64,000 nucleotides of DNA from Nitrospiraceae bacterium (GTDB lineage: Bacteria; Nitrospirota; Nitrospiria; Nitrospirales; Nitrospiraceae), in NCBI GenBank assembly GCA_013140715.1, contig JABFSG010000081.1, positions 1 to 64,000 on the forward strand. Direction: 5' to 3'. Shown piece by piece: positions 1 to 64,000 of this stretch. How positions within the stretch are numbered: the first letter of the stretch is position 1; the number at the start of each line of letters is the position of its first letter. Both the position numbers and the translations under genes were made by a program. The notes under the pieces are model-generated. The model had not been told where the DNA came from. It was given only the letters and a program-made list of their open reading frames with translations, and searched no databases.

Positions 1-19
1 CCCTTACCCCTTACCTGCG

Positions 20-1642
20 TCATCGCGCCACCTCCTGTGTCGGCGCCGCTGCAACGTGCTTTCCGCCTGCCTTCTTTACTAACGTCGCCACTGTGCGGTT
101 CGACTTTGTGAAATACTCCGCTGCCACTCGTTGGATGCTCTCCGGCGTCACGGCCGCAACTTTGTCCCGGGCCTTGACGACATAACGCCAGTCTCCTGCG
201 ACTGTCTGATAGAGGGCCAATTGGGAGGCCAGGCCGCCGTTGGATCGAAGGGCCCGCACCAGATCGGCGTCGATGTTATTCAGCACCTTCTCCAGTTCCT
301 TCGCGGAGACCGGTTCCGTCTTGAGCCGTTCGATTTCGGCATAGATGGCCGTTTCGATTTCTGCCGTCGTATGGGGAGCCAGCGGAGTCGCGCTGAGCAC
401 GAACAGATTCGTAGAGCGGACGCCAGGATAGTTCGAATCCGAGTTCACCGAGGCGGCGAGCTTCTTTTCGCGGACCAGACTCGTATAGAGTCGGGAAGTC
501 AGTCCGTCGCCTAACACTGCGTCGATCACGTCGAAGACATAGTCGTCGGGATGCCCCAACCCTGGCTTGTGAAACCCGATGGTCACCGACGGTTCAGCGT
601 CGAATTCCACCTCCACGCGGCGTTCCCCTCGCTGCGGCGGCTCGACAGTGACGATCGGAGGCTGTGGAGGTCCGGCCGGTATCTTGCCGAACGTCTGCTC
701 GATCAAGGTCATGACGTCTTTTGGATTGATATCGCCCACGATCGCGATCGTCGCATTGCCGGGACCGTAATAGGTTTTGAAGAAGGCTTCAGTGGCGGCC
801 GGTGTCAGCGACAGGATGTCCGACTCCCAGCCGATCGTCGGGATGCCGTACGGGTGCGCGCGGAAGGCAGCCGAGGTGAAGGTCTCGTACAACAGCCCGT
901 TGGGGTTGTCGTCGTTCCGCAACCGGCGTTCTTCCATGACCACTCCGCGTTCTTTGTAAAATTCGCGAAGGACCGGATGCGCCATGCGATCTGCTTCGAG
1001 CGCAGCCCAGAGCGGAAGACGATTTGCCGGGAGGCTGATCATGTAACGGGTCAGGTCTTTGCCGGTTGCGGCATTGAGTCCTACTCCCCCGTGGCGTTGA
1101 TAGAGTAAGGCCATCTCATTGCCTGCTACAAATTGGCCGGCCTGTTCCTGGAGTTCCGTAAATCGTTTCTGTAGCCTCTCGATCGCTGCATGGTCTTCGG
1201 GGCTGGCCGGCTTATCCAGACTCCTCCGCGCGAGCTCTCGTTGCCGCTGCTCCAGTTCGGTCCCCACGCGAAACCATTCTTCGAGGATAGGGCGTTCTTT
1301 TTCGTAGTCCTTGGTTCCGACCGTCCTCGTGCCTTTGAACGCCATATGTTCATAGAGGTGTGCCAGGCCAGTTTGCCCAACTTGCTCGTTTACGCCACCG
1401 ACTCCAAAGGTCATATTGAGGGAGACCACCGGCGTCTGGTGTCGTTCGACCATAAGGACGGTCAATCCATTCGACAGCTTCTGTTCCACCACACGGTCTG
1501 CCAGCCCGAACGATGCCGCATGCGATAGGTTAAGGTTCAGGCTGAGGTCAAGGACGATAAGCAGACTTGCTGCGAGGACATAGAGGCGGTTTGGATTAAA
1601 TAACTCTCTTTTACTCAACCTTAGCCTCAACCTATTTTTCAT
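20..1642 (-). CDS. M16 family zinc peptidase (insulinase/pitrilysin type), secreted
   Basis: Putative periplasmic zinc metallopeptidase of 540 residues. An N-terminal hydrophobic stretch ending in LSHAAS looks like a signal peptide. The inverted zinc motif HLYEH lies near residue 95, with a downstream glutamate in AALEADRM as likely third ligand. The C-terminal half carries the second M16 domain. A charged helical insertion of about 80 residues separates the HxxEH motif from the rest, making it longer than a usual 430-460 residue single-chain M16 protein. The ATG overlaps the stop of the upstream HAD gene by 4 bp (ATGA), so the two are probably co-transcribed. M16 proteins often come in pairs and a partner may lie just outside the window. 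The signal peptide is partly encoded by AACCT-type repeats. Confidence 0.9.
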   Translation of the reverse strand: MKNRLRLRLSKRELFNPNRLYVLAASLLIVLDLSLNLNLSHAASFGLADRVVEQKLSNGLTVLMVERHQTPVVSLNMTFGVGGVNEQVGQTGLAHLYEHMAFKGTRTVGTKDYEKERPILEEWFRVGTELEQRQRELARRSLDKPASPEDHAAIERLQKRFTELQEQAGQFVAGNEMALLYQRHGGVGLNAATGKDLTRYMISLPANRLPLWAALEADRMAHPVLREFYKERGVVMEERRLRNDDNPNGLLYETFTSAAFRAHPYGIPTIGWESDILSLTPAATEAFFKTYYGPGNATIAIVGDINPKDVMTLIEQTFGKIPAGPPQPPIVTVEPPQRGERRVEVEFDAEPSVTIGFHKPGLGHPDDYVFDVIDAVLGDGLTSRLYTSLVREKKLAASVNSDSNYPGVRSTNLFVLSATPLAPHTTAEIETAIYAEIERLKTEPVSAKELEKVLNNIDADLVRALRSNGGLASQLALYQTVAGDWRYVVKARDKVAAVTPESIQRVAAEYFTKSNRTVATLVKKAGGKHVAAAPTQEVAR

Positions 1643-2289
1643 ATGAATAGCTCCATTAATTCTTCCGGTCGTTCGATAAACCAGTCAGGACGACAGACCT
1701 GCATTTTCGCGCGATTTCCCATGCCGTACCCGACTGCACAGACGCGAATCCCGGCGTTATGTCCGCCGTTGATGTCGTTGGTGCTGTCCCCGACGAGCAC
1801 GGTCCGTTCTTTCGGTACGTTCAATTGCTCCATCACATGTAACAACATGCCCGGTTCCGGTTTCAACCCAAACCCGTGATCGCCTCCGACGACGTACTGA
1901 AAATGATGCGCTCCCAGCCCCTGGAGAATCACGTTCGTGTACTCGATCGACTTGTTGGTGGCCACAGCCTTCCGCTTGTCTGCAAAATGAGCCAGCATTT
2001 CTCCAATGCCGGGATAGAACGTGGTGCGATCGAGGCAATGGGTCAAGTACTGGCCCCTGAACACCTTCACGGCGTCGTCGAAGGTGATATGGCTGCTCTC
2101 GCCGACCGATAAGCGCAACAACTGTTTAATTCCATCCCCCACAAAGCCAAAGATTTCTTCGATTGGCCGCTGCGGCAGACCCAGCTCGGCCAACGTCAGG
2201 TTTACCGCTGCGGCAATGTCCCATTTGGACTCGATAAGCGTCCCGTCCAGATCGAAGATCAACAGCTCAACGGAGGTCTTTCCCATCAT
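1639..2289 (-). CDS. gph: HAD-family phosphatase, phosphoglycolate phosphatase-like
   Basis: Haloacid dehalogenase-superfamily phosphatase of 216 residues. The nucleophile motif FDLDGTL lies near the N-terminus, followed by a helical cap, a TNKS motif II/III region, and VLVGDSTNDI as the acidic metal-binding motif. This fits Gph, which removes 2-phosphoglycolate; pyrophosphatase PpaX-like activity is an alternative. I chose the ATG at 2289 because it overlaps the stop codon of the upstream gene (TAATG) and places FDLDGTL about 10 residues in. A longer open frame to 2436 has no HAD homology. It is coupled at both ends to neighbouring genes. Confidence 0.85.
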   Translation of the reverse strand: MMGKTSVELLIFDLDGTLIESKWDIAAAVNLTLAELGLPQRPIEEIFGFVGDGIKQLLRLSVGESSHITFDDAVKVFRGQYLTHCLDRTTFYPGIGEMLAHFADKRKAVATNKSIEYTNVILQGLGAHHFQYVVGGDHGFGLKPEPGMLLHVMEQLNVPKERTVLVGDSTNDINGGHNAGIRVCAVGYGMGNRAKMQVCRPDWFIERPEELMELFI

Positions 2290-2849
2290 TACTTTGCCTT
2301 TCGTAACTCGTCCTGCAACGATCCGAGACGGTCTCGTTTCACCTGGTCTGTTTCCTTCAGCCACGCTTCGCGCACGACATTCACCATCCGCTTCTGTCCC
2401 ACGTGAGGGGGAAACATCGGCTCCACGATCCTCCATCGATTCTTGACGGCTTTCACGCGAAACCGGATCTCTTCTGTCTCGGCCCCCTGGACGAAACCGG
2501 CGGTTTCCATGTACACGGAGCCGAGTACTTGAAAGGTGACAGGAATCACCACCTCCAGGCTATCGATTACTTCCCATTGACGATACTGCTCCGCTACAAC
2601 AAAGTCGCGCGTCACGACGATATGGCCCCAGGTCGGCTCCTCATCCCAAGTCGTATAGGATGCAACCGCCGAGACCGATAGGGCATCGAGCCGAGCTCCC
2701 TTATGATCGAGCGCCAGATATCGTTTCACCACCTCCGCGGGCGAGTGCTGGAGGGATCCGGTTTGTGCGAGCCCCTCTCCTGCTGACAACACTAGGGCCA
2801 GCAGCTGACACAGAATAAGCAGTAGCCGCCCCGCAACGTTGGGTATCAT
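2289..2849 (-). CDS. Secreted protein of unknown function
   Basis: Hypothetical protein of 186 residues. The N-terminus (MIPNVAGRLLLILCQLLALV) is a clear signal peptide, probably cleaved after GLAQ. The mature part is mixed alpha/beta (VVKRYLALDHKGARL, VVIPVTFQVLGSV), resembling NTF2-like or DUF-type periplasmic proteins, but I do not recognise the family. Its stop overlaps the start of the HAD phosphatase gene, so it heads a three-gene run with gph and the M16 peptidase. Confidence 0.7.
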   Translation of the reverse strand: MIPNVAGRLLLILCQLLALVLSAGEGLAQTGSLQHSPAEVVKRYLALDHKGARLDALSVSAVASYTTWDEEPTWGHIVVTRDFVVAEQYRQWEVIDSLEVVIPVTFQVLGSVYMETAGFVQGAETEEIRFRVKAVKNRWRIVEPMFPPHVGQKRMVNVVREAWLKETDQVKRDRLGSLQDELRKAK

Positions 2850-2979
2850 TGCGCGCTCTTTTCTTCCAATCTGTATTCCTCCCGGTTGGAACCGAGCAAG
2901 CCTTCTTGCGCGAGTCCGGCAATGGAGCTCTCAGTCCGCAGACGCTGTGCAGGCATAGGGCTCGCTCAGCCGATTCAGT

Positions 2980-4431
2980 TCACCTGACTTTGTGTAGCTT
3001 CATCAAGTTGGTTTCTCCAGGCTGACCAATCCTGGTCCCCGACAGAATCACGATCCGCTGTCCCGTTGCCGCTAGTCCCTCGGTCTTCAGTCGGTGTTCC
3101 GCTTCGTCGATCCGCTCATCAGTGTGAGCGATCTGCCGCATCGTATGAGGGATTACACCCCAGTACAGCGCCATCCGCTGCCGTATCGCCTCACATGGAG
3201 TCAAAGAGATAATTGACGCGTCGGGTCGCTGTTTCGACAGCAAGCGCGCAGTCGTACCCCGTTCGCTAAATGCCACGATGACGCTCGCCCCGATGGCTGA
3301 GGCTGCCGAAGAGGCCGAATGGCAAATGGCCTCCGGAAATGAGTCTTCACCCTGTGGCGTGTCGAACGAGCGTGTATACCACGATCGTGTCCCTTCTTCT
3401 GCGGCTCGAACGATTCGGTTCATGACACGGACTGTTTCAACCGGATATTGTCCGATCGCCGTTTCTGCGGACAACATGACGGCGTCAGTCCCATCGAGCA
3501 CGGCATTCGCCACATCCGACGCTTCAGCCCTTGTCGGACGAGTGTGCTGCGTCATGGATTCCAACATCTGAGTGGCCGTGATCACAAGGCGGCGGCGGCG
3601 GTTGGCTTCGGCAATAATGCGCTTCTGTAGGAGCGGGACCGTCTCCGGCCCCATCTCCACTCCCAGATCGCCTCGCGCAACCATCACACCGTCCGTCTGA
3701 TCGAGAATCGCGTCCAAGTACTCAACCGCTTCCGGCCGTTCGATCTTCGCAATAATCGGTACGTCGCCGCCCCAGTCGGCCACTAACTTTCTTGCGGCCA
3801 CTATGTCATCGGGACCTCTGACAAATGAGAGGGCTACATAGTCCACTCCCTGCGCGATGCCGAACCGGAGATCGCCCCGATCTTTGTCTGTCAGCGTGGG
3901 GGCGCTGATGCGAGTATCCGGCAGGTTCATGCCCTTGTGCGAGGTAAGTCGTCCCCCGATCACGACTCTGCATTCGACGGCGCCGCCGGTAATCCGATCG
4001 ACGATCAGCTCGATTAATCCATCGTCAATCAGGATGCGGGCGCCTGGCTGGACATCCCGCACCAGGTATTGGTACGTCACCGGGATCTCAAGCATACTTG
4101 ATGGAGCGATAGACTGTGCGCCGAGTTGACCGCCGGACCGGAGCAACGTCGTCACGAACTTCACGGTTTGGCCGGCAACCAGATCGAGTCCGCCCCGATC
4201 GACTTCTCCAACACGGATCCTCGGTCCTTGCAGGTCCTGGATGATCGCCACCGCTACGTGCCGACGATCCGCTGCTTCGCGAATGGCCTTGATCGCACAG
4301 GCATGTGATTCGTGGGTCCCATGAGAAAAGTTGAGTCGCGCCGCGTCCATGCCGCTCTCAATTAATTGATCCAGCAAGGCAGGCGAACCGCTGGCGGGGC
4401 CAATGGTGCACACGATTTTGGCTTTACGCAT
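2980..4431 (-). CDS. pyk: Pyruvate kinase
   Basis: Converts phosphoenolpyruvate and ADP to pyruvate and ATP, the last step of glycolysis, in the cytoplasm. MRKAKIVCTIGPAS is the standard N-terminus, so I place the start at the ATG at 4431 and not at an in-frame GTG at 4446. LNFSHG, the active-site MVARGDLGVE, the substrate-lysine segment IIAKIERPEA and the TQMLESM signature are all present, followed by the C-terminal allosteric domain (FSERGTTARLLSKQRP). About 483 residues is normal for the family. The phosphofructokinase-like fusion gene lies upstream in the same direction, so two glycolysis-related genes sit together. Confidence 0.96.
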   Translation of the reverse strand: MRKAKIVCTIGPASGSPALLDQLIESGMDAARLNFSHGTHESHACAIKAIREAADRRHVAVAIIQDLQGPRIRVGEVDRGGLDLVAGQTVKFVTTLLRSGGQLGAQSIAPSSMLEIPVTYQYLVRDVQPGARILIDDGLIELIVDRITGGAVECRVVIGGRLTSHKGMNLPDTRISAPTLTDKDRGDLRFGIAQGVDYVALSFVRGPDDIVAARKLVADWGGDVPIIAKIERPEAVEYLDAILDQTDGVMVARGDLGVEMGPETVPLLQKRIIAEANRRRRLVITATQMLESMTQHTRPTRAEASDVANAVLDGTDAVMLSAETAIGQYPVETVRVMNRIVRAAEEGTRSWYTRSFDTPQGEDSFPEAICHSASSAASAIGASVIVAFSERGTTARLLSKQRPDASIISLTPCEAIRQRMALYWGVIPHTMRQIAHTDERIDEAEHRLKTEGLAATGQRIVILSGTRIGQPGETNLMKLHKVR

Positions 4432-4728
4432 AGATAAGACTGTCACTGGTCATTGGTCAGTCGGATGCGCACCGCGTGAGACAGACAAGATGGGCTGGAT
4501 ATGAGATTCTGACTCATCCCGCATTTCGCGCGCATCCCGATTTTCCCGCTCTTCTCACGATGATGTTTGAGGAGGCCATTCTAGCAAACGACCTCCAGGC
4601 CCACAACGTAACCGCCGTTTCAGACGCAAGCCGCTCGATAAATCCACGATTGAGTCTGTCTGTAACCATGAGTAGAAATAGAATCAGGCACAGCCTTCAC
4701 GGTGAGACATCATGCTCCACTCACTCCG

Positions 4729-7053
4729 CTATGGCAGTTCGCTTCCGTGCATTCGGGCGAAGATCTCCCAGTCGAACTGCTTCGGTGCTACAGCGTGGAG
4801 TGGGATCACCTCAATGGCGCCTGGTCCGCGATAGGCCAACATGCATCCGACCACCCGCTCCGGCTCTTTGACGAGACGGCGAATTGCCTCATAGGCCAGG
4901 TCTTGTCCGATGGTCTTGTCCTCGGGGGTCGGGGGCGCTCCCCGTAACGTGTGGCCGAGGATCGTGGCTTTAGTCGAGGGGGCGAGGCAATATTCACCGG
5001 GGCGTGCCTGAAACTGTGGCCACGTGGCGAGTGTGCCGGCGACATACTCGACAAGCCCACGCACGCCGCCATCCGGGTGATGGCGATGGGGCGTCTGTTC
5101 CGCCACCACGAACAGATGGCTTTTGTTGGGGACGCCCAAGGTGCGCTTGAGCGTGCCCAGAATGAAGTCGTCGATATACGAATCGGGGTCTGGGTGCTCG
5201 TTGACCAAGAGGCCTTCAGCTCTGGCCTGATATGCACAGGCAAGGGCAAGATGGCCGGACCCCGCTCCCATAATCTCGACGAAAAAAACGCTGCCCATGG
5301 CGGAACTGGTAGCTTTCAGCGACTCGATGGATTGATTCGCCAGAGACAGAGCCGAATGAAAACCCAGAGAGGTTGTCCCCGCGAGATTATTGTCGATCGT
5401 GCCTGGAATTCCCACTGCCTGGACCCCAAATCCTTCGTAGAGCGCCCGCGCGCCTCGAAGGCTCCCGTCTCCGCCAATGACCACTAAGGCTCCATCTTCC
5501 ATATAGGGCCTGAGATGCCGCATGGTGGCCTGCTGCACCTGCTCGTCCTTGAAATCTTCGAAGCGACTGCTACCGATTGGACTGCTCGCATGGCTGCCCA
5601 TGCCGCGGGTATCGTCCTCGGTTACCGCTTCGATCCAGTTGTTGGCCAGACCTAAGAACCCGTGACGAACGAAGTAGACTTCCAGGCCGAACCGGTGTCC
5701 TGTCACGCGCAGTTCTTTCAACGCGGCGCCGGCGCCGGCGAAATCGCCACCCGAGACCAATGCCACGATCCGCTTGATCTGTCGAGGTTTGAGCGTGATC
5801 CGGTCCCTTCGCTCGCGCTCGACCTTCACCCAGGTCTCCCGCGCCGCTCGTTCTCGCGCTGACAGACCCACAGCGGTGGAATAGCCGGATAAGAGTCCCT
5901 GTTCGTAGGCCAGCAGTACGACGTTGTCCTGTCCCTCCTTATATTCGCCGAACTCGGTGAAGGCTTCGCGAAAAGGACGAGGATCGAGATAAATGATGAG
6001 CGCCCGCAACGTGGAGCTGTGGCTGTATACACACAGGGCCTTCCCCTGGTGGGACTGCCCCAATCGGCGGAAGCCATCGACGATGTCTACATAGACATCG
6101 AAGAATGAATGCCCGCCCGGATAGCTGTAGAAGGGATGTTTGATCAGGCGCTTGGCCGTCTGTACGTCCACGCCGAACGCCTTTGCGGCCTCCTCGGCTT
6201 CCACCTTCTTCTCCAGGCCTGTAACCCATCCGAAATCCTGGGAGTCCAAGGCGGAGTCGCAGGTGGGTGGGAGTGCCTCAGCAGGGTGCTCCTGCGCCTG
6301 CATCAGCGCCGCCGTCACCCGCTCATACAGTTGCCGCGTATTGGGGCTTTGGCTCACCAGATGGACGAAGGTGCGCGGATCGAGGTAATTGTGAATATGC
6401 AGGAAGTCCAATTGTTGCCCGACCACACCCAGCATCCGCGCCAGGGCTGCACCGACTGCCTCAGCTTTGGGGACACCCCGCTCAGGATCCAGTACGTTCG
6501 CGAGGCGCCGCCCGACTCGATAGGTGCTGCTTTCCATGCGTGAGATACCATGACGCATCGTGAACAGAAGCGTGCGGCCGGTTAAATCGCGCGGTAAGAG
6601 CCAAAACCGATCCTCGCCCAAGTCCAGCACGATGCGATCCTCGACCAACTGCGGTGTCAGTTGCGCGCGCGGCACGATCGCTACCGGTCGGCGATGCGTC
6701 GGCTTCTGCACTGACCCGATTGGCATGCGGAAGAGCGGGGCCAACTCGCCTGCTGCGAGAAGAGCATTCCAAGCGGCAAAGAACACCAGTTCGTCGCCCT
6801 GGCAACCCTCTTCGATCAGCGTGCGACGGGTAGTCCGATACTCTTCTGCCTCGGGAAAGCCCCCTTGCGCACGCTGCACAAATACCCTGACTTTCTCCAT
6901 GGCGTCGCGGGTTCGCTGTGGCCGGTCGACTGCGGAGGTCGGAATGGGTGGGAACGTAACCCCCTCACCGGCGGTGCGACGCGCCAGCATCTCTCCATAG
7001 GCTAAGAGCCTTTCGACTGTCACAAACTCAAGTCGGTCTATTGCGGATTCCAA
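4729..7053 (-). CDS. Fused histidine phosphatase / 6-phosphofructokinase-like protein
   Basis: A 774-residue two-domain protein. Residues about 160-390 carry a phosphoglycerate-mutase-like histidine phosphatase (RHG at 167-169, second catalytic His in YSHSS at 345). Residues about 428-760 carry a PfkA-type phosphofructokinase (SGGD at 434-437, ATP-type GGDGS at 527-531, PGTIDNN at 550-556, LGHTLRG). Aligned by eye to E. coli PfkA, D103, G104, T125, D127, R72, E222, H249 and R252 are kept, but D129 is Asn556, R162 is Ser588, R171 is Ala597 and R243 is Lys. Catalysis or substrate choice may differ. The start is TTG with a good Shine-Dalgarno (GAGGT, 7 nt upstream). Domain order is opposite to the eukaryotic PFKFB enzymes, and the kinase fold is PFK-1 type. 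Confidence 0.85.
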   Translation of the reverse strand: MESAIDRLEFVTVERLLAYGEMLARRTAGEGVTFPPIPTSAVDRPQRTRDAMEKVRVFVQRAQGGFPEAEEYRTTRRTLIEEGCQGDELVFFAAWNALLAAGELAPLFRMPIGSVQKPTHRRPVAIVPRAQLTPQLVEDRIVLDLGEDRFWLLPRDLTGRTLLFTMRHGISRMESSTYRVGRRLANVLDPERGVPKAEAVGAALARMLGVVGQQLDFLHIHNYLDPRTFVHLVSQSPNTRQLYERVTAALMQAQEHPAEALPPTCDSALDSQDFGWVTGLEKKVEAEEAAKAFGVDVQTAKRLIKHPFYSYPGGHSFFDVYVDIVDGFRRLGQSHQGKALCVYSHSSTLRALIIYLDPRPFREAFTEFGEYKEGQDNVVLLAYEQGLLSGYSTAVGLSARERAARETWVKVERERRDRITLKPRQIKRIVALVSGGDFAGAGAALKELRVTGHRFGLEVYFVRHGFLGLANNWIEAVTEDDTRGMGSHASSPIGSSRFEDFKDEQVQQATMRHLRPYMEDGALVVIGGDGSLRGARALYEGFGVQAVGIPGTIDNNLAGTTSLGFHSALSLANQSIESLKATSSAMGSVFFVEIMGAGSGHLALACAYQARAEGLLVNEHPDPDSYIDDFILGTLKRTLGVPNKSHLFVVAEQTPHRHHPDGGVRGLVEYVAGTLATWPQFQARPGEYCLAPSTKATILGHTLRGAPPTPEDKTIGQDLAYEAIRRLVKEPERVVGCMLAYRGPGAIEVIPLHAVAPKQFDWEIFARMHGSELP

Positions 7054-7306
7054 TTTGTACCTCGTTGATTCGCCTTAACGTAAGCGACCATTGCGCCTGC
7101 CCGATCTTTCCACCCTGAGGCTGGGAGATATGGGATAGGAGGGCAGCCTCAGCGAGATGAATAGGCTGGATGCTACGCTGGCGAATAAGCGATAGCAACA
7201 ATCCCTTGACTCGAGCGCCCGCTCCCTCATGCCCGTTGATCCATCGAGATTGTGCGTGCTAGGGTTCGTACTGTGTTGCCTCGCCTTGTGAGACGAATCC
7301 GAATCT

Positions 7307-7768
7307 ATGGATCGAAGGTGGAAGATTTATGGAGTACTCGTCGTCCTGGGTGGATTCTTGTTCGGCTGTCTCACAGGTTTCCTCAACGCCGGCGCGTTGT
7401 CTGAACCGACCGCACTCTTTGCCTCTGCTCCATCCGCTCAGTCCACAGGGCCAGTTCTTCACGATGCCACGCCGCCTCTTGATCGACTGCATCGAGTCGC
7501 GAAGGACCCCCTACAAAAAGCCAAAGACCTGCTGGAAGCGATTCAGAAACGTGAGGGCAAAGCCCTCCTTGGATATATCGGTGGCAGGGCATTTCAGAAT
7601 CGTGAGAGACGGCTCCCTCGCGGCAACTATCGAGAGTACGATGTGAACCCTAAAATACGCGGCCGTTCGCGTGATGCGGAGCGGATCGTCATCGAGCAAG
7701 ACAGCGGCAGGGCCTATTATACCGGCGACCATTATCGAACCTTCATACCATTGAATGAGATACCATGA
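7307..7768 (+). CDS. Barnase-like guanyl-specific ribonuclease, probable lipoprotein
   Basis: Small exported RNase of the barnase/N1-T1 family, 153 residues. The N-terminus has a hydrophobic segment followed by a plausible lipobox (LFGC, Cys21), then a linker rich in Ala/Ser/Pro. The C-terminal domain has the complete barnase catalytic set: Glu110 in YREYD (barnase E73), Arg122 and Arg126 in RDAERIVI (R83, R87) and His142 in GDHYRTF (H102). The stop overlaps the start of a barstar-family gene by 4 bp (ATGA), the expected inhibitor. It could act as a secreted nuclease or as an interbacterial toxin. Family assignment is firm; the role is inferred. Confidence 0.88.
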   Translation: MDRRWKIYGVLVVLGGFLFGCLTGFLNAGALSEPTALFASAPSAQSTGPVLHDATPPLDRLHRVAKDPLQKAKDLLEAIQKREGKALLGYIGGRAFQNRERRLPRGNYREYDVNPKIRGRSRDAERIVIEQDSGRAYYTGDHYRTFIPLNEIP

Positions 7769-8319
7769 CCCCGAAACGCTTGCCGACGTTGCCCGCCTAC
7801 CTCCAATCGACAAAGGCTCCCTGGACATCATTACTGATGGTCACAGCCGGGAAGCCTGTCGAATCGTTGGTGCGCCTACCGGCTGGGTTCTCGTTGAAGG
7901 TCATTAAGGGCCGTCGCTGTAAGACGCCGGCAAGTCTGTTTGTAGAGTTTGCGCAGGCCTTGGAGTTTCCCGACTACTTTGGCCACAACTGGGATGCCAT
8001 GGAAGAATGTTTGGCCGATTTGGAATGGCTGCCGGCCAAGGGGTATGTCTTATTGATCACCGATGCAGGAGATGTATTGTCTGACAATGAAGAAGAGTAT
8101 GAAACCTTTCTTGAGATCTTGGGCGATGCGGGAGAGGCCTGGGGAAGTGGACAGGCAGGAATGGGCGCGCGAGGAGCCACACCTTTTCACGCGTTGTTCA
8201 CTGTATCGGAGCAGGAAAAAGCCAAGCGGACTCATTGGGGGATGAATGAAGTCGATGCGGGACCGACTCGGGAGGCGAATGAGCGGCAACGGTTTCCCAA
8301 ACGTAGAGCGTCTCGTTGA
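7765..8319 (+). CDS. Barstar-family ribonuclease inhibitor
   Basis: Cytoplasmic protein of 184 residues that should bind and block the barnase-like RNase encoded directly upstream. The core motif YFGHNWDAMEECL corresponds to the barstar YYGENLDALWDCL segment: Asp77 matches the key Asp35, while Asp39 is replaced by Glu81. An acidic patch (DNEEEYETF) matches the region around barstar Glu76. Both ends extend beyond the roughly 90-residue barstar fold; the last 45 residues are basic and of unknown role. Translation is coupled to the nuclease gene by the ATGA overlap, as expected for toxin and immunity genes. Confidence 0.88.
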   Translation: MTPKRLPTLPAYLQSTKAPWTSLLMVTAGKPVESLVRLPAGFSLKVIKGRRCKTPASLFVEFAQALEFPDYFGHNWDAMEECLADLEWLPAKGYVLLITDAGDVLSDNEEEYETFLEILGDAGEAWGSGQAGMGARGATPFHALFTVSEQEKAKRTHWGMNEVDAGPTREANERQRFPKRRASR

Positions 8320-8439
8320 TATCGACCTGCTCATTTAGCTAGGGCAGGGAGTCTTGCCGAAGCAAGAGGCTTCCTTTGTCAGCGATGGCCGAGCGGGCCG
8401 TCGGAGTTTCTCAATATCCCGTCATGAAAGGAGTCAGCC

Positions 8440-8850
8440 ATGGGACTTATGGATCAATTGGGACAAGCAGCCGGTGGGATGATGGGTGGGCAGACAGCAC
8501 AGAATCCTCTGCTGCAAGCGGTGATAGGTTTGCTCGGTCAGAATAGTAGCGTAGGGGGATTGGCTGGTCTTGTCCAGGGATTCCAGAAGAATGGACTAGG
8601 CGACGTTGTCAATTCCTGGGTAGGCACTGGCACGAATCTGCCCATCACGCCGGATCAGATCAAACAGGGTCTCGGAAGCGATTTTTTGAGCCAATTGGCG
8701 GGTAAGGCCGGCGTCACGCCCGATGCCGCAAGCGCTCAGTTGTCCAGCTTGTTACCGGGCGTGGTCGATAAATTGACGCCGAGCGGCAAGATTGACGCAG
8801 GCGGGATCGACCAGCTGCTGAATATGTTTCAGGGAAAAATGGGAGCATAA
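8440..8850 (+). CDS. YidB-like protein (DUF937)
   Basis: Small protein of 136 residues rich in Gly, Gln and Leu. It has the YidB/DUF937 layout: an N-terminal low-complexity GGMMGGQ segment, a central helix (LAGLVQGFQKNGLGDVVNSWVGTG) and a C-terminal part with LPGVVDKLTPSGKI. The motif NSWVGTGxNxPITPDQI is typical of the family. The function is not established. A strong ribosome binding site (AAAGGAG) precedes the ATG. It stands alone between the barstar gene and a convergent small gene. Confidence 0.85.
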   Translation: MGLMDQLGQAAGGMMGGQTAQNPLLQAVIGLLGQNSSVGGLAGLVQGFQKNGLGDVVNSWVGTGTNLPITPDQIKQGLGSDFLSQLAGKAGVTPDAASAQLSSLLPGVVDKLTPSGKIDAGGIDQLLNMFQGKMGA

Positions 8851-8883
8851 CTCTCTAGGGACCGATAAGGAGATATGTCTGTT

Positions 8884-9123
8884 CTATAGGCGTATCTTCT
8901 CGGTCACCTGCAGTAAGCTTGTCCAGTGGAAGAGTTTAGAAGATAGTCCGGTTGCAGTTGCGGAGTAAGAGTCTTGGTGAATCGATGCCTGCCAGCGGGC
9001 CTCGACTTCATGGCGATGAACGACGCAAATGCCATGCGTCTCCCGCACATCTGTCATGGGCGGTTTCTCGCCCATCAGTGCGGTTTTCCCTTCTTGCTGG
9101 CACCACGAACAGATAATCTTCAT
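8884..9123 (-). CDS. Small cysteine-containing protein of unknown function
   Basis: 79-residue protein starting MKIICSWCQQEG. A CxxC pair at residues 5-8 and a later TDVRETHGICVVHRHEVEA segment give two His and one Cys, which could form a zinc site. I have the impression this N-terminus recurs in Nitrospira-type genomes, but I cannot cite a family. The last 25 residues look less conserved. It is convergent with the YidB-like gene and divergent from hemL. Confidence 0.6.
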   Translation of the reverse strand: MKIICSWCQQEGKTALMGEKPPMTDVRETHGICVVHRHEVEARWQASIHQDSYSATATGLSSKLFHWTSLLQVTEKIRL

Positions 9124-9347
9124 CGCCTGATCCCTTAACCGTTTCCGGTTAACTGAGTGGTACCGGCATCAAACGCAAGAGTCGAGCCTCATTCGATCGG
9201 TTACATGCAATCGGCACATTTCCAATGGATTACGAAAAGTCCCTGCCTATAGGGAAAACCGGTAGGAGCAAAAAATGGTGTGGATTCTGTCTTTCCAGAC
9301 ATTTTATGGCCCCGGTCGCCCTATCGTTTTCATGTACTTCCCTATCC

Positions 9348-9376
9348 TTGACCAGAGCACGACTGCATGGTACTGT
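9348..9376 (+). promoter_or_regulatory. Putative sigma-70 promoter of hemL
   Basis: TTGACC at 9348-9353, a 17-nt spacer, and TACTGT at 9371-9376. The hemL ATG lies 11 nt after the -10 box, so the transcript would have a leader of only about 5 nt. No Shine-Dalgarno is visible. The -10 match is weak. Confidence 0.35.
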
Positions 9377-9387
9377 GCGCCCCCATT

Positions 9388-10671
9388 ATGAAAACCGCTC
9401 GCTCCGCCAAGCTTTTTACAGAGGCTCAACAACTCATTCCTGGAGGAGTGAATAGCCCGGTGCGTGCCTTTCGTTCCGTCGGAGGCCAACCTCGGTTTAT
9501 CGAGCGGGCGAAAGGCGCCCGTCTCTACGATGTCGATGGGAACAGCTATCTCGACTATGTATTGTCCTGGGGTCCGATGATTTTGGGCCATGCGGCCTCT
9601 TCGGTGACCAGTGCGATCAAAAAGGCTGCCGCAAACGGAACCAGTTACGGCGCGCCGACCGAGTTGGAAGTGATACTCGCTCGCATGATCCACCAGGCCA
9701 TGCCATCGATGGAGAAAGTCCGACTTGTGAGTTCCGGCACCGAGGCGGTTATGAGCGCGATTCGTGTCGCGCGGGGCTTTACGAAACGAGATACGATTCT
9801 GAAGTTTGAGGGGTGCTATCACGGTCACAGCGATTATCTGCTGGCCAAGGCCGGGTCCGGTTTGGCCACGTTGGGGATACCTGATTCGCTCGGAGTTCCT
9901 GCTGACTTTGCGAAACATACCTTGACCGTTCCGTACAACGATTTCCGGGCAGTTCAGCAGATCGTTAAGGAACATCGAGATCGTTTGGCCTGCGTGATTT
10001 TGGAGCCGATCGCTGCGAATATGGGTGTTGTGCCTCCCGCACCGGAATTCCTTGCGTCACTCCGCAGACTCACGAAAGAGAACGACATCCTCCTGATCTT
10101 CGACGAAGTCATTTCCGGCTTTCGTGTCGCCTACGGCGGCGCCCAAACGCTCTACGGGATAACGCCGGACCTGACGGTGCTGGGGAAAATCATCGGGGGC
10201 GGGTTGCCGGTCGGCGCCTATGGCGGGCGTAAAGAAATTATGGATCTGATCGCACCGATGGGGCCGGTCTATCAGGCTGGGACTCTGTCGGGAAATCCAT
10301 TAGCCGTGTCTGCCGGCATTGAAACGCTCAAGCAGCTCAAAATCCGCGGGGTCTACAAGAAGCTGGAAGAGAAATCGGTAGCTCTGGCCAAGGGAATCGG
10401 CGACGCGGCCAAGAAGGCCGGTGTGCCGCTTACGCAAACCAGAATCGGTTCGATGCTGGGAGCCTTCTTTACTTCAGGCCCGGTAGTGGATTGGGATACA
10501 GCCAAACTGTCGGACACGAAACGATACGGACTATTTTTTCACCAGATGTTGGAACAGGGGGTGTATTTGGCCCCCTCTCAATTCGAAGCCGCCTTCCTCT
10601 CCACCGTCCATTCAAACCGCGATATCGACTACACGATCAAAGCCGCCCATTCTGCCTTCAAAGCACTCTAA
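9388..10671 (+). CDS. hemL: Glutamate-1-semialdehyde 2,1-aminomutase
   Basis: PLP-dependent enzyme converting glutamate-1-semialdehyde to 5-aminolevulinate, the C5 entry to haem and sirohaem synthesis. The protein (about 427 residues) has the typical start [21 protein letters not shown], the PLP site region [17 protein letters not shown], the cofactor aspartate in [10 protein letters not shown], and the Schiff-base lysine in [18 protein letters not shown] use the ATG at 9388 because it gives the family-standard N-terminus; an ATG at 9367 adds seven residues. Haem supply would matter in a cytochrome-rich organism. Confidence 0.96.
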
Positions 10672-10682
10672 GCTCGTCCTCC

Positions 10683-10736
10683 GTGAAGCGCCTGTATTTC
10701 AAGGCAAGCCCTGGCGCTCAGGAGCGTCGTTCGTAT
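10683..10736. repeat. Left arm of a 54-bp inverted repeat
   Basis: This stretch is repeated in inverted orientation at 11267-11320 with about 85% identity by hand alignment. The differences I counted are all transitions, and the last 23 nt of the core (CTGGCGCTCAGGAGCGTCGT and neighbours) are identical. The two arms bracket a structured repeat (10837-10958) and the small gene at 10960-11190. Confidence 0.7.
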
Positions 10737-10836
10737 CTCGTGAGATACAGAGAAGGGATCGCTTTGGATACAGAGAGTTGATGAAAGCATCCGCTCTGAT
10801 AGGTCGAAAATTCAACTGCACAGGCTTGACGCTCAC

Positions 10837-10958
10837 CAGGACGTTCAAAGCTGTTGTCCAGCAAGGCTGCAGCGGAGCACAAGGCCGAGGCGTACTCGGA
10901 GTACGTTGAGGTCTTGCGCGATGCGAGAACGCAGCTGGCGGCAGCTTTCAACGTCCTG
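10837..10958. repeat. Structured palindromic repeat, copy 1 (122 bp)
   Basis: Outer arms CAGGACGTTCAAAGCTG (10837-10853) and CAGCTTTCAACGTCCTG (10942-10958) pair with one mismatch. An inner hairpin CGTAC-tcgga-GTACG lies at 10891-10905. A second copy of nearly equal length, in the same orientation, lies at 44837-44957. The right end is one base from the stop codon (TAG on the minus strand, 10962-10960) of the following minus-strand gene, so it would form the start of its 3' untranslated region. Confidence 0.75.
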
Positions 10959-10959
10959 G

Positions 10960-11190
10960 CTATTCGTCGTCCTCGTCTTCGGCATCCAACACCTCCTGTC
11001 GCTTCTGCTCTTCCATGGCGTTATGGAGAAGCATTCGGACAAACATCGAGTAGAGCGAGCCCTTTTCCAGCGTTCCCCCTGGAGGAATGGCAATCTTGCC
11101 TTCCTTGATCATCCGATCCATCCAGACCTTTTGATCGGGCGCGATCAAGATCGGGATCTCGATCAGCCCCACACGTCCCATCATATCCAT
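10960..11190 (-). CDS. Conserved small acidic protein of unknown function
   Basis: 76-residue protein starting MDMMGRVGLIEIPILIAPDQ, with a GGTLEKGSLYSMFVRMLLHN segment and a very acidic C-terminus (DAEDEDDE). No family recognised. I chose the ATG at 11190 because a strong Shine-Dalgarno (GGAGGT at 11202-11197) precedes it; a longer frame to 11268 runs into the inverted repeat. The structured repeat at 10837-10958 follows its stop codon directly. Confidence 0.65.
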   Translation of the reverse strand: MDMMGRVGLIEIPILIAPDQKVWMDRMIKEGKIAIPPGGTLEKGSLYSMFVRMLLHNAMEEQKRQEVLDAEDEDDE

Positions 11191-11266
11191 CTTGCGACCT
11201 CCGTGAATCGTATTTCGTGAAGCGTATCTTGTTGATGATGCAGAAACTGATCGTTCCATGTTCGAC

Positions 11267-11320
11267 ATGCGAACGACGCTCCTGAGCGCCAGAGCTTGCT
11301 TCGAAGCGCAGGCGTTTCAC
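11267..11320. repeat. Right arm of the 54-bp inverted repeat
   Basis: Inverted copy of 10683-10736. It lies upstream of the small minus-strand gene. Sequence next to it (CGTGAAGCGTATCT, 11217-11230) recurs at 36861-36874, which suggests a family of intergenic repeats in this genome. Confidence 0.7.
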
Positions 11321-11802
11321 GAGCAACGAGATGCGCCGCTATAACAGCATGCGGCTTCTCGCACTGTCAATCAGCCTGCTCTGGTACGAACTGTGCGTTC
11401 TCGCAAAGCTCATGGCGCCGGTTCACACCACGTTTGTCGCACTCATCGCTATCGGATTTTTCCTACTCTTTTCTCATCGGGTTCCGGCACAACCATCCAC
11501 AGCTCCACCTTCCTCATTGGAGACAAGAGCCCTGACTCCCGAGTCAACTGAGTCAGAACTTCGCGGGTCTTGCGATCTCTGCCAGAAATCGGAGAGATGG
11601 GCAGGGAGCGATCTTCGTCCCCAGCGGCGTCACGGTGAGAAAGGATTACGTCCGCACAAGAGTCCGAAGGGAACCCATCGCTCATTTGAGCAAAGCCTCA
11701 AATTGACGTTGCCTCGACGCCAACTCGTGCCTCCGGAAGTCAGGGAACAACGGGGCGCGAAACAAGAGAATCAGCCAAGTAACTAAAGTCGCATTCTCGT
11801 GA
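11321..11802. other. Intergenic stretch without a convincing gene
   Basis: About 480 bp. One plus-strand open frame (11331-11786) has a hydrophobic start (LIAIGFFLLFSHRVPAQPS) followed by basic low-complexity sequence and no good ribosome binding site. A minus-strand frame covers 11449-11685. Neither has recognisable domains. This looks like decayed sequence between repeat-rich spacers. Confidence 0.4.
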
Positions 11803-12030
11803 ATGCTCGAACTCAGAGTCACGCCGGTCATTCTGGGACTCGTGCTTGCCCTGGCGATGTGGTTCGCTGCGATGCAGCTCTCGGCGCTCGTCTTCCATCG
11901 CATGACGCCATGGTCTCTCGGCCACAGCTTCAGTGTCTGTGTACTCCTCCTCTTGGCAGGATGCTGGAAACGGCTGCCTGTAGCAATCTCAGCAACCGTG
12001 AAGCCTATCTTGCAGGGGCCGAGCCGATAG
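11803..12030 (+). pseudogene. Truncated isoprenylcysteine methyltransferase-type membrane protein
   Basis: 75 residues beginning MLELRVTPVILGLVLALAMW, which resembles the N-terminus of ICMT/phospholipid-methyltransferase family membrane proteins with two or three membrane helices. Full-length members run to about 150-200 residues and end with the SAM-binding catalytic part. Here the frame stops after the second helix region, so the catalytic half is missing. The sequence just downstream does not restore it. Assignment rests on the N-terminal pattern only. Confidence 0.5.
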
Positions 12031-12355
12031 CGAATGGCGTATGGCTGAGGCTTGTGAAAAGCGTCGTCTGTCGGACAGAGAAGTCGATTCTCAGTCTTGG
12101 TAGTCCGATATCTGACTCCTAGCCATAAGCTATACGCCATGTGCTATTTTCATCGCACGAGCGGCGATGGCGTTTCGTGATTGACATGCGATGAGGGCGG
12201 TTTTATTGAGCATCCTGCCTGGTGTACTCTTGTTACCCTGGACGCATGGACCATGAAATCCTGGCGCAGTTCGCTACGGCTCTCTTGTTTGGCTGGCAGG
12301 ATCTCGGGCAGTGGTCTCTCGAATCTGGGTGCCGGCTGGGATGACGAGGTTGGGA
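12031..12355. other. Intergenic stretch with short inverted repeats
   Basis: GGCGTATGGCTGAGGCTTG (about 12035-12053) and AGCCATAAGCTATACGCCAT (12121-12140) are imperfect inverted repeats of the same short family seen at 15413-15440, 15834-15859 and 36888-36974. Downstream, TTGACA (12181-12186), a 17-nt spacer and TATTGA (12204-12209) form a weak candidate promoter for the gene at 12356. No gene is seen here. Confidence 0.4.
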
Positions 12356-13126
12356 ATGGGACGGTATTGGAAATGGATTCTACAATCGATCCCCATTCTG
12401 GGATTTACGTTACTCATGTTGGCTTCGACCGTTACCCCTCGATACGCCCATTCCAATGTGGAAGCCTGGTTCAACTATTTCGGCGTTGAAGAGGTACCGC
12501 TGTGGATTGCAAATAAGTCCATCGATTCGTGGGTTCTGTGGATTTCGTCCCTGGGCATCGGTGTATGGGGCACTCACTTATATATGCGAGCGAGTATCTG
12601 GAAAGGCAAATTGTCCGTGGTGATTCGTGAAGGAGAGCCCTGGGTGGAGAGGAGTCAGGGCGTCGATCGGTCGCAGGCCGCGCCCACCAGCGGATCTCTG
12701 TATACCTATCGCATCGCATTGGTGAACAACAAGGATTCTACCCTCAGGAATGTCGAGGTGACACTGACAGCGCTGGAGAAGAAGCCGCAGAATTTCGGTG
12801 CCATTGGCAGCCATCTTCAGCTGAGGAATGACCGGGCCGGAGCCACGAACTGCAATGTTCATGTCACGAAAGACCCGCAGGGGCTGGACGCAGTTTTTGT
12901 CGATGTGTTCAGGTTATTTATCGGTTCTGCAGGCGATGTATCTCTGAGGGTCGCAACATTGCCAGGGGAGAGTACTTGTCAAATTCCTGTGGACACCTAT
13001 GATGTGAAAATCACGGCGACCAGTGAAAGCGGCGAAATGGCGGTCGCTGATATCGCATTTATTCCGCACCCTGATCACATTCCTGATTTCAGAATATTCA
13101 AGATGCGGTCGTTTCCCGGCCGATGA
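12356..13126 (+). CDS. Membrane-anchored protein of unknown function
   Basis: About 256 residues. Two hydrophobic segments near the N-terminus (WILQSIPILGFTLLMLAST and WVLWISSLGIGVWGTHLYM) are followed by a beta-rich soluble domain (SGSLYTYRIALVNNKDSTLRNVEV...). This resembles an adhesin-like or DUF domain with an Ig-like pattern, but I do not recognise it. The start is uncertain: GTG at 12311, ATG at 12341 and ATG at 12356 are in frame. I prefer 12356 for the GAGG motif 6 nt upstream. Confidence 0.6.
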   Translation: MGRYWKWILQSIPILGFTLLMLASTVTPRYAHSNVEAWFNYFGVEEVPLWIANKSIDSWVLWISSLGIGVWGTHLYMRASIWKGKLSVVIREGEPWVERSQGVDRSQAAPTSGSLYTYRIALVNNKDSTLRNVEVTLTALEKKPQNFGAIGSHLQLRNDRAGATNCNVHVTKDPQGLDAVFVDVFRLFIGSAGDVSLRVATLPGESTCQIPVDTYDVKITATSESGEMAVADIAFIPHPDHIPDFRIFKMRSFPGR

Positions 13127-13349
13127 GCTGGCAAGGACATCGGTTTGGGTGTTGGGGAAAAACGGAGACTCATCAGGTTCCTGACCGGAGAATATTCAAC
13201 GAAAAACCTGGAAAATCCGCTTGGATTTAGACTGCCAACCCTGGCAGGATAGTGGAAGACATTTGGCCGGTATCTCAAGGCAGGTGTCTTGTTATCCAGA
13301 TTCAGATCATACATAGTTAGACCTTCCAAAACGCACTGGGGTAATAATC

Positions 13350-13550
13350 ATGACATCGCAAGCCAACTCACCGTTGAAACCAAAGGGCAAGATTCCCTGG
13401 TTCGTCTACTTTGTCGGGGCCATCATCTATACGATTCTTGCCGGCTGGTTGTTCACACAGTCTGATTCGTCTCTTCTGGCATGGCTTTGCATCATCAGCT
13501 CTCCGGTGGGGTTCTTTTATGCCTGGAGAGCTTGGAAACAAGATCAATAG
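13350..13550 (+). CDS. Small two-helix membrane protein
   Basis: 66 residues with two predicted membrane helices (WFVYFVGAIIYTILAGWLF and LLAWLCIISSPVGFFYAW) and a basic N-terminal tail. No family recognised. It lies between two other small membrane-protein genes on the same strand, in a stretch of low-annotation genes. Confidence 0.5.
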   Translation: MTSQANSPLKPKGKIPWFVYFVGAIIYTILAGWLFTQSDSSLLAWLCIISSPVGFFYAWRAWKQDQ

Positions 13551-13649
13551 CATAGAGATGACGCCTATCTATGCGTGCGGAAAGCCAAACCATTGCGCTG
13601 TCATTGCCACCTATGACCTCGGGCTCAGCCTGCTGAATCGTTAGCCGCC

Positions 13650-14144
13650 ATGCCACACGAGGCCACCCTCATCTATAGTGAGTCGCTGTTGCGTCAGGCG
13701 GTGTTCGCGTTTTGGCGCCGCTCTGTGGGGCTTGGTTTCATCCTGATGCTTGCTGTTCTCGCGGCGATTCTCGTTGGAATTATTGCGCTCGGTGCACCCC
13801 TGTGGCTCATTGTGACCCTGGCGGTGATTCTGGCTATCGCAGCGGGGATCGCTGTGGCCCTATATGTCGGGTACTATCGCAACTCGCTGCGCAAGTTCCG
13901 CACGATGGAGAAGCCGCAAGCCACGTTTTGCGCCGACGAGTCCTCCTTCACTATGAGCTCGGACGCAGGTACGACCACGCTTCAGTGGTCTGCCGTCAAA
14001 GAGCTGTGGCAGTTCCCGAGTGTATGGCTGTTGTTGTATTCCAAAACACAGTACAGCACGTTACCCCTCGCATGCTTGCCGCCTGAAACACAGGCCTTCG
14101 TACAGGAACGCGTCCGGGAGGCCGGAGGCAAGGTTGCCGGATAG
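13650..14144 (+). CDS. YcxB-like membrane protein
   Basis: 164 residues. Two adjacent membrane helices (GFILMLAVLAAILVGIIAL and LWLIVTLAVILAIAAGIAVAL) are followed by YYRNSLRKFRTMEKPQATFCADE, then a beta-rich tail with TTTLQWSAVKELWQFPSVWL and LPPETQAFVQERV. This layout, with the W..V.EL...WLL...S......LP motif, fits the YcxB-like family. Function is unknown. It is probably an inner-membrane protein with a cytoplasmic PH-like domain. Confidence 0.7.
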   Translation: MPHEATLIYSESLLRQAVFAFWRRSVGLGFILMLAVLAAILVGIIALGAPLWLIVTLAVILAIAAGIAVALYVGYYRNSLRKFRTMEKPQATFCADESSFTMSSDAGTTTLQWSAVKELWQFPSVWLLLYSKTQYSTLPLACLPPETQAFVQERVREAGGKVAG

Positions 14145-14213
14145 TCCGTAATTTCGGTAGAGAGATTTGTACCCGCTCAATTCGAGTTTGGGGTACATTC
14201 TCGTGGGTGATAC

Positions 14214-14657
14214 ATGCAGGATCTTCCCGAAGAACTGGCCAGAATAAATGCAATCCTTGCCGAGTTCGCTGCGATCCACGACGCAATCTTTAAGCTCTCC
14301 TGGCGCAAGGCGCTCCCAATTCCAGGCCTTTTCAAGCCCACGGATTTTGGGGCTCACTTTAAAGACCTCAGCCGGTTGGCATCAACTCTGGAGACGTTTT
14401 CATCAGTATTGAAGGCCGAACCAGGGTCTGTTGAGGGTTCTCTCCAATACGCGGCCTCGTTGCTTGAAGCGGTCCAAGCTCTCCGGGAAATCTGCAGGCG
14501 GTTCTACGAGAAGAGCCAAGGCAATCTCGGCAAGTATCCGATGGCCGAGTACAACGCCGACCTCAAAAACTATGAAGACCTCGTGAATAGGTGCCAAGAG
14601 CTCGGTATCGCGCTTAACCGGAAGATGCGCGATGATAGTGGCACGCCAGAGAGTTGA
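14214..14657 (+). CDS. Helical protein of unknown function
   Basis: 147 residues, almost wholly alpha-helical by composition (ELARINAILAEFAAIHDAIF, SLLEAVQALREICRRFYEK), without membrane segments or signal. No family recognised. It starts at an ATG 70 bp after the YcxB-like gene, preceded by a GGGTG motif. Confidence 0.5.
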   Translation: MQDLPEELARINAILAEFAAIHDAIFKLSWRKALPIPGLFKPTDFGAHFKDLSRLASTLETFSSVLKAEPGSVEGSLQYAASLLEAVQALREICRRFYEKSQGNLGKYPMAEYNADLKNYEDLVNRCQELGIALNRKMRDDSGTPES

Positions 14658-14775
14658 GCGGGATCGCGCAACCTAGGGGGCGACCCTGTAGAGTAGTTGA
14701 GCGAGACTAGCGGGACGAGTTGGTCTGGGGTATCTGGACGACTAAATAGACAAGAGAAGCAACCGTTCGCTCACG

Positions 14776-15012
14776 CTACGCGCTACGGTCTCTGGCGGGT
14801 TTGTCGGAATCCTTTTCGTGCTCGTTATCCTCAGATGCGAGAGCCGCAAGGCGCTGAGAGTCTAGTTTTCTCCGTTCCTTCCCGGTTGTTGCCATCGGGT
14901 TTTCCAGAAAGAACTTCCAGGCAAAGTAGACGATGGCTAGCCATATACCGATGATGATGGTCCAGCTGACTATCTGTATCAAGCCGAACTCTGGCCCAGT
15001 CCATGTGGTCAT
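14776..15012 (-). CDS. Small single-pass membrane protein
   Basis: 78 residues: one membrane helix (LIQIVSWTIIIGIWLAIVYFAW) near the N-terminus and a long charged, probably cytoplasmic tail rich in Lys, Arg, Glu and Asp. The start overlaps the stop of the YbgC-type thioesterase gene by 4 bp, so the two are translated together. No homologous family recognised. Confidence 0.6.
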   Translation of the reverse strand: MTTWTGPEFGLIQIVSWTIIIGIWLAIVYFAWKFFLENPMATTGKERRKLDSQRLAALASEDNEHEKDSDKPARDRSA

Positions 15013-15413
15013 TTAGCGACTCCTTGCAGTGAAAATTTTAGCATGGTCACAATTGCCTTGTCGAGGCGCTTGATCTTGCCGTTCTCGTCGACGGTTGCCA
15101 GTCTTGCCGATCCTTCGACGACCACACGGCCGCTGGTTTTTTCTTTCACCGCGTGGGTAAACGTTAAAGAGGCGGATCGCAAATCCTTGACGGAGGTCTC
15201 GACCATCAAGGTCTCGCCATACCGAGCGGGCGAGCAATAATCCACTTCTGCATGCACCACGACGAACACTGTACCTTCTTTCATGAGCCCAGCTACCGAC
15301 AACCCTCGCTCTTCCAGATACTGGGTCCGTGCCCGCTCGAAATACTTCAGATAATTCGCGTAGTACACCATCCCACCACAGTCCGTGTCTTCGTAGTAAA
15401 TTCTAATATCCAT
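15009..15413 (-). CDS. ybgC: YbgC-type acyl-CoA thioesterase
   Basis: Hot-dog-fold thioesterase of 134 residues. The signature YEDTDCGGMVYYANYLKYFERAR holds the catalytic Asp and is diagnostic for the 4-hydroxybenzoyl-CoA thioesterase/YbgC family. In proteobacteria YbgC sits with the Tol-Pal genes; here no tol genes are nearby. It is coupled to a small membrane-protein gene downstream. The substrate cannot be told from the sequence. Confidence 0.9.
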   Translation of the reverse strand: MDIRIYYEDTDCGGMVYYANYLKYFERARTQYLEERGLSVAGLMKEGTVFVVVHAEVDYCSPARYGETLMVETSVKDLRSASLTFTHAVKEKTSGRVVVEGSARLATVDENGKIKRLDKAIVTMLKFSLQGVAK

Positions 15414-15440
15414 AAGAGCTGATGGCTTATAGTTTATGGC
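15413..15440. repeat. Short inverted repeat, arm 1 around the four-helix gene
   Basis: TAAGAGCTGATGGCTTATAG and the following bases match the complement of 15834-15859 (TAAGAGCATATGGCTTATGG...). The arm touches the ybgC start codon. Similar motifs occur at 12035-12140 and 36888-36974. Confidence 0.55.
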
Positions 15441-15808
15441 AAGAGAAAACCGGCCTTATGCGAACGTGTTTCTGAACGCATTAATGCTTCTCGCAAGTCG
15501 CCGACCGTCCCCGTACAAACCTTCATGCCCGGGCTCAGTAATGTACTCGCAGTCCTTGCGATAAAAGATCCGGTAACCACCTCAAAGGTCGAGCCTAGTG
15601 AAATTTCCAAATGGTAGTCGAAGGCTTGATTGGAATTCTTGGCAATGCCCTCTCCAATGTTGAGACTTATCGAATTGACTGCACGGTTCATTTGAGATTT
15701 CAATCCGTAATCCTCGGGCCGAGGAAATTTGGCGGTAAGTGCATAGACCTTCGTTCCATACCCCCTGGCCATCTGCAAGATCTCTAGGGTTTCAAACCGG
15801 AACGCCAT
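15434..15808 (-). pseudogene. Four-helix-bundle protein (S23/bAvd type), frameshifted
   Basis: The N-terminal 85 residues match the 23S-rRNA-intervening-sequence/bAvd four-helix family (SQMNRAVNSISLNIGEGIAK, FDYHLEISLGSTFEV). After SFIAR the frame gives sequence unlike the family. Shifting by one base near 15551-15554 restores a typical C-terminus (CEYITEPGHEGLYGDGRRLA then RSINAFRNTFA) ending at a stop at 15456. A 1-nt deletion is therefore likely, either a real mutation or a sequencing error. The gene lies between two inverted repeats (15413-15440 and 15834-15859). No reverse transcriptase is present, so no link to a diversity-generating retroelement is seen. Confidence 0.75.
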
Positions 15809-15833
15809 GTCAATTTTCCTATCTCATCCTACC

Positions 15834-15859
15834 TATACGCCATAAGCCATATGCTCTTA
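15834..15859. repeat. Short inverted repeat, arm 2 around the four-helix gene
   Basis: TATACGCCATAAGCCATATG and following bases are the inverted partner of 15413-15440. On the minus strand the arm begins with the TAA stop codon of the CARF-HEPN gene. Confidence 0.55.
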
Positions 15860-17113
15860 GAGGTTAAGAACCGGAAACTTCGGCAATGATGTCTCGCTGC
15901 CACCGGACAACTTGACGACCACTTCGTACAGTTGCTGCACCCGCTCAGCTTTGACCGGCTCGAAACCGTGGCCAAGGACTGCATGGTTGGCTGCGTCGAG
16001 CAGCGGTTTCATCGTCGGCCATTCGCGTAAGAAGGCTTGGCCCATCTGGTCACCCAATCCAGCCAGAGTGCGAAACTGCGCCTGTAAGGATAGCTTGTAC
16101 TTGCCGTCCAGATCTTCCAGCCAACAGGATCGGCAGGTTTCCCGTAGCGCCTGCGGCAACTGTTCCGGCTGTACATCCCAGGTTTTGATCTGGTGCTGTT
16201 TGAACAATTGTCGTTGGGCGAAGGCTTCGAGCGCGCGAACGAGCGAGACCATCGCGGCTTCCGAGTCCTGCGCACCATGCAGTCGTCGATCTGCATGGGC
16301 CAGCAGGTCGGGGGCCTGCATCTCTTTTACAGGGGCAGGATCGAGTACAAGTTTTTCCAAGAATCCCGCGTTGGCTTTGATCGCCGGAAGCAGCGAGGTG
16401 AGTCCTGGCGGTCCACCCCACAGGGAGGCCATCTCGAAGGCCTTCACGGCACCCTTCAGTTTCTCCCAGGCTTGACGATAATGAAATCGTTCCCAGAGGT
16501 CGTAGCCATCGGCCAGATCGGCGAAAGCCCGATAGAGCGGTTTCTGCCCTCCGCTCACCCTTGCTTCGACCTCGCGGAACAGCTTGGCTGCTGCGGAAAA
16601 TAATCTCCGGTTAAACAACTCGCACCCTTCTCTGCGTGAGACAGTTGCCGCTTCATCCCAGGGATTTCCTTGCGTCCAGATGAACGGCTGCCCGGCAAGA
16701 TCGATTCTGTCGTCCTCCTGTCTTTCTTGCGCCGGCACGAGCGACACGATTCGCGAACTGAGAGATCGTGTAGTCAACGTCAGCGCACCTGCCATGGCCG
16801 GCGTCGCTCCGGTCATATCGACGATGAGCTCGCCCGGCTGCACCTCCCATGTATGCAACATGGCCGGAAGTGTTCGGGCAAGCATCTGGTAGCAACTAAC
16901 GAAATCGCCGGTCTCTGGCAGCACCACCCAATCCCACCGTCTGGGCATGTGCTCGATCTTTGGCTGGACTTCGGATTCCACAAGCGATTTCGCCCTTTCA
17001 GGCAACACGAAGCAGAGCGAATCCGGCTGCAAACGATTGATCGAGTAGACCGCCGCCGCCGTATGGTCGGTGAGGGCGATCACTAGGGCTTTGACTGGTT
17101 GGTCCTGCGCCAT
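15857..17113 (-). CDS. Stand-alone CARF-HEPN protein, Cas02710 (TIGR02710) type
   Basis: 418 residues. The N-terminal part is a CARF-like Rossmann domain (VKALVIALTDHTAAAV; IVDMTGATPAMAGALTL at about 97-113, matching the D-x-TGGTKxM ligand-binding motif). A helical C-terminal part ends in ANHAVLGHGFEPV, which aligns with the HEPN RNase motif RNxxxxxHG of this family. The catalytic Arg is replaced by Ala375; His382 is kept. CARF proteins sense cyclic oligoadenylate in type III CRISPR systems, but no cas gene or array is present here. The domain-based start is ATG 17113; a longer frame to 17230 adds 39 residues without CARF similarity. Ligand-binding may be retained with nuclease activity reduced or lost. 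Confidence 0.75.
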   Translation of the reverse strand: MAQDQPVKALVIALTDHTAAAVYSINRLQPDSLCFVLPERAKSLVESEVQPKIEHMPRRWDWVVLPETGDFVSCYQMLARTLPAMLHTWEVQPGELIVDMTGATPAMAGALTLTTRSLSSRIVSLVPAQERQEDDRIDLAGQPFIWTQGNPWDEAATVSRREGCELFNRRLFSAAAKLFREVEARVSGGQKPLYRAFADLADGYDLWERFHYRQAWEKLKGAVKAFEMASLWGGPPGLTSLLPAIKANAGFLEKLVLDPAPVKEMQAPDLLAHADRRLHGAQDSEAAMVSLVRALEAFAQRQLFKQHQIKTWDVQPEQLPQALRETCRSCWLEDLDGKYKLSLQAQFRTLAGLGDQMGQAFLREWPTMKPLLDAANHAVLGHGFEPVKAERVQQLYEVVVKLSGGSETSLPKFPVLNL

Positions 17114-17337
17114 AATGCGCGGACTATAACATAGGATGGCGTAAAAGCCTTCGGGCTTCGCTCGCAGCAGTTGTGAAAGATGAAACAAGAGAGAGGGCAG
17201 GAGTTGCGGTATGCCGGGTGGTCGATTCATGGTGGAAGAGCCTGCATTCTGCTTGACGGTCTCCGGAAAGGCGCTTAGACTTTTGTTACTATCTTCAATC
17301 CCTCGCCGTTCCTTCGAATACTGAATGGGGTTCCCCG

Positions 17338-17772
17338 ATGATTTGGTGGTATTGGATGCTCCTTGGCATTGTGCTGCTGGGCGTTGAAATGGTCACGCCA
17401 GGAGGCTTCTACATTCTTTTTTTCGGGCTGGCGTCGCTGATTATCGGAGGTCTGAGCGGCCTGGGATTTGCCCAAGCGGAGTGGCTCCAATGGCTTTTGT
17501 TTTCCGGACTCTCGGTCCTCTCCCTTCTGGTTTTTCGCGGGCCGTTATTGGCGTGGATTAAAACCAAGGATAAAGAGATGCCGATCGTGGACTCGATGGT
17601 GGGTGAAAGCGCCGTCCTGTTCGAAGACCTGGTGCCGGGCGGCACGGGCAAGGCGGAACTGCACGGCACCACATGGACCGTGCATAATGCCGGGCAGGCC
17701 CCCCTGAAAAAGAACCAACGGTGCAAGGTCGAACGGGTCGAGGGGCTTGCCCTATGGATTGCAGCAGAATGA
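17338..17772 (+). CDS. NfeD family membrane protein
   Basis: 144 residues, short NfeD form without the ClpP-like protease domain. Three membrane helices (WMLLGIVLLGVEMVTPGGFY, ILFFGLASLIIGGLSGLGF, WLLFSGLSVLSLLVF) precede a C-terminal OB-fold (MVGESAVLFEDLVPGGTGKAEL...). NfeD proteins are usually encoded next to a stomatin-like partner and act with it at the membrane; the slipin gene follows 43 bp downstream here. Confidence 0.9.
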   Translation: MIWWYWMLLGIVLLGVEMVTPGGFYILFFGLASLIIGGLSGLGFAQAEWLQWLLFSGLSVLSLLVFRGPLLAWIKTKDKEMPIVDSMVGESAVLFEDLVPGGTGKAELHGTTWTVHNAGQAPLKKNQRCKVERVEGLALWIAAE

Positions 17773-17815
17773 GCGAGGACCGTATGGAAGGCGAACGGCT
17801 ATGGAAGAGGTAACC

Positions 17816-18754
17816 ATGAGCGGCGGACTTTTTGTGGTGCTGTTGCTGGCCTTGCTGGTGCTGGTGGTGATTGCCAAGACCGCGGTGGTCGTACCCCAGC
17901 AAAGCGCCTACGTGGTCGAGCGGCTCGGCAAGTATGCAGCCACGCTGGATGCGGGGTTTCATATTCTGGTCCCATTTATCGACCGCATCCGCTACAAACA
18001 TTCGCTCAAAGAAACGGCTATCGACATTCCCGAACAGGTCTGTATTACGCGGGATAACGTACAGGTGTCGGTGGACGGCATCTTGTACCTCAAGGTCTTG
18101 AACCCCCAGCGCGCCTCGTACGGCATCAGCGACTATAATTTTGCCCTGATTCAACTCGGACAGACTACGTTACGGAGCGAAATCGGCAAGATCGAACTCG
18201 ATCGGACGTTCGAGGAGCGGACCAACATCAATATCCAGGTGGTGAACGAACTCGACAAGGCCTCGGATCCTTGGGGCGTCAAGGTCTTACGCTATGAGAT
18301 CAAAAACATCACTCCGCCGAAGGGCGTCCTGGACGCGATGGAAAAGCAGATGCGGGCGGAACGGGAAAAACGCGCGGTGATTCTTACGTCCGAGGGTGAG
18401 CGAGATGCGGCCATCAACCAGGCCGAGGGAGAAAAACAACAGGTCATCAAAGCCTCCGAAGCCAAGAAACAACAGCAGATCAATGAGGCGGAGGGAGCGG
18501 CCGCAGCGATCCTTGCCATTGCCCAGGCCACTGCACAGGGCTTGCACAAGGTTGCGGAGACCATCCAAATGCCGGGGGGGCAGGAAGCGGTCCAGCTGCG
18601 GGTGGCAGAGCAGTACATCACGAAGTTTGGCGAGTTGGCCAAAACAACCAACACCCTCATCCTGCCGGCGACAGTTTCCGATGTCGGCTCCATGATTGCC
18701 TTGGCCATGAACGCGATCCGCCAGACCTCGGTTGCGCCTCTTCAAAAGTCTTAA
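17816..18754 (+). CDS. Stomatin-like SPFH protein (slipin/QmcA type)
   Basis: 312 residues. One N-terminal membrane helix (LFVVLLLALLVLVVIAKTAV) is followed by the SPFH domain (VPQQSAYVVERLGKYAATLD...GFHILVPFIDRI) and a long Ala/Glu/Gln coiled coil (EGERDAAINQAEGEKQQVIK). It likely forms oligomeric membrane scaffolds with the NfeD protein encoded just upstream. I place the start at ATG 17816, preceded by GAAGAGG; an upstream in-frame stretch overlaps nfeD. Confidence 0.92.
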   Translation: MSGGLFVVLLLALLVLVVIAKTAVVVPQQSAYVVERLGKYAATLDAGFHILVPFIDRIRYKHSLKETAIDIPEQVCITRDNVQVSVDGILYLKVLNPQRASYGISDYNFALIQLGQTTLRSEIGKIELDRTFEERTNINIQVVNELDKASDPWGVKVLRYEIKNITPPKGVLDAMEKQMRAEREKRAVILTSEGERDAAINQAEGEKQQVIKASEAKKQQQINEAEGAAAAILAIAQATAQGLHKVAETIQMPGGQEAVQLRVAEQYITKFGELAKTTNTLILPATVSDVGSMIALAMNAIRQTSVAPLQKS

Positions 18755-18768
18755 TCTGCAAATCGCGT

Positions 18769-18797
18769 TTGACAGGTGACAGCAGGTTGCCTAGAAT
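18769..18797 (+). promoter_or_regulatory. Strong sigma-70 promoter of gmhA
   Basis: TTGACA at 18769-18774, exactly 17 nt of spacer, and TAGAAT at 18792-18797. The gmhA ATG begins at 18806, 9 bases after the -10 box, so the predicted transcript starts within 2-3 nt of the start codon and would be leaderless. No Shine-Dalgarno precedes the gene. Confidence 0.65.
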
Positions 18798-18805
18798 CGC
18801 TTTCC

Positions 18806-19384
18806 ATGAAAGAGCATGTTCTCAATGTGTTTGCCGAAAGCGCGACCGTCAAACAACAATTCGCGCGTGAGCATGCCGATCGTATCGTGCAGGTGACGAA
18901 ACTCATTGTGGGGGCTTTTCGCGACGGACATAAAGTACTGCTCTTCGGCAACGGAGGCAGTGCCACAGATGCAGCCCACATCGCCGCCGAGTTTGTCGGG
19001 CGGTATAAGCGGGAACGTGCCCCGCTTCCGGCCATCGCTCTTGCTACCGACATCGCCGCCATCACCTGCATCGCCAATGATTACGGCTTTGAAGAACTCT
19101 TTGCCCGGCAGGTTCGCGCCCATGGACAAAAGGGCGACGTCGCCATCGCTATCAGCACAAGCGGCAATTCGCCCAACGTATTGAAGGGTGTGGAGGCTGC
19201 CAGAGCTTGTGGCCTCACGACCATCGGCTGGACCGGAGGGACCGGTGGGAAACTGGCCGGCTTGGTGGAATATCCGTTCGTGGTGCCTTCAACGGTTACC
19301 GCCCGTATTCAAGAAAGCCACATCACACTCGGCCATGTCCTGTGTGAGCTCATTGAGGAACAGCTCCTTGCCAAAGCCTCCTGA
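18806..19384 (+). CDS. gmhA: Sedoheptulose-7-phosphate isomerase
   Basis: SIS-domain enzyme of 192 residues converting sedoheptulose 7-phosphate to D-glycero-D-manno-heptose 7-phosphate, the first step of ADP-heptose synthesis for the LPS inner core. LLFGNGGSATDAAHIAAEFVGRY and ISTSGNSPNVLKGVEAAR are the phosphosugar-binding motifs; QESHITLGHVLCELIE near the end holds the conserved metal-site His. The start at ATG 18806 fits the family; a GTG at 18776 lies inside the promoter. rfaE2 of the same pathway lies about 3 kb downstream on the same strand. Confidence 0.95.
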   Translation: MKEHVLNVFAESATVKQQFAREHADRIVQVTKLIVGAFRDGHKVLLFGNGGSATDAAHIAAEFVGRYKRERAPLPAIALATDIAAITCIANDYGFEELFARQVRAHGQKGDVAIAISTSGNSPNVLKGVEAARACGLTTIGWTGGTGGKLAGLVEYPFVVPSTVTARIQESHITLGHVLCELIEEQLLAKAS

Positions 19385-20360
19385 CCGGCAGCGGCCCTCT
19401 GTCACGACCCCGAGCCTGATCCCGCCGATCAATGTGACGGATCTCACGACCTATCCGCTCAAGAAACGGTACAGCAAGGTTCGCGTGTCCGACTTTGCGA
19501 AGCCCTGGCGCCGTGGAGACAGCTTCAGCCGATTCTATCGCTCGCTGCCGGATATTCTCGGGGTAAAAACGTTGCGCGCTGTGGCTAAGGCCATCGCGAA
19601 GGCCCATCGCAAAGGCCGACCGGTCATTGTGGGCATCGGCGCGCATGTCATTAAAGTCGGATTAAGTCCGATTCTCGTGGACCTCATGCAGCGAGGGATC
19701 CTGTCGGCCGTGGCGATGAACGGTGCCGGGATCATTCACGATTTTGAATTGGCCCTTATGGGGCACACGTCCGAGGAAGTCGACGCGGAGATCGACGAGG
19801 GACGCTTCGGGATGGCAGAAGAAACCGGCCGCATGTTGAACGAGGCGATCATCCGTGGGGCCGGCGATCGCGAGGGGCTGGGTGAATCCATCGGCCACTA
19901 TATCAACCGGCGTCAGGGGCAGTTCTCCCATCGCGAGACGAGCATCCTGGCGACCGGAGCGAAGCTCGGTATTCCTGTGACCGTACATGTCGCCATCGGG
20001 ACCGACATTATCCATATGCATCCTGCCGCGGATGGAGCCGCCATTGGAGCGACCTCGCTGCTGGACTTTCGGCGGCTTGCGGCTGTCGTATCCGGGATGG
20101 AAGGGGGCGTGTATCTCAATCTCGGCTCTGCTGTCGTATTGCCGGAGGTGTTCCTCAAAACGGTGTCATTGGGGCGCAATCTCGGTCACGATTTGACCAA
20201 CATTACGACCGTCGACATGGACTTCTTGGCCCACTACCGTCCCCTCACCAATGTCGTGCGTCGACCGACTCAGAAGGGCGGGAAGGGATACTCCCTGATC
20301 GGCCACCACGAAATCATGGTGCCGCTGCTCGCAGCCTCGGTCTACGAAGAATTGGGGTAA
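19368..20360 (+). CDS. Deoxyhypusine-synthase-like protein of unknown function
   Basis: About 330 residues. A glycine-rich stretch VIVGIGAHVIKVGLSPILVD followed by SAVAMNGAGIIHDFELALMG recalls the NAD-binding fold of deoxyhypusine synthase (FLGYTSNLISSGL...TTAGGVEED). LGIPVTVHVAIGTDIIHMHP and GGVYLNLGSAVVLPEVFLK are further conserved-looking blocks. Bacteria generally lack eIF5A, so a different substrate is likely. I place the start at TTG 19368, preceded by GAGGAA 8 nt upstream and overlapping the end of gmhA by 17 bp. Its place between gmhA and sprT gives little hint of function. Confidence 0.6.
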   Translation: MPKPPDRQRPSVTTPSLIPPINVTDLTTYPLKKRYSKVRVSDFAKPWRRGDSFSRFYRSLPDILGVKTLRAVAKAIAKAHRKGRPVIVGIGAHVIKVGLSPILVDLMQRGILSAVAMNGAGIIHDFELALMGHTSEEVDAEIDEGRFGMAEETGRMLNEAIIRGAGDREGLGESIGHYINRRQGQFSHRETSILATGAKLGIPVTVHVAIGTDIIHMHPAADGAAIGATSLLDFRRLAAVVSGMEGGVYLNLGSAVVLPEVFLKTVSLGRNLGHDLTNITTVDMDFLAHYRPLTNVVRRPTQKGGKGYSLIGHHEIMVPLLAASVYEELG

Positions 20361-20370
20361 CGCCCTTCGC

Positions 20371-21045
20371 ATGCTTCTAGCGCAATCTCCTCCAGTGACC
20401 TCGCAGCATCTGATCCAGATGTGGAGCGAACTCAATGACCGCTATTTTTCAGGCCTGCTGTCTAGGATCGGTCTCGTCTGGAGCCGCCGACTAACCTCCT
20501 CAGTCGGTCTGTTCGTGAGTCATCGAGGGCCGCGGCCACGGCGGAGCCAGGAGGGTGCCCGCCTTCCGGCCAAGCGAGAAATTCGCCTCTCCCTTCCCTT
20601 GCTCCAACAGGTCGTCCAAGCGAGCGAGTATGGTGAACAGGAAATCATAAATACGCTGGCGCATGAAATGATTCATCAATGGCAGTACGACATCTTGAAG
20701 CGGCGGCCGAATCATGGACCGGACTTCCTCCGCAAAATGACTGAGATGAATCGGGGCGGCGCCGTGGCAATCACCATCTACCATTCATTACAGAAGGAAG
20801 TGCTCACACTCACGAGGTTTGCCTGGCGCTGTCGGCAATGTGGCAAAGTCTACCAACGTCACAGACGGACGATTCAGCCGAGGCGGCACCATTGTGGCGT
20901 CTGCCGAGGCGCACTCCATGAGCTGAATCCATCGGAAGTCATCCCTCATTCGTCATGCGTGGCAAACAGGGAACATTCATTCAGTAGCGTCTCGACTGGG
21001 CCGGACCAACAACTCAAACTGGATTTTTCCCCTTCGAGGCTCTAG
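20371..21045 (+). CDS. SprT-like zinc metalloprotease domain protein
   Basis: 224 residues. A central HEMIHQW (HExxH) motif in IINTLAHEMIHQWQYDI is followed by NHGPDFLRKM, the usual third-ligand region of SprT/Spartan proteins. A C-terminal zinc ribbon has CRQCGKVYQR and HCGVCRG. Eukaryotic Spartan cleaves DNA-protein crosslinks; bacterial SprT is poorly characterised. The gene sits just before dinB, which fits a role in DNA-damage handling, but that link is inferred. Confidence 0.85.
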   Translation: MLLAQSPPVTSQHLIQMWSELNDRYFSGLLSRIGLVWSRRLTSSVGLFVSHRGPRPRRSQEGARLPAKREIRLSLPLLQQVVQASEYGEQEIINTLAHEMIHQWQYDILKRRPNHGPDFLRKMTEMNRGGAVAITIYHSLQKEVLTLTRFAWRCRQCGKVYQRHRRTIQPRRHHCGVCRGALHELNPSEVIPHSSCVANREHSFSSVSTGPDQQLKLDFSPSRL

Positions 21046-21093
21046 GCTTCTCCATATCTCAGCGCACGCTGTATCCCTGCTCTACCTTGACGA

Positions 21094-22281
21094 ATGACCA
21101 ATGACTTGCAACGGTGTTCGATGGCGCGCTGGTCTCGGCAGATCCTATTCGGGGACGTGGATGCCATGTTTGCCTCAGCGGCCATCCTGGCAGATCCAAG
21201 CCTTGCAGGGAAACCGGTGGCCGTCGGTGGCCCGGCCCCGCGAGGAATTATTGCAGCAGCAAGTTATGCCGTACGGGCATTCGGTGTTCATTCGGCTATG
21301 CCGACCGCGGAAGCCTTGCGGCTCTGTCCTCATCTCATCCTTGTTCCCCCTGACAGGCCGTTCTATCGTCGGCTGCATCAACAGATGCAGGCTGTGACCG
21401 GTCGGCTGTTTCCCTTGGCTGAATGGAGCAGCATCGACGAGTTCTACGCCGACACGACAGATTTACAGGCGCTCTATCCAGATCCACTGGCCCTTGGCCG
21501 GCTTGTGAAGCAAGCGATCTTCGACAATACGGGATTGCATTGTACGGTTGCTGTCGCAACGGGAAAAACTGTCGCCAAAATTGCGGCCGATGCGCACAAG
21601 CCGGACGGATTGGCGGTCATTCCGCCAGGAACAGAAGGGGAGTTCCTCGCCAGCCGGCCTATCAGAGCCCTACCCGGTATCGGGCCCAAGACAGCCGGGC
21701 GGCTGGAGCCGCTCCGGTTGAAAACGGTCGGCGATCTCTTGGATGCGCGATGGGAGTCTGCGCTGCACCACCTGTTCGGCGCTCGCCTCCACTGGGTTCA
21801 AGAATTGGCCCGCGGCATCGATCATGAACCGGTTGTGGCCGATCGAGAATCAAAGAGCCTCAGTCATGAAACGACGTTCGAGCAGGATACGAACGATCGA
21901 GCCTATCTCGAACAGCTGTTGCACGGATTTCTCAAGACGCTCGCCTACGACCTGCGGCAAGATGGACTTGGTGCTGAATCCTGTACCGTGAAACTCAAGG
22001 ACTCGCGTTTTGCCATCACGACCAAACAACGGTCATTCTCCCATCCGCTCAACTACGAGCCAGAGATGTGGCCGACCATCAAGCAGGTCTTGCATGAGTT
22101 GCTTAAACCGGGGACCAAGTACCGCCTCGCCGGCCTCGGCCTTTCTTCCCTGACACAGGCCTCTCCCAGTTTGTACGACCAGAGAAGGATGAAGGCCATC
22201 GAAGCGATGGATATTCTGACAGCCAGACATGGTCCCGGTGTTATCGGCCTTGGCGGGGTCACCCACGATGAGAAGGATTGA
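21094..22281 (+). CDS. dinB: Y-family DNA polymerase IV
   Basis: Translesion polymerase of 395 residues. The palm carries FGDVDAMFASA (metal Asp and the Phe steric gate) and SSIDEFYADTTDL (second acidic pair). VAVATGKTVAKIAADAHKPDG and the helix-hairpin-helix ALPGIGPKTAGRL follow, then the little-finger domain. Start choice is between ATG 21094 and ATG 21118; the second gives a more typical short N-terminus. It follows sprT on the same strand. Confidence 0.93.
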   Translation: MTNDLQRCSMARWSRQILFGDVDAMFASAAILADPSLAGKPVAVGGPAPRGIIAAASYAVRAFGVHSAMPTAEALRLCPHLILVPPDRPFYRRLHQQMQAVTGRLFPLAEWSSIDEFYADTTDLQALYPDPLALGRLVKQAIFDNTGLHCTVAVATGKTVAKIAADAHKPDGLAVIPPGTEGEFLASRPIRALPGIGPKTAGRLEPLRLKTVGDLLDARWESALHHLFGARLHWVQELARGIDHEPVVADRESKSLSHETTFEQDTNDRAYLEQLLHGFLKTLAYDLRQDGLGAESCTVKLKDSRFAITTKQRSFSHPLNYEPEMWPTIKQVLHELLKPGTKYRLAGLGLSSLTQASPSLYDQRRMKAIEAMDILTARHGPGVIGLGGVTHDEKD

Positions 22282-22324
22282 GCCGACTCTTTCTATCTAG
22301 ATTGACAGTCAGTATGATGGAACC

Positions 22325-22807
22325 ATGTCAGAGAAAATCTTGACAGGCACAGGACTCGCTCCGATCCTCGATCAGGTCCGCGCACAGAAAAAGCGCATTG
22401 TCTTTACGAACGGCTGTTTCGATCTGATGCATGTGGGGCATACGCGCTACCTACGGGAGGCGAAGAAGCTCGGCGATCTCCTGGTCGTGGGAGTCAATAG
22501 CGATTCATCCGTCAGGAGTTTGAACAAGGCGCCGGATCGGCCGATTGTCTCCGAGGCTCAGCGGGCGGAAGTCGTCGCTGCGCTCGGCTCTGTCGATTAT
22601 GTCGTCATATTCACGGAACCGGACCCTCTGAACTTGATCGCCATACTCCAACCGGACGTGTTGGTAAAGGGCGGAGATTGGCCGGTGGAACGGATCGTCG
22701 GACGTGAGATCGTGGAAGCGCGCGGCGGAGTTGTCCGTACGATTCCCTTGGTTCCAGGAGTATCCACCACATCGCTTATCCAACGGATCCGCGCACTATC
22801 TACCTAG
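22325..22807 (+). CDS. rfaE2: D-glycero-beta-D-manno-heptose 1-phosphate adenylyltransferase
   Basis: 160-residue nucleotidyltransferase, the stand-alone equivalent of the C-terminal domain of HldE. It transfers AMP to heptose 1-phosphate to form ADP-heptose for LPS. FTNGCFDLMHVGHTRYLREA is the HxGH nucleotidyl-transfer motif; VGVNSDSSVRSLNKAPDRPI and VLVKGGDW are family signatures. A TATGAT box (22313-22318) ends 6 nt before the ATG, suggesting a leaderless transcript. mfd starts 3 bp after the stop. Confidence 0.94.
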   Translation: MSEKILTGTGLAPILDQVRAQKKRIVFTNGCFDLMHVGHTRYLREAKKLGDLLVVGVNSDSSVRSLNKAPDRPIVSEAQRAEVVAALGSVDYVVIFTEPDPLNLIAILQPDVLVKGGDWPVERIVGREIVEARGGVVRTIPLVPGVSTTSLIQRIRALST

Positions 22808-22810
22808 ACC

Positions 22811-25800
22811 GTGTCGAACATCCCATCTAATCCATTAACGGTTCAGTGGTTGTCACCGCTCGCCTCGGCACTTGCGAGTGAAGGTGGACGTCCCTGCCTG
22901 ACCGGCTTGCATGGTTCTACCGCCGGGCTTGCCCTCACCACACTTCTGCATACCCAAGTCGGTGCTGTGGGGAAGAGGTCATGGTTGATCGTCGCTGGGT
23001 CGGACGAGGCGGCTGAACGTCTCTTTGATGACCTGTATTTTTTTCATGATCTCATCGGTCACCCGACTGTTCTCCTTGCTCTGTTTCCAAGATGGGAAAC
23101 CTTGCCCTATGAGGGTAGCGCTCCCCATGTGAGTCTGATCGCCCGCCGGATGAATACCCTGCATCATATCCGAACCGCACCACAGACCTGTCTGGTCACC
23201 TCCGTTGCGGCCTTGATGCAACGGTTGTTGCCCGTCGCGACCTTCACCCGTACCACCCTGCAATTCAAGCCGGGTGGTGCGATTGAGCGAGAGGCCCTCA
23301 CCGGAGGACTCTTACGTCTCGGGTATCGCCGAGTCTCGGTCGTAGAAATACCGGGCGAGTTCAGTATTCGTGGCGGCATTGTGGATGTTTTTTCGACGGC
23401 CTATGACGACCCGCTGCGTGTCGAATTTCTTGGAGAGACTGTCGATTCGCTCCGTCTCTTCGATCCCGCCACCCAGAAATCCACGGCGAAGGTGGATCGT
23501 GCGGTCGTCCTTCCTGCGCGGGAGTATTTGCGGGCAGAGACGTCGCCGGATGCACTTACTCCCATTTCGGTGGATGCCGAATGGCGTGCCCCAGATCTCT
23601 ATGCCAATATGGATACCCTCTTCGACTATTTCAGCGAACGCCCTCTCTTGGTTCTAGACCAGCCTGCGACGTTGGCAGGGGTTTGTGCGGATCTGTGGAG
23701 TAAAATCGACGACGGCTATCTCCGCCACACCGATCGGGAGACGGTCATGCCCTATCCGTCACCGGAGCGGTTGTTTCTTTCCTGGCCGGAACTCATGGAT
23801 CGTACGAGCGGCTGGCCCACGCTCGCGCTGGAGCCTCTCACTGCGAGCGATGGCTCTTGGACCCCCGTCCAGGCGTTTCCTGCTCAAACCCCTGCCAGTG
23901 CCGGCCTCGGAGCCCGGGGGATGCCCTTTAGCCAGACCCTCGCCATCATGGACCGCCTGCGAGAGGCCTGCCGCGTTGTGCTCGTCGCGAGGAGTCGCGG
24001 CCAAGTGGATCGCTTGCTGGCGCTCTTGCGTGAACACGACGTGCCGGCGATGGAATGGACGATGGGGGCTTGGGCCCTTTCCGGCAAAACCAAGGCGCCG
24101 TTTTATGCCTTGCACGGCGACCTGTCTGCGGGGTTTCTCGCACCGGACTTGAGCCTGGCCCTTCTGACGGAAGAGGAACTGTTCGCCAAAGGCGCGCGCC
24201 ATAAGCCGCAGGCGAAAAGTAAAGCCGCCACCTTCCTTTCCTCCTTAGAAGATCTCAACGTGGGCGACTATGTCGTCCATGTTCACCATGGCATTGCCAA
24301 GTATCGAGGCCTTAAACGGCTTTCGGTGCAGGGATTCGACAGCGACTATTTGATCCTGGAATTCGCCGCCGGCGACACGTTGTATGTTCCGCTGGAACGG
24401 CTGGATCAGGTGCAGCGGTATAGCGGGGCGGACGGCCATGCTCCGAGGCTTGAGCGCTTAGGCGGCACCAGTTGGGCCAAAACGACCGCGCGTGTGAAGC
24501 AAGATATCGAGGAGATGGCTCACGAGTTGGTGGACCTCTATGCCAACCGAGAACTTGTCACGCGCCATGCCTATGGGTTCGACAGCACGATGTATCACGA
24601 GTTCGAGGCGGCATTTGAATACGAAGAAACGGCAGACCAGCTTAAAGCGATCGAGGACATTACGCACGATATGGAATCCAGCAAACCGATGGATCGTTTG
24701 GTCTGCGGCGACGTTGGGTATGGAAAAACGGAAGTGGCCATGCGGGCGGCCTTCAAGGTCGTGGAAGATAATCGCCAGGTCGCGGTGCTGGTCCCCACGA
24801 CCCTGCTGGCCCACCAACATTACGACAACTTTGCTGAACGGTTTGCCCCGTTCCCTGCTCGCGTGGCTATCCTGTCCCGATTCCAATCGCCGAAGGAGGC
24901 CAAAGCGATACTCAAAGACGTTGCAGCCGGCAACGTCGACGTGGTGATCGGCACGCACCGGCTCATTCAGAAGGACGTGGTATTCCACAATTTGGGCCTG
25001 GTGATCATCGATGAGGAACAGTGGTTCGGTGTCAAACACAAGGAACGCCTGAAACAACTCCGCACCCAAGTCGACGTCTTGACTCTCACGGCGACCCCGA
25101 TTCCTCGGACCTTACAGATGGCCATGGCGAGTGTGCGAGATCTCTCAATCATCGAGACCCCTCCGGCAGGCCGCCTCTCCATTCGCACGCAGGTCGTCAG
25201 ATCGAGCGACAAGCTCATCCGAGAGGCGATGTTGCGCGAACTGGGGCGTGGAGGACAGATCTACTTCGTCCACAACCGGGTCGAAACGATGGAAAAGACG
25301 GGAGCCTGGCTCCAGCAACTGGTGCCTGAAGCACGCATCGTGATGGCCCATGGACAGATGAACGCCAAACCGCTCGAAGCCGTGATGTTGAAGTTCTTTC
25401 GCCGGGAAGCGGATGTGCTGATCGCTTCGGCCATCATCCAATCTGGGATCGATGTGCCCCATGCCAACACCATCTTCGTCAATCGTGCCGACATGTTCGG
25501 CCTCGCGCAGTTGTACCAATTACGCGGGCGGGTAGGGAGAAGCGGCGACCAGGCATACGCCTACTTCCTGGTCCCGGATGAGGGACGGTTAAGTGAAGAT
25601 GCCCAGAAGCGCCTCACCGCCATTCAGCAATTCACCGAGTTAGGGGCCGGGTTCCGTATCGCAGCGGCAGATATGGAAATTCGAGGCGCCGGCAATCTTC
25701 TCGGTAAACAGCAGTCGGGGCATATTGCGGCCATCGGACTCGATCTGTACATGCAGATGGTGGAGCAGGCCGTTCAGCGTCTCAAGGGCCAGGTGGTGGA

Positions 25801-26284
25801 AGAAGAGCCTGACCCGACTCTTCGGCTCAACGTCTCCGCCTTTATTCCCGATGAATATGTCGCCGATCCTCATCAGCGGCTCTCTTGCTATAAACGACTC
25901 TCCTCCTGTACCCAAATCGGAGATCTGGCCTTACTCCATGGCGAAATCCAGGATCGCTATGGGTTGGCTCCGGACTCCGTCGAGCGGCTGTTTGAGGTTA
26001 TGCAGGTCCGACTCCAGGCAAAGGCCTTGCGCTTGATCTCGATCGAACTCAAAACTCATTCCGTCGTTGTCACGCTCGACGCCAAGAGCCGGGTTTCAAG
26101 CCAGGCGATTCACCGGACGATGGACCGGTACAAGAAGCGGATGTGTTTCCTGTCTCCGCTATCGTTCGAGCTCCAGATGCCGCATCAGGACTGGCCTTCC
26201 ATCTTTCGAGAACTCACCGCAACCTTGCAAAGCCTCGGAGGCTGTGATACCAACACAACAATAGTTCCACAACCATCTCGCTAA
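22811..26284 (+). CDS. mfd: Transcription-repair coupling factor
   Basis: 1157 residues, normal for Mfd. It removes stalled RNA polymerase and recruits UvrA to lesions. The UvrB-like N-terminal part is followed by the RNA-polymerase-interaction domain (LNVGDYVVHVHHGIAKYRGL), then the translocase with Walker A GDVGYGKTEVA, DEEQ box (IIDEEQWFGVKHKERL), LTATPIPRTLQMA, the TRG motif region (GAGFRIAAADMEIRGAGNLLG) and the C-terminal autoinhibitory domain. The start is GTG, 3 bp after rfaE2. Confidence 0.97.
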   Translation: MSNIPSNPLTVQWLSPLASALASEGGRPCLTGLHGSTAGLALTTLLHTQVGAVGKRSWLIVAGSDEAAERLFDDLYFFHDLIGHPTVLLALFPRWETLPYEGSAPHVSLIARRMNTLHHIRTAPQTCLVTSVAALMQRLLPVATFTRTTLQFKPGGAIEREALTGGLLRLGYRRVSVVEIPGEFSIRGGIVDVFSTAYDDPLRVEFLGETVDSLRLFDPATQKSTAKVDRAVVLPAREYLRAETSPDALTPISVDAEWRAPDLYANMDTLFDYFSERPLLVLDQPATLAGVCADLWSKIDDGYLRHTDRETVMPYPSPERLFLSWPELMDRTSGWPTLALEPLTASDGSWTPVQAFPAQTPASAGLGARGMPFSQTLAIMDRLREACRVVLVARSRGQVDRLLALLREHDVPAMEWTMGAWALSGKTKAPFYALHGDLSAGFLAPDLSLALLTEEELFAKGARHKPQAKSKAATFLSSLEDLNVGDYVVHVHHGIAKYRGLKRLSVQGFDSDYLILEFAAGDTLYVPLERLDQVQRYSGADGHAPRLERLGGTSWAKTTARVKQDIEEMAHELVDLYANRELVTRHAYGFDSTMYHEFEAAFEYEETADQLKAIEDITHDMESSKPMDRLVCGDVGYGKTEVAMRAAFKVVEDNRQVAVLVPTTLLAHQHYDNFAERFAPFPARVAILSRFQSPKEAKAILKDVAAGNVDVVIGTHRLIQKDVVFHNLGLVIIDEEQWFGVKHKERLKQLRTQVDVLTLTATPIPRTLQMAMASVRDLSIIETPPAGRLSIRTQVVRSSDKLIREAMLRELGRGGQIYFVHNRVETMEKTGAWLQQLVPEARIVMAHGQMNAKPLEAVMLKFFRREADVLIASAIIQSGIDVPHANTIFVNRADMFGLAQLYQLRGRVGRSGDQAYAYFLVPDEGRLSEDAQKRLTAIQQFTELGAGFRIAAADMEIRGAGNLLGKQQSGHIAAIGLDLYMQMVEQAVQRLKGQVVEEEPDPTLRLNVSAFIPDEYVADPHQRLSCYKRLSSCTQIGDLALLHGEIQDRYGLAPDSVERLFEVMQVRLQAKALRLISIELKTHSVVVTLDAKSRVSSQAIHRTMDRYKKRMCFLSPLSFELQMPHQDWPSIFRELTATLQSLGGCDTNTTIVPQPSR

Positions 26285-26301
26285 CAGGGTCTCGCACGTC
26301 T

Positions 26302-27201
26302 ATGACTCGAATATCGAACGGATCCGTGAACGGCGGCGCTGTCCGCCTCATCTCCCTGCTCATCGGCGCCCTCGGCGGTAGTTTCCTGCTGCTTGCCGCT
26401 TGTTCTCCACCGCCGGAGGAAGGCGTGCTGGCCCTCGTCAACGGCCGGCAGGTTACCCAGACAGAATTCGACACGCGCTGGGGAGAGTTGGCCGAGGCTA
26501 CGAAGGCACGGTATGAGAAAGAAGGGGGAAAGCGCCTCTTCCTCGATGAGCTCATCACCCGAGAACTGCTGATGCAGGAAGCGCGCAAGCTGGGACTCGA
26601 CCAGAACGATGCCATCAGGGATCGCGCCCAACGCTACAAGGAACAACTGATTCTCGACGAGCTCCTGAAGGATCGGATCAAGGCGAAGGTGGAGCTCTCG
26701 CAGGAGGAGTTGGATGCCTTCTACGAGAAGCATGCCCACGAACTTTTGACGCCGTTGAAAGTGCAGGTGTGGCAGATGCTGTTGCCGAATATTTCTGCCG
26801 CGAAAGATCTTGAGCATCAGATCAATCAGGGAGGCGACTTTGCCAAGTTTGCGCAGCGCTATTCCATCGACGGCAAGACGAAAGCGAAAGGGGGCGATCT
26901 TGGGCCCTATCACAATGGATTGGTCGTTCCGGAAGTCGACGCAGTGGTGCAAACCCTCAAGCCCGACGTGGTCAGTGCGCCGATCAAGACGGACGTCGGC
27001 TATTACCTCGTTAAGATCACGGCGCTCGACAAGGAAATTATTCAGGCGGACGTGGCAGTGCGGGAGCGCCTTCGACAGGAGCTGCTCAATGAGAAGCGCC
27101 GAAGGCGTTTTGACGGCGTGATTGCCGATATCCGCGCGAAGGCGGTCATTCGTCTTGCCGACGCGTCCCGCTATCTTGCCGACGATGTCAGCAAACGCTG
27201 A
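26302..27201 (+). CDS. PpiC-type peptidyl-prolyl isomerase lipoprotein
   Basis: 299 residues. A signal peptide ends in the lipobox LLAAC. An N-terminal SurA-like helical part (GVLALVNGRQVTQTEFDTRW) is followed by one parvulin domain (VQVWQMLLPNISAAKDLEHQ...FAQRYSIDGKTKAKGGDLGP). It should act as a periplasmic folding catalyst or chaperone anchored to a membrane. A second SurA-like gene follows, so two related chaperones are in tandem; mfd lies 17 bp upstream. Confidence 0.9.
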   Translation: MTRISNGSVNGGAVRLISLLIGALGGSFLLLAACSPPPEEGVLALVNGRQVTQTEFDTRWGELAEATKARYEKEGGKRLFLDELITRELLMQEARKLGLDQNDAIRDRAQRYKEQLILDELLKDRIKAKVELSQEELDAFYEKHAHELLTPLKVQVWQMLLPNISAAKDLEHQINQGGDFAKFAQRYSIDGKTKAKGGDLGPYHNGLVVPEVDAVVQTLKPDVVSAPIKTDVGYYLVKITALDKEIIQADVAVRERLRQELLNEKRRRRFDGVIADIRAKAVIRLADASRYLADDVSKR

Positions 27202-27316
27202 ATCGTCACGAATCGAAACTCTCTCTAATTCTGACTCCGCAACTCCTACACAATTCGTGTACAATCCTTCGAACTGTCGCCGACCAGCCCATCCCCAACG
27301 GCTGGTGGCGAACTCC

Positions 27317-28345
27317 ATGATTGCAATCTGTCCGTTCATCACGATGGTACCAGACTGGCTGAGATACATAGTTTTCTTCGCGCTCGGGCTGATCGCTCAG
27401 GCGTCCCTTCTTTCGGCCGCGCAGGTGGAGGATGGGATCGTTGCGATCGTCAATTCGGATCTCATCATGCTGTCCGAGATGAAACGGGAGCTCGCTTCGG
27501 AGCGAGAGAGGATTCAGAAAGAATATCGCGGCGACGGTCTCGCGCGCCGGCTCAAGACGGCGGAATATATGGGGCTCACCTTGATGATCGAGCGTAAGTT
27601 GCAGCTTCAAGCGGCCAAGGCACGTGGCATTACCGTTACCGATGAGGAAGTTCAGCAAGCGGCTAAGCAGATGAAGCAACAGGGGAGAGCGATCGACGAG
27701 ACGAACCAAGCAGACATGAAAAACATCAAAGAACAGTTGACGTTGTTCAGGATCGCCGACCGCGATGTGCGAAGCGGGGTGATGGTCGCAGACTCAGACC
27801 TGAAACGATACTTCCAGGAACACCGAGACCGGTTCGCACTTTCCGAGGAATACACACTCAGCCAGATTCTTATCCGCCCCCGCTCTCCGGACGATACAGC
27901 CGATGCGAAGGAGAAGGTTCGTGAAGTGATGAATCGGCTTAAGCAGGGAGAGTCGTTTGAGGATTTGGCGCTGCGCTATTCCGACGGTCCCAACGCCGCA
28001 GGCGGAGGGCGTCTGGGCTTGGTGCGGCAGGGGGAGCTTTTACCGGGGATCGAACGTGCCATTGCAACCCTGGTACCGGGAGGCATCTCGGATACGATCG
28101 AGACCTCGGATGGCTTTCATATCGTGCGGTTGGAGGACAAGAAGCCCAAACAGTTCCGTCCCTTTGAGGCAGTTCGCGCTGAAATCCAAGGTCTCGTCTT
28201 TCAACAGAAAAGCGAGGATGCTTACCAAGCCTGGTTGACGGAACTCAAGAACAAGGCCTACATCGAGATCAAGTTCGAATCCGCTCTTTCAGGGCCGCCC
28301 ACAACCGCTCCCGCCCCTCGCCCGTTACCGACGAGTAAGCAATAA
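27317..28345 (+). CDS. surA: SurA-like periplasmic peptidyl-prolyl isomerase
   Basis: About 342 residues. A signal peptide (WLRYIVFFALGLIAQASLLS) is followed by the SurA N-terminal motif VEDGIVAIVNSDLIMLSEMK and a parvulin domain (YTLSQILIRPRSPDDTADAK...ALRYSDGPNAAGGGRLGLV). In E. coli SurA escorts outer-membrane proteins. Only one parvulin domain is present instead of two. ATG 27317 or ATG 27344 may be the start. The 3' end overlaps the convergent engB gene by 77 bp; the overlapping tail is Pro/Ala-rich. Confidence 0.9.
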   Translation: MIAICPFITMVPDWLRYIVFFALGLIAQASLLSAAQVEDGIVAIVNSDLIMLSEMKRELASERERIQKEYRGDGLARRLKTAEYMGLTLMIERKLQLQAAKARGITVTDEEVQQAAKQMKQQGRAIDETNQADMKNIKEQLTLFRIADRDVRSGVMVADSDLKRYFQEHRDRFALSEEYTLSQILIRPRSPDDTADAKEKVREVMNRLKQGESFEDLALRYSDGPNAAGGGRLGLVRQGELLPGIERAIATLVPGGISDTIETSDGFHIVRLEDKKPKQFRPFEAVRAEIQGLVFQQKSEDAYQAWLTELKNKAYIEIKFESALSGPPTTAPAPRPLPTSKQ

Positions 28346-28871
28346 TTCCTTCGCTCTCGGCCAATCCCAGGCCTTCTTGTAGCCTGCGAAGTGCGCCGAA
28401 CCGCTCGCTCATCTTTAACTTATCCACTTTCGTGGCGACCACGATGGGGGGGCGTCCGACGGACAAGAGCCATGCGATCGTCTCACTGTCTTGCTCGCTC
28501 AGCACTCGACTTTCCACCAATACCACTATGGCGCGCAATTGTTCACTCCCGTTGAGATACTGTTCAATCAATGGCGCCCACTGGGCTCGCAGCGCTTTCG
28601 ATACCTTCGCGTATCCGTATCCCGGCAAGTCCACCACTACGAATCGTGCTAACCCAGGATCGTCGCTGGTGATCCGAAAGAGGTTGACCAAGCGGGTCTT
28701 TCCCGGTGTGCGGCTGACCTTGGCCAGCCCTTTGCGCTGTAAGAGAGAGTTGATGAGGGAGGATTTTCCGACGTTCGACCGTCCGATGAAGGCGATTTCC
28801 GGGAGGTCACCTTTCAGAAACTGTTCTGGCCCCGCACAACTTCTGATAAACTCTGCCGTGAGGATTCTCAT
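28269..28871 (-). CDS. engB: Ribosome biogenesis GTPase EngB (YsxC/YihA)
   Basis: GTPase of about 200 residues needed for large-subunit assembly. G1 FIGRSNVGKSSLIN, G2/G3 region SRTPGKTRLVNLF and VVVDLPGYGYAKV, and G4 VATKVDKL are all present; the C-terminus GEGRERLWAALKERI is typical. ATG 28871 is preferred over an in-frame GTG at 28886. The coding 3' end is antisense to the last 77 bp of the surA-like gene. Confidence 0.94.
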   Translation of the reverse strand: MRILTAEFIRSCAGPEQFLKGDLPEIAFIGRSNVGKSSLINSLLQRKGLAKVSRTPGKTRLVNLFRITSDDPGLARFVVVDLPGYGYAKVSKALRAQWAPLIEQYLNGSEQLRAIVVLVESRVLSEQDSETIAWLLSVGRPPIVVATKVDKLKMSERFGALRRLQEGLGLAESEGIIAYSSVTGEGRERLWAALKERIRT

Positions 28872-28946
28872 GCTGCCGTCATCCACCTATTTGGACATCA
28901 TGCTATTGAGGCACACACCTATCGCCTCTGTGATACGCAGCCTCTG

Positions 28947-29687
28947 ATGCGGAAGTCAATCGGACAGGCCAGATCCCGCGTGAAGGTCTTTCTGCTCATC
29001 GGTCTTTGCCTATCGGTCGGGGCGGTCCTTTTCCTATGGTTGATCCTCATGCCGGATGTGTCGGCTTTACGCACGACCAACCCGGCTGCGACGGCTCTGA
29101 TGGAAGCGCGACAGGCTCAAGCCGAGGCACAAGGCCGCTCCGTCGGACGACAATGGAAATGGGTGCCGCTCTCACGAATCTCTCCCTACCTCCGTCAGGC
29201 GGTTGTGGCGGCAGAAGACGCGTCGTTTTTCACCCATGAAGGATTTGACTGGGAAGGGATCAAGGATGCAGCCCTATATAACCTCGAAGCGGGCGAATTC
29301 AAACGTGGGGGGAGCACCATTACGCAACAGCTGGCCAAAAACCTCTATTTGTCATCGGAGCGGTCCCTGTTTCGCAAGGCAAGAGAAACTTTGATTACTC
29401 GCTCACTCGAGCAGCACCTCACAAAGGAGCGTATTCTCGAATTGTATCTCAACATCGCTGAGTGGGGGCAGGGGGTCTATGGCGCTGAGGCCGCAGCCCG
29501 GCATCATTTTAAAAAACCCTCGCGCGACCTGACAGCCGACGAAGCTGCATGGCTGGCTGCCATGTTGCCGTCGCCCCGCCGATACGATCCGTTGCGAAAA
29601 ACGTCCTTTCTAACCCGTCGCCACGAACGTATTCTCCGCCTCATCGATCGAGAACCGACCCTTTCGGAACCGAGCGAGAGTGAGTAA
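28947..29687 (+). CDS. mtgA: Monofunctional peptidoglycan glycosyltransferase
   Basis: GT51 family enzyme of 246 residues that polymerises lipid II. An N-terminal membrane helix (VFLLIGLCLSVGAVLFLWLI) anchors it. AAEDASFFTHEGFDWEGI holds the catalytic Glu; KRGGSTITQQLAKNLYLS and ILELYLNIAEWGQGVYG are the other family motifs. It lacks a transpeptidase domain. It is divergent from engB. Confidence 0.94.
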   Translation: MRKSIGQARSRVKVFLLIGLCLSVGAVLFLWLILMPDVSALRTTNPAATALMEARQAQAEAQGRSVGRQWKWVPLSRISPYLRQAVVAAEDASFFTHEGFDWEGIKDAALYNLEAGEFKRGGSTITQQLAKNLYLSSERSLFRKARETLITRSLEQHLTKERILELYLNIAEWGQGVYGAEAAARHHFKKPSRDLTADEAAWLAAMLPSPRRYDPLRKTSFLTRRHERILRLIDREPTLSEPSESE

Positions 29688-29699
29688 GGCCGACAAGGG

Positions 29700-30149
29700 C
29701 TACGATTCTGCGGGATGCTCAGAAGAGTCGCCGACCTCACCGCTTGCTCGCTCATCGAAGATCGCCGACTCATGGGTGTAGTGTTTGAACTCGAGGAGGT
29801 TTCCGGAGGGATCTTCGAGAAAGAAAGTGTGGTGTTCAATGCGTGTTTCTGGGAACCGAACGCGGGGCTGTTGATAGAACGTTAACTTGTTCGCCTGAGC
29901 CTGCTCCAAGAGCTGTTGCCACGAAGTTTTCGACAGAAATACCAAGCCGAAATGGTGAGGATAAATACCTCGTTGCGGCGGCCGGGGCTCCGTCGTCAGA
30001 TGCGCCACGAGCTGATGTCCCGCAAGTCCGAGCATGACAGCGTGGCGTGATTCACGGCCCAATGTACAGCCTAGTCCATCGACATAGAAACGCTTAGTTG
30101 CCGCCACATCGTGTGTGGGAAAGGCTAAATGAAAGACTATATCCTTCAT
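29700..30149 (-). CDS. VOC-superfamily protein (glyoxalase/dioxygenase fold)
   Basis: 149 residues with the paired beta-alpha-beta-beta-beta modules of the vicinal oxygen chelate fold. FHLAFPTHDVAATKRFYVDG is the first metal-His module; HHFGLVFLS and PSGNLLEFKHYT supply further His and Glu ligands. Members include glyoxalase I, bleomycin resistance and ring-cleaving enzymes; the substrate cannot be told. The start at ATG 30149 fits the fold start; the frame is open to 30194. It is convergent with mtgA. Confidence 0.82.
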   Translation of the reverse strand: MKDIVFHLAFPTHDVAATKRFYVDGLGCTLGRESRHAVMLGLAGHQLVAHLTTEPRPPQRGIYPHHFGLVFLSKTSWQQLLEQAQANKLTFYQQPRVRFPETRIEHHTFFLEDPSGNLLEFKHYTHESAIFDERASGEVGDSSEHPAES

Positions 30150-30286
30150 GGCGATTATCCTTGGACGGTGGGCCGTCCGGTCCGGTTCCATCAACCGACA
30201 GCCCTATGGCGCAGGCCATGGGCGAGGGGGATTCCTGCAGCTTAGTCTTGTTCTGGGGGGGGCCTTCAAGTCGATCTGCCTTAGCA

Positions 30287-30321
30287 GACAAAAGACGCGG
30301 AATCTGTTTGGACATTCCGCG
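30287..30321 (-). terminator. Rho-independent terminator of the heptad-repeat gene
   Basis: Perfect 8-bp stem CGCGGAAT (30296-30303) / ATTCCGCG (30314-30321) with a 10-nt loop. On the minus strand it is followed by TCTTTTGTCT. It lies 32 bp downstream of the heptad-repeat protein gene. Confidence 0.65.
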
Positions 30322-30352
30322 CCTCTTGTTACTGTCTGCTACTTCCTGAGGC

Positions 30353-30802
30353 TTACCGGTGCCGATCGGTCCGTTGTGGATGACTACCAGGGGACCCCTG
30401 TCGATCCGCCCCCCGATTTTGACGGTCTGCTCTCAGGTCGTATCGATCCTGTTGCCTATCACGTCTATCCACTCGAAAATTGTGACGGTCTCCACGCTGA
30501 TCCAGGCGGTCGGCTCGTAAAATACGCCGATCGCTTTGCAGATCTTGGCGGCCATGACGGAGGGCTTCTTCGTCTTGTCGTATATCCTGTCGATCAGCTC
30601 GGATGTCGCGATTGTCTTGCTGAAGGGTGGGACGGTTTCCATGCAGGTCCTGCCGATCCTGTTGCAGATCCAACGGATCTTGTCCTGCGCTTTGAGGGTC
30701 TTGGCCTGCATCTCCCTCTGGAAAGTCGGTCTGAGCAAAGACCGGACTGCCGCTCATAACCGCTACTGCCATACTCAACTGTAGAATTTTTCGAAAGGAC
30801 AT
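30353..30802 (-). CDS. Secreted charged heptad-repeat protein
   Basis: About 149 residues. A signal peptide (MSFRKILQLSMAVAVMSG...VFAQ) is followed by about 13 consecutive seven-residue units with consensus L/I-x-x-D-R-x-D (for example LQQDRQD, IRADRQD, LRADRLD). The result is a highly charged helix with one hydrophobic position per heptad. Such proteins occur in Nitrospira and other bacteria without known function. The start at ATG 30802 gives a clean signal peptide; the frame is open to 30859. A terminator hairpin follows at 30287-30321. Confidence 0.75.
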   Translation of the reverse strand: MSFRKILQLSMAVAVMSGSPVFAQTDFPEGDAGQDPQSAGQDPLDLQQDRQDLHGNRPTLQQDNRDIRADRQDIRQDEEALRHGRQDLQSDRRILRADRLDQRGDRHNFRVDRRDRQQDRYDLRADRQNRGADRQGSPGSHPQRTDRHR

Positions 30803-30966
30803 GGTTGCTCCTCTCATTGAACGATGAACAACTTGACCTTCATCTGACTCCGATTCCACGTATCCTCTCCAACTATCTCGTTTTGTGTGAACTCCTTCAG
30901 CACTTGAACCGTTTATAGGTGGAAAGGCTGAGTCATCGAAACTCTCTTCTCAATGCTGGTGAGCGC

Positions 30967-31080
30967 TTACTTGGCCCTTAACGCGCACCACAAACACAAT
31001 AAGCCCCCAAATACCATGCTCGCTACCACCACAGTAATACTGCCAACCATCCACAGCATGAATAGTTCATAGAGCAACAT
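30967..31080 (-). CDS. 37-residue single-helix membrane peptide
   Basis: Small open frame starting MLLYELFMLWMVGSITVVVA and ending in CALRAK: one membrane helix of about 25 residues with a short positive C-terminal tail. GAGAGAGGG upstream of the ATG gives a plausible ribosome binding site about 9 nt away. Size and topology resemble accessory subunits of membrane complexes (CydX, KdpF style), but no partner gene is adjacent. It lies alone in an 840-bp spacer. Confidence 0.45.
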   Translation of the reverse strand: MLLYELFMLWMVGSITVVVASMVFGGLLCLWCALRAK

Positions 31081-31642
31081 GGTGCGTACCCTCTCTCAGT
31101 GTAGCAAACACCTCAATCCCTACAGTGCTTAATGTTAACACGAGACCACATTTCCTATGGTTTTCAACTGCTTTGAAGCATGCGGCAACGGGGATTTCCG
31201 TTCATCTCAGGGGGGCGCTTCATGAGGGGAAAGTGCAGTGGCTACAACATAGTGGATCTGGACAAAACTCATAAAATTTGCACTCAAATTTCTCGGAGTC
31301 AGATAACCAGCCAATATCCGATTCTGGAGATTCATCGTATCATCATCCTTGTCAGCCCTTGCGTCTGCTTCGATCACCCTCCTAGAATACAGATCTGTTT
31401 CTGCGAGATTCCCAATGCCTGCTGTCCTTCAACCCTTCCGACTCAATCATCCTCGTGCGTGTGTCGCTGAGGCAGCATTTCCTGTTTCCTGCCTCTTTAC
31501 CGACAACGAGAACATTATCGATGATATGTTGGCGCCGCTCAACAAAAATGGATTGACTGCGCACCAGTCGATAAGCTTGCTTGAACGGTTGGGTGGGATT
31601 ATTGAGATGGGATAGCAGTTGGCGAAAGGGCCGGCGTACTGA
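31081..31642. other. Intergenic stretch without a convincing gene
   Basis: About 560 bp between the small membrane peptide and the protease gene. Open frames exist on both strands (for example 31349-31615 plus, 31382-31747 minus), but they lack recognisable domains, have no ribosome binding sites, and overlap one another. It may hold decayed sequence and the promoter of the protease gene. Confidence 0.4.
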
Positions 31643-32443
31643 ATGAACTATGCGTTGCCTGTTCACGCTCTTCTCCTCGCTATCCCGCTGGTGGTAGGCT
31701 TTCAACCTCTGATTTACGCTTCTTCCGAGACAGATAGGCTCCTTCACTATCCAGTTATTGTTTCTCCTGGTGCCATCTTTGGTCGAACAGCGTCCGGAGT
31801 ATTTTTAGGCTCGCCAACCGTCGCGTATCTGGTCACAGCCCGACATGTGCTTATGAACGATACGAAAGCATTGGTCAAGCCGTTCGCGTTGGTTCGGGGA
31901 AATGCTTCCAACCCAGATGAAGATCGGGGCTACGTGCTGGAGCTGGATCTCGACCTGCTTCAACGGTCCGGCAACTGGAAAGAGGACTTTGAACACGATG
32001 TCCTCGTGGTGAGATTTATGTGGGACTCAAAACTCACAGAAGGAGTTCAGGTAAAGTATGAGCCTCCATCAGGGCCAGCGATGGTGGCTTTTCCTTCTGT
32101 GCTGCGCTTGCATGACATCGCCTTGCAGCAGGCCGTATACCTCGCTGGATATCGGGTTTCGATCATTCCAAGAGGCGCGGAGACTTCCGAACTGAATGTT
32201 CCAAAGATCCGAGAGGGAAAGACGCTTCTCAAGGATGAGGAGAAAGGCCAGATTGTTTCCGACTACCTTGCGGTTGGCGGCGACAGCGGCGCGCCGGTGT
32301 TCATGTTCGCACGTGGCGGTGCCGCCAAGTTAATCGGCATACACATCGGTCGACAAGATTGCAGTACCCCTGAAGGTCCAATGAAATGTGCGATTGCGAC
32401 TCCGATGAATTATATCTTCTCGCTCATCGCGTCATTCAAGTAG
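31643..32443 (+). CDS. Secreted trypsin-like serine protease
   Basis: 266 residues with an N-terminal signal peptide. The catalytic triad of the chymotrypsin fold is visible: His in YLVTARHVL, Asp in FEHDVLVVRF, Ser in VGGDSGAPVFMF. No PDZ domain follows, so it is not a standard DegP. Substrates are unknown; it is probably periplasmic or exported. It ends before an inverted repeat (32494-32574) that could stop transcription from both sides. Confidence 0.82.
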   Translation: MNYALPVHALLLAIPLVVGFQPLIYASSETDRLLHYPVIVSPGAIFGRTASGVFLGSPTVAYLVTARHVLMNDTKALVKPFALVRGNASNPDEDRGYVLELDLDLLQRSGNWKEDFEHDVLVVRFMWDSKLTEGVQVKYEPPSGPAMVAFPSVLRLHDIALQQAVYLAGYRVSIIPRGAETSELNVPKIREGKTLLKDEEKGQIVSDYLAVGGDSGAPVFMFARGGAAKLIGIHIGRQDCSTPEGPMKCAIATPMNYIFSLIASFK

Positions 32444-32493
32444 CGCCAGCATAGAGTCTCCGGCAGAAAGCTGAGAAATCAGCCGGGCAGGAA

Positions 32494-32574
32494 AAGGTTA
32501 AGGTCGAGGTTGAGGCTAGGGCTGAGAAAGCAAGGGGCCAATAGACGGTTGACCTTAGCCTTGACCTCAGCCTT
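32494..32574. repeat. Imperfect hairpin built of AAGGT/GAGGT repeats
   Basis: AAGGTTAAGGTCGAGGTTGA and onward (32494-32520) pairs with GGTTGACCTTAGCCTTGACC and onward (32548-32574), with several G-U-compatible mismatches and a loop of about 27 nt. It lies between convergent genes and may act as a bidirectional terminator. Similar AACCT-type repeats occur at 1528-1637. Confidence 0.5.
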
Positions 32575-32627
32575 CTTTAGAGCTACGGATTTGCCTGAGG
32601 AATAGGTGTCCTGAAAAGCGGGAGCTG

Positions 32628-33194
32628 TCAGTTGAGGAGGACATTGCGAGCCTGTCGATACGCCGGATCTCTCATGCGATCCAGGTCAGACCGCACGAAC
32701 CCCAGCCCGGTGACGCAGAGTTCGAAGTTGTCGGAGAGTTTTCGGAAGAGAGGAGGCTCTTGCTGTGAAGGACTATTAGCCATCCGCGCGACGATCCCAT
32801 ACGAACGCTTTCCCGTCTTCATATAGTCCACGAGGAAATCCTTGTGGTAGATCAATCCCGCTGTCTTGAGGCGGCGAAGGTATTCCGGAAAGAGTCCTGC
32901 CATGAAGAGGGTAAAGTCTCCGATGTGTTGATGTACGTCTCGTTCGCGATCCATCGATTGAGCTTCGAGCAATACTTCCGATTCGAACAAGAGATCCACT
33001 ACCGTATCGACCGGTTGATCTTCCCGATTTTTGATTTTATACAGTTGGTCGGTGTGGGTAAATTCGACGAGCAGATTGGTGACGTAGCCGGTGACGTTAG
33101 GGTCGGGCCATCCGAGATGTTCTGTAAAGCTTTTCTCGGTCAGGGTGCCGAACAGCTGACGGAGCGGATGTTGTGGCGGAACCTGCGTTCCCAT
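32628..33194 (-). CDS. Conserved protein of unknown function
   Basis: About 188 residues. Blocks such as HPLRQLFGTLTEKSFTEHLG, VTGYVTNLLVEFTHTDQLY, FLVDYMKTGKRSYGIVARM and LCVTGLGFVRSDLDRM look well structured and conserved, but I do not recognise a named domain. There is no signal peptide or membrane segment. The start at ATG 33194 follows GGGGGAT. An extended -10 box TGCTATACT lies on the minus strand at about 33239-33231. Confidence 0.65.
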   Translation of the reverse strand: MGTQVPPQHPLRQLFGTLTEKSFTEHLGWPDPNVTGYVTNLLVEFTHTDQLYKIKNREDQPVDTVVDLLFESEVLLEAQSMDRERDVHQHIGDFTLFMAGLFPEYLRRLKTAGLIYHKDFLVDYMKTGKRSYGIVARMANSPSQQEPPLFRKLSDNFELCVTGLGFVRSDLDRMRDPAYRQARNVLLN

Positions 33195-33495
33195 ATCCAT
33201 CCCCCACATATTTGTAAACCGTGTGGATTCAGTATAGCAGACGGCTGTCAATGCACCGCTCTCAACCCTATGAGCAACGTATCGGTCTTCGCATCACAGA
33301 CTTGAGCATAGGCCAGAGCTATAGGGCGTACAAGAGTACGAAAGTAGTGGTTCAACTGGCCACTCTCGTCTCATGTGCCCTGTCCGTTTCATTTTGTCCA
33401 TTTGGCTTGGCTGGTTTAGTCGTTCGCCCAACCAGCCAAATACACGAGGCGGACTTAAGGGGGCTTCTGAGTTGGCAGGTTTGTGTAACGGCCGA
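33195..33495. other. Intergenic stretch with a hairpin
   Basis: About 300 bp. TTTGGCTTGGCTGGTT (33401-33416) and AACCAGCCAAA (33430-33440) form a stem-loop downstream of dtd without a clear T-tract. No gene is seen. Confidence 0.4.
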
Positions 33496-33945
33496 TTAGC
33501 TCCCACTACGGCTATCGATCACAAAGGTCACCGGTCCGTCGTTCAGCAATTCGACTTGCATCTGTGCGGCAAAGATCCCGGTTTCCACGTGAGTTCCGCT
33601 GTCTCGTAGGTCTGTCAGGAGCTGCTCGTATAATCGTCTGGCCTCTTCCGGTGGCGCTGCTTCATCGAAGCTCGGGCGACGGCCCTTTGATGTCCGCCCG
33701 AGAAGTGTAAACTGGGAAACCAGCAAAACCGACCCTCCGGTATCCGCCAGTGAACGGTTCATCTTTCCTTGCTCATCGGAAAAGATCCGAAGTGCACGAA
33801 TCTTGTCGCGCAGATATCGGCGATCTGTTTCTCCATCGCCTTTTGCCACGCCCAGCAAGACCAGGAGGCCTGGTCCTATTTGCCCCACGGTTTGGCCTTC
33901 AACGCGAACTGCCGCTCTGGTTACCCGCTGAACTACGGCTTTCAC
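33496..33945 (-). CDS. dtd: D-aminoacyl-tRNA deacylase
   Basis: 149 residues, full length. It hydrolyses D-amino acids (and glycine from tRNA-Ala) wrongly attached to t[38 protein letters not shown] (active-site SQFTL) and the cross-subunit [11 protein letters not shown] motif are all present. It lies 3 bp after the ogt gene on the same strand, so murJ, ogt and dtd may form one transcription unit. Confidence 0.95.
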
Positions 33946-33948
33946 CGG

Positions 33949-34473
33949 TTATGTCCGACTCGGTCGGAGTTCCACCAGAGTTCCTTCGAGTGTGAGCAGC
34001 CTTCGTTTTGTAGGCAGGCCGCCCGAGAATCCGCCGAGCGACGCATCATGCGCCACAACCCGGTGACAAGGAATTATGATGGGCATCGGATTTGCCCCTA
34101 CAGCATTGCCGACAGCACGGGCATACTGTTTGCCCCCAACACGGATAGCCACCCATCGATAGGATCGAAGCCGGCCGTAGGAGATACGCCGGAGGACCTG
34201 CCAAACTTTCTGCTGAAACATTGTCCCTTGTGAGATGTCAAGCGGTAGGTCGAAAGACCTTCTTGTTCCGGCCAGATAGCTGACTAATTGTGTCTGCGCC
34301 TTTTGTAACCGCGGAGACTTCCGGTTTTTTACCAGTTCGGCTTCGGATAATCGAAGCTCTGACAGCACGTCCCGGCGCGACGCCTTCGGCAACACCAGTG
34401 CGTCGATCCCCTTTGTCGTTTCGGAAATGCCTATCCAGCCCCATGGTGATTTGAAGATGATCGCTTGTCTCAT
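33949..34473 (-). CDS. ogt: Methylated-DNA--protein-cysteine methyltransferase
   Basis: 174-residue suicide repair protein that takes alkyl groups from O6-alkylguanine. The active-site motif IIIPCHRVVAHDASLGGFSG includes the acceptor Cys; KVWQVLRRISYGRLRSYRWV and ARAVGNAVGANP are the DNA-binding parts. The start at ATG 34473 fits the domain; a longer frame would overlap murJ. Between murJ and dtd, same strand. Confidence 0.93.
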   Translation of the reverse strand: MRQAIIFKSPWGWIGISETTKGIDALVLPKASRRDVLSELRLSEAELVKNRKSPRLQKAQTQLVSYLAGTRRSFDLPLDISQGTMFQQKVWQVLRRISYGRLRSYRWVAIRVGGKQYARAVGNAVGANPMPIIIPCHRVVAHDASLGGFSGGLPTKRRLLTLEGTLVELRPSRT

Positions 34474-34481
34474 TCGTGATC

Positions 34482-36098
34482 TCAGTGACCGGTGATGCGG
34501 CCTAGTTTCTTCCTCACTATCCCCCATACAAGATTGAGTTCTTCTGACCGCAACAGGGCGTGGATCCCCAAATATCCAATGGCGCTCAATCCAATCGCGA
34601 TACACAGCATGATCGATTTCTCGACCCATTCACCTGGCTGTGTCCAGACCTGTGACGCCGCCACCCAGGCGCAGATTATGATCAACGGCACGGATGCGAC
34701 CAGCACCCGTAACGATGATCGTGCGACAGAGCCCCATGCCACACCTCCCAACCGACGGTGCAGCACCACGACTAAGATACCGCCATTGATCATTGCTGCC
34801 AGGGCTGTAGCCAGGGCCAAGCCGGCGGCGCCAAGAGACGACATCAGCGTAAGCGAAAGAAGGAGGTTCGCCGCGACGGCAATGGCCGCAGTGATGGCCG
34901 GCGTACGCGTGTCTTGCAAGGAGTAGAAAGCCGAAACAATGATGCGAACGCCTCCGAAGGCCCAGAGACCGACAGAATAACAGAGTACGGCGACTGCGGT
35001 CTCGGCCGTGTCATGTGCGGTAAAGGTTCCATGCTCGAAGAATAGATGGACGATTGGCTGACGCAGGAGGATCAGGCCCAACATTGCCGGCAGGATAATA
35101 AACAGAATCATGCGAAGGCCGAATCCCAGCGTCATCCGCAATTCATCCAGCGCCCCGCGCGCGGCCTGTGCCGAGAGTGTCGGTAAAATGGCTGTGGCCA
35201 GTGCAACGCCGAAGATGCCGAGGGGAAACTGGATCAGGCGCATGCCGTAAAACAAATATGTCGGTCCACCGGCGAAAAAAGAGGCGAGGATCGTGCTGAC
35301 GGTAATATTGATCTGCGTGACGGAGAGACCGAGGAGCGACGGCACCATCAGTGTGCCGATTCGCTTTACGCCGGGGTGGCCTGGTTGGAACCGGAATCCG
35401 AACAGCATGCCTCGTGCATTCAAGCCGGGCAATTGCATGAGGAACTGTGCCAGGCCTCCTGCCACGACCCCAATGGCGACGCCGAGGATCGGCTCGGACA
35501 TTATCGGCGACAAGAACAGGGCGCAGCCGATGATAAATACGTTAAAGAATACCGGCGAGAATGCCGGTGCCGCGAAGGCGCGCATGGAATTCAGGATACC
35601 CATCGCCAATGCAGCCAGGCTGATAAAAATCAGATAGGGAAACATGATCTGCGTGAGCAACGTCGTCATGCCCAGCTTGGCTGGATCGTCATGAAACCCT
35701 GGCGCCAGGAGCCAGACGATTCCCGACGCGATGAGTATCCCCACGATAGTGACACCTATCACGATCGTCAACAGCGTGGTGAAGACGGCGCTCGCCAGCT
35801 CCCAGGCGTCTCGCTTCGACTTGAGTGTTTGATATTCCGCGAAGACGGGAATGAAGGCGGACGACATCGATCCTTCAGCAAATAACTCACGCAGCAAGTT
35901 GGGGACACGGTAGGCGACAAAGAAGGCATCGGCTGCAGGCGTCGCGCCAAAAAGGCTCGCCAGCACCATATCTCGGATGAACCCGAGGATACGGCTGGAG
36001 AAGGTGGCGACGCCGATCACCCCGGCCGCTTTGACTACCGAGCGAGTCTCATCCTGCGCGTTGGCGGGAGCTGGGGGCACCACAGTAGGATCGGGCAT
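34482..36098 (-). CDS. murJ: Lipid II flippase MurJ
   Basis: 538-residue membrane protein with about 14 helices, MATE-like fold, moving lipid II across the inner membrane for peptidoglycan assembly. ILGFIRDMVLASLFGATPAADAFFVAYRVPNLLRELFAEGSMSSAF is the standard N-terminal signature. Mid-protein blocks (FALYSLQDTRTP-like FYSLQDTRTPAI) also match. mtgA, another peptidoglycan gene, lies about 6 kb away on the other strand. Confidence 0.95.
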   Translation of the reverse strand: MPDPTVVPPAPANAQDETRSVVKAAGVIGVATFSSRILGFIRDMVLASLFGATPAADAFFVAYRVPNLLRELFAEGSMSSAFIPVFAEYQTLKSKRDAWELASAVFTTLLTIVIGVTIVGILIASGIVWLLAPGFHDDPAKLGMTTLLTQIMFPYLIFISLAALAMGILNSMRAFAAPAFSPVFFNVFIIGCALFLSPIMSEPILGVAIGVVAGGLAQFLMQLPGLNARGMLFGFRFQPGHPGVKRIGTLMVPSLLGLSVTQINITVSTILASFFAGGPTYLFYGMRLIQFPLGIFGVALATAILPTLSAQAARGALDELRMTLGFGLRMILFIILPAMLGLILLRQPIVHLFFEHGTFTAHDTAETAVAVLCYSVGLWAFGGVRIIVSAFYSLQDTRTPAITAAIAVAANLLLSLTLMSSLGAAGLALATALAAMINGGILVVVLHRRLGGVAWGSVARSSLRVLVASVPLIIICAWVAASQVWTQPGEWVEKSIMLCIAIGLSAIGYLGIHALLRSEELNLVWGIVRKKLGRITGH

Positions 36099-36153
36099 GA
36101 ATCGAGATTCTAACGGAACGTGGGCGGGCAGTCTATCAAGATGGCGATTAGTT

Positions 36154-36229
36154 CGCAGTATTCATGAGGGCCCATAGCGGACGCATCGTCGCGCTCCATG
36201 CTTACAGTAGAAGCTTCATGAATACTGCG
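36154..36229. repeat. Perfect 14-bp inverted repeat with 48-nt loop
   Basis: CGCAGTATTCATGA (36154-36167) and TCATGAATACTGCG (36216-36229) are exact complements. Adjacent CCCATAGC and GCTATGG are also complementary. It lies in the 425-bp spacer upstream of murJ, which otherwise holds no visible gene. It looks like a REP-type intergenic repeat. Confidence 0.65.
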
Positions 36230-36524
36230 GGCTATGGCTTTTGAGTCAGTGTGTTCGGCAACTCGTTGGGATTGTCGCCGGAACTGGCAGGGCTGACTTG
36301 TGCGAGGAGCGCGCCGCACTTCTGGATCGCTTTTCAATGGAGGATGAAATTGGTTCTTCCGTCATCCCCGGTGTCACGTGAACGCCGGTGGTATGGGCTC
36401 TCGCCCGTACGATGCTTTCGATCGTGTCTTTTTCATGCGCCGATCAGCCCGCCGGTCTCTGTAGCACTGAGCAGGGCTCATGCTATTATGGAAAAAGCAT
36501 TATGATACGGAGGGGGGCCGTACG

Positions 36525-36830
36525 ATGTCGCTTGAATCCTCTTCGCATTTGCCCGGCGGATTTCAGATTATGCATCGTACCCTTGGCATCTATCAGGGGA
36601 GTGCGATTGAGCTGGCGTTTTGGTATCCCTCTTCGGGGATGCCTGAGTATGGGTTGTGCCGGTTTGTCACAAAGGAGAAGGCTGAATCGTATTGCGCATA
36701 CCTCTGTTCCCCTGCCTGCCCGGAGCCGCTTCATGAACAGGACCTCGCCATTCAGCCCTATGATTTGGCGGCACACGAGGAACTCATCAACAACCATCCG
36801 CTTCACTCTGCCTGGGAAACGCCGATCTAG
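36525..36830 (+). CDS. Small protein of unknown function
   Basis: 101 residues. FQIMHRTLGIYQGSAIELAF and GLCRFVTKEKAESYCAYLCS are the ordered-looking blocks; four Cys are present. No domain recognised. The start at ATG 36525 is set by a very strong purine-rich ribosome binding site (GGAGGGGGG) 7 nt upstream. Confidence 0.6.
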   Translation: MSLESSSHLPGGFQIMHRTLGIYQGSAIELAFWYPSSGMPEYGLCRFVTKEKAESYCAYLCSPACPEPLHEQDLAIQPYDLAAHEELINNHPLHSAWETPI

Positions 36831-36887
36831 CCCACCAGGGTGTGCTCGTAACCCGTGAATCGTGAAGCGTATCTCGTGGGGGAGAAG

Positions 36888-36974
36888 AGCGTATGGCTCA
36901 ATATGTATAGCTGATGGGAAAGTGCCCACTTTCCATTCCGGACCATACGCTACTGGCTATAAGCCGTATGCGCT
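36888..36974. repeat. Hairpin with short TATGGC-type inverted repeats
   Basis: Inner perfect stem GGAAAGTG (36917-36924) / CACTTTCC (36927-36934). Outer arms GCGTATGGCTCAATATGTAT and GGCTATAAGCCGTATGCGC are imperfect inverted copies of the short repeat family found at 12035-12140 and 15413-15859. CGTGAATCGTGAAGCGTATC just upstream resembles 11206-11230. Confidence 0.5.
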
Positions 36975-37038
36975 TCTTTTCAGACGAGAGACGATTGATG
37001 TTTCACGAACTACGGGTGAAAGAGATTCGCCAGTCAGC

Positions 37039-37557
37039 TCAGGCGGCGATACCGGCTTTGAGAGAGGGTTTATCTGGCTGAGACACTGCCTGGGCTTGGA
37101 CGAAAGCAAGCAAGCGCTTGTTTTCTTGGGCGGCTCGAAGAAACTTGAAAGCGATGCCACGAGCGCTCACAGAGCTGACCATCGCGGCCACTTCAAAAGG
37201 CGATTCGTCTTCACCGAGCGACAGTTTCAGATAGAAGATGTCGTCCGGATGCACATGGGTTTCGCTATTGATGATACACCCGCCAATCGAGAGGTCGCGC
37301 ACCGTTCCTTCACCGCAGACCTTGCCGCCGGAGAATGAAAGATAGAGTCGAACGGGAATCCTGAGGTGTTCGCGGCGATCGATTGGATGCGAGGGATGGT
37401 GCAGTCCAAGACGAGACGCTAGAAAGCGATGACTGCATGATGGACAGCGGAATGGCGCCACAAATAAGAAGGAGGCCAGATGCTCGCGTGGCGATTGAGG
37501 GTGAGACCGCAAGAGGCCGTCTTTTTGGCATTGCGGGCAATTTAGGATACGGCCCAT
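37039..37557 (-). CDS. PilZ-domain protein with N-terminal zinc ribbon
   Basis: 172 residues. An N-terminal CPQC...CPSC pair (about residues 7-45) looks like a zinc ribbon. A PilZ domain follows with DRREHLRIPV (R-x-x-x-R) and VRDLSIGGCIIN (D-x-S-x-x-G), the c-di-GMP binding motifs. It probably responds to cyclic di-GMP; the output is unknown. I use ATG 37557 because it begins just before the zinc ribbon; the frame extends to 37620. Confidence 0.85.
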   Translation of the reverse strand: MGRILNCPQCQKDGLLRSHPQSPREHLASFLFVAPFRCPSCSHRFLASRLGLHHPSHPIDRREHLRIPVRLYLSFSGGKVCGEGTVRDLSIGGCIINSETHVHPDDIFYLKLSLGEDESPFEVAAMVSSVSARGIAFKFLRAAQENKRLLAFVQAQAVSQPDKPSLKAGIAA

Positions 37558-37694
37558 ATCATCGATCCCTTTTTGTCGCCCTGTTTGGACTGACGGATAT
37601 ACCAGCCACCTCTTGTACACGGATAGATGATCTTCTTTGCTCTGTCAAGAAATCGAATGTTCCCTGCGGAGGCTGTGGTGAGCGAACAGGATAT

Positions 37695-38984
37695 TCAGCG
37701 GCGAACCCGACTGTCCGCACGGGTGCTCGTAGCGACTGCAGACCCCGCGAGCCACCCTGTTGCCCAGGCCCACTGGAAATTGAAGCCGCCGATCCGGCCG
37801 TCGCAGTTCAGGATCTCCCCGATCAGATAGAGTCCTGGCACCACCTTGGACTCCATTGTACGATAATTGATCTCCTCAAGAGGGACCCCTCCCGCCGTCA
37901 CCTCTGCGTAGCTCCAACCGCGATCTCGTTCGACCGGAAACCGGAACATCGAGAGCGCTTCGATCAGACGATCTCGATCTTTCCGAGTCAGTTGTGCGAT
38001 AGCTCGCTGTGGCTCGCATTCGATATGCAGGCAGAGCGCCTCGGCAAACCTCTCTGGAACTAGTTGTGCGAGCGTCCTTGTGAGAGAGCGCCGAGGAGTA
38101 TTGGCTGTTTGGTCCATGAACCACTGCTTCGCCTGCTCTCGCGTCTTTCCCGGAAGAAAATTGCCATAGAGGTCCGCGATTTGAGCGGTTTCCTGCGCCA
38201 GCGTCCAGAAGCGGCTTGCATCCATGACCGCTGGCCCACTGATGCCAAAGTGTGTCCAGAGCAAGCTTCCCGTTCGCCGATCGACTTTGCGCCCTTGTAA
38301 GACGCTGATCAATTCGATGTCATGCGAGAGTCCGGAGAGTGTCTTGTGAAACATCGTATCGGCGAGCACCAGTGGCACGAGCGCTGGTGCCGTAGCAGTC
38401 AGGGAGTGGCCGAGGTGGCGTGCAAGGGTAAGCCCGAATCCATCGCTTCCCGACTTGGGAATTGACCGGCCTCCGGTCGCCATGACGGCGAACTTGGCGT
38501 GTAGGGTCCCATGGCTGTGTCGCAGGACAAATCCAGATTCGGCAGACGATTCGATGCCTGTCACGCGATGATCTGTCAGGATGCGGACACCGAGGTCAAG
38601 ACAGCGCGTGATAAGCGCGTTGAGGATGGTCCGGGCCTTATCGGTGACAGGAAAGAGCTTACCGGTCTCTTCCCGTTTGAGATCCACACCCAACGAGGCA
38701 AACCAGCCGACTGTTTGTTCGACAGAGAATGCCGCCAGGACATTTTTGATGATGTGGCGATTGCCGAAATAGTCGTCGGCTGTCACGATATCATGCGTGA
38801 CATTACAGCGACCGCCGCCGGAGACGAGGATTTTGGCTCCGATGGCCTTGGCACCGTCGAGAATCGCGATCCTTTGCGGCCGATCGTTCTTTAGAGCCCT
38901 TTCCGCTGCAAAAATCGAGGCTGTCAGCCCCGCGGCGCCCCCGCCGATTACCGCAACGTCATATATGTCGTTATCTTTAGACAT
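37695..38984 (-). CDS. HI0933/BaiN-type FAD-dependent oxidoreductase
   Basis: 429 residues. VAVIGGGAAGLTASIFAAE binds FAD. GAKILVSGGGRCNVTH, FVMATGGRS-like AVMATGGRSIPKSGSDGFG, VTAGGVPLEEIN and LYLIGEILNCDGRIGGFNFQWAW are typical of the HI0933 family. Members are annotated as flavoproteins or NAD(P)/FAD-dependent oxidoreductases; the substrate here is unknown. An operator-like palindrome lies just upstream. Confidence 0.9.
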   Translation of the reverse strand: MSKDNDIYDVAVIGGGAAGLTASIFAAERALKNDRPQRIAILDGAKAIGAKILVSGGGRCNVTHDIVTADDYFGNRHIIKNVLAAFSVEQTVGWFASLGVDLKREETGKLFPVTDKARTILNALITRCLDLGVRILTDHRVTGIESSAESGFVLRHSHGTLHAKFAVMATGGRSIPKSGSDGFGLTLARHLGHSLTATAPALVPLVLADTMFHKTLSGLSHDIELISVLQGRKVDRRTGSLLWTHFGISGPAVMDASRFWTLAQETAQIADLYGNFLPGKTREQAKQWFMDQTANTPRRSLTRTLAQLVPERFAEALCLHIECEPQRAIAQLTRKDRDRLIEALSMFRFPVERDRGWSYAEVTAGGVPLEEINYRTMESKVVPGLYLIGEILNCDGRIGGFNFQWAWATGWLAGSAVATSTRADSRVRR

Positions 38985-38993
38985 TAGAGAGTT

Positions 38994-39008
38994 TTAACTG
39001 CCAGTTAA
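38994..39008. promoter_or_regulatory. Operator-like palindrome between divergent genes
   Basis: TTAACTG-C-CAGTTAA is a perfect 7-bp inverted repeat around one central base. It lies 9 bp upstream of the HI0933-type gene (minus) and 88 bp upstream of the small zinc-binding protein gene (plus). Geometry suits a dimeric repressor; no regulator gene is adjacent. Confidence 0.45.
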
Positions 39009-39096
39009 CATCCTATTAATCTTGCAATGTTAGAGTCCCTCCCATGCAAGGCCGACTTGTCGGCGCTGAACCACATCAGAGTGGGAGGTGGGCACG

Positions 39097-39267
39097 ATGA
39101 CCTGTCAAAAATGCAAAGGACTGATGGTGACAGAATGGCGACCTGAGTTTTCACAGGAAGCCGCAGTGCTCCGCTGTATCAATTGCGGGTTGGTCCTCGA
39201 TCCGTTGATTGCGCAGAATCGTGTGATCTCGTTAGGTGTGAAGCAACGGGTCCTGAAGGCGGCTTGA
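39097..39267 (+). CDS. Small CxxC...CxxC putative zinc-binding protein
   Basis: 56 residues starting MTCQKCKGLMVTEW and ending LGVKQRVLKAA. Two CxxC pairs (CQKC near the start, CINC near residue 34) are spaced as in a zinc ribbon. GGGAGGTGGGCACG upstream of the ATG provides the ribosome binding site. A paralogue with the same layout is at 48472-48624. I associate this family with Nitrospira; its function is unknown. Confidence 0.7.
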   Translation: MTCQKCKGLMVTEWRPEFSQEAAVLRCINCGLVLDPLIAQNRVISLGVKQRVLKAA

Positions 39268-39357
39268 TGGTTCGTTCGATCTCGTGAGCCAGTCCGGTCG
39301 GTACGGGCGACTTGCCGAACCAATCGAATTGGGCAGGTGTGGACGTGGCGTTCGTGG

Positions 39358-40131
39358 TTAGACCGAAAACTCCGCCCATAAGAATGTGTGATCAGAGGGG
39401 TCTTTCGCTCGCCGCGGCTCGACGTCCACGTCTACCCTTTTACATTTGTCTGCCAACGGAGCCGTCGCCAGAATATGGTCGATGCGCCATCCTCTATTCG
39501 CTTCCAGCGAGCCAGGGGCCCGGTAATCCCAAAATGTATACTGCTGTCGGTCTGGATAGAGTTTTACGAACACGTCTTGAAATCCCCACGCCAATGTCCG
39601 TTCATAGGCCCGCCGCGCATCCTCGTGATAGCAGACATGCTTGAGATGTTTCTCGGGGCTGTGCACGTCCATCGGTCGAGGAGCGACGTTCATGTCACCG
39701 CACCAGATAGCCGGTTTATTCGGTGGCACATGCTTCTCGAAGTATGTGCGAAGTCGCTCGTACCAGCCAAGCTTGTATTGATACTTCGGTGAGTCGATCT
39801 CGAAACCCTGCGGCACGTAGGTATTGACGATGGGAATACCCTCGATTACTACACGTAAGAGCCTCGCATCCTCCGATTCGCCTCCATCGTCAAACCCGTA
39901 GGCCACCGACTCAGGTTTCTTCAGGCTCAGTATTGCGACACCGTTGTAAGACTTCATCCCACGGTAGGTGATTTCGTACCCGGATTCCGCCAATGCCAAC
40001 AGAGGAAACTCGCTGTCTTGAACTTTGGTTTCTTGAAGACAGAGCACATCGGGTTTCTGTTGGGCAAGCCAGCCAAGCACGATCGGTAACCGTTTTCTGA
40101 GCGAGTTGACGTTGAAGGTGGCGATTTTCAT
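39358..40131 (-). CDS. xthA: Exodeoxyribonuclease III (AP endonuclease)
   Basis: 257 residues. It cleaves DNA at abasic sites and removes 3' blocking groups in base-excision repair. MKIATFNVNSLRKRL, LCLQETKVQD (metal Glu), CGDMNVAP (catalytic Asp/Asn), and the C-terminal WRIDHILAT and DPSDHTFLWAEF (catalytic His) are all present. Confidence 0.96.
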   Translation of the reverse strand: MKIATFNVNSLRKRLPIVLGWLAQQKPDVLCLQETKVQDSEFPLLALAESGYEITYRGMKSYNGVAILSLKKPESVAYGFDDGGESEDARLLRVVIEGIPIVNTYVPQGFEIDSPKYQYKLGWYERLRTYFEKHVPPNKPAIWCGDMNVAPRPMDVHSPEKHLKHVCYHEDARRAYERTLAWGFQDVFVKLYPDRQQYTFWDYRAPGSLEANRGWRIDHILATAPLADKCKRVDVDVEPRRAKDPSDHTFLWAEFSV

Positions 40132-40317
40132 TCAAAGCCCCATTGATGGTCGAGCCGACGCATCCTAGCAAAAGGCACAAGGGGGAACAAGGCGAGAGAG
40201 TTGTTCAATAGAGGAGCGATTTCGGCCATGATTCGAGGGGGTTCCACAAAGCTAGCCTAGCCCTCAGGAGGAAAGACCTCCCAAGGGCCAGAGAATCTAC
40301 CGACGCAACTGCACAAC

Positions 40318-40659
40318 TTATGGAGCGGTGGCAGGGGCGGTAGGGGGAGCAGGCGCAGGCGTAGAAGCAGGAGGATTATCCATTGCAGCGTCTTTGTGCG
40401 CCTTCATTCTGTCCATCATTTCATGGCGTTTGGCCTTCATCTTCTCTCTATACTGCATGATTGGACCTTTCTTCCCTCCTCGCTTAGCCCCCATATCGCT
40501 CTCCATCGCACTACCTTCGGCCTCCGTCGCATCTTTCCCAGCTTTCGTCTCATCTTTCGTATGGCCCCTCTTGATCTTCACGACATCACCAGCCAGTGCG
40601 AGCGAGCTCGTTCCCATCAGGCACAATGCGATAAACATGACAACAATCAACCGATGCAT
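40318..40659 (-). CDS. Small secreted charged protein
   Basis: 113 residues. A signal peptide (LIVVMFIALCLMGTSSLALA) precedes a Lys/Glu/Met-rich middle (GPIMQYREKMKAKRHEMMDR) and a Pro/Ala-rich tail. No family recognised. The start at ATG 40659 follows GGAGGTG, a strong ribosome binding site. Confidence 0.65.
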   Translation of the reverse strand: MHRLIVVMFIALCLMGTSSLALAGDVVKIKRGHTKDETKAGKDATEAEGSAMESDMGAKRGGKKGPIMQYREKMKAKRHEMMDRMKAHKDAAMDNPPASTPAPAPPTAPATAP

Positions 40660-40775
40660 GAGACACCTCCTCATTAAAGTCAGGACGGTAGGTTTGGAGC
40701 CACATCTCGAATTCTTCGCTAGGTAAATATAGCGTTGCACGACTTATACGGCCTGTCAATTCGAACGTAAAACGG

Positions 40776-43394
40776 CTAATTTTGAATGGCGATTTCTCCT
40801 CGCCCTGCATCCAGGTTGATGCGATCGCCTTCTTTCAGTCTGGTGGTGATGCCAGGCACATTGGCTACTGCCGGCAATCCATACTCGCGAGCAATGATCG
40901 CTCCGTGCGACAGAGTCCCGCCCATCTCGGCGATCAGCCCCGCTGCTACACCAAACAACGGCGCCATGCCGGGATCGATGACCGACACCACAAGAATATC
41001 TCCGCGGCACACGCGACTCCAATCCTCCATCGATCGAATGAAACGAGCAGGCCCCTCAACCTGCCCAGGACTGATGGGAATACCGTGGAAGATTCCCTCC
41101 GAGGTCGTCGCAGAAGATGTGTCTGCGCTACGAATTACAGCATGCCAATCCTGAATCGTATCTGGAACGGAGACCGTGGCGTAACGGTCTCGTTCGGCAC
41201 GGCGGGCCTGAATGACCTCTCGCCAATCGCGCGAACCTCCGGCTAACAAGTCGGCGCGTCCTTCAATCGTGAGATAAAAAATATCCTCCTGCGAAGAGAG
41301 TCGTCCCTGCTCGACCAGCCATTCGCCCAGGCGCAGCAGCAGACTACGCGTAGCAGCAGAGTAGTACATCAGGTGGTGCCGGTTCGCCTCCCGCAAAGCG
41401 AAGAATTGGCACAGCCGTCGATACCACCAGGAAAAGATGACCCACCGATGGAATCGCCATCCGAACCTTGCGCGGATCTCTGACAGCGCCCGCTCCCGTA
41501 CCGCTGCTTGGCGTTCAAGAATGTCCGCAGGAGTTGCACTGGTTTGAGCCAGAATCTGTGTCCTCAGAACCGCTAGTAGCAATTCCGGTCGATCTGCGAA
41601 CCGAGGCGACATGGGATCCGACTCACCGACCGCGCGGTGGCCATAGTCGTCGAGATACCTATTAAATGCACGAAGAACGTCAGTCCCCTTAAGCTGCTGA
41701 TGAACCTCAGCCGGGTCCCACGTCTCTGCTGTAAACCACGAAGTCGCGTGAGGGTCACGACGAACCATGTCTGCAATTTCAGCCAATCGAACGATCTGTT
41801 GCGCACTAATGACAGCCGACTGACCCTGCAGCGCTCCGTTCAATAACGCCCTCCAGTCTTCCCCTAACCAGTGCGGCAACAAGCGGCCTAATGTTTGTAA
41901 ACATTGAGCGACCCCTCCCGCAATGCCGAAAGTCAGCTCCTGTTCATCAAGCCGTTGTCCGATGGCATCAAGGCGCAGAGCGATGTCTTTCCCGGAGATC
42001 GTCCGAAGCAGATCGGCGCGGTTTTCGGCCGCCATCTCTTTCATCTCTGCAAACCAAGTCGGTCCCTGTCGCACCACCTTTCTCATTTCAGTCATCATCA
42101 CGACAGCAGCACGGGCGATCGTAAACCACCCGAGCGGGTGAGCTTCCGGTACCCTGGCAAGGATTTCCCCTCCCATCTGCTCTGTGAACGGGGAGGGATC
42201 CGCCCGTAGTTGTGTGATGAGGGAATAAAACAGGGTCATATTGATGTAGGGTCGTCCCTGAAACGTGCGAACCGATGTGACCCCTTCTGGAATTTGACAG
42301 CCCAGACGCCGATAGGGCTCGAGAATGTAACGTTCCATGAACAGTTCAAGAAACGACAATCCAAGCGGGCTCGGCAGTTCCGGCATCGTTTCCTTGAAGT
42401 TAGCACGCGACCATTCACAATCGTCGTTCGTAAACTGGGTGGATCGAATCTGACCCGCGATTGGTCTCGCCTGAAGCAGCCACAGACCACGATCATCGTA
42501 AAGCCATTCCAGGTCCACTGGATGGTCGAATGCTTTTTCAATCTGCTTGGCTTTGCGGGCCAGTTCAAACAGTTGGTCGTCCGACAACGTTGCGCGTCCA
42601 ATTGCATTATCCGGCAATGGCAATTCGCAAAGACCTTGGCCGGTTACCTGCAACGCCTGAGTCTGTCCTGAGGCTGTCCGCTCGCAGATCCGGTTGGGCT
42701 TGTTATGGGCCATCTCCACCACATAGTGGTCCGGTGTGACGCGCCCATCGACCAGGACTGCCGCAAGCCCCGTCACTGCGTTGATCACTACTTGAGTCGT
42801 TCGTCCAGTAAGGGGATGGATGGAATAGGCTACCCCGGCGACTCGCGCCTCCAGGAGCGGTTGGATCACGACGGCCATGGCAGGAGGTGTTCCGCTCGAT
42901 CCCGATGTCGCATGGTAATTCAGGACCCGCTCATCCCAGATTGATAGCCACAGATCCTTCACTGCCTGAGCCATCTCCTCCAGGGGGATACCGAGTCGCG
43001 TACGATAGACTCCGGCAAAGCTCGCATGAGACCCATCCTCGTTCGTGGCCGATGATCTCACAGCCCACAGCCCATGCAACGGCAGATCCAGTTGTCGTGC
43101 CTGATCGATGATCAGGGCAGTAAGTTCATCGATGTCGCAGTTTCGAATGGCAGCGCAACAGTGAGAAAGTATGCGTTGGCGTTCGGCCCCCGAGGAATGC
43201 AGGGCTGCCTGCCACTGTTCCGTTGGAGAAAGACCGAGCGCGCGAAGCGTGCGGTCATAGGCCTCTGTTGTCACGCAGAATCCGGAGGGAACAGGGAATC
43301 CTCCTGCGAGCAGGCGCGCCAGGCCCAGAGCTTTCCCTCCAACAAGAGATGGTTCAGTGCAGGCGGCTAAGGGAAGAAGGAGAGGGCGATTCAT
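40776..43394 (-). CDS. PEP synthase/rifampicin-phosphotransferase-like enzyme
   Basis: 872 residues in three parts: an N-terminal ATP-grasp PPDK/PEPS domain (LVGGKALGLARLLAGGFPVPSGFCVTTEAY), a long middle helical domain, and a C-terminal swivelling phosphohistidine domain with GGTLSHGAIIAREYGLPAVA (catalytic His about 830). Length, domain order and His position resemble rifampicin phosphotransferase (about 867 residues, His 825) more than PEP synthase, which has a C-terminal TIM barrel absent here. The true acceptor is unknown. The glycerate kinase gene lies 15 bp upstream on the same strand, so the pair is probably co-transcribed. Confidence 0.85.
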   Translation of the reverse strand: MNRPLLLPLAACTEPSLVGGKALGLARLLAGGFPVPSGFCVTTEAYDRTLRALGLSPTEQWQAALHSSGAERQRILSHCCAAIRNCDIDELTALIIDQARQLDLPLHGLWAVRSSATNEDGSHASFAGVYRTRLGIPLEEMAQAVKDLWLSIWDERVLNYHATSGSSGTPPAMAVVIQPLLEARVAGVAYSIHPLTGRTTQVVINAVTGLAAVLVDGRVTPDHYVVEMAHNKPNRICERTASGQTQALQVTGQGLCELPLPDNAIGRATLSDDQLFELARKAKQIEKAFDHPVDLEWLYDDRGLWLLQARPIAGQIRSTQFTNDDCEWSRANFKETMPELPSPLGLSFLELFMERYILEPYRRLGCQIPEGVTSVRTFQGRPYINMTLFYSLITQLRADPSPFTEQMGGEILARVPEAHPLGWFTIARAAVVMMTEMRKVVRQGPTWFAEMKEMAAENRADLLRTISGKDIALRLDAIGQRLDEQELTFGIAGGVAQCLQTLGRLLPHWLGEDWRALLNGALQGQSAVISAQQIVRLAEIADMVRRDPHATSWFTAETWDPAEVHQQLKGTDVLRAFNRYLDDYGHRAVGESDPMSPRFADRPELLLAVLRTQILAQTSATPADILERQAAVRERALSEIRARFGWRFHRWVIFSWWYRRLCQFFALREANRHHLMYYSAATRSLLLRLGEWLVEQGRLSSQEDIFYLTIEGRADLLAGGSRDWREVIQARRAERDRYATVSVPDTIQDWHAVIRSADTSSATTSEGIFHGIPISPGQVEGPARFIRSMEDWSRVCRGDILVVSVIDPGMAPLFGVAAGLIAEMGGTLSHGAIIAREYGLPAVANVPGITTRLKEGDRINLDAGRGEIAIQN

Positions 43395-43409
43395 GGAAGT
43401 GGATACTAC

Positions 43410-44744
43410 CTAGAGCACCAAGATTAGGTAAAGATCGTTGACGTTCGTGCCGGTGGGACCGGTGGTAATGAGATGTTGAAGTCTCTTGAGAGCGGGGTAG
43501 GTATCGTGGCGTTTCAATGCGCCATCGAGATCGACCGAGAGGCGTTGCGCGCGCCCCAGAGTATGACCATCGACGACAGCTCCGGCTGCGTCAGTCGGGC
43601 CGTCTGTGCCATCGGTGCCGATGGCCGCCACCCACACCCTGGCCAGACCGGCAATTTCCAAAGCGGCGGCTGCAGCGAATTCTTGCGCCCGCCCGCCGGT
43701 CCCTTTTCCCGTGACAGTCACGGTGGTTTCCCCGCCTGCCACCACGCAACAGGGTCTCTGCAGCGGTTTGCCACTGAGGGCAATTTTTTTCGCCAAGGCG
43801 CCAAACCGCTGTCCTGCCTCATGGGCATCTCCGATTATGGCGGGCGTTTGTGTATACGTTCGAAGCCCTGCTTCCCTCGCTGCGCAGGTTACGGCTGCGA
43901 TGGCCGCTGCGTTGTTTCCGACGATATGATGATGGACTCGGCGAAAGAGCGAGGAGCCGGGCTTCGGAGTCTCACCCACGAATCCCTGACATCCACGGTC
44001 GAGATGTTGACGCACTCGCTGTGGGATCGATCGCCAGATGCGATAGCGTTTCAGAACCTCGACCGCGTCGTGATAGGTCGTCGGATCTGGGGTTGTCGGC
44101 CCTGAGGCGATGGCGCTGAGGTCGTCGTCCAATACATCCGACAGAATCAGCGTTACAACGGTGGCTTCGGTCAACTCGGCGAGACGTCCGCCCTTGATGC
44201 GCGAGAGGTGTTTTCGGACAGTATTGATTTCTCGGATACTCGCTCCGCATCGCAAAAGCTCTCGTGTCGTTCGCTGCTTGTCGGCTAACGTGACTCCTGC
44301 AACAGGCGCAGGAAGCAAACTGGATGCGCCGCCTGACAGGAGCACGATCAAGAGGTCGCGTCGTCCAAGTTCTGCAGCTATGGCGTGGAGTCTGACGGCC
44401 GCCTGCTGGCCGGATCGATCAGGAACCGGGTGGCCTGCTTCCGCTACGGCAATCCGTTTCGTCGGCAGATTATGGCCGTACTTTACTACGACGAATCCGC
44501 CATGCAGCCGAGGCCCCAGCTTCTGTTCGACGGCCCGAGCCATGGAGGCTGTCGCTTTACCAGCCCCGACCACGATCACATGCTCATAGCGCTCCAGATC
44601 ATACCGGCGTCGGCCGATGATCAATTCTTCGCCATTTCTTGAGATGGCGTGACCGACCGCCCTATAGGCATCGACTGCAGCCAGTCCTCGAACGATTAAT
44701 TTCTTTAGAAGTGGCCTGATGGGAGAGGAAGGAATCTGTATCAC
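43410..44744 (-). CDS. Glycerate kinase, GckA/MOFRL type
   Basis: 444 residues. It phosphorylates D-glycerate, giving 2-phosphoglycerate in most class members. The N-terminal DUF4147 domain has VIVVGAGKATASMARAVEQ and LLSGGASSLLPAP; the C-terminal MOFRL domain has CVVAGGETTVTVTGKGTGGRAQEF and AIGTDGTDGPTDAAGA. Next to the PEP-utilising enzyme, it suggests a link between glycerate/photorespiratory-type carbon and PEP, but this is inferred. Confidence 0.93.
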   Translation of the reverse strand: MIQIPSSPIRPLLKKLIVRGLAAVDAYRAVGHAISRNGEELIIGRRRYDLERYEHVIVVGAGKATASMARAVEQKLGPRLHGGFVVVKYGHNLPTKRIAVAEAGHPVPDRSGQQAAVRLHAIAAELGRRDLLIVLLSGGASSLLPAPVAGVTLADKQRTTRELLRCGASIREINTVRKHLSRIKGGRLAELTEATVVTLILSDVLDDDLSAIASGPTTPDPTTYHDAVEVLKRYRIWRSIPQRVRQHLDRGCQGFVGETPKPGSSLFRRVHHHIVGNNAAAIAAVTCAAREAGLRTYTQTPAIIGDAHEAGQRFGALAKKIALSGKPLQRPCCVVAGGETTVTVTGKGTGGRAQEFAAAAALEIAGLARVWVAAIGTDGTDGPTDAAGAVVDGHTLGRAQRLSVDLDGALKRHDTYPALKRLQHLITTGPTGTNVNDLYLILVL

Positions 44745-44836
44745 GCTGGCGATGGACTAGCAGGCTTCGGAAAAACAATTATCATACGCCGGAACTTCAC
44801 TGGCCCGTAGGTCTGAGACAATAGGAGTGCACCGCG

Positions 44837-44957
44837 CAGGATGCTCAAAAAGTCCGCCAGCAAGGCAGCAGCAAGCGAAAAGGCGAGGCGTACGCTTCGG
44901 TACGTTGAGCCTCTAATCGCGGCGAGAACGAAGCTGGAGGATTTTTTCAGCATCCTG
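44837..44957. repeat. Structured palindromic repeat, copy 2 (121 bp)
   Basis: Outer arms CAGGATGCTCAAAAAGTC (44837-44854) and ATTTTTTCAGCATCCTG (44941-44957) pair; an inner hairpin is built on CGTAC...GTACG. It matches copy 1 at 10837-10958 in orientation, length and inner sequence (CAAGGC, CGAGGCGTAC, GTACGTTGAG, GCGAGAACG). Arm sequences differ between copies while staying self-complementary. Its end abuts the TAG stop codon (44960-44958) of the minus-strand transglycosylase gene. Confidence 0.75.
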
Positions 44958-46025
44958 CTAGGGAGTCTTGTCTTGAACGAAGCAGCGATTCGGACAAGTC
45001 TGCCTCGGGACTCTCATCTGATAGGTCCCGCGTGGGAGCGTGTCCTTCTTGAACTCAGGATTCAGCATCTTGAGCTCCAAGAAATAGGTCCCAAATTCCT
45101 CGGCGATCGAGGTAAGGGCCCGCTGGGTATCTTTTACGTTGACGGTGACCGTCTCGGTTTCCATCGGCATATACAGGTCTTTTCTACTTAGGCCCAGGTA
45201 CTTTTCCGGCTGCGAGTAGATTTCCTTGGCAGCGATGATTCTAGGGACATAGCGCATCGTTTCCCGTGGCCCATGCATCTTCCAATAGTCAGTGATCTTC
45301 TGTTCCTTGAGCAGCTTGCGCACCCGCTCCTCACCGGCATTGTAGGATGCCATGGCCATAAACCAATCGTTCTCTTTGAAGTCTTTGAGATACTTGAGGT
45401 ACTTCACTGCCGCTTCGGTGGACATCTCCAAGTTGCGTCGTTCGTCCCGTACGGCATCGCTTTTGAGGCTATACCGTCGCCCGGTGGAAGGAATGAACTG
45501 CCAGGGTCCCGAGGCTTTTGCCTTTGAGTAGGCAGCGGCCACACATTTGCTTTCCACCAGCAGCATGTACTTGAGGTCATCCGGCAACCCGGCATCCGCC
45601 AGTTGTTTTTCGGCGGGTGGGAAACAGCGTCCGGTTCGCTTGGCCAGGATGATACTCTCACCTTGATCTTCTAAGAACTGATAGAACTCATACTCGATAC
45701 GCTCACGTACCTGCCAATTATCGAGCGGGATCGGTTGGCCGGCAAAGGTCAGCTTGTCAGGCAGCTTGAATGAACTGAGGAAATAGCGCTCGCCCTCCCG
45801 TTTGATTTCCGGAAGAATAACGAGGCGACCTTCTGGCTCATTGGAGTTTTCGAGGGAATCGAGCAGGTTCGCCTCTCGATCCAGTTCTCCATTGGCTCCG
45901 GAGCGAGGGGCAGTTTCTCTTGCCTCGGAATGTTCTGATGGAGGCAGTGCCCCAGCTGTAATCGGAAGCGTGATCACTGCCCACAACCCACTGAGCGCCA
46001 GTATTCGCCGAAGCCACGTTGTCAT
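44958..46025 (-). CDS. Lytic murein transglycosylase (MltD-like SLT domain)
   Basis: 355 residues, secreted. A signal peptide (ILALSGLWAVITLPITAGAL) leads to an SLT lysozyme-like domain: DDLKYMLLVESKCVAAAYSKAKASGPWQFIPSTGRRY contains the catalytic Glu, and MAMASYNAGEERV is the second motif. A C-terminal stretch (VTVNVKDTQRALTSIAEEF) may be a single LysM-like remnant. It cleaves peptidoglycan glycan strands. ATG 46025 follows AGGA; the frame is open to 46073. The stop codon is directly followed by the structured repeat. Confidence 0.88.
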   Translation of the reverse strand: MTTWLRRILALSGLWAVITLPITAGALPPSEHSEARETAPRSGANGELDREANLLDSLENSNEPEGRLVILPEIKREGERYFLSSFKLPDKLTFAGQPIPLDNWQVRERIEYEFYQFLEDQGESIILAKRTGRCFPPAEKQLADAGLPDDLKYMLLVESKCVAAAYSKAKASGPWQFIPSTGRRYSLKSDAVRDERRNLEMSTEAAVKYLKYLKDFKENDWFMAMASYNAGEERVRKLLKEQKITDYWKMHGPRETMRYVPRIIAAKEIYSQPEKYLGLSRKDLYMPMETETVTVNVKDTQRALTSIAEEFGTYFLELKMLNPEFKKDTLPRGTYQMRVPRQTCPNRCFVQDKTP

Positions 46026-46142
46026 GCCAATCCTGCCTCCTACTTGCAATGAACGGTCTAAAGTCGAACGCATATGCTAACAGCCCGGCAGGGGACCGGC
46101 AAGCATGATCGATTTTCGCATTCGTGCTAGACTGCGCCGACT

Positions 46143-46865
46143 ATGCGTGCGCTGACCCTCCTCAACAGTCGCATCACCCAGTGCACCGCTTGCCCTCGGC
46201 TCGTTACCTATCGGGAGGCGATCGCAACAGAGAAAAGGAAGCAGTTTGAAAACTGGACCTATTGGGGCCGTCCGGTCCCTGGATTCGGGGATGCCCAGGC
46301 CCGACTCTACGTGCTCGGACTGGCGCCAGCCGCTCATGGCGGCAATCGGACCGGGCGTGTATTTACAGGCGATCGGAGCGGAGACTGGTTGTATGACGCC
46401 TTACATCGATTTGGTTTCGCCAACCAACCAGGCTCTCACCATCGGGATGACGGGCTGAAACTATCGGATTGTTACATCGGCGCCACTGTCCGTTGCGCGC
46501 CACCAGACAACAAACCGGCGCCTCAAGAGTTCACGGCCTGCCGTCCTTATTTGCGTGAAGAGCTCCGGTTGTTAAAGAAGGTTCGAGTGGTGGTGGCGCT
46601 GGGCAAGATTGCGTTCGATCACTACCTGAAAGCCTGTCGAGAGGAAGGGCGACAACTTCCCTCACCTCTCCCGAAGTTTTCCCATGGAATTGTCAGGGTC
46701 CTGCCGTGGAACACGACACTGATCGGCTCGTACCATCCAAGCCAGCAAAATACCTTCACCGGTAAACTCACCAGACCGATGTTCCACCATATTTTTGCAA
46801 CGGCTCGAGAACGACTTATCGAGCTGGATCGCACAGGATCTGGTTCGATAAGCCCTACTTCTTAG
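46143..46865 (+). CDS. Uracil-DNA glycosylase family 5 (UdgB type)
   Basis: 240 residues. [27 protein letters not shown] is the family 5 motif A, lacking the usual catalytic Asp/Asn, and [16 protein letters not shown] is motif C. Cys residues in [14 protein letters not shown] and TACRPY are positioned for a 4Fe-4S cluster. It removes uracil and other deaminated bases. A TAGACT box 9 nt before the ATG hints at a near-leaderless transcript. The last 11 bp overlap the convergent transaldolase gene. Confidence 0.92.
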
Positions 46866-47502
46866 TTTGAGCCTCCCAGTCCGCCAGGAACTTTTTCAGC
46901 CCGCTATCCGTCAGTGGATGTTTCACCATCATTTGAAATATCGTGAAGGGCATCGTGCAGATATGCCCACCGGCTAGCGCAGCTTCGACTACATGCTGAG
47001 GATGGCGAACGCTCGCAACCAAGACGAGGGTCTTATAATCGTAGTTCTTGTAAATGGTCAGAATCTGGCGAATCAGCTCCATCCCATTCGAACTGATGTC
47101 GTCGAGTCGACCGATAAAGGGAGAGACGCACCAGGCACCGGCTTTTGCTGCAAGGAGCGCCTGGGTTGGAGAAAAGCACAAGGTAACATTTACCTTGATG
47201 CCCTCCGCAGCCAATCTCTTGGTGGCCTTCAACCCTTCCGCAATCAACGGCACCTTTACGACGATGTTCTTATGGATCTTCGCAAGCCCCTTCCCTTCCT
47301 TGACCATGGCATCGGCTTCGAGGCTGACGACTTCCGCGCTGATCGGTCCGTCCACGATGTTGCAGATCTCGACGAGCATTTCTTTAAAGCTGCGCCCTTC
47401 CTTGGCGACGAGCGACGGATTTGTCGTGACTCCGTCAAGCAGTCCGAGGCTGGCCGCTTCCTGAATCTCTTTGACGTTGGCGGTATCGAGAAAGAATTTC
47501 AT
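46855..47502 (-). CDS. Transaldolase / fructose-6-phosphate aldolase, small type
   Basis: 215 residues, the compact TalC/FSA form. [30 protein letters not shown], the Schiff-base lysine in [31 protein letters not shown] and SPFIGRLDD are all present. It acts in the non-oxidative pentose-phosphate pathway (or as an aldolase); the two cannot be told apart by motif. Convergent with the UdgB gene. Confidence 0.93.
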
Positions 47503-47609
47503 GGTCTTATCCTTTCATGTCGTGATGAAAAATCCTCGTGCTCGATTCGTTATCGGTCATTCTATGAAGAACTCAACCCGACTGCAATCTTCTCCCGGCA
47601 TATGCCGGT

Positions 47610-47638
47610 TTGACAGGCCCCAGACCGGCGGTTAGAAT
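47610..47638 (+). promoter_or_regulatory. Strong sigma-70 promoter of the lipoprotein gene
   Basis: TTGACA (47610-47615), 17-nt spacer, TAGAAT (47633-47638). The leader would be about 50 nt and contains GAGGAGA before the ATG at 47698. Confidence 0.65.
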
Positions 47639-47697
47639 CCGGCTGTTCATCAGCGGCTGAACTTTGCGTATATCTACACGACCGAGGAGAGTGCAAG

Positions 47698-48009
47698 ATG
47701 CAACGATTTGCTTGGGCGCTCCTATTCAGTCTGGCTCTGGCCGGATGCGGCAGTAGTAATCCCTATCTTGAACAGTCGCTCAAACCGGCCGAGCTCCAGG
47801 GCAAGGACAAGGCCTGGTTTGAGAAGAACTGGGGAATGCCGAGCGGCAAGGCCTCAAGATTTTTTGGCGGAGAAACCTGGACCTACTATCGTATTGCCGG
47901 TGGCAAATCAGGGCCGCCCCTCTTTAACTTCTCCCCCAATCAGTGTCAGATCACGCTCAAGTTCGACAAAGAAGAAAAGCTTTCCGACTCTAGTTACTCT
48001 GGCTGTTAA
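47698..48009 (+). CDS. Small lipoprotein of unknown function
   Basis: 103 residues. The signal peptide ends in the lipobox LAGC. The mature part (KAWFEKNWGMPSGKASRFFG, TWTYYRIAGG, CQITLKFDKEEKL) resembles the SmpA/BamE-like fold in pattern, but the match is too weak to name. The ribosome binding site is GAGGAGA. It ends in a 4-bp overlap with the convergent YHS gene. Confidence 0.75.
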   Translation: MQRFAWALLFSLALAGCGSSNPYLEQSLKPAELQGKDKAWFEKNWGMPSGKASRFFGGETWTYYRIAGGKSGPPLFNFSPNQCQITLKFDKEEKLSDSSYSGC

Positions 48010-48257
48010 CCGGCGAGCTTTTCCTGGAATTTCTGCGCGCAGGATCGACTGCAGAAGTAATAGGTTTGCCCCCCAATTTCTTCTGTTATAGCCGTTCCTC
48101 TTGGAACAAACACCAGACAGACAGGATCCTGAACCATGTGATTTTTACCTGGGGCAAGACGCTCGGGTTCGTTTCGCCCTTTGATCTTCTGGACGGCCCG
48201 CCGGATGAGAAAGTACAGTACGACAAGTAGTCCAAGAGCGAGAAGAATTCTATACAT
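48006..48257 (-). CDS. Membrane-anchored YHS/TRASH-type domain protein
   Basis: 83 residues. An N-terminal membrane helix (ILLALGLLVVLYFLIRRAV) is followed by a YHS-like metal-binding domain: MVQDPVCLVFVPRG, GGQTYYFCSRSCAQKFQEKL, with three Cys. Such domains bind metals and are often near metal or cytochrome systems. ATG 48257 is chosen so that the helix begins the protein; the frame extends to 48284. Confidence 0.85.
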   Translation of the reverse strand: MYRILLALGLLVVLYFLIRRAVQKIKGRNEPERLAPGKNHMVQDPVCLVFVPRGTAITEEIGGQTYYFCSRSCAQKFQEKLAG

Positions 48258-48471
48258 AGTGGTAGGCTCTTCCTGATACCACAATCCTATGGGACAGCAC
48301 CATCGCTGTCAAGGATCCCATAATCTGTTCAGGCTAATTAACTAACGAATTTTCATTCATTCTCTCTACCAAATGGCCTAACTAGATATGAGCGGATGGG
48401 CCTACCCCTGAAGGCGACCCAGTACTTCAGGTGGATATGCTTCCTTTTTCTATTTATGGTAGATTGCCGCC

Positions 48472-48624
48472 ATGATGATTTGTGATAAATGCCGAGGGGC
48501 GATGTTACCGGAGCGGGCAGTGGATCTGAACGCAGGACTTGCGATCACAGTATTTGCTTGTTTGAATTGTGGTCGAAGAAAATCTGCGGATCAGGAACCT
48601 CGGCCTATTACCGCAAGACATTAA
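48472..48624 (+). CDS. Small CxxC...CxxC putative zinc-binding protein
   Basis: 50 residues: MMICDKCRGAML at the start and ACLNCGRRK near residue 33, two CxxC pairs as in the protein at 39097-39267. The two differ in most other positions, so they are distant paralogues. ATG 48472 or 48475 may start. It is followed 12 bp later by another small gene. Confidence 0.65.
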   Translation: MMICDKCRGAMLPERAVDLNAGLAITVFACLNCGRRKSADQEPRPITARH

Positions 48625-48636
48625 CCGGCGCCATGT

Positions 48637-48828
48637 ATGATAGCGAAACCGCTCACGTACGACGAGCATAAAGCAGCTGAAGCTGCCTTTCGCGGGTATC
48701 CGCCCAACCCTGATTGGACGGGCTCTGCCCAAGAAATTTATGTCCGCCTCTGCGCAGCCATCGCCAAACGAAGAGCCACGTCTCTCGACCCCGCAAACGA
48801 GCGGGAGCTTGAGGAAGTGGGTCGATAA
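48637..48828 (+). CDS. Small protein of unknown function
   Basis: 63 residues with TYDEHKAAEAAFRGYPPNPD and SAQEIYVRLCAAIAKR. I have seen this xxKAAEAAFxGxPxNPxW pattern in small uncharacterised proteins of several phyla but cannot name the family. It probably shares a transcript with the zinc-binding protein upstream. The following 294 bp before dapB show no gene. Confidence 0.55.
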   Translation: MIAKPLTYDEHKAAEAAFRGYPPNPDWTGSAQEIYVRLCAAIAKRRATSLDPANERELEEVGR

Positions 48829-49122
48829 CTCCAGATTCGTTCGGTCCTCTACTCCCATCCTTATCCAAGCCTATCAATTACCCTGCTCAGCTCTCTGTTC
48901 AATTATTACAGGATCTACGCGACACCGCGGCCAGCTCTTGCACATAATATAGAGTTTTACCGGAGTCTTCTGCCTGCGCCATACGGCAGCCGCTCCTGTA
49001 TCTATCCAACTTCCTGGCGGTTGATGCGAGTTCGACGGTACTTTGGCTGAACGTTCATCACGCTAGCAGATGCTTTCCGGGCAGCTTCAGAGCGTGGGGA
49101 GTTGGAACAGAAAGAGAAACAA

Positions 49123-49926
49123 CTATCGTAAGCCCAGCACATCCATCATGTCGTACAAGCCTGGAGGTTGCCGGGCTACCCACTGAGCGGCACGCAAGGC
49201 CCCTCCGGCAAAGGTATCTCGGCTACTCGCTCGATGTGTCACTTCGATGCGTTCACCCATTCCGCCGAAGATGATTGTGTGGTCGCCGACGATGTCGCCG
49301 GCACGGATCGTTTGAATTCCGATCTCGCCCTTCTTCCGTTCTCCAATCAGGCCTTTTCTGGCATAGACGCCGACCTCATTCAGATCGCGACTCACAGCTT
49401 TTGCCAAGACTTCCGCAATCTTGAGCGCCGTACCACTCGGTGCATCTTTTTTGAGACGATGGTGCGCTTCGATCACCTCGATGTCGTATTCGTCCCCTAG
49501 AGTTTTTGCCATCTCACTGATGACTTTGTAGATGAGGTTGATCCCCACGCTCATATTGGGAGAGGAAACACAGGGAGCTTGGCATGCGAGGGACTGTAGC
49601 TCTTCAATCTGGGAAGCGGAGAACCCCGTTGTGCCGATTACCATGGCTCGTCGGTGTTTTGCCGTTGCGCGTAAGTGCGCTAATGTCGCTTCTGGAGAGG
49701 AAAAATCGATGGTTACATCGCTCCTGTCAAGAAGCGCCGAAAAATCGTCGGTAATTGGAACAGCTGCATGGCCACAGCCTGCTGTCTCTCCTGCGTCGTC
49801 ACCCAGCGCGCGATGGCCCTTCCCTTCGATGGCGCCGGTCAACGTCAAGACGGAAGAATCCTTAATCAGCGCAACCAATCGACAGCCCATGCGACCAGCA
49901 GCCCCTGCAACGATGACCTTGACCAT
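49123..49926 (-). CDS. dapB: 4-hydroxy-tetrahydrodipicolinate reductase
   Basis: 267 residues, full length. It reduces the DapA product with NAD(P)H in lysine/diaminopimelate synthesis. VIVAGAAGRMGCRLVAL binds NAD(P); VIEAHHRLKKDAPSGTALKIAE is the family signature with catalytic His and Lys. Last gene of the arginine-lysine cluster, 23 bp after dapA. Confidence 0.96.
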   Translation of the reverse strand: MVKVIVAGAAGRMGCRLVALIKDSSVLTLTGAIEGKGHRALGDDAGETAGCGHAAVPITDDFSALLDRSDVTIDFSSPEATLAHLRATAKHRRAMVIGTTGFSASQIEELQSLACQAPCVSSPNMSVGINLIYKVISEMAKTLGDEYDIEVIEAHHRLKKDAPSGTALKIAEVLAKAVSRDLNEVGVYARKGLIGERKKGEIGIQTIRAGDIVGDHTIIFGGMGERIEVTHRASSRDTFAGGALRAAQWVARQPPGLYDMMDVLGLR

Positions 49927-49949
49927 TCCCTTATCCCTCGCGCCTCACG

Positions 49950-50822
49950 CTAGATGAGGCCCGCGTCCTTTAAGACTCTTGTCAACTGGTCTTTCGTTTC
50001 GGGCGCCATGGCACAGAGCGGCAGCCGTAGCTCAGGATCGATTTTCCCCATCAGGCCTAATGCAGTTTTTACCGGGATTGGGTTGGTCTCGTAAAAGAGC
50101 GCGTTGAACAGCGGCGACAAGGCAAAATGCACTCGGCGTGCTTCGTCGATGCGTCCGCTCAAGAAGGCCTGGACCAACTGAGCCATTTCGGATGGAACAA
50201 CGTTCGAGGTCACGCTGATGACCCCTTTCCCTCCAACCGCCATCATAGGCAAGGTTAGGGCATCATCTCCTGCCAGGACCGTGATTCGGTCGCCGCAGGC
50301 ACGCGCAATCTCTGAGGCCTGCTGGACCGATCCGCTCCCCTCTTTGATTCCGACAATATTCTGTATGCCGCAAAGCCTCGCGACCGTGGGCGGCAACATA
50401 TTCACCCCGGTTCGCCCAGGAATGTTATACAGAACTTGTGGAATGTCCACCGACTCGGCAATCGCTTTGTAATGCCGGTATAGTCCCTCTTGTGTCGGCT
50501 TGTTGTAATAGGGGGTAATGATCAGCGCCCCATCGGCGCCTGCCTGCTTGGCGTGTTTCGTGAGCGACACGGCTTCCGCCGTACTGTTGGAGCCGGTACC
50601 GGCAATCACAGGGACGCGCCGGTTAACCACCTCGACGGTCAGTTCGATCACACGGTGATGTTCTTGGTGTGTGAGGGTGGCGGATTCTCCGGTGGTGCCG
50701 CAGGGCACAATCCCGTTCGTCCCGCTGGCAATTTGCCATTCGATGAGATCGCCGAAGGCCCGTTCGTCGACTACGCCATTCCGGAACGGGGTCACAATTG
50801 CAATCAACGCGCCTGTAAACAT
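49950..50822 (-). CDS. dapA: 4-hydroxy-tetrahydrodipicolinate synthase
   Basis: 290 residues. It condenses pyruvate with aspartate semialdehyde. GALIAIVTPFRNGVVD, GTTGESATLTHQEH, the Tyr in VLYNIPGRTGVNM and the Schiff-base Lys in NIVGIKEGSGS are all present. The start at ATG 50822 follows GGAGGGGG. It lies 41 bp after lysA. Confidence 0.96.
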   Translation of the reverse strand: MFTGALIAIVTPFRNGVVDERAFGDLIEWQIASGTNGIVPCGTTGESATLTHQEHHRVIELTVEVVNRRVPVIAGTGSNSTAEAVSLTKHAKQAGADGALIITPYYNKPTQEGLYRHYKAIAESVDIPQVLYNIPGRTGVNMLPPTVARLCGIQNIVGIKEGSGSVQQASEIARACGDRITVLAGDDALTLPMMAVGGKGVISVTSNVVPSEMAQLVQAFLSGRIDEARRVHFALSPLFNALFYETNPIPVKTALGLMGKIDPELRLPLCAMAPETKDQLTRVLKDAGLI

Positions 50823-50863
50823 GTGACCCCCTCCGCCGTAACCGTATTTGTCTTGCCGAGTCT

Positions 50864-52126
50864 TCAACCGAGAAATGCTGGGATGGTCTCGCCCTTCACC
50901 AGATCGTCGTAGGTTTCCCGAGTCTTGATGACGTGGATTTCTCCACCTTTGATCAGGACTTCCGGAATCCGTGGCCGCGAATTGTAATTGGAGGCCATCA
51001 CAAACCCATAGGCCCCAGCACTCATCACCGCCAGCATGTCGCCCGGGTTGACCTCCGGCAGCGACCGGTCCTTTGCCAGAAAATCGCCGGACTCACAGAC
51101 TGGGCCGACCACATCTACGATGTGCTTGGGCCGCTGCAATATTGCCTCAGACAAGGGACGAATTTCGTGATAGGCCCCATAGAGGCTCGGTCTGATCAGG
51201 TCGTTCATTGCCGCATCGACGATAAGAAACCGTTTCGCTTCTCCGTCCTTCCGATACAGCACCTTCGTGACGAGAATGCCGGCATTACCGACGATGACAC
51301 GGCCTGGTTCCATAACGAGGGTCACATTCAAATTTTTCAAAAGCGGCGAGACAGCATCCGCAAGATCCTGTGGCAGCGGCGGCGTTTCATCCGAGTAAGT
51401 AATCCCAAGACCACCGCCGATATTGACGTATCGGATGTCGATACTCTGGGTCTTCAGAGCTTCGACCAGTTTCACCACCTTCTTGACGGCCTCGACAAAA
51501 GGGGTGACTTCCGTCAACTGCGACCCGATGTGCTTATGAACCCCGACGACATCGATGTTGGGGAGAGAGGAAGCCAGTGTAAATTCTTCGAGGGCTCGAT
51601 CAGCGGCGATTCCGAACTTGCTCTTCTTAAGGCCGGTTGAAATATAGGGATGGGTTTTCGGATCGATGTCGGGATTGATGCGCAGTGCGACCCTGGCCTT
51701 GGTTCCGACAGCCATCGCGACTTCATTAATGGCCTGCAGCTCAGCGGAAGATTCAACGTTGAACATAAGGATGTCGGCCTTCAAGGCCTCACGAATTTCT
51801 TCCGAGGTCTTGCCGACACCTGCGAATACGATCTTTGAGGGGGGAACGCCGGCCTTGAGGGCCCGGAAGAGCTCTCCGCCCGATACAATGTCGACGCCGC
51901 TTCCTTCTTGTGCCATGAGACGGAGAATCGCAATATTGGAATTGGCCTTCATGGCGAAGGCAATGACATGGGGTATGCTCTTGAAGGCTCCGTCGTACGC
52001 TCGAAAATGGCGTACGAGGGTCTCGTAGCTATAGATATAGCATGGCGTGCCGACTTCTTTCGCAATCCGGCTGACCGGCACCTGTTCGCAATAGAGTTCA
52101 CCCTGTCGATACTCGAAACTATGCAT
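50864..52126 (-). CDS. lysA: Diaminopimelate decarboxylase
   Basis: 420 residues, PLP-dependent, making lysine from meso-diaminopimelate. AFAMKANSNIAIL holds the PLP lysine; SGGELFRALKAG, HIGSQLTEVTPF, IGGGLGITY and GPVCESGDFLAKDR are family motifs. ATG 52126 is the domain-supported start; the frame extends to 52180. Confidence 0.96.
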   Translation of the reverse strand: MHSFEYRQGELYCEQVPVSRIAKEVGTPCYIYSYETLVRHFRAYDGAFKSIPHVIAFAMKANSNIAILRLMAQEGSGVDIVSGGELFRALKAGVPPSKIVFAGVGKTSEEIREALKADILMFNVESSAELQAINEVAMAVGTKARVALRINPDIDPKTHPYISTGLKKSKFGIAADRALEEFTLASSLPNIDVVGVHKHIGSQLTEVTPFVEAVKKVVKLVEALKTQSIDIRYVNIGGGLGITYSDETPPLPQDLADAVSPLLKNLNVTLVMEPGRVIVGNAGILVTKVLYRKDGEAKRFLIVDAAMNDLIRPSLYGAYHEIRPLSEAILQRPKHIVDVVGPVCESGDFLAKDRSLPEVNPGDMLAVMSAGAYGFVMASNYNSRPRIPEVLIKGGEIHVIKTRETYDDLVKGETIPAFLG

Positions 52127-52239
52127 CAGACGAATCTTTCGTGAGGTGATGGTGTGCTTCAGTCGACCGTCAACGTGCAACGCGCTTCAGTATAGCTGTA
52201 TCCGATCTCACAGATCCACCAGCTGAGCCGGTTGCCATA

Positions 52240-52506
52240 TCACCTCGTTCCCACCGGTTGTAACGGGGGTAGATTGACATCCTGTCCCTCGAGCGGTGAG
52301 TCCGGTTCCGGCTCGTTGGACTCAGTGGCCTCTGTGGCTTTACGCCTGGTCTCTGCTATCGATTCTAATTTTTTCTGCCGTTCGATGGTCGCATTCACAC
52401 CGACATTTTCAGGAGGAATCGGCGATCCCACGGCTCCGCAGCCTGTCAACAATCCCATCACTGTACCTGCCATGATGGATGCCGCACCTGCCGTGCGCAT
52501 CTTCAC
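52240..52506 (-). CDS. Small lipoprotein in the argH-lysA gap (LptM-like position)
   Basis: 88 residues. The signal peptide ends in the lipobox LTGC, followed by GAVGSPIPPENVG and a charged tail with Pro. In proteobacteria a short lipoprotein, LptM/YifL, is encoded beside lysA or dapF and assists LptD assembly; this one has the same position and general look, but I see no firm sequence match. Its ATG overlaps the argH stop by 4 bp. Confidence 0.7.
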   Translation of the reverse strand: MKMRTAGAASIMAGTVMGLLTGCGAVGSPIPPENVGVNATIERQKKLESIAETRRKATEATESNEPEPDSPLEGQDVNLPPLQPVGTR

Positions 52507-53915
52507 GAGAGCATCCGCTCGAGTTCTTTCATGCGCTGCTCCACTCTCGTTCGGGCCGTTCCGCCTATCTGAGACTTTTTGTCAATCGCGGCAGCGACTG
52601 TCAATCGAGTGAACAGGCCCTTTTCAATTCGCTCAGAGAATGTCCTCAGCTCCGCGAGCGAGAAGTCCGTGAGTTCACGGCCTTGATCCAACGCGGTACG
52701 CACCAGCCGGCCCGTAACCGCATGCGCTTCGCGAAATGGTACGCCTCGGGTCACGAGATAATCCGCAACCTCCGTAGCCAACATTCCGCCGCCCCGAACC
52801 GCCTGCGTGAGCACATCCCGATTCACGGTGAGTCGACGCATCAGCTCTGTCAAGATCTCCACCGATGCGAGGACCGTATCGAGGGCGTCGAAGAGCGCCG
52901 GCTTATCTTCCTGAAGATCTCGGTTATAACTCAAGGGCAGGGCCTTGAGCGTCGTCAAGAGATTGATCAAATGGCCATAGACGCGCCCAGTCTTGCCCCG
53001 CACTAATTCAGGCACATCGGGATTTTTCTTTTGCGGCATCATACTGCTGCCGGTACAGAAGGCATCGGGAAGTTCGACGAATCGGAACTCCTGAGACGAC
53101 CAGAGAATCAATTCTTCACTGAGCCGGGATAGGTGCATCATGGCAATCGATAGGGCCGAGGCCACTTCGATCATGAAATCCCGATCCGATACGGCATCGA
53201 GACTGTTTTGGGTCACGGTAGGAAAGTCCAACAGCGCAGCGGTGAACCGGCGATCGACCGGGTAGTTTGTCCCGGCAAGCGCGCCGGACCCCAATGGCAT
53301 GACATTCACACGTACTGAGGCATCGCGAAATCGCCCCTTATCCCGCTCTATCATTTCCACGTAAGCCAGAAGATGATGAGCAAACAAGACAGGCTGAGCT
53401 CGCTGAAGATGCGTATAGCCAGGCATGGCGACTGCTCGATTCGCCTTCGCTTTTGCCACCAAGGCCCGCTGAAAATTTTCCAGGCGCGCCATGAGCTGAC
53501 CGAGTTGATCGCGCAAATAGAGTCGGATGTCCAGTGCAACTTGATCGTTCCGGCTCCGGCCCGTGTGCAACTTGCCGCCGAGCGGACCGATCAATTCTGT
53601 CAGTCGACGCTCGATAGCCATATGAATGTCTTCGTCTTGCTGTATGAAGCGAAAGCGGCCCCGATCCAGCTCCTTCTTCACCGACTCCAGGCCCCGCACG
53701 ATCGTCTTGGTTTCAGAAGCGGTCAGTACGTGAGCTTTTCCCAACGTCTTGCAGTGGGCAATGCTTCCCTGAATGTCATAGGCATAGAGCCGGCGATCGA
53801 CCGTCACCGACACAGTGAAGGCTTCGACGAGACGGTTGGTTTTCTGTCTAAACCGTCCACCCCACGCCTTCTCGGAGGCCGGATTCTCCGGCTGACGTCC
53901 GCTCTGTCGCCCCAT
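52503..53915 (-). CDS. argH: Argininosuccinate lyase
   Basis: 470 residues. It splits argininosuccinate into arginine and fumarate. AWGGRFRQKTNRLVEAFTVS, HTGRSRNDQVALD, TPGYTHLQRAQP-like MPGYTHLQRAQPVLF and the signature GSSMMPQKKNPD are present. The start overlaps the argG stop (TGATG), and the stop overlaps the lipoprotein start. Confidence 0.97.
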   Translation of the reverse strand: MGRQSGRQPENPASEKAWGGRFRQKTNRLVEAFTVSVTVDRRLYAYDIQGSIAHCKTLGKAHVLTASETKTIVRGLESVKKELDRGRFRFIQQDEDIHMAIERRLTELIGPLGGKLHTGRSRNDQVALDIRLYLRDQLGQLMARLENFQRALVAKAKANRAVAMPGYTHLQRAQPVLFAHHLLAYVEMIERDKGRFRDASVRVNVMPLGSGALAGTNYPVDRRFTAALLDFPTVTQNSLDAVSDRDFMIEVASALSIAMMHLSRLSEELILWSSQEFRFVELPDAFCTGSSMMPQKKNPDVPELVRGKTGRVYGHLINLLTTLKALPLSYNRDLQEDKPALFDALDTVLASVEILTELMRRLTVNRDVLTQAVRGGGMLATEVADYLVTRGVPFREAHAVTGRLVRTALDQGRELTDFSLAELRTFSERIEKGLFTRLTVAAAIDKKSQIGGTARTRVEQRMKELERMLS

Positions 53916-55126
53916 CAGGTCGAACCCTTTCGCCGTTGCGCTCTGATTTTCAGACGCAACGCATTCAGGCGGATGAACCCTTCAGCGTCTTTTTGGTTGT
54001 AGACGTCGTCTTCTTCAAACGTCGCAATGTCGAGACGGTACAGTGAATTCTTGGACTTCCGCCCGACCACCGTGCAGTTGCCCTTATACAGCTTCACACG
54101 CACAGTGCCCGACACATCCTTCTGCGCCTCATCCATCGCCGTCTGCACCATTTCCCGCTCTGGACTGAACCAATAGCCGTTGTAGATCAGGTCGGCAAAA
54201 CGAGGAATCAGGCTGTCTCTGAAATGGAGCACTTCACGATCCAAGGTCAACGATTCGAGGCCGCGATGCGCGACATGCAACATCGTTCCACCAGGTGTCT
54301 CATACACGCCGCGGGATTTCATGCCGACGTAACGATTCTCGACCAGATCGACACGCCCGACCCCATGGGCACCGCCCAGCTTGTTGAGATGGGCAAGCAA
54401 GGTGGCCGGACTCATCTTCTTTCCATCCACGGCTACCGGATTGCCGGCCTCATACCCGATCTCGACTTCGAGCGGCTTGTCCGGCGCCTGTTCCGGCGAC
54501 ACAGTCATTTGAAAAATTTCATCGGGCGGGGCTTTCCAGGGGTCTTCGAGAATACCTCCCTCGTAACTGACGTGAAACAAGTTCAGATCCATGCTGTAGG
54601 GTTTCGCTTTGGTTGCGGTCACCGGGATGCCGTGTCGATCGGCATACTCGATCAATTCCCGCCGCGAACGCATCGTCCACTCCCGCCAAGGCGCAATGAT
54701 CTTGAGCGTCGGTGCGAGGGCCGTATAGGTCAGCTCGAACCGAACCTGATCGTTTCCCTTTCCCGTCGCGCCATGTGAGACTGCCTCGGCTCCCTCTTTC
54801 AGCGCGATTTCTGCTTGCCTCCGCGCGATGAGCGGGCGGGCAATCGACGTTCCCAACAAATAGCACCCTTCATACATGGCGTTGCCGCGCAACATCGGGA
54901 ACACATAGTCTCTGACGAAGGTCTCCCGCAGATCCTCTACATAAACCTTTTTTACGCCGAGCGCCTTTGCCTTCGCCTTGATGGCCTGGAGATCCTCCCC
55001 CTGACCGAGGTCCGCGCAGAAGGCAATGACTTCGGCGTCGTACGTTTCCTGCAGCCACTTCAAGATCACAGAAGTATCGAGCCCGCCCGAATAGGCCAAC
55101 ACCACTTTTTTGATCGCGCGACTCAT
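53915..55126 (-). CDS. argG: Argininosuccinate synthase
   Basis: 403 residues. It joins citrulline and aspartate using [20 protein letters not shown] is the P-loop-like ATP motif; [18 protein letters not shown] and [13 protein letters not shown] are family signatures. The ATG at 55126 overlaps the argF stop (ATGA); the longer frame into argF has no homology. Confidence 0.97.
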
Positions 55127-56094
55127 CGTCTTGTCTGGCTCCTCTTGCCTAAGAGATTTGTTAAGATGGCTTTCTGCATATGCAACCGATTCTCCGCCTG
55201 GTCGATAATCACTGACTGGGGGCCGTCTAGCACCTCGGCGCTGATTTCTTCTCCCCGATGGGCGGGTAAACAATGCATGACGATCGCATCTGGTTTGGCG
55301 CGTCGCATGAGGCGGCTGTTCACTTGATAGGGCGCCAAGGCCTTGAGCCTTCGCGCCTGTTCCCGCTCGCGTCCCATGCTGATCCAGACGTCGGTATAGA
55401 TCACGTCGGCTTCCTTCGCCGCCACATTGGGATCCTGCCCGATCTCGATCACTGCTCCAGTCTTTGCAGCCTCCACCCTTGCTCTATCCACGACATGCTG
55501 CTCCGGCTGATATCCCACCGGACAGCCGAGCGTGATGATCATCCCCATCTTTGCTGCCGCTTCGATCAAAGAATTCGCCACGTTGTTGCCGTCGCCGATA
55601 TAGGCGATCTTGATTCCCTTCAAACTGCCCTTCTTCTCACGAATGGTCAGAATGTCTGAGAGGGCTTGGCAAGGATGGCTGAGGTCGGTCAGGCCATTGA
55701 TCACCGGCATCGTCGCTTCTCTCGCCCATTCCTCCACAATAGAGTGATCGTAGGTGCGAAGGACTATCGCGTCGAGATAACGCGACAAGACACGCGCCGT
55801 ATCGGCGACACTTTCCCCTCGCGAAAGCTGGATATCGGCCATAGGCAAAACCATCGCATGGCCGCCCAATTGATTCATACCCGCCTCGAAGGACACCCTT
55901 GTCCTCGTCGACGGTTTCTGAAACAGGAGGCCCAGAGTCTTCCCAGGTAGAAGTGGATGAAGAATCCCGCGCCGCTGTTTGTCTTTCAACAGGGCTGCCG
56001 ACGCCAGCAAACTCTCCACCTCCGCCTTGCTGATGGCTGCAACATCCAGAAAATCTTTTTTGCTGGCCCTCATGCCTGTCGCTCGTGTCGTCAT
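55123..56094 (-). CDS. argF: Ornithine carbamoyltransferase
   Basis: 323 residues. It makes citrulline from ornithine and carbamoyl phosphate. [21 protein letters not shown] is the carbamoyl-phosphate site; HPCQALSD and [13 protein letters not shown] are the other motifs. Start is ATG 56094 or ATG 56073. Between argD (30 bp upstream) and argG (overlap). Confidence 0.97.
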
Positions 56095-56124
56095 CCCTCT
56101 GTGTCCGTTCGTCGTGAGTCTGCC

Positions 56125-57321
56125 TTACGCAGACTGTGCGCTGAAAATCTGAGCGAGGGTATCGAGCAGTCGATCGATTTCTGCCTCGGTGATGATGAGG
56201 GACGGTACGAACCGCAGCACATGCTCGCCGGCTGCATTGATCAGAATGCCTCGGGCCAAACAGTCGCTCACGACGGCTTTTGCTTCCATATCGAGATGCA
56301 TCCCCCGCAAGAGCCCGAGGCCACGCACCTCTCGCACCACTCGATGCTGCGCCTTGCAGTCGGACAAGCCCTTTGCAAAATACTCCCCCATCAGGCGCGC
56401 ATGCTCGAGGACCTTCCCTTCCAGCAGTGCATGGCAGACCGCCAATCCGGCCGCACAGGCGAGCGGATTGCCACCGAATGTCGAGGCATGACTACCGGGC
56501 GAGAAGGCCTTGGCGACAGAGTCCGTCGCCAGACAGGCTCCAATAGGCACACCGCCTCCTAATGCTTTTGCCAAGGTCATGATATCCGGCTGCACCCCGA
56601 ACTGTTCATACGCGAACAGAGTTCCGGTGCGTCCCATCCCAGTCTGGATTTCGTCGAATATCAGCAGCACATCTTTTTTGGAGCACAGATCTCTCACCTG
56701 CTTGAGGTACGTGCGGTCCGCGGGATAGACACCACCCTCGCCCTGAATCGGCTCAAGCATGATCGCGGCGGTTTTGTCGGTCACGGCCCGTTCAAGCTCT
56801 TCCAGATTGTTGAAGGGAACATAGCTGAACCCTTGCAGCAACGGATCGTAGCCCTTCTGAACCTTGTCCTGGCCCGTCGCCGTCAACGTCGCCATCGTCC
56901 GGCCATGGAACGAGTTCTTCATCGTGATGATTTCGAACCGCCCGGCCCCATACTTGTCATGGGAATAACGGCGTGCCAGTTTGATCGCGGCTTCATTCGC
57001 TTCAGCCCCGCTGTTGCAGAAGAACACCTTGTCGGCAAAGGAATGCTCCACCAGGATCTGAGCCAGCTTCACCTGTGGCTCGGTGTAATAGAGGTTCGAC
57101 GTATGGATCAGCTGCGCGGCTTGATGCTGGATTGCCTGAACGAGATCCGGGTGTCCATGCCCGAGGACATTGACCGCAATCCCGCCGACGAAATCAAGGT
57201 ACTCTCGTCCCGCGAGATCGTAGACCTTCGTCCCTTGCCCCCGTACAATCGAGAGCGGCTGGCGCGTATAGGTCTGCATCAGATAACGTGCCGCATTCTG
57301 CTGTAGTTCTTCCATCGACAT
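56125..57321 (-). CDS. argD: Acetylornithine aminotransferase
   Basis: 398 residues, class III PLP aminotransferase. In many bacteria it also acts as succinyl-diaminopimelate aminotransferase, which would serve both halves of this cluster. [51 protein letters not shown] and the Schiff-base Lys in [14 protein letters not shown] are present. First gene of the cluster; ATG 57321 chosen, frame open to 57360. Confidence 0.95.
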
Positions 57322-57450
57322 AACAGACGTATCCCTTTGTAAAGTAAGGGAAGGTAGCATAGGACTGTTAAGGGAAGCAACTTGATAGGAGCGGCAGAAG
57401 CTGTGGGTAGAGTTACAGTGCTTTTGTACCAGGCGCTGTCTCTATTGTGC

Positions 57451-57456
57451 TATTCT
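57451..57456 (+). promoter_or_regulatory. Extended -10 element upstream of the zinc-ribbon gene
   Basis: TGCTATTCT (57448-57456) is an extended -10 of the form TGnTATTCT. The ATG follows 7 nt later, consistent with leaderless transcription. The -35 match is poor. Confidence 0.3.
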
Positions 57457-57463
57457 CTGCTGC

Positions 57464-58105
57464 ATGAAACCCTGCGCGCAGTGCCAACAGCAGAATCAGG
57501 AAGACGCTAAATTCTGTCATCAATGCGGCAACACCTTGATCGCCGAGCCTGAAGCGCCGATCGCCGCTCCAGTGGCTTCCGTGACACAGGCCGATGAACA
57601 GTTGTGGCGCCAATTTATCGGCCCCTACGCCGATCATTATCTGCGCCATTTTAGAAAGTTTGGCTTAGGGGGAGAACCGAAGTTCGCCTTGACGTGGAAC
57701 TGGCCGGCTTTTCTCTATATTTCATTCCTCTGGTTTCTCTACCGAAAGATGTATGTCTATGCGCTGGTCTACGCCCTCGGTCCGATGATCTCGACCTACT
57801 TGACCGGCGACATTACCGTGGGTCTTATCTGGAGCATCATGGCCGGGGCCACGGCAAACTATGTTTATTACTGGCACTGCCGTGAACGGATCAGAGCGAT
57901 CAAGGAGGGATCATGGACGGATCCAGCCAAGCGAGATGAAACATTGAAGGAGGCTGGAGGAGTCCAGCCCTACTTGATCTACGTCGGTATCGCCCTCTAC
58001 GTGCTGTTCGTATTATCCATGATCAAAATGGTTCAGGACGGACCGCCGGACGGAGATCACTCACCAGAGAAACCGGCGAAACCAGTCTCAGCAAGCAACG
58101 TGTGA
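57464..58105 (+). CDS. Zinc-ribbon membrane protein (DUF2628-like)
   Basis: 213 residues. An N-terminal double zinc ribbon half (CAQCQQQNQEDAKFCHQCGN) is followed by KFALTWNWPAFLYISFLWFLYRKMY and further membrane helices (VYALGPMISTYLTG, GLIWSIMAGATANYVYYW, LIYVGIALYVLFVLSMI). The WNWxAFLxxxxWxxYRKMY segment is typical of DUF2628. Function unknown. It is divergent from argD. Confidence 0.82.
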   Translation: MKPCAQCQQQNQEDAKFCHQCGNTLIAEPEAPIAAPVASVTQADEQLWRQFIGPYADHYLRHFRKFGLGGEPKFALTWNWPAFLYISFLWFLYRKMYVYALVYALGPMISTYLTGDITVGLIWSIMAGATANYVYYWHCRERIRAIKEGSWTDPAKRDETLKEAGGVQPYLIYVGIALYVLFVLSMIKMVQDGPPDGDHSPEKPAKPVSASNV

Positions 58106-58172
58106 TGAGCGGAGGCAATGGTTGATCGGAGCAGCTATTGCCTCGCAGTGAATCCTGCCTTCCTGGCATCCC

Positions 58173-58436
58173 TCAAAACTGTTTGACCTGGGTCGCGAGC
58201 ATGGTTGCGACAAGATCCAAGTCAAATGGCCAAGCATAGCGGAGTGTAATATCTGGACATTGTTTCCGGAGCTGCTCAAGGAGCTCGGTGGTCTCAATTT
58301 CCGAGTGCGATCCGCCGGGAGTGAACATCGTTGTCGCTACGGTAATGTGTGTTGCTCCTTTCTCGTTTAATGCCCCCACGGACTCTTCCAACGTCGGTGC
58401 GCAGCACTCGAAGAAGCGAAGAGGTACGCACTGCAT
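58173..58436 (-). pseudogene. Truncated CbiX-type chelatase gene
   Basis: 87 residues matching the C-terminal half of the intact gene at 59875-60384: CAPTLEESVGALNEKGATHI, TVATTMFTPGGSHSEIE and RYAWPFDLDLVATML. The N-terminal half, with the first His region (ILVGHGGIPKG in the intact copy), is missing; upstream sequence to 58570 does not restore it. It is a partial duplicate lying on the far side of the SUMF1-cytochrome gene. Whether the fragment is expressed is unknown. Confidence 0.75.
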
Positions 58437-58570
58437 TTCGTGCGGGCCGTTCGTCCTTGCACATGGATCTTGGCGAACAGAGAAGACCGTCTGTTGGTTT
58501 ATTCTACGAACGACTTGGTCTGTACTGGGTCGATGTCAGCCCTGTCAGAGCGTTCAGACTAGCCTTCCGT

Positions 58571-59791
58571 TCAGGGCTTGTAATCGGTGTGTTCGGAGGG
58601 TTTACCCCCATGGGAGAACTGATGGATGAATGCGATCACCTGCCAGATCTGTTCTTCAGAGAGGTACGACTTCCAGGCCTTCATTGTCGTCTTTGGGACC
58701 CCTTCCGCCACTCGCCAGAACCAATAGCTGTCTGAGAAACGGTGGGTGCTTTTCTGGTCACGTAGCCCTCCTCCGCTTTTTACCGGTTGACCGTCCTTAT
58801 GGCAACTGCGGCAGCCTTCCATAGAGTAAACCTGCCTTCCCTCCTCGATGACTTTAGGGTCCATCCACCAGCCAGCCGGCATATGTTTGTCGGCATAATC
58901 GTCCGGAACTGGAGGCAATGGCGTTGGTTCCCCAGAGTAAGCCATCCCTCCTGAAGGAGTCGGGCCAGAATTCTTTGCACACCGGAACCCGCTGTTGAAG
59001 TTTCGGTACGACGGTGACTCATAGCTGGGGGATAACGGCAGGTTGAAGTCCCGGCGCGTGGATCGCAGCTGTTCCGGAGCGAGGTCCCACGAGCCGCCCC
59101 GCAACACTCTGTATTTACCATTTTCCGGCCCCTTTGGGTTCTGCGGCGGGCTGGCCGCGTAATAGTCCGGGTCATACCAGTCGCTTACCCATTCCCAGAC
59201 ATTCCCCGCCAGATCATAAATCCCATAGGGACTCCTGCCGTCTTTCAATTGCCCCACCGGCAGCAGCGCGGTATGGTTATTCCACTTCTCCTGCCCATAG
59301 TTCGCCCGGAGCGTATTGGGTGGATCATTGCCCCACGGATATATTCGCCCATCCGTTCCCCGAGCCGCCTTCTCCCATTCCGCTTCCGTCGGGAGCCGTT
59401 TGTCGGCCCACTCGCAATAGCTGGTCGCATCCGCCCAGTCGACATTCACGACTGGACGCTTCTGATGGAGGGGCTGGTCCATGGTTGTCCACATTGGCGG
59501 CGAGTTCACGCCCCTGGCCTTCAGAAACTTCGCATACTGCCCCACCGTCACTTCATACTTGTCGAGGTAATAGGCATCGAGAGAGATTCGATGTGGGGGC
59601 TTTTCATCGTCGCTACCCTCGTTGTTCCCCATCGTAAACTCTCCCGCCGGGACAAGCACCATCGGTGCCCCATCTTTACCGGTGATCTCCTGCTGTGCCT
59701 GCGCAGGGCTTGAGACCCAAGAGACGAATGTGAGGGCCATCAGCAAACCGAGAAAGCACAACCCCGCCTGCCCCTTCTGCCACACTCCCAT
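58571..59791 (-). CDS. SUMF1 domain-cytochrome c fusion protein, exported
   Basis: 406 residues. A signal peptide (FLGLLMALTFVSWVSSPAQA) is followed by a formylglycine-generating-enzyme-like (SUMF1) domain: MVLVPAGEFTMGNNEG, RPVVNVDWADATSYCEWADKRLPTEAEWEKAARG, YDLAGNVWEWVSDWYDP, GGSWDLAPEQLRSTRRDF, GFRCAKN. The two catalytic Cys of true FGE are absent at the expected place (LRSTRR), so sulfatase maturation is unlikely. The C-terminal 110 residues form a monohaem cytochrome c (EGCRSCHKDGQPV, later methionine candidates). It probably acts in periplasmic electron transfer, with the SUMF1 part serving in binding. Flanked by two CbiX-type copies. Confidence 0.88.
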   Translation of the reverse strand: MGVWQKGQAGLCFLGLLMALTFVSWVSSPAQAQQEITGKDGAPMVLVPAGEFTMGNNEGSDDEKPPHRISLDAYYLDKYEVTVGQYAKFLKARGVNSPPMWTTMDQPLHQKRPVVNVDWADATSYCEWADKRLPTEAEWEKAARGTDGRIYPWGNDPPNTLRANYGQEKWNNHTALLPVGQLKDGRSPYGIYDLAGNVWEWVSDWYDPDYYAASPPQNPKGPENGKYRVLRGGSWDLAPEQLRSTRRDFNLPLSPSYESPSYRNFNSGFRCAKNSGPTPSGGMAYSGEPTPLPPVPDDYADKHMPAGWWMDPKVIEEGRQVYSMEGCRSCHKDGQPVKSGGGLRDQKSTHRFSDSYWFWRVAEGVPKTTMKAWKSYLSEEQIWQVIAFIHQFSHGGKPSEHTDYKP

Positions 59792-59874
59792 GCTGCTACG
59801 CCTTTCCGTCTAGTCCCGGTCAACCCTTCCTAAACCTGCGCGCCGTTGCCCTCGCTGCTTCATCACGATTCTGT

Positions 59875-60384
59875 TCAGGAAAAGCGCTTCACCTGTTCGG
59901 TCAAGGTATTTGCAACAAGTGTCAGATCGAAGGGCCAGGCGTAACGGAGTTCGATTCCCGGATACTGCGGCCGCAGATGCTCGAGGATTTCTGGAATCTC
60001 AACCTCCGAGTGAGAACCGCCCGGAGTGAACATCGTCGTCGCCACGGTAATGTGGGTTGCCCCTTTCTTGATCAATTCCCCCACCGATTCTTCCAACGTC
60101 GGCGCACAGAATTCGTTGTAGGCCACGGCAAAGAGTACACCACCGAGATTGGCTCGCAACTGAGCAGCCACCGCTTCAAGTCCCGATTGATAGGGGTCCG
60201 TCTCCGGCGTCCTCGGCCACTGGCGAATTTTTGTGTCCAGTTCTTGCTCCTCTGTCGACATCGGCGTACCTGCCGCACGTCGCTGCCCTTCCAACCGTTT
60301 CAGCTTCGTGACCAATTCTCCCGGGCATCCCTTTGGAATGCCGCCGTGCCCCACAAGAATCACTCCCCGTACAACAGCCGCCAT
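59875..60384 (-). CDS. CbiX-type sirohydrochlorin cobalto/ferrochelatase
   Basis: 169 residues, short CbiX form. GVILVGHGGIPKGCPGELV holds the first catalytic His; GATHITVATTMFTPGGSHSEVEIPEIL holds the second. It may insert Co or Fe into sirohydrochlorin, for cobalamin or sirohaem/haem; the metal cannot be told. A truncated copy is at 58173-58436. With hemL elsewhere in the window, tetrapyrrole metabolism is represented twice. Confidence 0.85.
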   Translation of the reverse strand: MAAVVRGVILVGHGGIPKGCPGELVTKLKRLEGQRRAAGTPMSTEEQELDTKIRQWPRTPETDPYQSGLEAVAAQLRANLGGVLFAVAYNEFCAPTLEESVGELIKKGATHITVATTMFTPGGSHSEVEIPEILEHLRPQYPGIELRYAWPFDLTLVANTLTEQVKRFS

Positions 60385-60414
60385 TGGCGCACCCCTTTCC
60401 TGAGATGTGAAGAT

Positions 60415-61368
60415 TTACACATGATTGCGCAACATCAGTTCTTTCGGATGCGGATTGAGATAGACCTGATCCCGAATGTAGCTCACGTCAAAGACCTGGA
60501 CATAGTGCTTGATCAGTGTCAGAGGGACGATCAAGGGCGTGAGTCCCTGATGATAATCTCCGATCACGCTCAATAGCTCAACTTTTTCCTGCGCGCCGAG
60601 CCGTTCCTTGAAATGTCCCAGAATGTGCTGGAGGACGTTCACGTGCTTGCGTACCGTCGCCTTCACCGCCAGAACCTTCATGAACAGATTGCCATATCGG
60701 AGTGTGAGTTCCTTCTGAGGATGTCGCTCCGCCTGCCCAACCAGCCGACCGAGTACCTGGTATTGTTGCGGGTGATGGGCCAGGAGTAAATATTTGTGGA
60801 TCGTGTGGAACTGCACCAGGCTCTGCCTCGTGGCTCCGCTCTGAACGAGATCCTGCCAGCGGCGGTAACAAAAGACCCGTTCGATAAAATTCTCCCTCAG
60901 GGTGGAGTCGCAGAGCCGCCCCTCCTCCTCGACCGGAATCAGCGGAAACTGCTCTATAAAGGCCCGCGCAAACAGCCCGACCCCGTTCCGGCTGGGTATC
61001 CCATCTTTACTGTAGACTCGAACTCTCTCGATCCCACAGCTCGGTGAACCCTTCTTAAAGACGTACCCGGATAAATCCAGCTTCTTGAGTTCCTCGATAC
61101 GATCTTTGGTCAGCGTCTCCAGTGCGCGCGTGTGATCCGTCCCGCTCTTGATTGTAACGAGTCGGGGATCCAGGGGGTTGCCGACCAGCCGCATCGCCTC
61201 GCGAGGGATGCCCAGCCCTGCTTCAACCTCGGGACAGACGGAAACCCACTTCACGAAACTTCCCAAGACATCGGTTAGAAAATTATCTCGTTTATGTCCC
61301 CCATCGTACCGGACTTCGTCTCCGAGGAGACAACGGCTGATACCAAGACGGAGCGGCGAAGTTTTCAT
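60415..61368 (-). CDS. DUF523-DUF1722 protein
   Basis: 317 residues. The N-terminal DUF523 has LGISRCLLGDEVRYDGGHKR, VCPEVEAGLGIPRE and FKKGSPSCGIERV. The C-terminal DUF1722 (YbgA-like) has FHTIHKYLLLAHHPQQYQVL and LTLIKHYVQVFDVSYI. Such fusions are often encoded next to photolyase, as here, which suggests a role tied to light or DNA damage, still undefined. The start overlaps the photolyase stop (ATGA). Confidence 0.88.
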   Translation of the reverse strand: MKTSPLRLGISRCLLGDEVRYDGGHKRDNFLTDVLGSFVKWVSVCPEVEAGLGIPREAMRLVGNPLDPRLVTIKSGTDHTRALETLTKDRIEELKKLDLSGYVFKKGSPSCGIERVRVYSKDGIPSRNGVGLFARAFIEQFPLIPVEEEGRLCDSTLRENFIERVFCYRRWQDLVQSGATRQSLVQFHTIHKYLLLAHHPQQYQVLGRLVGQAERHPQKELTLRYGNLFMKVLAVKATVRKHVNVLQHILGHFKERLGAQEKVELLSVIGDYHQGLTPLIVPLTLIKHYVQVFDVSYIRDQVYLNPHPKELMLRNHV

Positions 61369-62810
61369 CTCAATCCCCGTTGTTTGACGAGGGCCAAATA
61401 TTCCTCGCGGGCTTGCCGGTGGTCTACGATAGGCGAAGGATAGTCTACACCAATATGGCATCCGACCAGGACCTGTTCTTCGTGAGTCATCAGATGTGGC
61501 GCATGAATGTGGTCGGTTTGAACGGTTGCAAGCTCTGGAACATGCGACCGAATGTAGACACCTTCCGGATCAAATTTCCTGCTCTGCAGCAGGGGATTGA
61601 ATACTCTGTGCCCCGGCATGGAGTCCGTCCCGGTCGAGGCGCACCATTGCCAGTTCCCATTGTTTGCTGCGACGTCGGCATCGATCAGGCGCTGCATGAA
61701 ATATCGCTCACCGCTTTGCCAGTCAATCCGAAGATCCTTGATGAGAAATGAGGCAACGATCATCCGCACACGGTTGTGCATCCACCCGGTTTGGTTCAAT
61801 TGGCGCATACCCGCGTCTACAATAGGAAAGCCGGTTTTGCCCATACACCAAGCCTGGTACAATCGATCGCGTTCGGCACCAGGCGCACGTGGAGCTGGTG
61901 TCGGAAGCTGACGAAATGGCCTGTCGACGACATGGGGGAAAGCCGCCAGAATCTGCTGAAAAAAATCACGCCAGACCAATTCGTCGATCCAGGTGAACAC
62001 ATCGGGCCGAGAGACGCGCCTGCCCTGTGTGAGCGACGCCAAGGCCGCATGTACTGCGGCACGGGCCGACAGGGTCCCGAATCGAAAGTGGGGGGAGAGG
62101 ATCGAACTGCCGTCGACGGCAGGAAGATTTCTTCCCATGATGTAGGTGTGAATGGGACCCGCGACGAACTGACGCAATCGTTTCTGAGCGCTTCGCTCTC
62201 CTGGTTCGATCGGCAGAGCCACTGGCTCATATCCTAAGTCGCTTGCCGAGGGTAACGGAGGAGGAAGAGGCAACGAGGCAGCCTTCTTTGCCGTCAACAA
62301 CCGAGGAACTGGAAGGGCGATCGGTTTCACTGCCCGCCATTTCGTCCACCAGCGTGCGCGATAGGCACTGTATCGCTGCATCGGCCCTCCGGTGGCGCTT
62401 CGAATTTCTTCGGTCTCGAAGACGACATGGTCTTTGAATGTCCGCACGACAACGCCGATTCGCCCCAGTCGTTGTTGGACGGCACGGTCCCGTTCGATGG
62501 CTCCTGGTTCATAGTCGCGATTCCAATAGACTGCATCGGCTTTCCATGCTCGCGCGGCTCGAACGATTTCTTCTGCCGGCTCGCCACGACGCCACTGAAG
62601 CGTGACACCTCGGCGAGCCAACGACGCAGCGACATCTTCAAGGCAGCCGAGCATGAAGCTCACGCAGGCGGAGCCGAAAACGTGAGATTGGAGCAGAGGC
62701 TCATCGAACACAAAGAGCGGAATTACTTCGCTGCAGGCTTCGCACGCTGCCGTCAACGCCGGCTGGTCGTTGAGCCGCAGATCCCGCCTGAGCCAGACGA
62801 TCCCGCGCAT
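61365..62810 (-). CDS. phrB: Deoxyribodipyrimidine photolyase
   Basis: 481 residues, class I CPD photolyase/cryptochrome family. IVWLRRDLRLNDQPAL opens the antenna domain; the FAD domain has FRFGTLSARAAVHA, WRDFFQQILAAFPHVV, MRQLNQTGWMHNRVRMIVASFLIKDL and the signature NNGNWQWCASTGTDSMP. It repairs UV dimers using light. It overlaps both neighbours and forms a unit with DUF523-DUF1722 and the membrane gene upstream. Confidence 0.95.
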   Translation of the reverse strand: MRGIVWLRRDLRLNDQPALTAACEACSEVIPLFVFDEPLLQSHVFGSACVSFMLGCLEDVAASLARRGVTLQWRRGEPAEEIVRAARAWKADAVYWNRDYEPGAIERDRAVQQRLGRIGVVVRTFKDHVVFETEEIRSATGGPMQRYSAYRARWWTKWRAVKPIALPVPRLLTAKKAASLPLPPPLPSASDLGYEPVALPIEPGERSAQKRLRQFVAGPIHTYIMGRNLPAVDGSSILSPHFRFGTLSARAAVHAALASLTQGRRVSRPDVFTWIDELVWRDFFQQILAAFPHVVDRPFRQLPTPAPRAPGAERDRLYQAWCMGKTGFPIVDAGMRQLNQTGWMHNRVRMIVASFLIKDLRIDWQSGERYFMQRLIDADVAANNGNWQWCASTGTDSMPGHRVFNPLLQSRKFDPEGVYIRSHVPELATVQTDHIHAPHLMTHEEQVLVGCHIGVDYPSPIVDHRQAREEYLALVKQRGLR

Positions 62811-63232
62811 CAGAGTAATTCCAATGGTTTTGGCTTTGGCCTGTTCTCGGACAGGGGCTCATCGATGAAGACAGCGCGCCGCCAGATGAGATAGGAGGCA
62901 AGCAAGAAAGTCGTCACCATGAAACCGGACCGAATCTGGTTAAATCCGAACGCCAGTTGGTTCATGCCTTCACTGACTAGGCCGAATCCCGCATAGGCCA
63001 AGGCGAGTCCCCATGCCCAAGGTCGCAACCAGAGAAATCCATAGCCGATCAACAGATGGACGGCAGGGGCGTGGAGTTTTACGAGAAACGAGGCCGGCCC
63101 CGCCACCGCAGTCCCGAATAGTTTGAGCGCGTAGGCGGGAAACAGCGCGATGACGATGAGATCTACCGTCCCTACGATCAGGAATAATCCGCCCAGCAGC
63201 TGAATGCCTCGACCAGTTCCTGTCTGTTTCAT
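62810..63232 (-). CDS. Four-helix membrane protein of unknown function
   Basis: 140 residues with about four membrane helices (IQLLGGLFLIVGTVDLIVIA, LHAPAVHLLIGYGFLWL, WGLALAYAGFGLVSEGM, FMVTTFLLASYLIWRRA) and a Pro/Lys-rich tail. The stop overlaps the photolyase start (TGATG). No family recognised. Confidence 0.7.
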   Translation of the reverse strand: MKQTGTGRGIQLLGGLFLIVGTVDLIVIALFPAYALKLFGTAVAGPASFLVKLHAPAVHLLIGYGFLWLRPWAWGLALAYAGFGLVSEGMNQLAFGFNQIRSGFMVTTFLLASYLIWRRAVFIDEPLSENRPKPKPLELL

Positions 63233-63241
63233 AACCGTCTT

Positions 63242-63424
63242 CTACCGTGCTGGATTGCCATGTGATTCCATCTTGCCCTTTTGGTTCTTGTAGAGCGTCT
63301 CGCTTTCGACGCGGGTGATGGACAGTTTACGGACGCCACCCCCGTCCTTGATTCCAAGTGTTACCGGAGCCTCTGCTTCTCCACGCACCATCTGTATCAC
63401 CTGCTCATAGGTCTTTTCTGTCAT
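63242..63424 (-). CDS. Small protein resembling the C-terminal part of a PDZ domain
   Basis: 60 residues. TYEQVIQMVRGEAEAPVTLG followed by GGVRKLSITRVE resembles the last helix and strand of PDZ domains in S41 peptidases (the ...V..IRG..GT.V.L.I.R..... pattern). It lacks the ligand-binding first half. It overlaps the stop of the epimerase gene by 4 bp (ATGA). Real but unassigned. Confidence 0.55.
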   Translation of the reverse strand: MTEKTYEQVIQMVRGEAEAPVTLGIKDGGGVRKLSITRVESETLYKNQKGKMESHGNPAR

Positions 63425-64000
63425 TCCTTTGCCATGATCGCCCGCAGGGCCGGTTCCAACATCGGATAGTGAAAGACGTATCCCTCGGAGAGTGCTTTCG
63501 CCGGAGTGACCCGTTGGCCCGTAGTCATGAGCGTTCCCAGTTCACCCAATGCCGCGTACAATGCGAAGCCCGGCACGGGAAGCCAGGACGGCCGGTGGAG
63601 GACTTGTCCGAGCACCTCGCAGAATCGCTTCATCGTCACAGCTTCAGGAGCCACCGCATTGACGGGACCGGAGATGCGTGGTGTTGTAAGCAACCACTGG
63701 ATCAGACCGATGTGATCTTGTCGATGGATCCAGGATACCCACTGAGTTCCCGACATAATCGGGCCACCAGCAAAGAGCCTGAATGGCAGCAGCATTTTCG
63801 GTAAGGCCCCGCCGTCTTGTTCGAGCACCATTCCGGTTCGCAACAGAACAACTCGCAGGCCGAACTCCGCAGCTCGAAGAGCCTCCGCTTCCCACGCGAG
63901 ACAAAGATCGGTCAGAAAACCTTCACCGCGTGGGGCGCCCTCATCCAAGACATGATCGTCGCTGGCTCCGTAGTAGCCGATACCGGAAGCGCTGATCAGC
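63421..64000 (-). CDS. TIGR01777-family NAD-dependent epimerase/SDR, 5' end outside window
   Basis: C-terminal part of an SDR-like protein, read from the right window edge. The edge sequence encodes LISASGIGYYGASDDHVLDE, the active-site Tyr segment of TIGR01777 (YfcH-type) proteins; GVVLLRTG-like VVLLRTGMVLEQDGGALPKM, SGTQWVSWIHRQDHIGLI and GPVNAVAPEAVTMKRFCEVL follow. Function in bacteria is undefined. The N-terminal Rossmann motif lies beyond base 64000. Confidence 0.9.
   Translation of the reverse strand, partial: LISASGIGYYGASDDHVLDEGAPRGEGFLTDLCLAWEAEALRAAEFGLRVVLLRTGMVLEQDGGALPKMLLPFRLFAGGPIMSGTQWVSWIHRQDHIGLIQWLLTTPRISGPVNAVAPEAVTMKRFCEVLGQVLHRPSWLPVPGFALYAALGELGTLMTTGQRVTPAKALSEGYVFHYPMLEPALRAIMAKE

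Follow-up and report, generated by a model that had tools for sequence, protein, structure and literature searches.

Csm6 from Thermus thermophilus (TtCsm6) provides a detailed view of the residues on which CARF-HEPN proteins depend. Alanine substitution of any one of Arg415, Asn416, His422 or Glu332 nearly abolishes its RNase activity (PMC4748810). Likewise, with the K137A mutation, which removes the lysine of its CARF ligand motif, the protein no longer binds or cleaves cA4 and no longer degrades RNA (PMC10897365). Some CARF families usually manage without this residue. In the RtcR and Rv2818 (MtbCsm6) families, the basic residue after strand 4 is mostly absent, and distinct ligands have been proposed for them (PMC4012209). 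MtbCsm6 is nevertheless activated by cA6 (PMC6755085), and therefore a missing lysine is no proof that a protein fails to bind cyclic oligoadenylate (cOA). Inactive HEPN domains, in turn, have been proposed to act as nucleic-acid-binding domains (PMC3710099).

In this study, we examined a gene carried by a 64-kb stretch of DNA (the window) from a Nitrospira genome. An earlier note on the window had described its product as a solo CARF-HEPN protein whose HEPN arginine is replaced, and had suggested that it might sense or sequester cyclic nucleotides without cleaving RNA. Overall, we consider it reasonably probable that the protein is a domesticated Csm6 pseudoenzyme, dead as an RNase and with its ligand pocket repurposed.

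Results

The window encodes a Csm6-like protein

The 418-amino-acid product of the gene (Table 1) scores 121 bits with the NCBIfam model TIGR02710, which has a cut-off of 83.9. It is also matched by the Pfam families PF09670 (Csm6 HEPN, 8.5e-21) and PF22205 (Csm6_6H, 4.5e-11). The PADLOC CARF1--CARF_HEPN models match it as well, with PDLC01812 covering the full length (1.4e-235). All 41 Nitrospira-group proteins tested matched TIGR02710 (E <= 0.001), and 96 intact orthologues rule out a sequencing or frame artifact.

A search of the PDB with the single sequence returned no useful match, and a profile search recovered TtCsm6 at 1e-4. An AlphaFold2 model computed from 41 orthologues has a pLDDT of 86 and is less certain at the loop formed by residues 331-338 and at the motif loop near residues 370-390. 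When compared using VIA-align, the predicted fold corresponds to TtCsm6 over 388 residues (Z 20.6, 19% identity), and both the model and the structural matches indicate that the CARF fold is intact. Thus, the profile searches and structure prediction that the earlier note had recommended agree on a CARF-6H-HEPN architecture. Together with the lack of cas genes in the genome (see below), they bear out the description of a solo CARF-HEPN protein.

Table 1. Features of the CARF-HEPN locus in the 64-kb window, with dN/dS estimates for the three protein domains
Feature	Position	Strand	Basis or remark
CARF-6H-pseudoHEPN gene, 418 aa (degenerate Csm6, TIGR02710 family)	15857..17113	-	Profile matches and TtCsm6 fold match
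CARF domain, residues 1-150	16664..17113	-	AlphaFold2 model and structural matches to CARF domains; dN/dS 0.118
CARF strand-4 motif DMTGATP, residues 99-105 (canonical DYTGGTK)	16799..16819	-	
6H helical linker domain, residues 151-258	16340..16663	-	Lowest dN/dS of the protein (0.043)
HEPN-fold domain, residues 259-403	15905..16339	-	dN/dS 0.062
Degenerate HEPN motif ANHAVLGHG, residues 375-383 (canonical RN.S.LAHG)	15965..15991	-	
23S rRNA-intervening-sequence (IVP) family gene, between the CARF gene and ybgC	15434..15808	-	PF05635
ybgC-type acyl-CoA thioesterase gene, usual operon partner across the order	15009..15413	-	PF03061

The HEPN catalytic arginine is lost throughout Nitrospirales

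The sequence ANHAVLGHG aligns without gaps to the RN.S.LAHG motif of relatives, which means that the arginine of the window protein has been replaced by alanine and the histidine has been kept, just as the earlier note had read it. This replacement is not a local oddity. Among 96 distinct orthologues from the order Nitrospirales, position 375 is occupied by Ala (92 sequences), Val (2), Ser (1), or Thr (1), and never by Arg. The histidine is lost in 18 of these orthologues (Tyr, Gln, Gly, Arg, Ala, or Asn is found instead) and the Asn column of the motif is variable, with Leu380, Gly381, and Gly383 being invariant. The R-X4-6-H catalytic motif of Csm6/Csx1 effectors is therefore missing from the Nitrospirales proteins. 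As judged from these alignments, the order-wide fixation of the arginine loss supports the previously suggested decoupling from RNA cleavage.

A replacement arginine elsewhere in the protein was considered and rejected because comparison of the 96 orthologues with their relatives revealed no newly fixed Arg or His in the order. Conservation is retained at Arg276, Arg293, Lys388, Arg391, and Glu296, the last of which is the counterpart of TtCsm6 Glu332 according to profile alignment and residue numbering. These conserved residues make residual or different nucleic-acid chemistry conceivable.

The CARF ligand motif is also degraded

The canonical DxTGGTK motif reads Dx[TS]xAT[PASV] in the Nitrospirales orthologues. 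More specifically, the strand-4 consensus is D[YF]T.GTK in the sister clade and in CRISPR-linked relatives, versus D[LIVMF][TS].AT[PASV] in Nitrospirales. Gly103 is replaced in 96 of 96 orthologues (by Ala, Thr, or Ser), and the same is true of Lys105 (by Pro, Ala, Ser, Val, or Thr). As a result, every orthologue departs from the CARF signature [DN]X[ST]XXX[RK] by lacking the final K/R, with Asp99 and Thr/Ser101 being kept. On strand 1, the GG[ST] sequence is mostly lost through replacement of Gly15 and Gly16. The full set of ligand residues characteristic of ring nucleases and cOA sponges (strand-1 G-T/S-S and strand-4 T-G-K) is not present.

The DMTGAT sequence that had been cited as a CARF ligand motif is located at strand 4, but it is degraded because the Gly and Lys of the canonical GGTK are gone. 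This breakage escaped the earlier note. Given these losses and the near absence of Cas10 from the order, both the idea of a cyclic-nucleotide sensor and that of a cOA sponge are weakened.

The gene has no CRISPR or cyclic-nucleotide partner

No CRISPR-like array is present within the window, and profile searches of the whole genome detected no Csm1/Cas10, Cmr2, or RAMP protein. These results confirm the earlier statement that the 64 kb hold no array or cas gene, and they argue against a type III system elsewhere in this genome. The lone weak Cas10 match in the genome corresponds to the HD domain of RNase Y, which presumably also explains similar weak matches (profile positions 7-108) in family f3.

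Across 121 Nitrospirales genomes, Csm1 exceeds the cut-off in 4 and Cmr2 in 3, and Cas10 is carried by at most 6 altogether. The presence of the solo CARF-HEPN gene is unlinked to Cas10, and thus the type III association typical of Csm6/Csx1 effectors is lacking. About 95% of the sampled genomes have no cOA source. CD-NTases were considered as an alternative source of cyclic nucleotides, and SMODS proteins were found in 8 of the 121 genomes and not in the one studied here. No phage-borne copies of the gene were found in viral contigs. Paralogues of the canonical type, with intact motifs, are confined to four of the Cas10-bearing Nitrospirales genomes, and in two of these four the paralogue is located ~4-11 kb from the Cmr2 gene. 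Hence the proposal of non-CRISPR signaling is upheld with regard to its setting, but not with regard to the sensing of cyclic nucleotides.

The gene is a core gene under purifying selection

The CARF-HEPN gene is found in 98 of the 121 sampled genomes and in 34 of 37 genera, and it is single copy in all but a few. Gene order is kept across the order, with divergent genes for a SIS-domain protein and a deoxyhypusine-synthase-like protein located upstream, and with ybgC located downstream on the same strand. A contig named "uncultured Nitrosospira" (CAADGK010000056.1, L053) also carries a Nitrospira-type locus and gene order, and this name is probably an error for a Nitrospira bin.

Almost every genome has an intact reading frame, even where identity falls to 46%. 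Comparisons with close relatives yield dN/dS values of 0.06-0.10, in the same range as those of neighboring enzymes (0.03-0.14). Several residues are newly fixed in the order, including W60, D61, and G381 (100%) as well as W62, W312, C327, and K338 (97-99%). Because these substitutions became fixed on the Nitrospirales stem, they suggest new constraint rather than decay.

The gene is associated with ybgC

Close co-directional adjacency of the CARF gene and ybgC is observed across the order. The IVP gene that separates them in the window is absent from this junction in most other genera. Where it is absent, the median gap between the CARF stop codon and the ybgC start codon is 19 bp, and many members of family f3 have a gap of 18 bp. 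Inserts in Nitrospira loosen the link. IVP genes with 35-80% identity recur at this junction in ~25 loci, which gives it the look of a favored insertion site. In part of family f3 (L112-L122), ybgC is often followed in the same orientation by a lipB-like gene (octanoyltransferase, assigned by eye alone), giving the order CARF-ybgC-lipB.

The two genes are also gained and lost jointly. Among 87 genomes that are at least 90% complete, 73 carry both genes, 3 carry only the CARF gene, none carries only ybgC, and 11 carry neither, where these are raw counts that ignore kinship. Of the 11 genomes with neither gene, 6 retain a control neighbor, and therefore the losses there are real. The other 5 lack the neighbor as well, and an absent contig is possible in them. 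In a small-genome Nitrospira (G016, 1.7 Mb), the pair has been cleanly deleted as a unit from the interval bounded by hemL and the SIS gene, and the flanks are kept (L166, C23:106000-115000). The lack of the pair in small genomes indicates that it is dispensable.

On the basis of the operon and the co-loss, acyl or envelope metabolism is the best lead for the process served by the protein, and we offer it tentatively. YbgC is a possible, rather than a probable, functional partner, as the tight operon can be incidental.

Solo status probably preceded motif loss

We used a profile search to collect TIGR02710-type relatives across 396 genomes of the phylum. The resulting tree groups the Nitrospirales proteins with a sister clade of solo TIGR02710 proteins from another class (family f21, L153-L156; support 100/98), and the Nitrospirales stem branch has a length of 0.79. 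Relatives in other families of the phylum reside inside type III loci. Given this tree and the intact motifs of the solo sister proteins, the gene probably became solo before its motifs were lost on the Nitrospirales stem.

Three of the four f21 neighborhoods that were read adjoin nadK, rho, prfA, and murA (the first two confirmed by Pfam and the last two named by eye), and no ybgC link was seen in these stretches. The intact-motif proteins at L153 4977-6224, L154 6001-7248, and L155 4963-6150 adjoin nadK and rho away from cas genes, and Cas10, where present, sits on another contig. From its sequence, the f21 protein is possibly an active CARF-HEPN RNase that has been kept as a core gene.

Discussion

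This stably inherited core gene has lost the residue for cutting RNA as well as the one that usually binds the signal, and hence an everyday (housekeeping) job is most likely for its product. We are confident that the protein is RNase-dead and domesticated, and we consider it likely that it is not gated by cOA. In the scheme that we favor, a CARF-HEPN effector already resided outside CRISPR loci in the Nitrospirales ancestor. This effector would then have lost its HEPN catalytic arginine and its CARF strand-1 and strand-4 ligand motifs, and the degenerate Csm6 would have been kept as a vertically inherited core gene that is normally transcribed just ahead of ybgC. The protein is predicted to be a homodimer in the Csm6 arrangement that neither cuts RNA nor responds to cOA. 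With less certainty, the remodeled CARF pocket (Ala103/Pro105 plus the order-specific Trp-Asp-Trp at residues 60-62) may accommodate a different small molecule or the end of an RNA, and the HEPN cleft, now catalytically dead, may hold RNA or another protein as its partner. Such a protein would have a regulatory output tied to acyl or envelope metabolism via YbgC. The complete version of this proposal is speculative and in our view somewhat doubtful. It states that the effector was fully converted on the Nitrospirales stem to a housekeeping regulator, whose pocket reads a non-cOA ligand (e.g., acyl-CoA-like or an RNA end) and whose dead HEPN domain binds RNA or protein together with YbgC.

Other explanations must be weighed against domestication to an everyday role. 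All defined relatives are defense effectors and pseudoenzymes are able to serve as adaptors, and so a CARF-pseudoHEPN dimer could act as a non-CRISPR defense or stress switch that works through another toxin or partner. However, the gene is inherited vertically as a single copy within a stable chromosomal gene order, and no defense genes lie nearby. This pattern does not resemble the patchy spread of typical defense genes, which makes a switch of this kind unlikely. The protein might instead buffer the cOA of a type III system or an invader, or another cyclic nucleotide, without cutting RNA. A sponge of this type would be compatible with the intact CARF fold, with the retention of Asp99 and Thr/Ser101, and with the activation by cA6 of MtbCsm6, whose family mostly lacks the basic residue. 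Yet all or almost all orthologues have lost Lys105 and the strand-1 GG[ST], the matching K137A mutation costs TtCsm6 its cA4 binding, and both cOA sources and CD-NTases are too rare in the order, and absent here, for us to view a sponge as anything but rather unlikely.

We also consider it improbable that the protein is still an RNase with an active site re-engineered from Glu296, Arg293, Lys338, Lys388, and Arg391. In favor of this idea, these five positions hardly vary, and purifying selection on the HEPN domain is strong. However, canonical RxxxxH relatives conserve Arg276, Arg293, and Glu296 to the same degree, and thus these three are not replacements. In addition, the order has no newly fixed Arg or His, the histidine is dispensable, and a single R-to-A mutation kills TtCsm6. 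Finally, a TIGR02710 member in a genome without cas genes could be a functionless remnant, left to drift after the loss of a type III CRISPR system. This explanation is refuted by the low dN/dS values and intact reading frames unless the dN/dS estimates are badly wrong, and order-wide synteny and newly fixed residues further argue against it.

The protein is not categorically new because its family and fold are known and its sequence falls within a PADLOC CARF1 model. Indeed, the match to PDLC01812 suggests that the sequence has already been binned in the CARF classification. In a literature search that lay outside the 2020 CARF classification, we met no description of a Csm6 that is doubly degenerate and domesticated across a whole order, and nothing that joins Nitrospira with Csm6 beyond passing mention. 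In what appears to be an ancient case, an immune effector has lost its enzymatic and ligand motifs throughout an order that includes nitrite-oxidizing and comammox Nitrospira, and has become a core gene under strong selection. CARF-HEPN proteins therefore would not always be parts of defense systems. TIGR02710 carries the curated name "CRISPR-associated CARF protein", which misleads when applied to a nitrifier core gene, and automatic annotation is likely to do the same because nearly all matching Nitrospira-group genomes are without type III systems. The sensing by CARF domains of things other than cOA becomes testable, and the close intact-motif sister provides a natural before/after pair.

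These f21 sister proteins resemble the Nitrospirales protein in residing outside CRISPR loci, but they retain RN.S.LAHG and DYTGGTK. The CRISPR-linked Csx1/Csm6 paralogues (L126-L130, L159-L163) are homologous along the length of the Nitrospirales protein, and those found inside Nitrospirales genomes share 25-32% identity with it. Unlike the solo protein, they have intact RN....H and GTK motifs. Most are located ~4-11 kb from Cas10 or other cas genes, and two (L126 and L127) are known just as residents of Cas10-bearing genomes. TtCsm6 (PDB 5FSH, 8JH1; PF09670) has the same CARF-6H-HEPN chain, and its Glu332 is kept as Glu296. However, it carries Arg415/Asn416/His422 and Thr133/Gly135/Lys137, whereas the equivalent Arg and Lys are absent in every Nitrospirales orthologue, its Gly135 is Ala in the Nitrospira protein, and the Nitrospira genome has no type III locus. 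The RtcR and Rv2818-type families offer CARF precedents for the missing basic residue, but RtcR is fused to a sigma-54 activator and Rv2818 (MtbCsm6) is part of a type III system, and neither is a pseudo-HEPN core gene.
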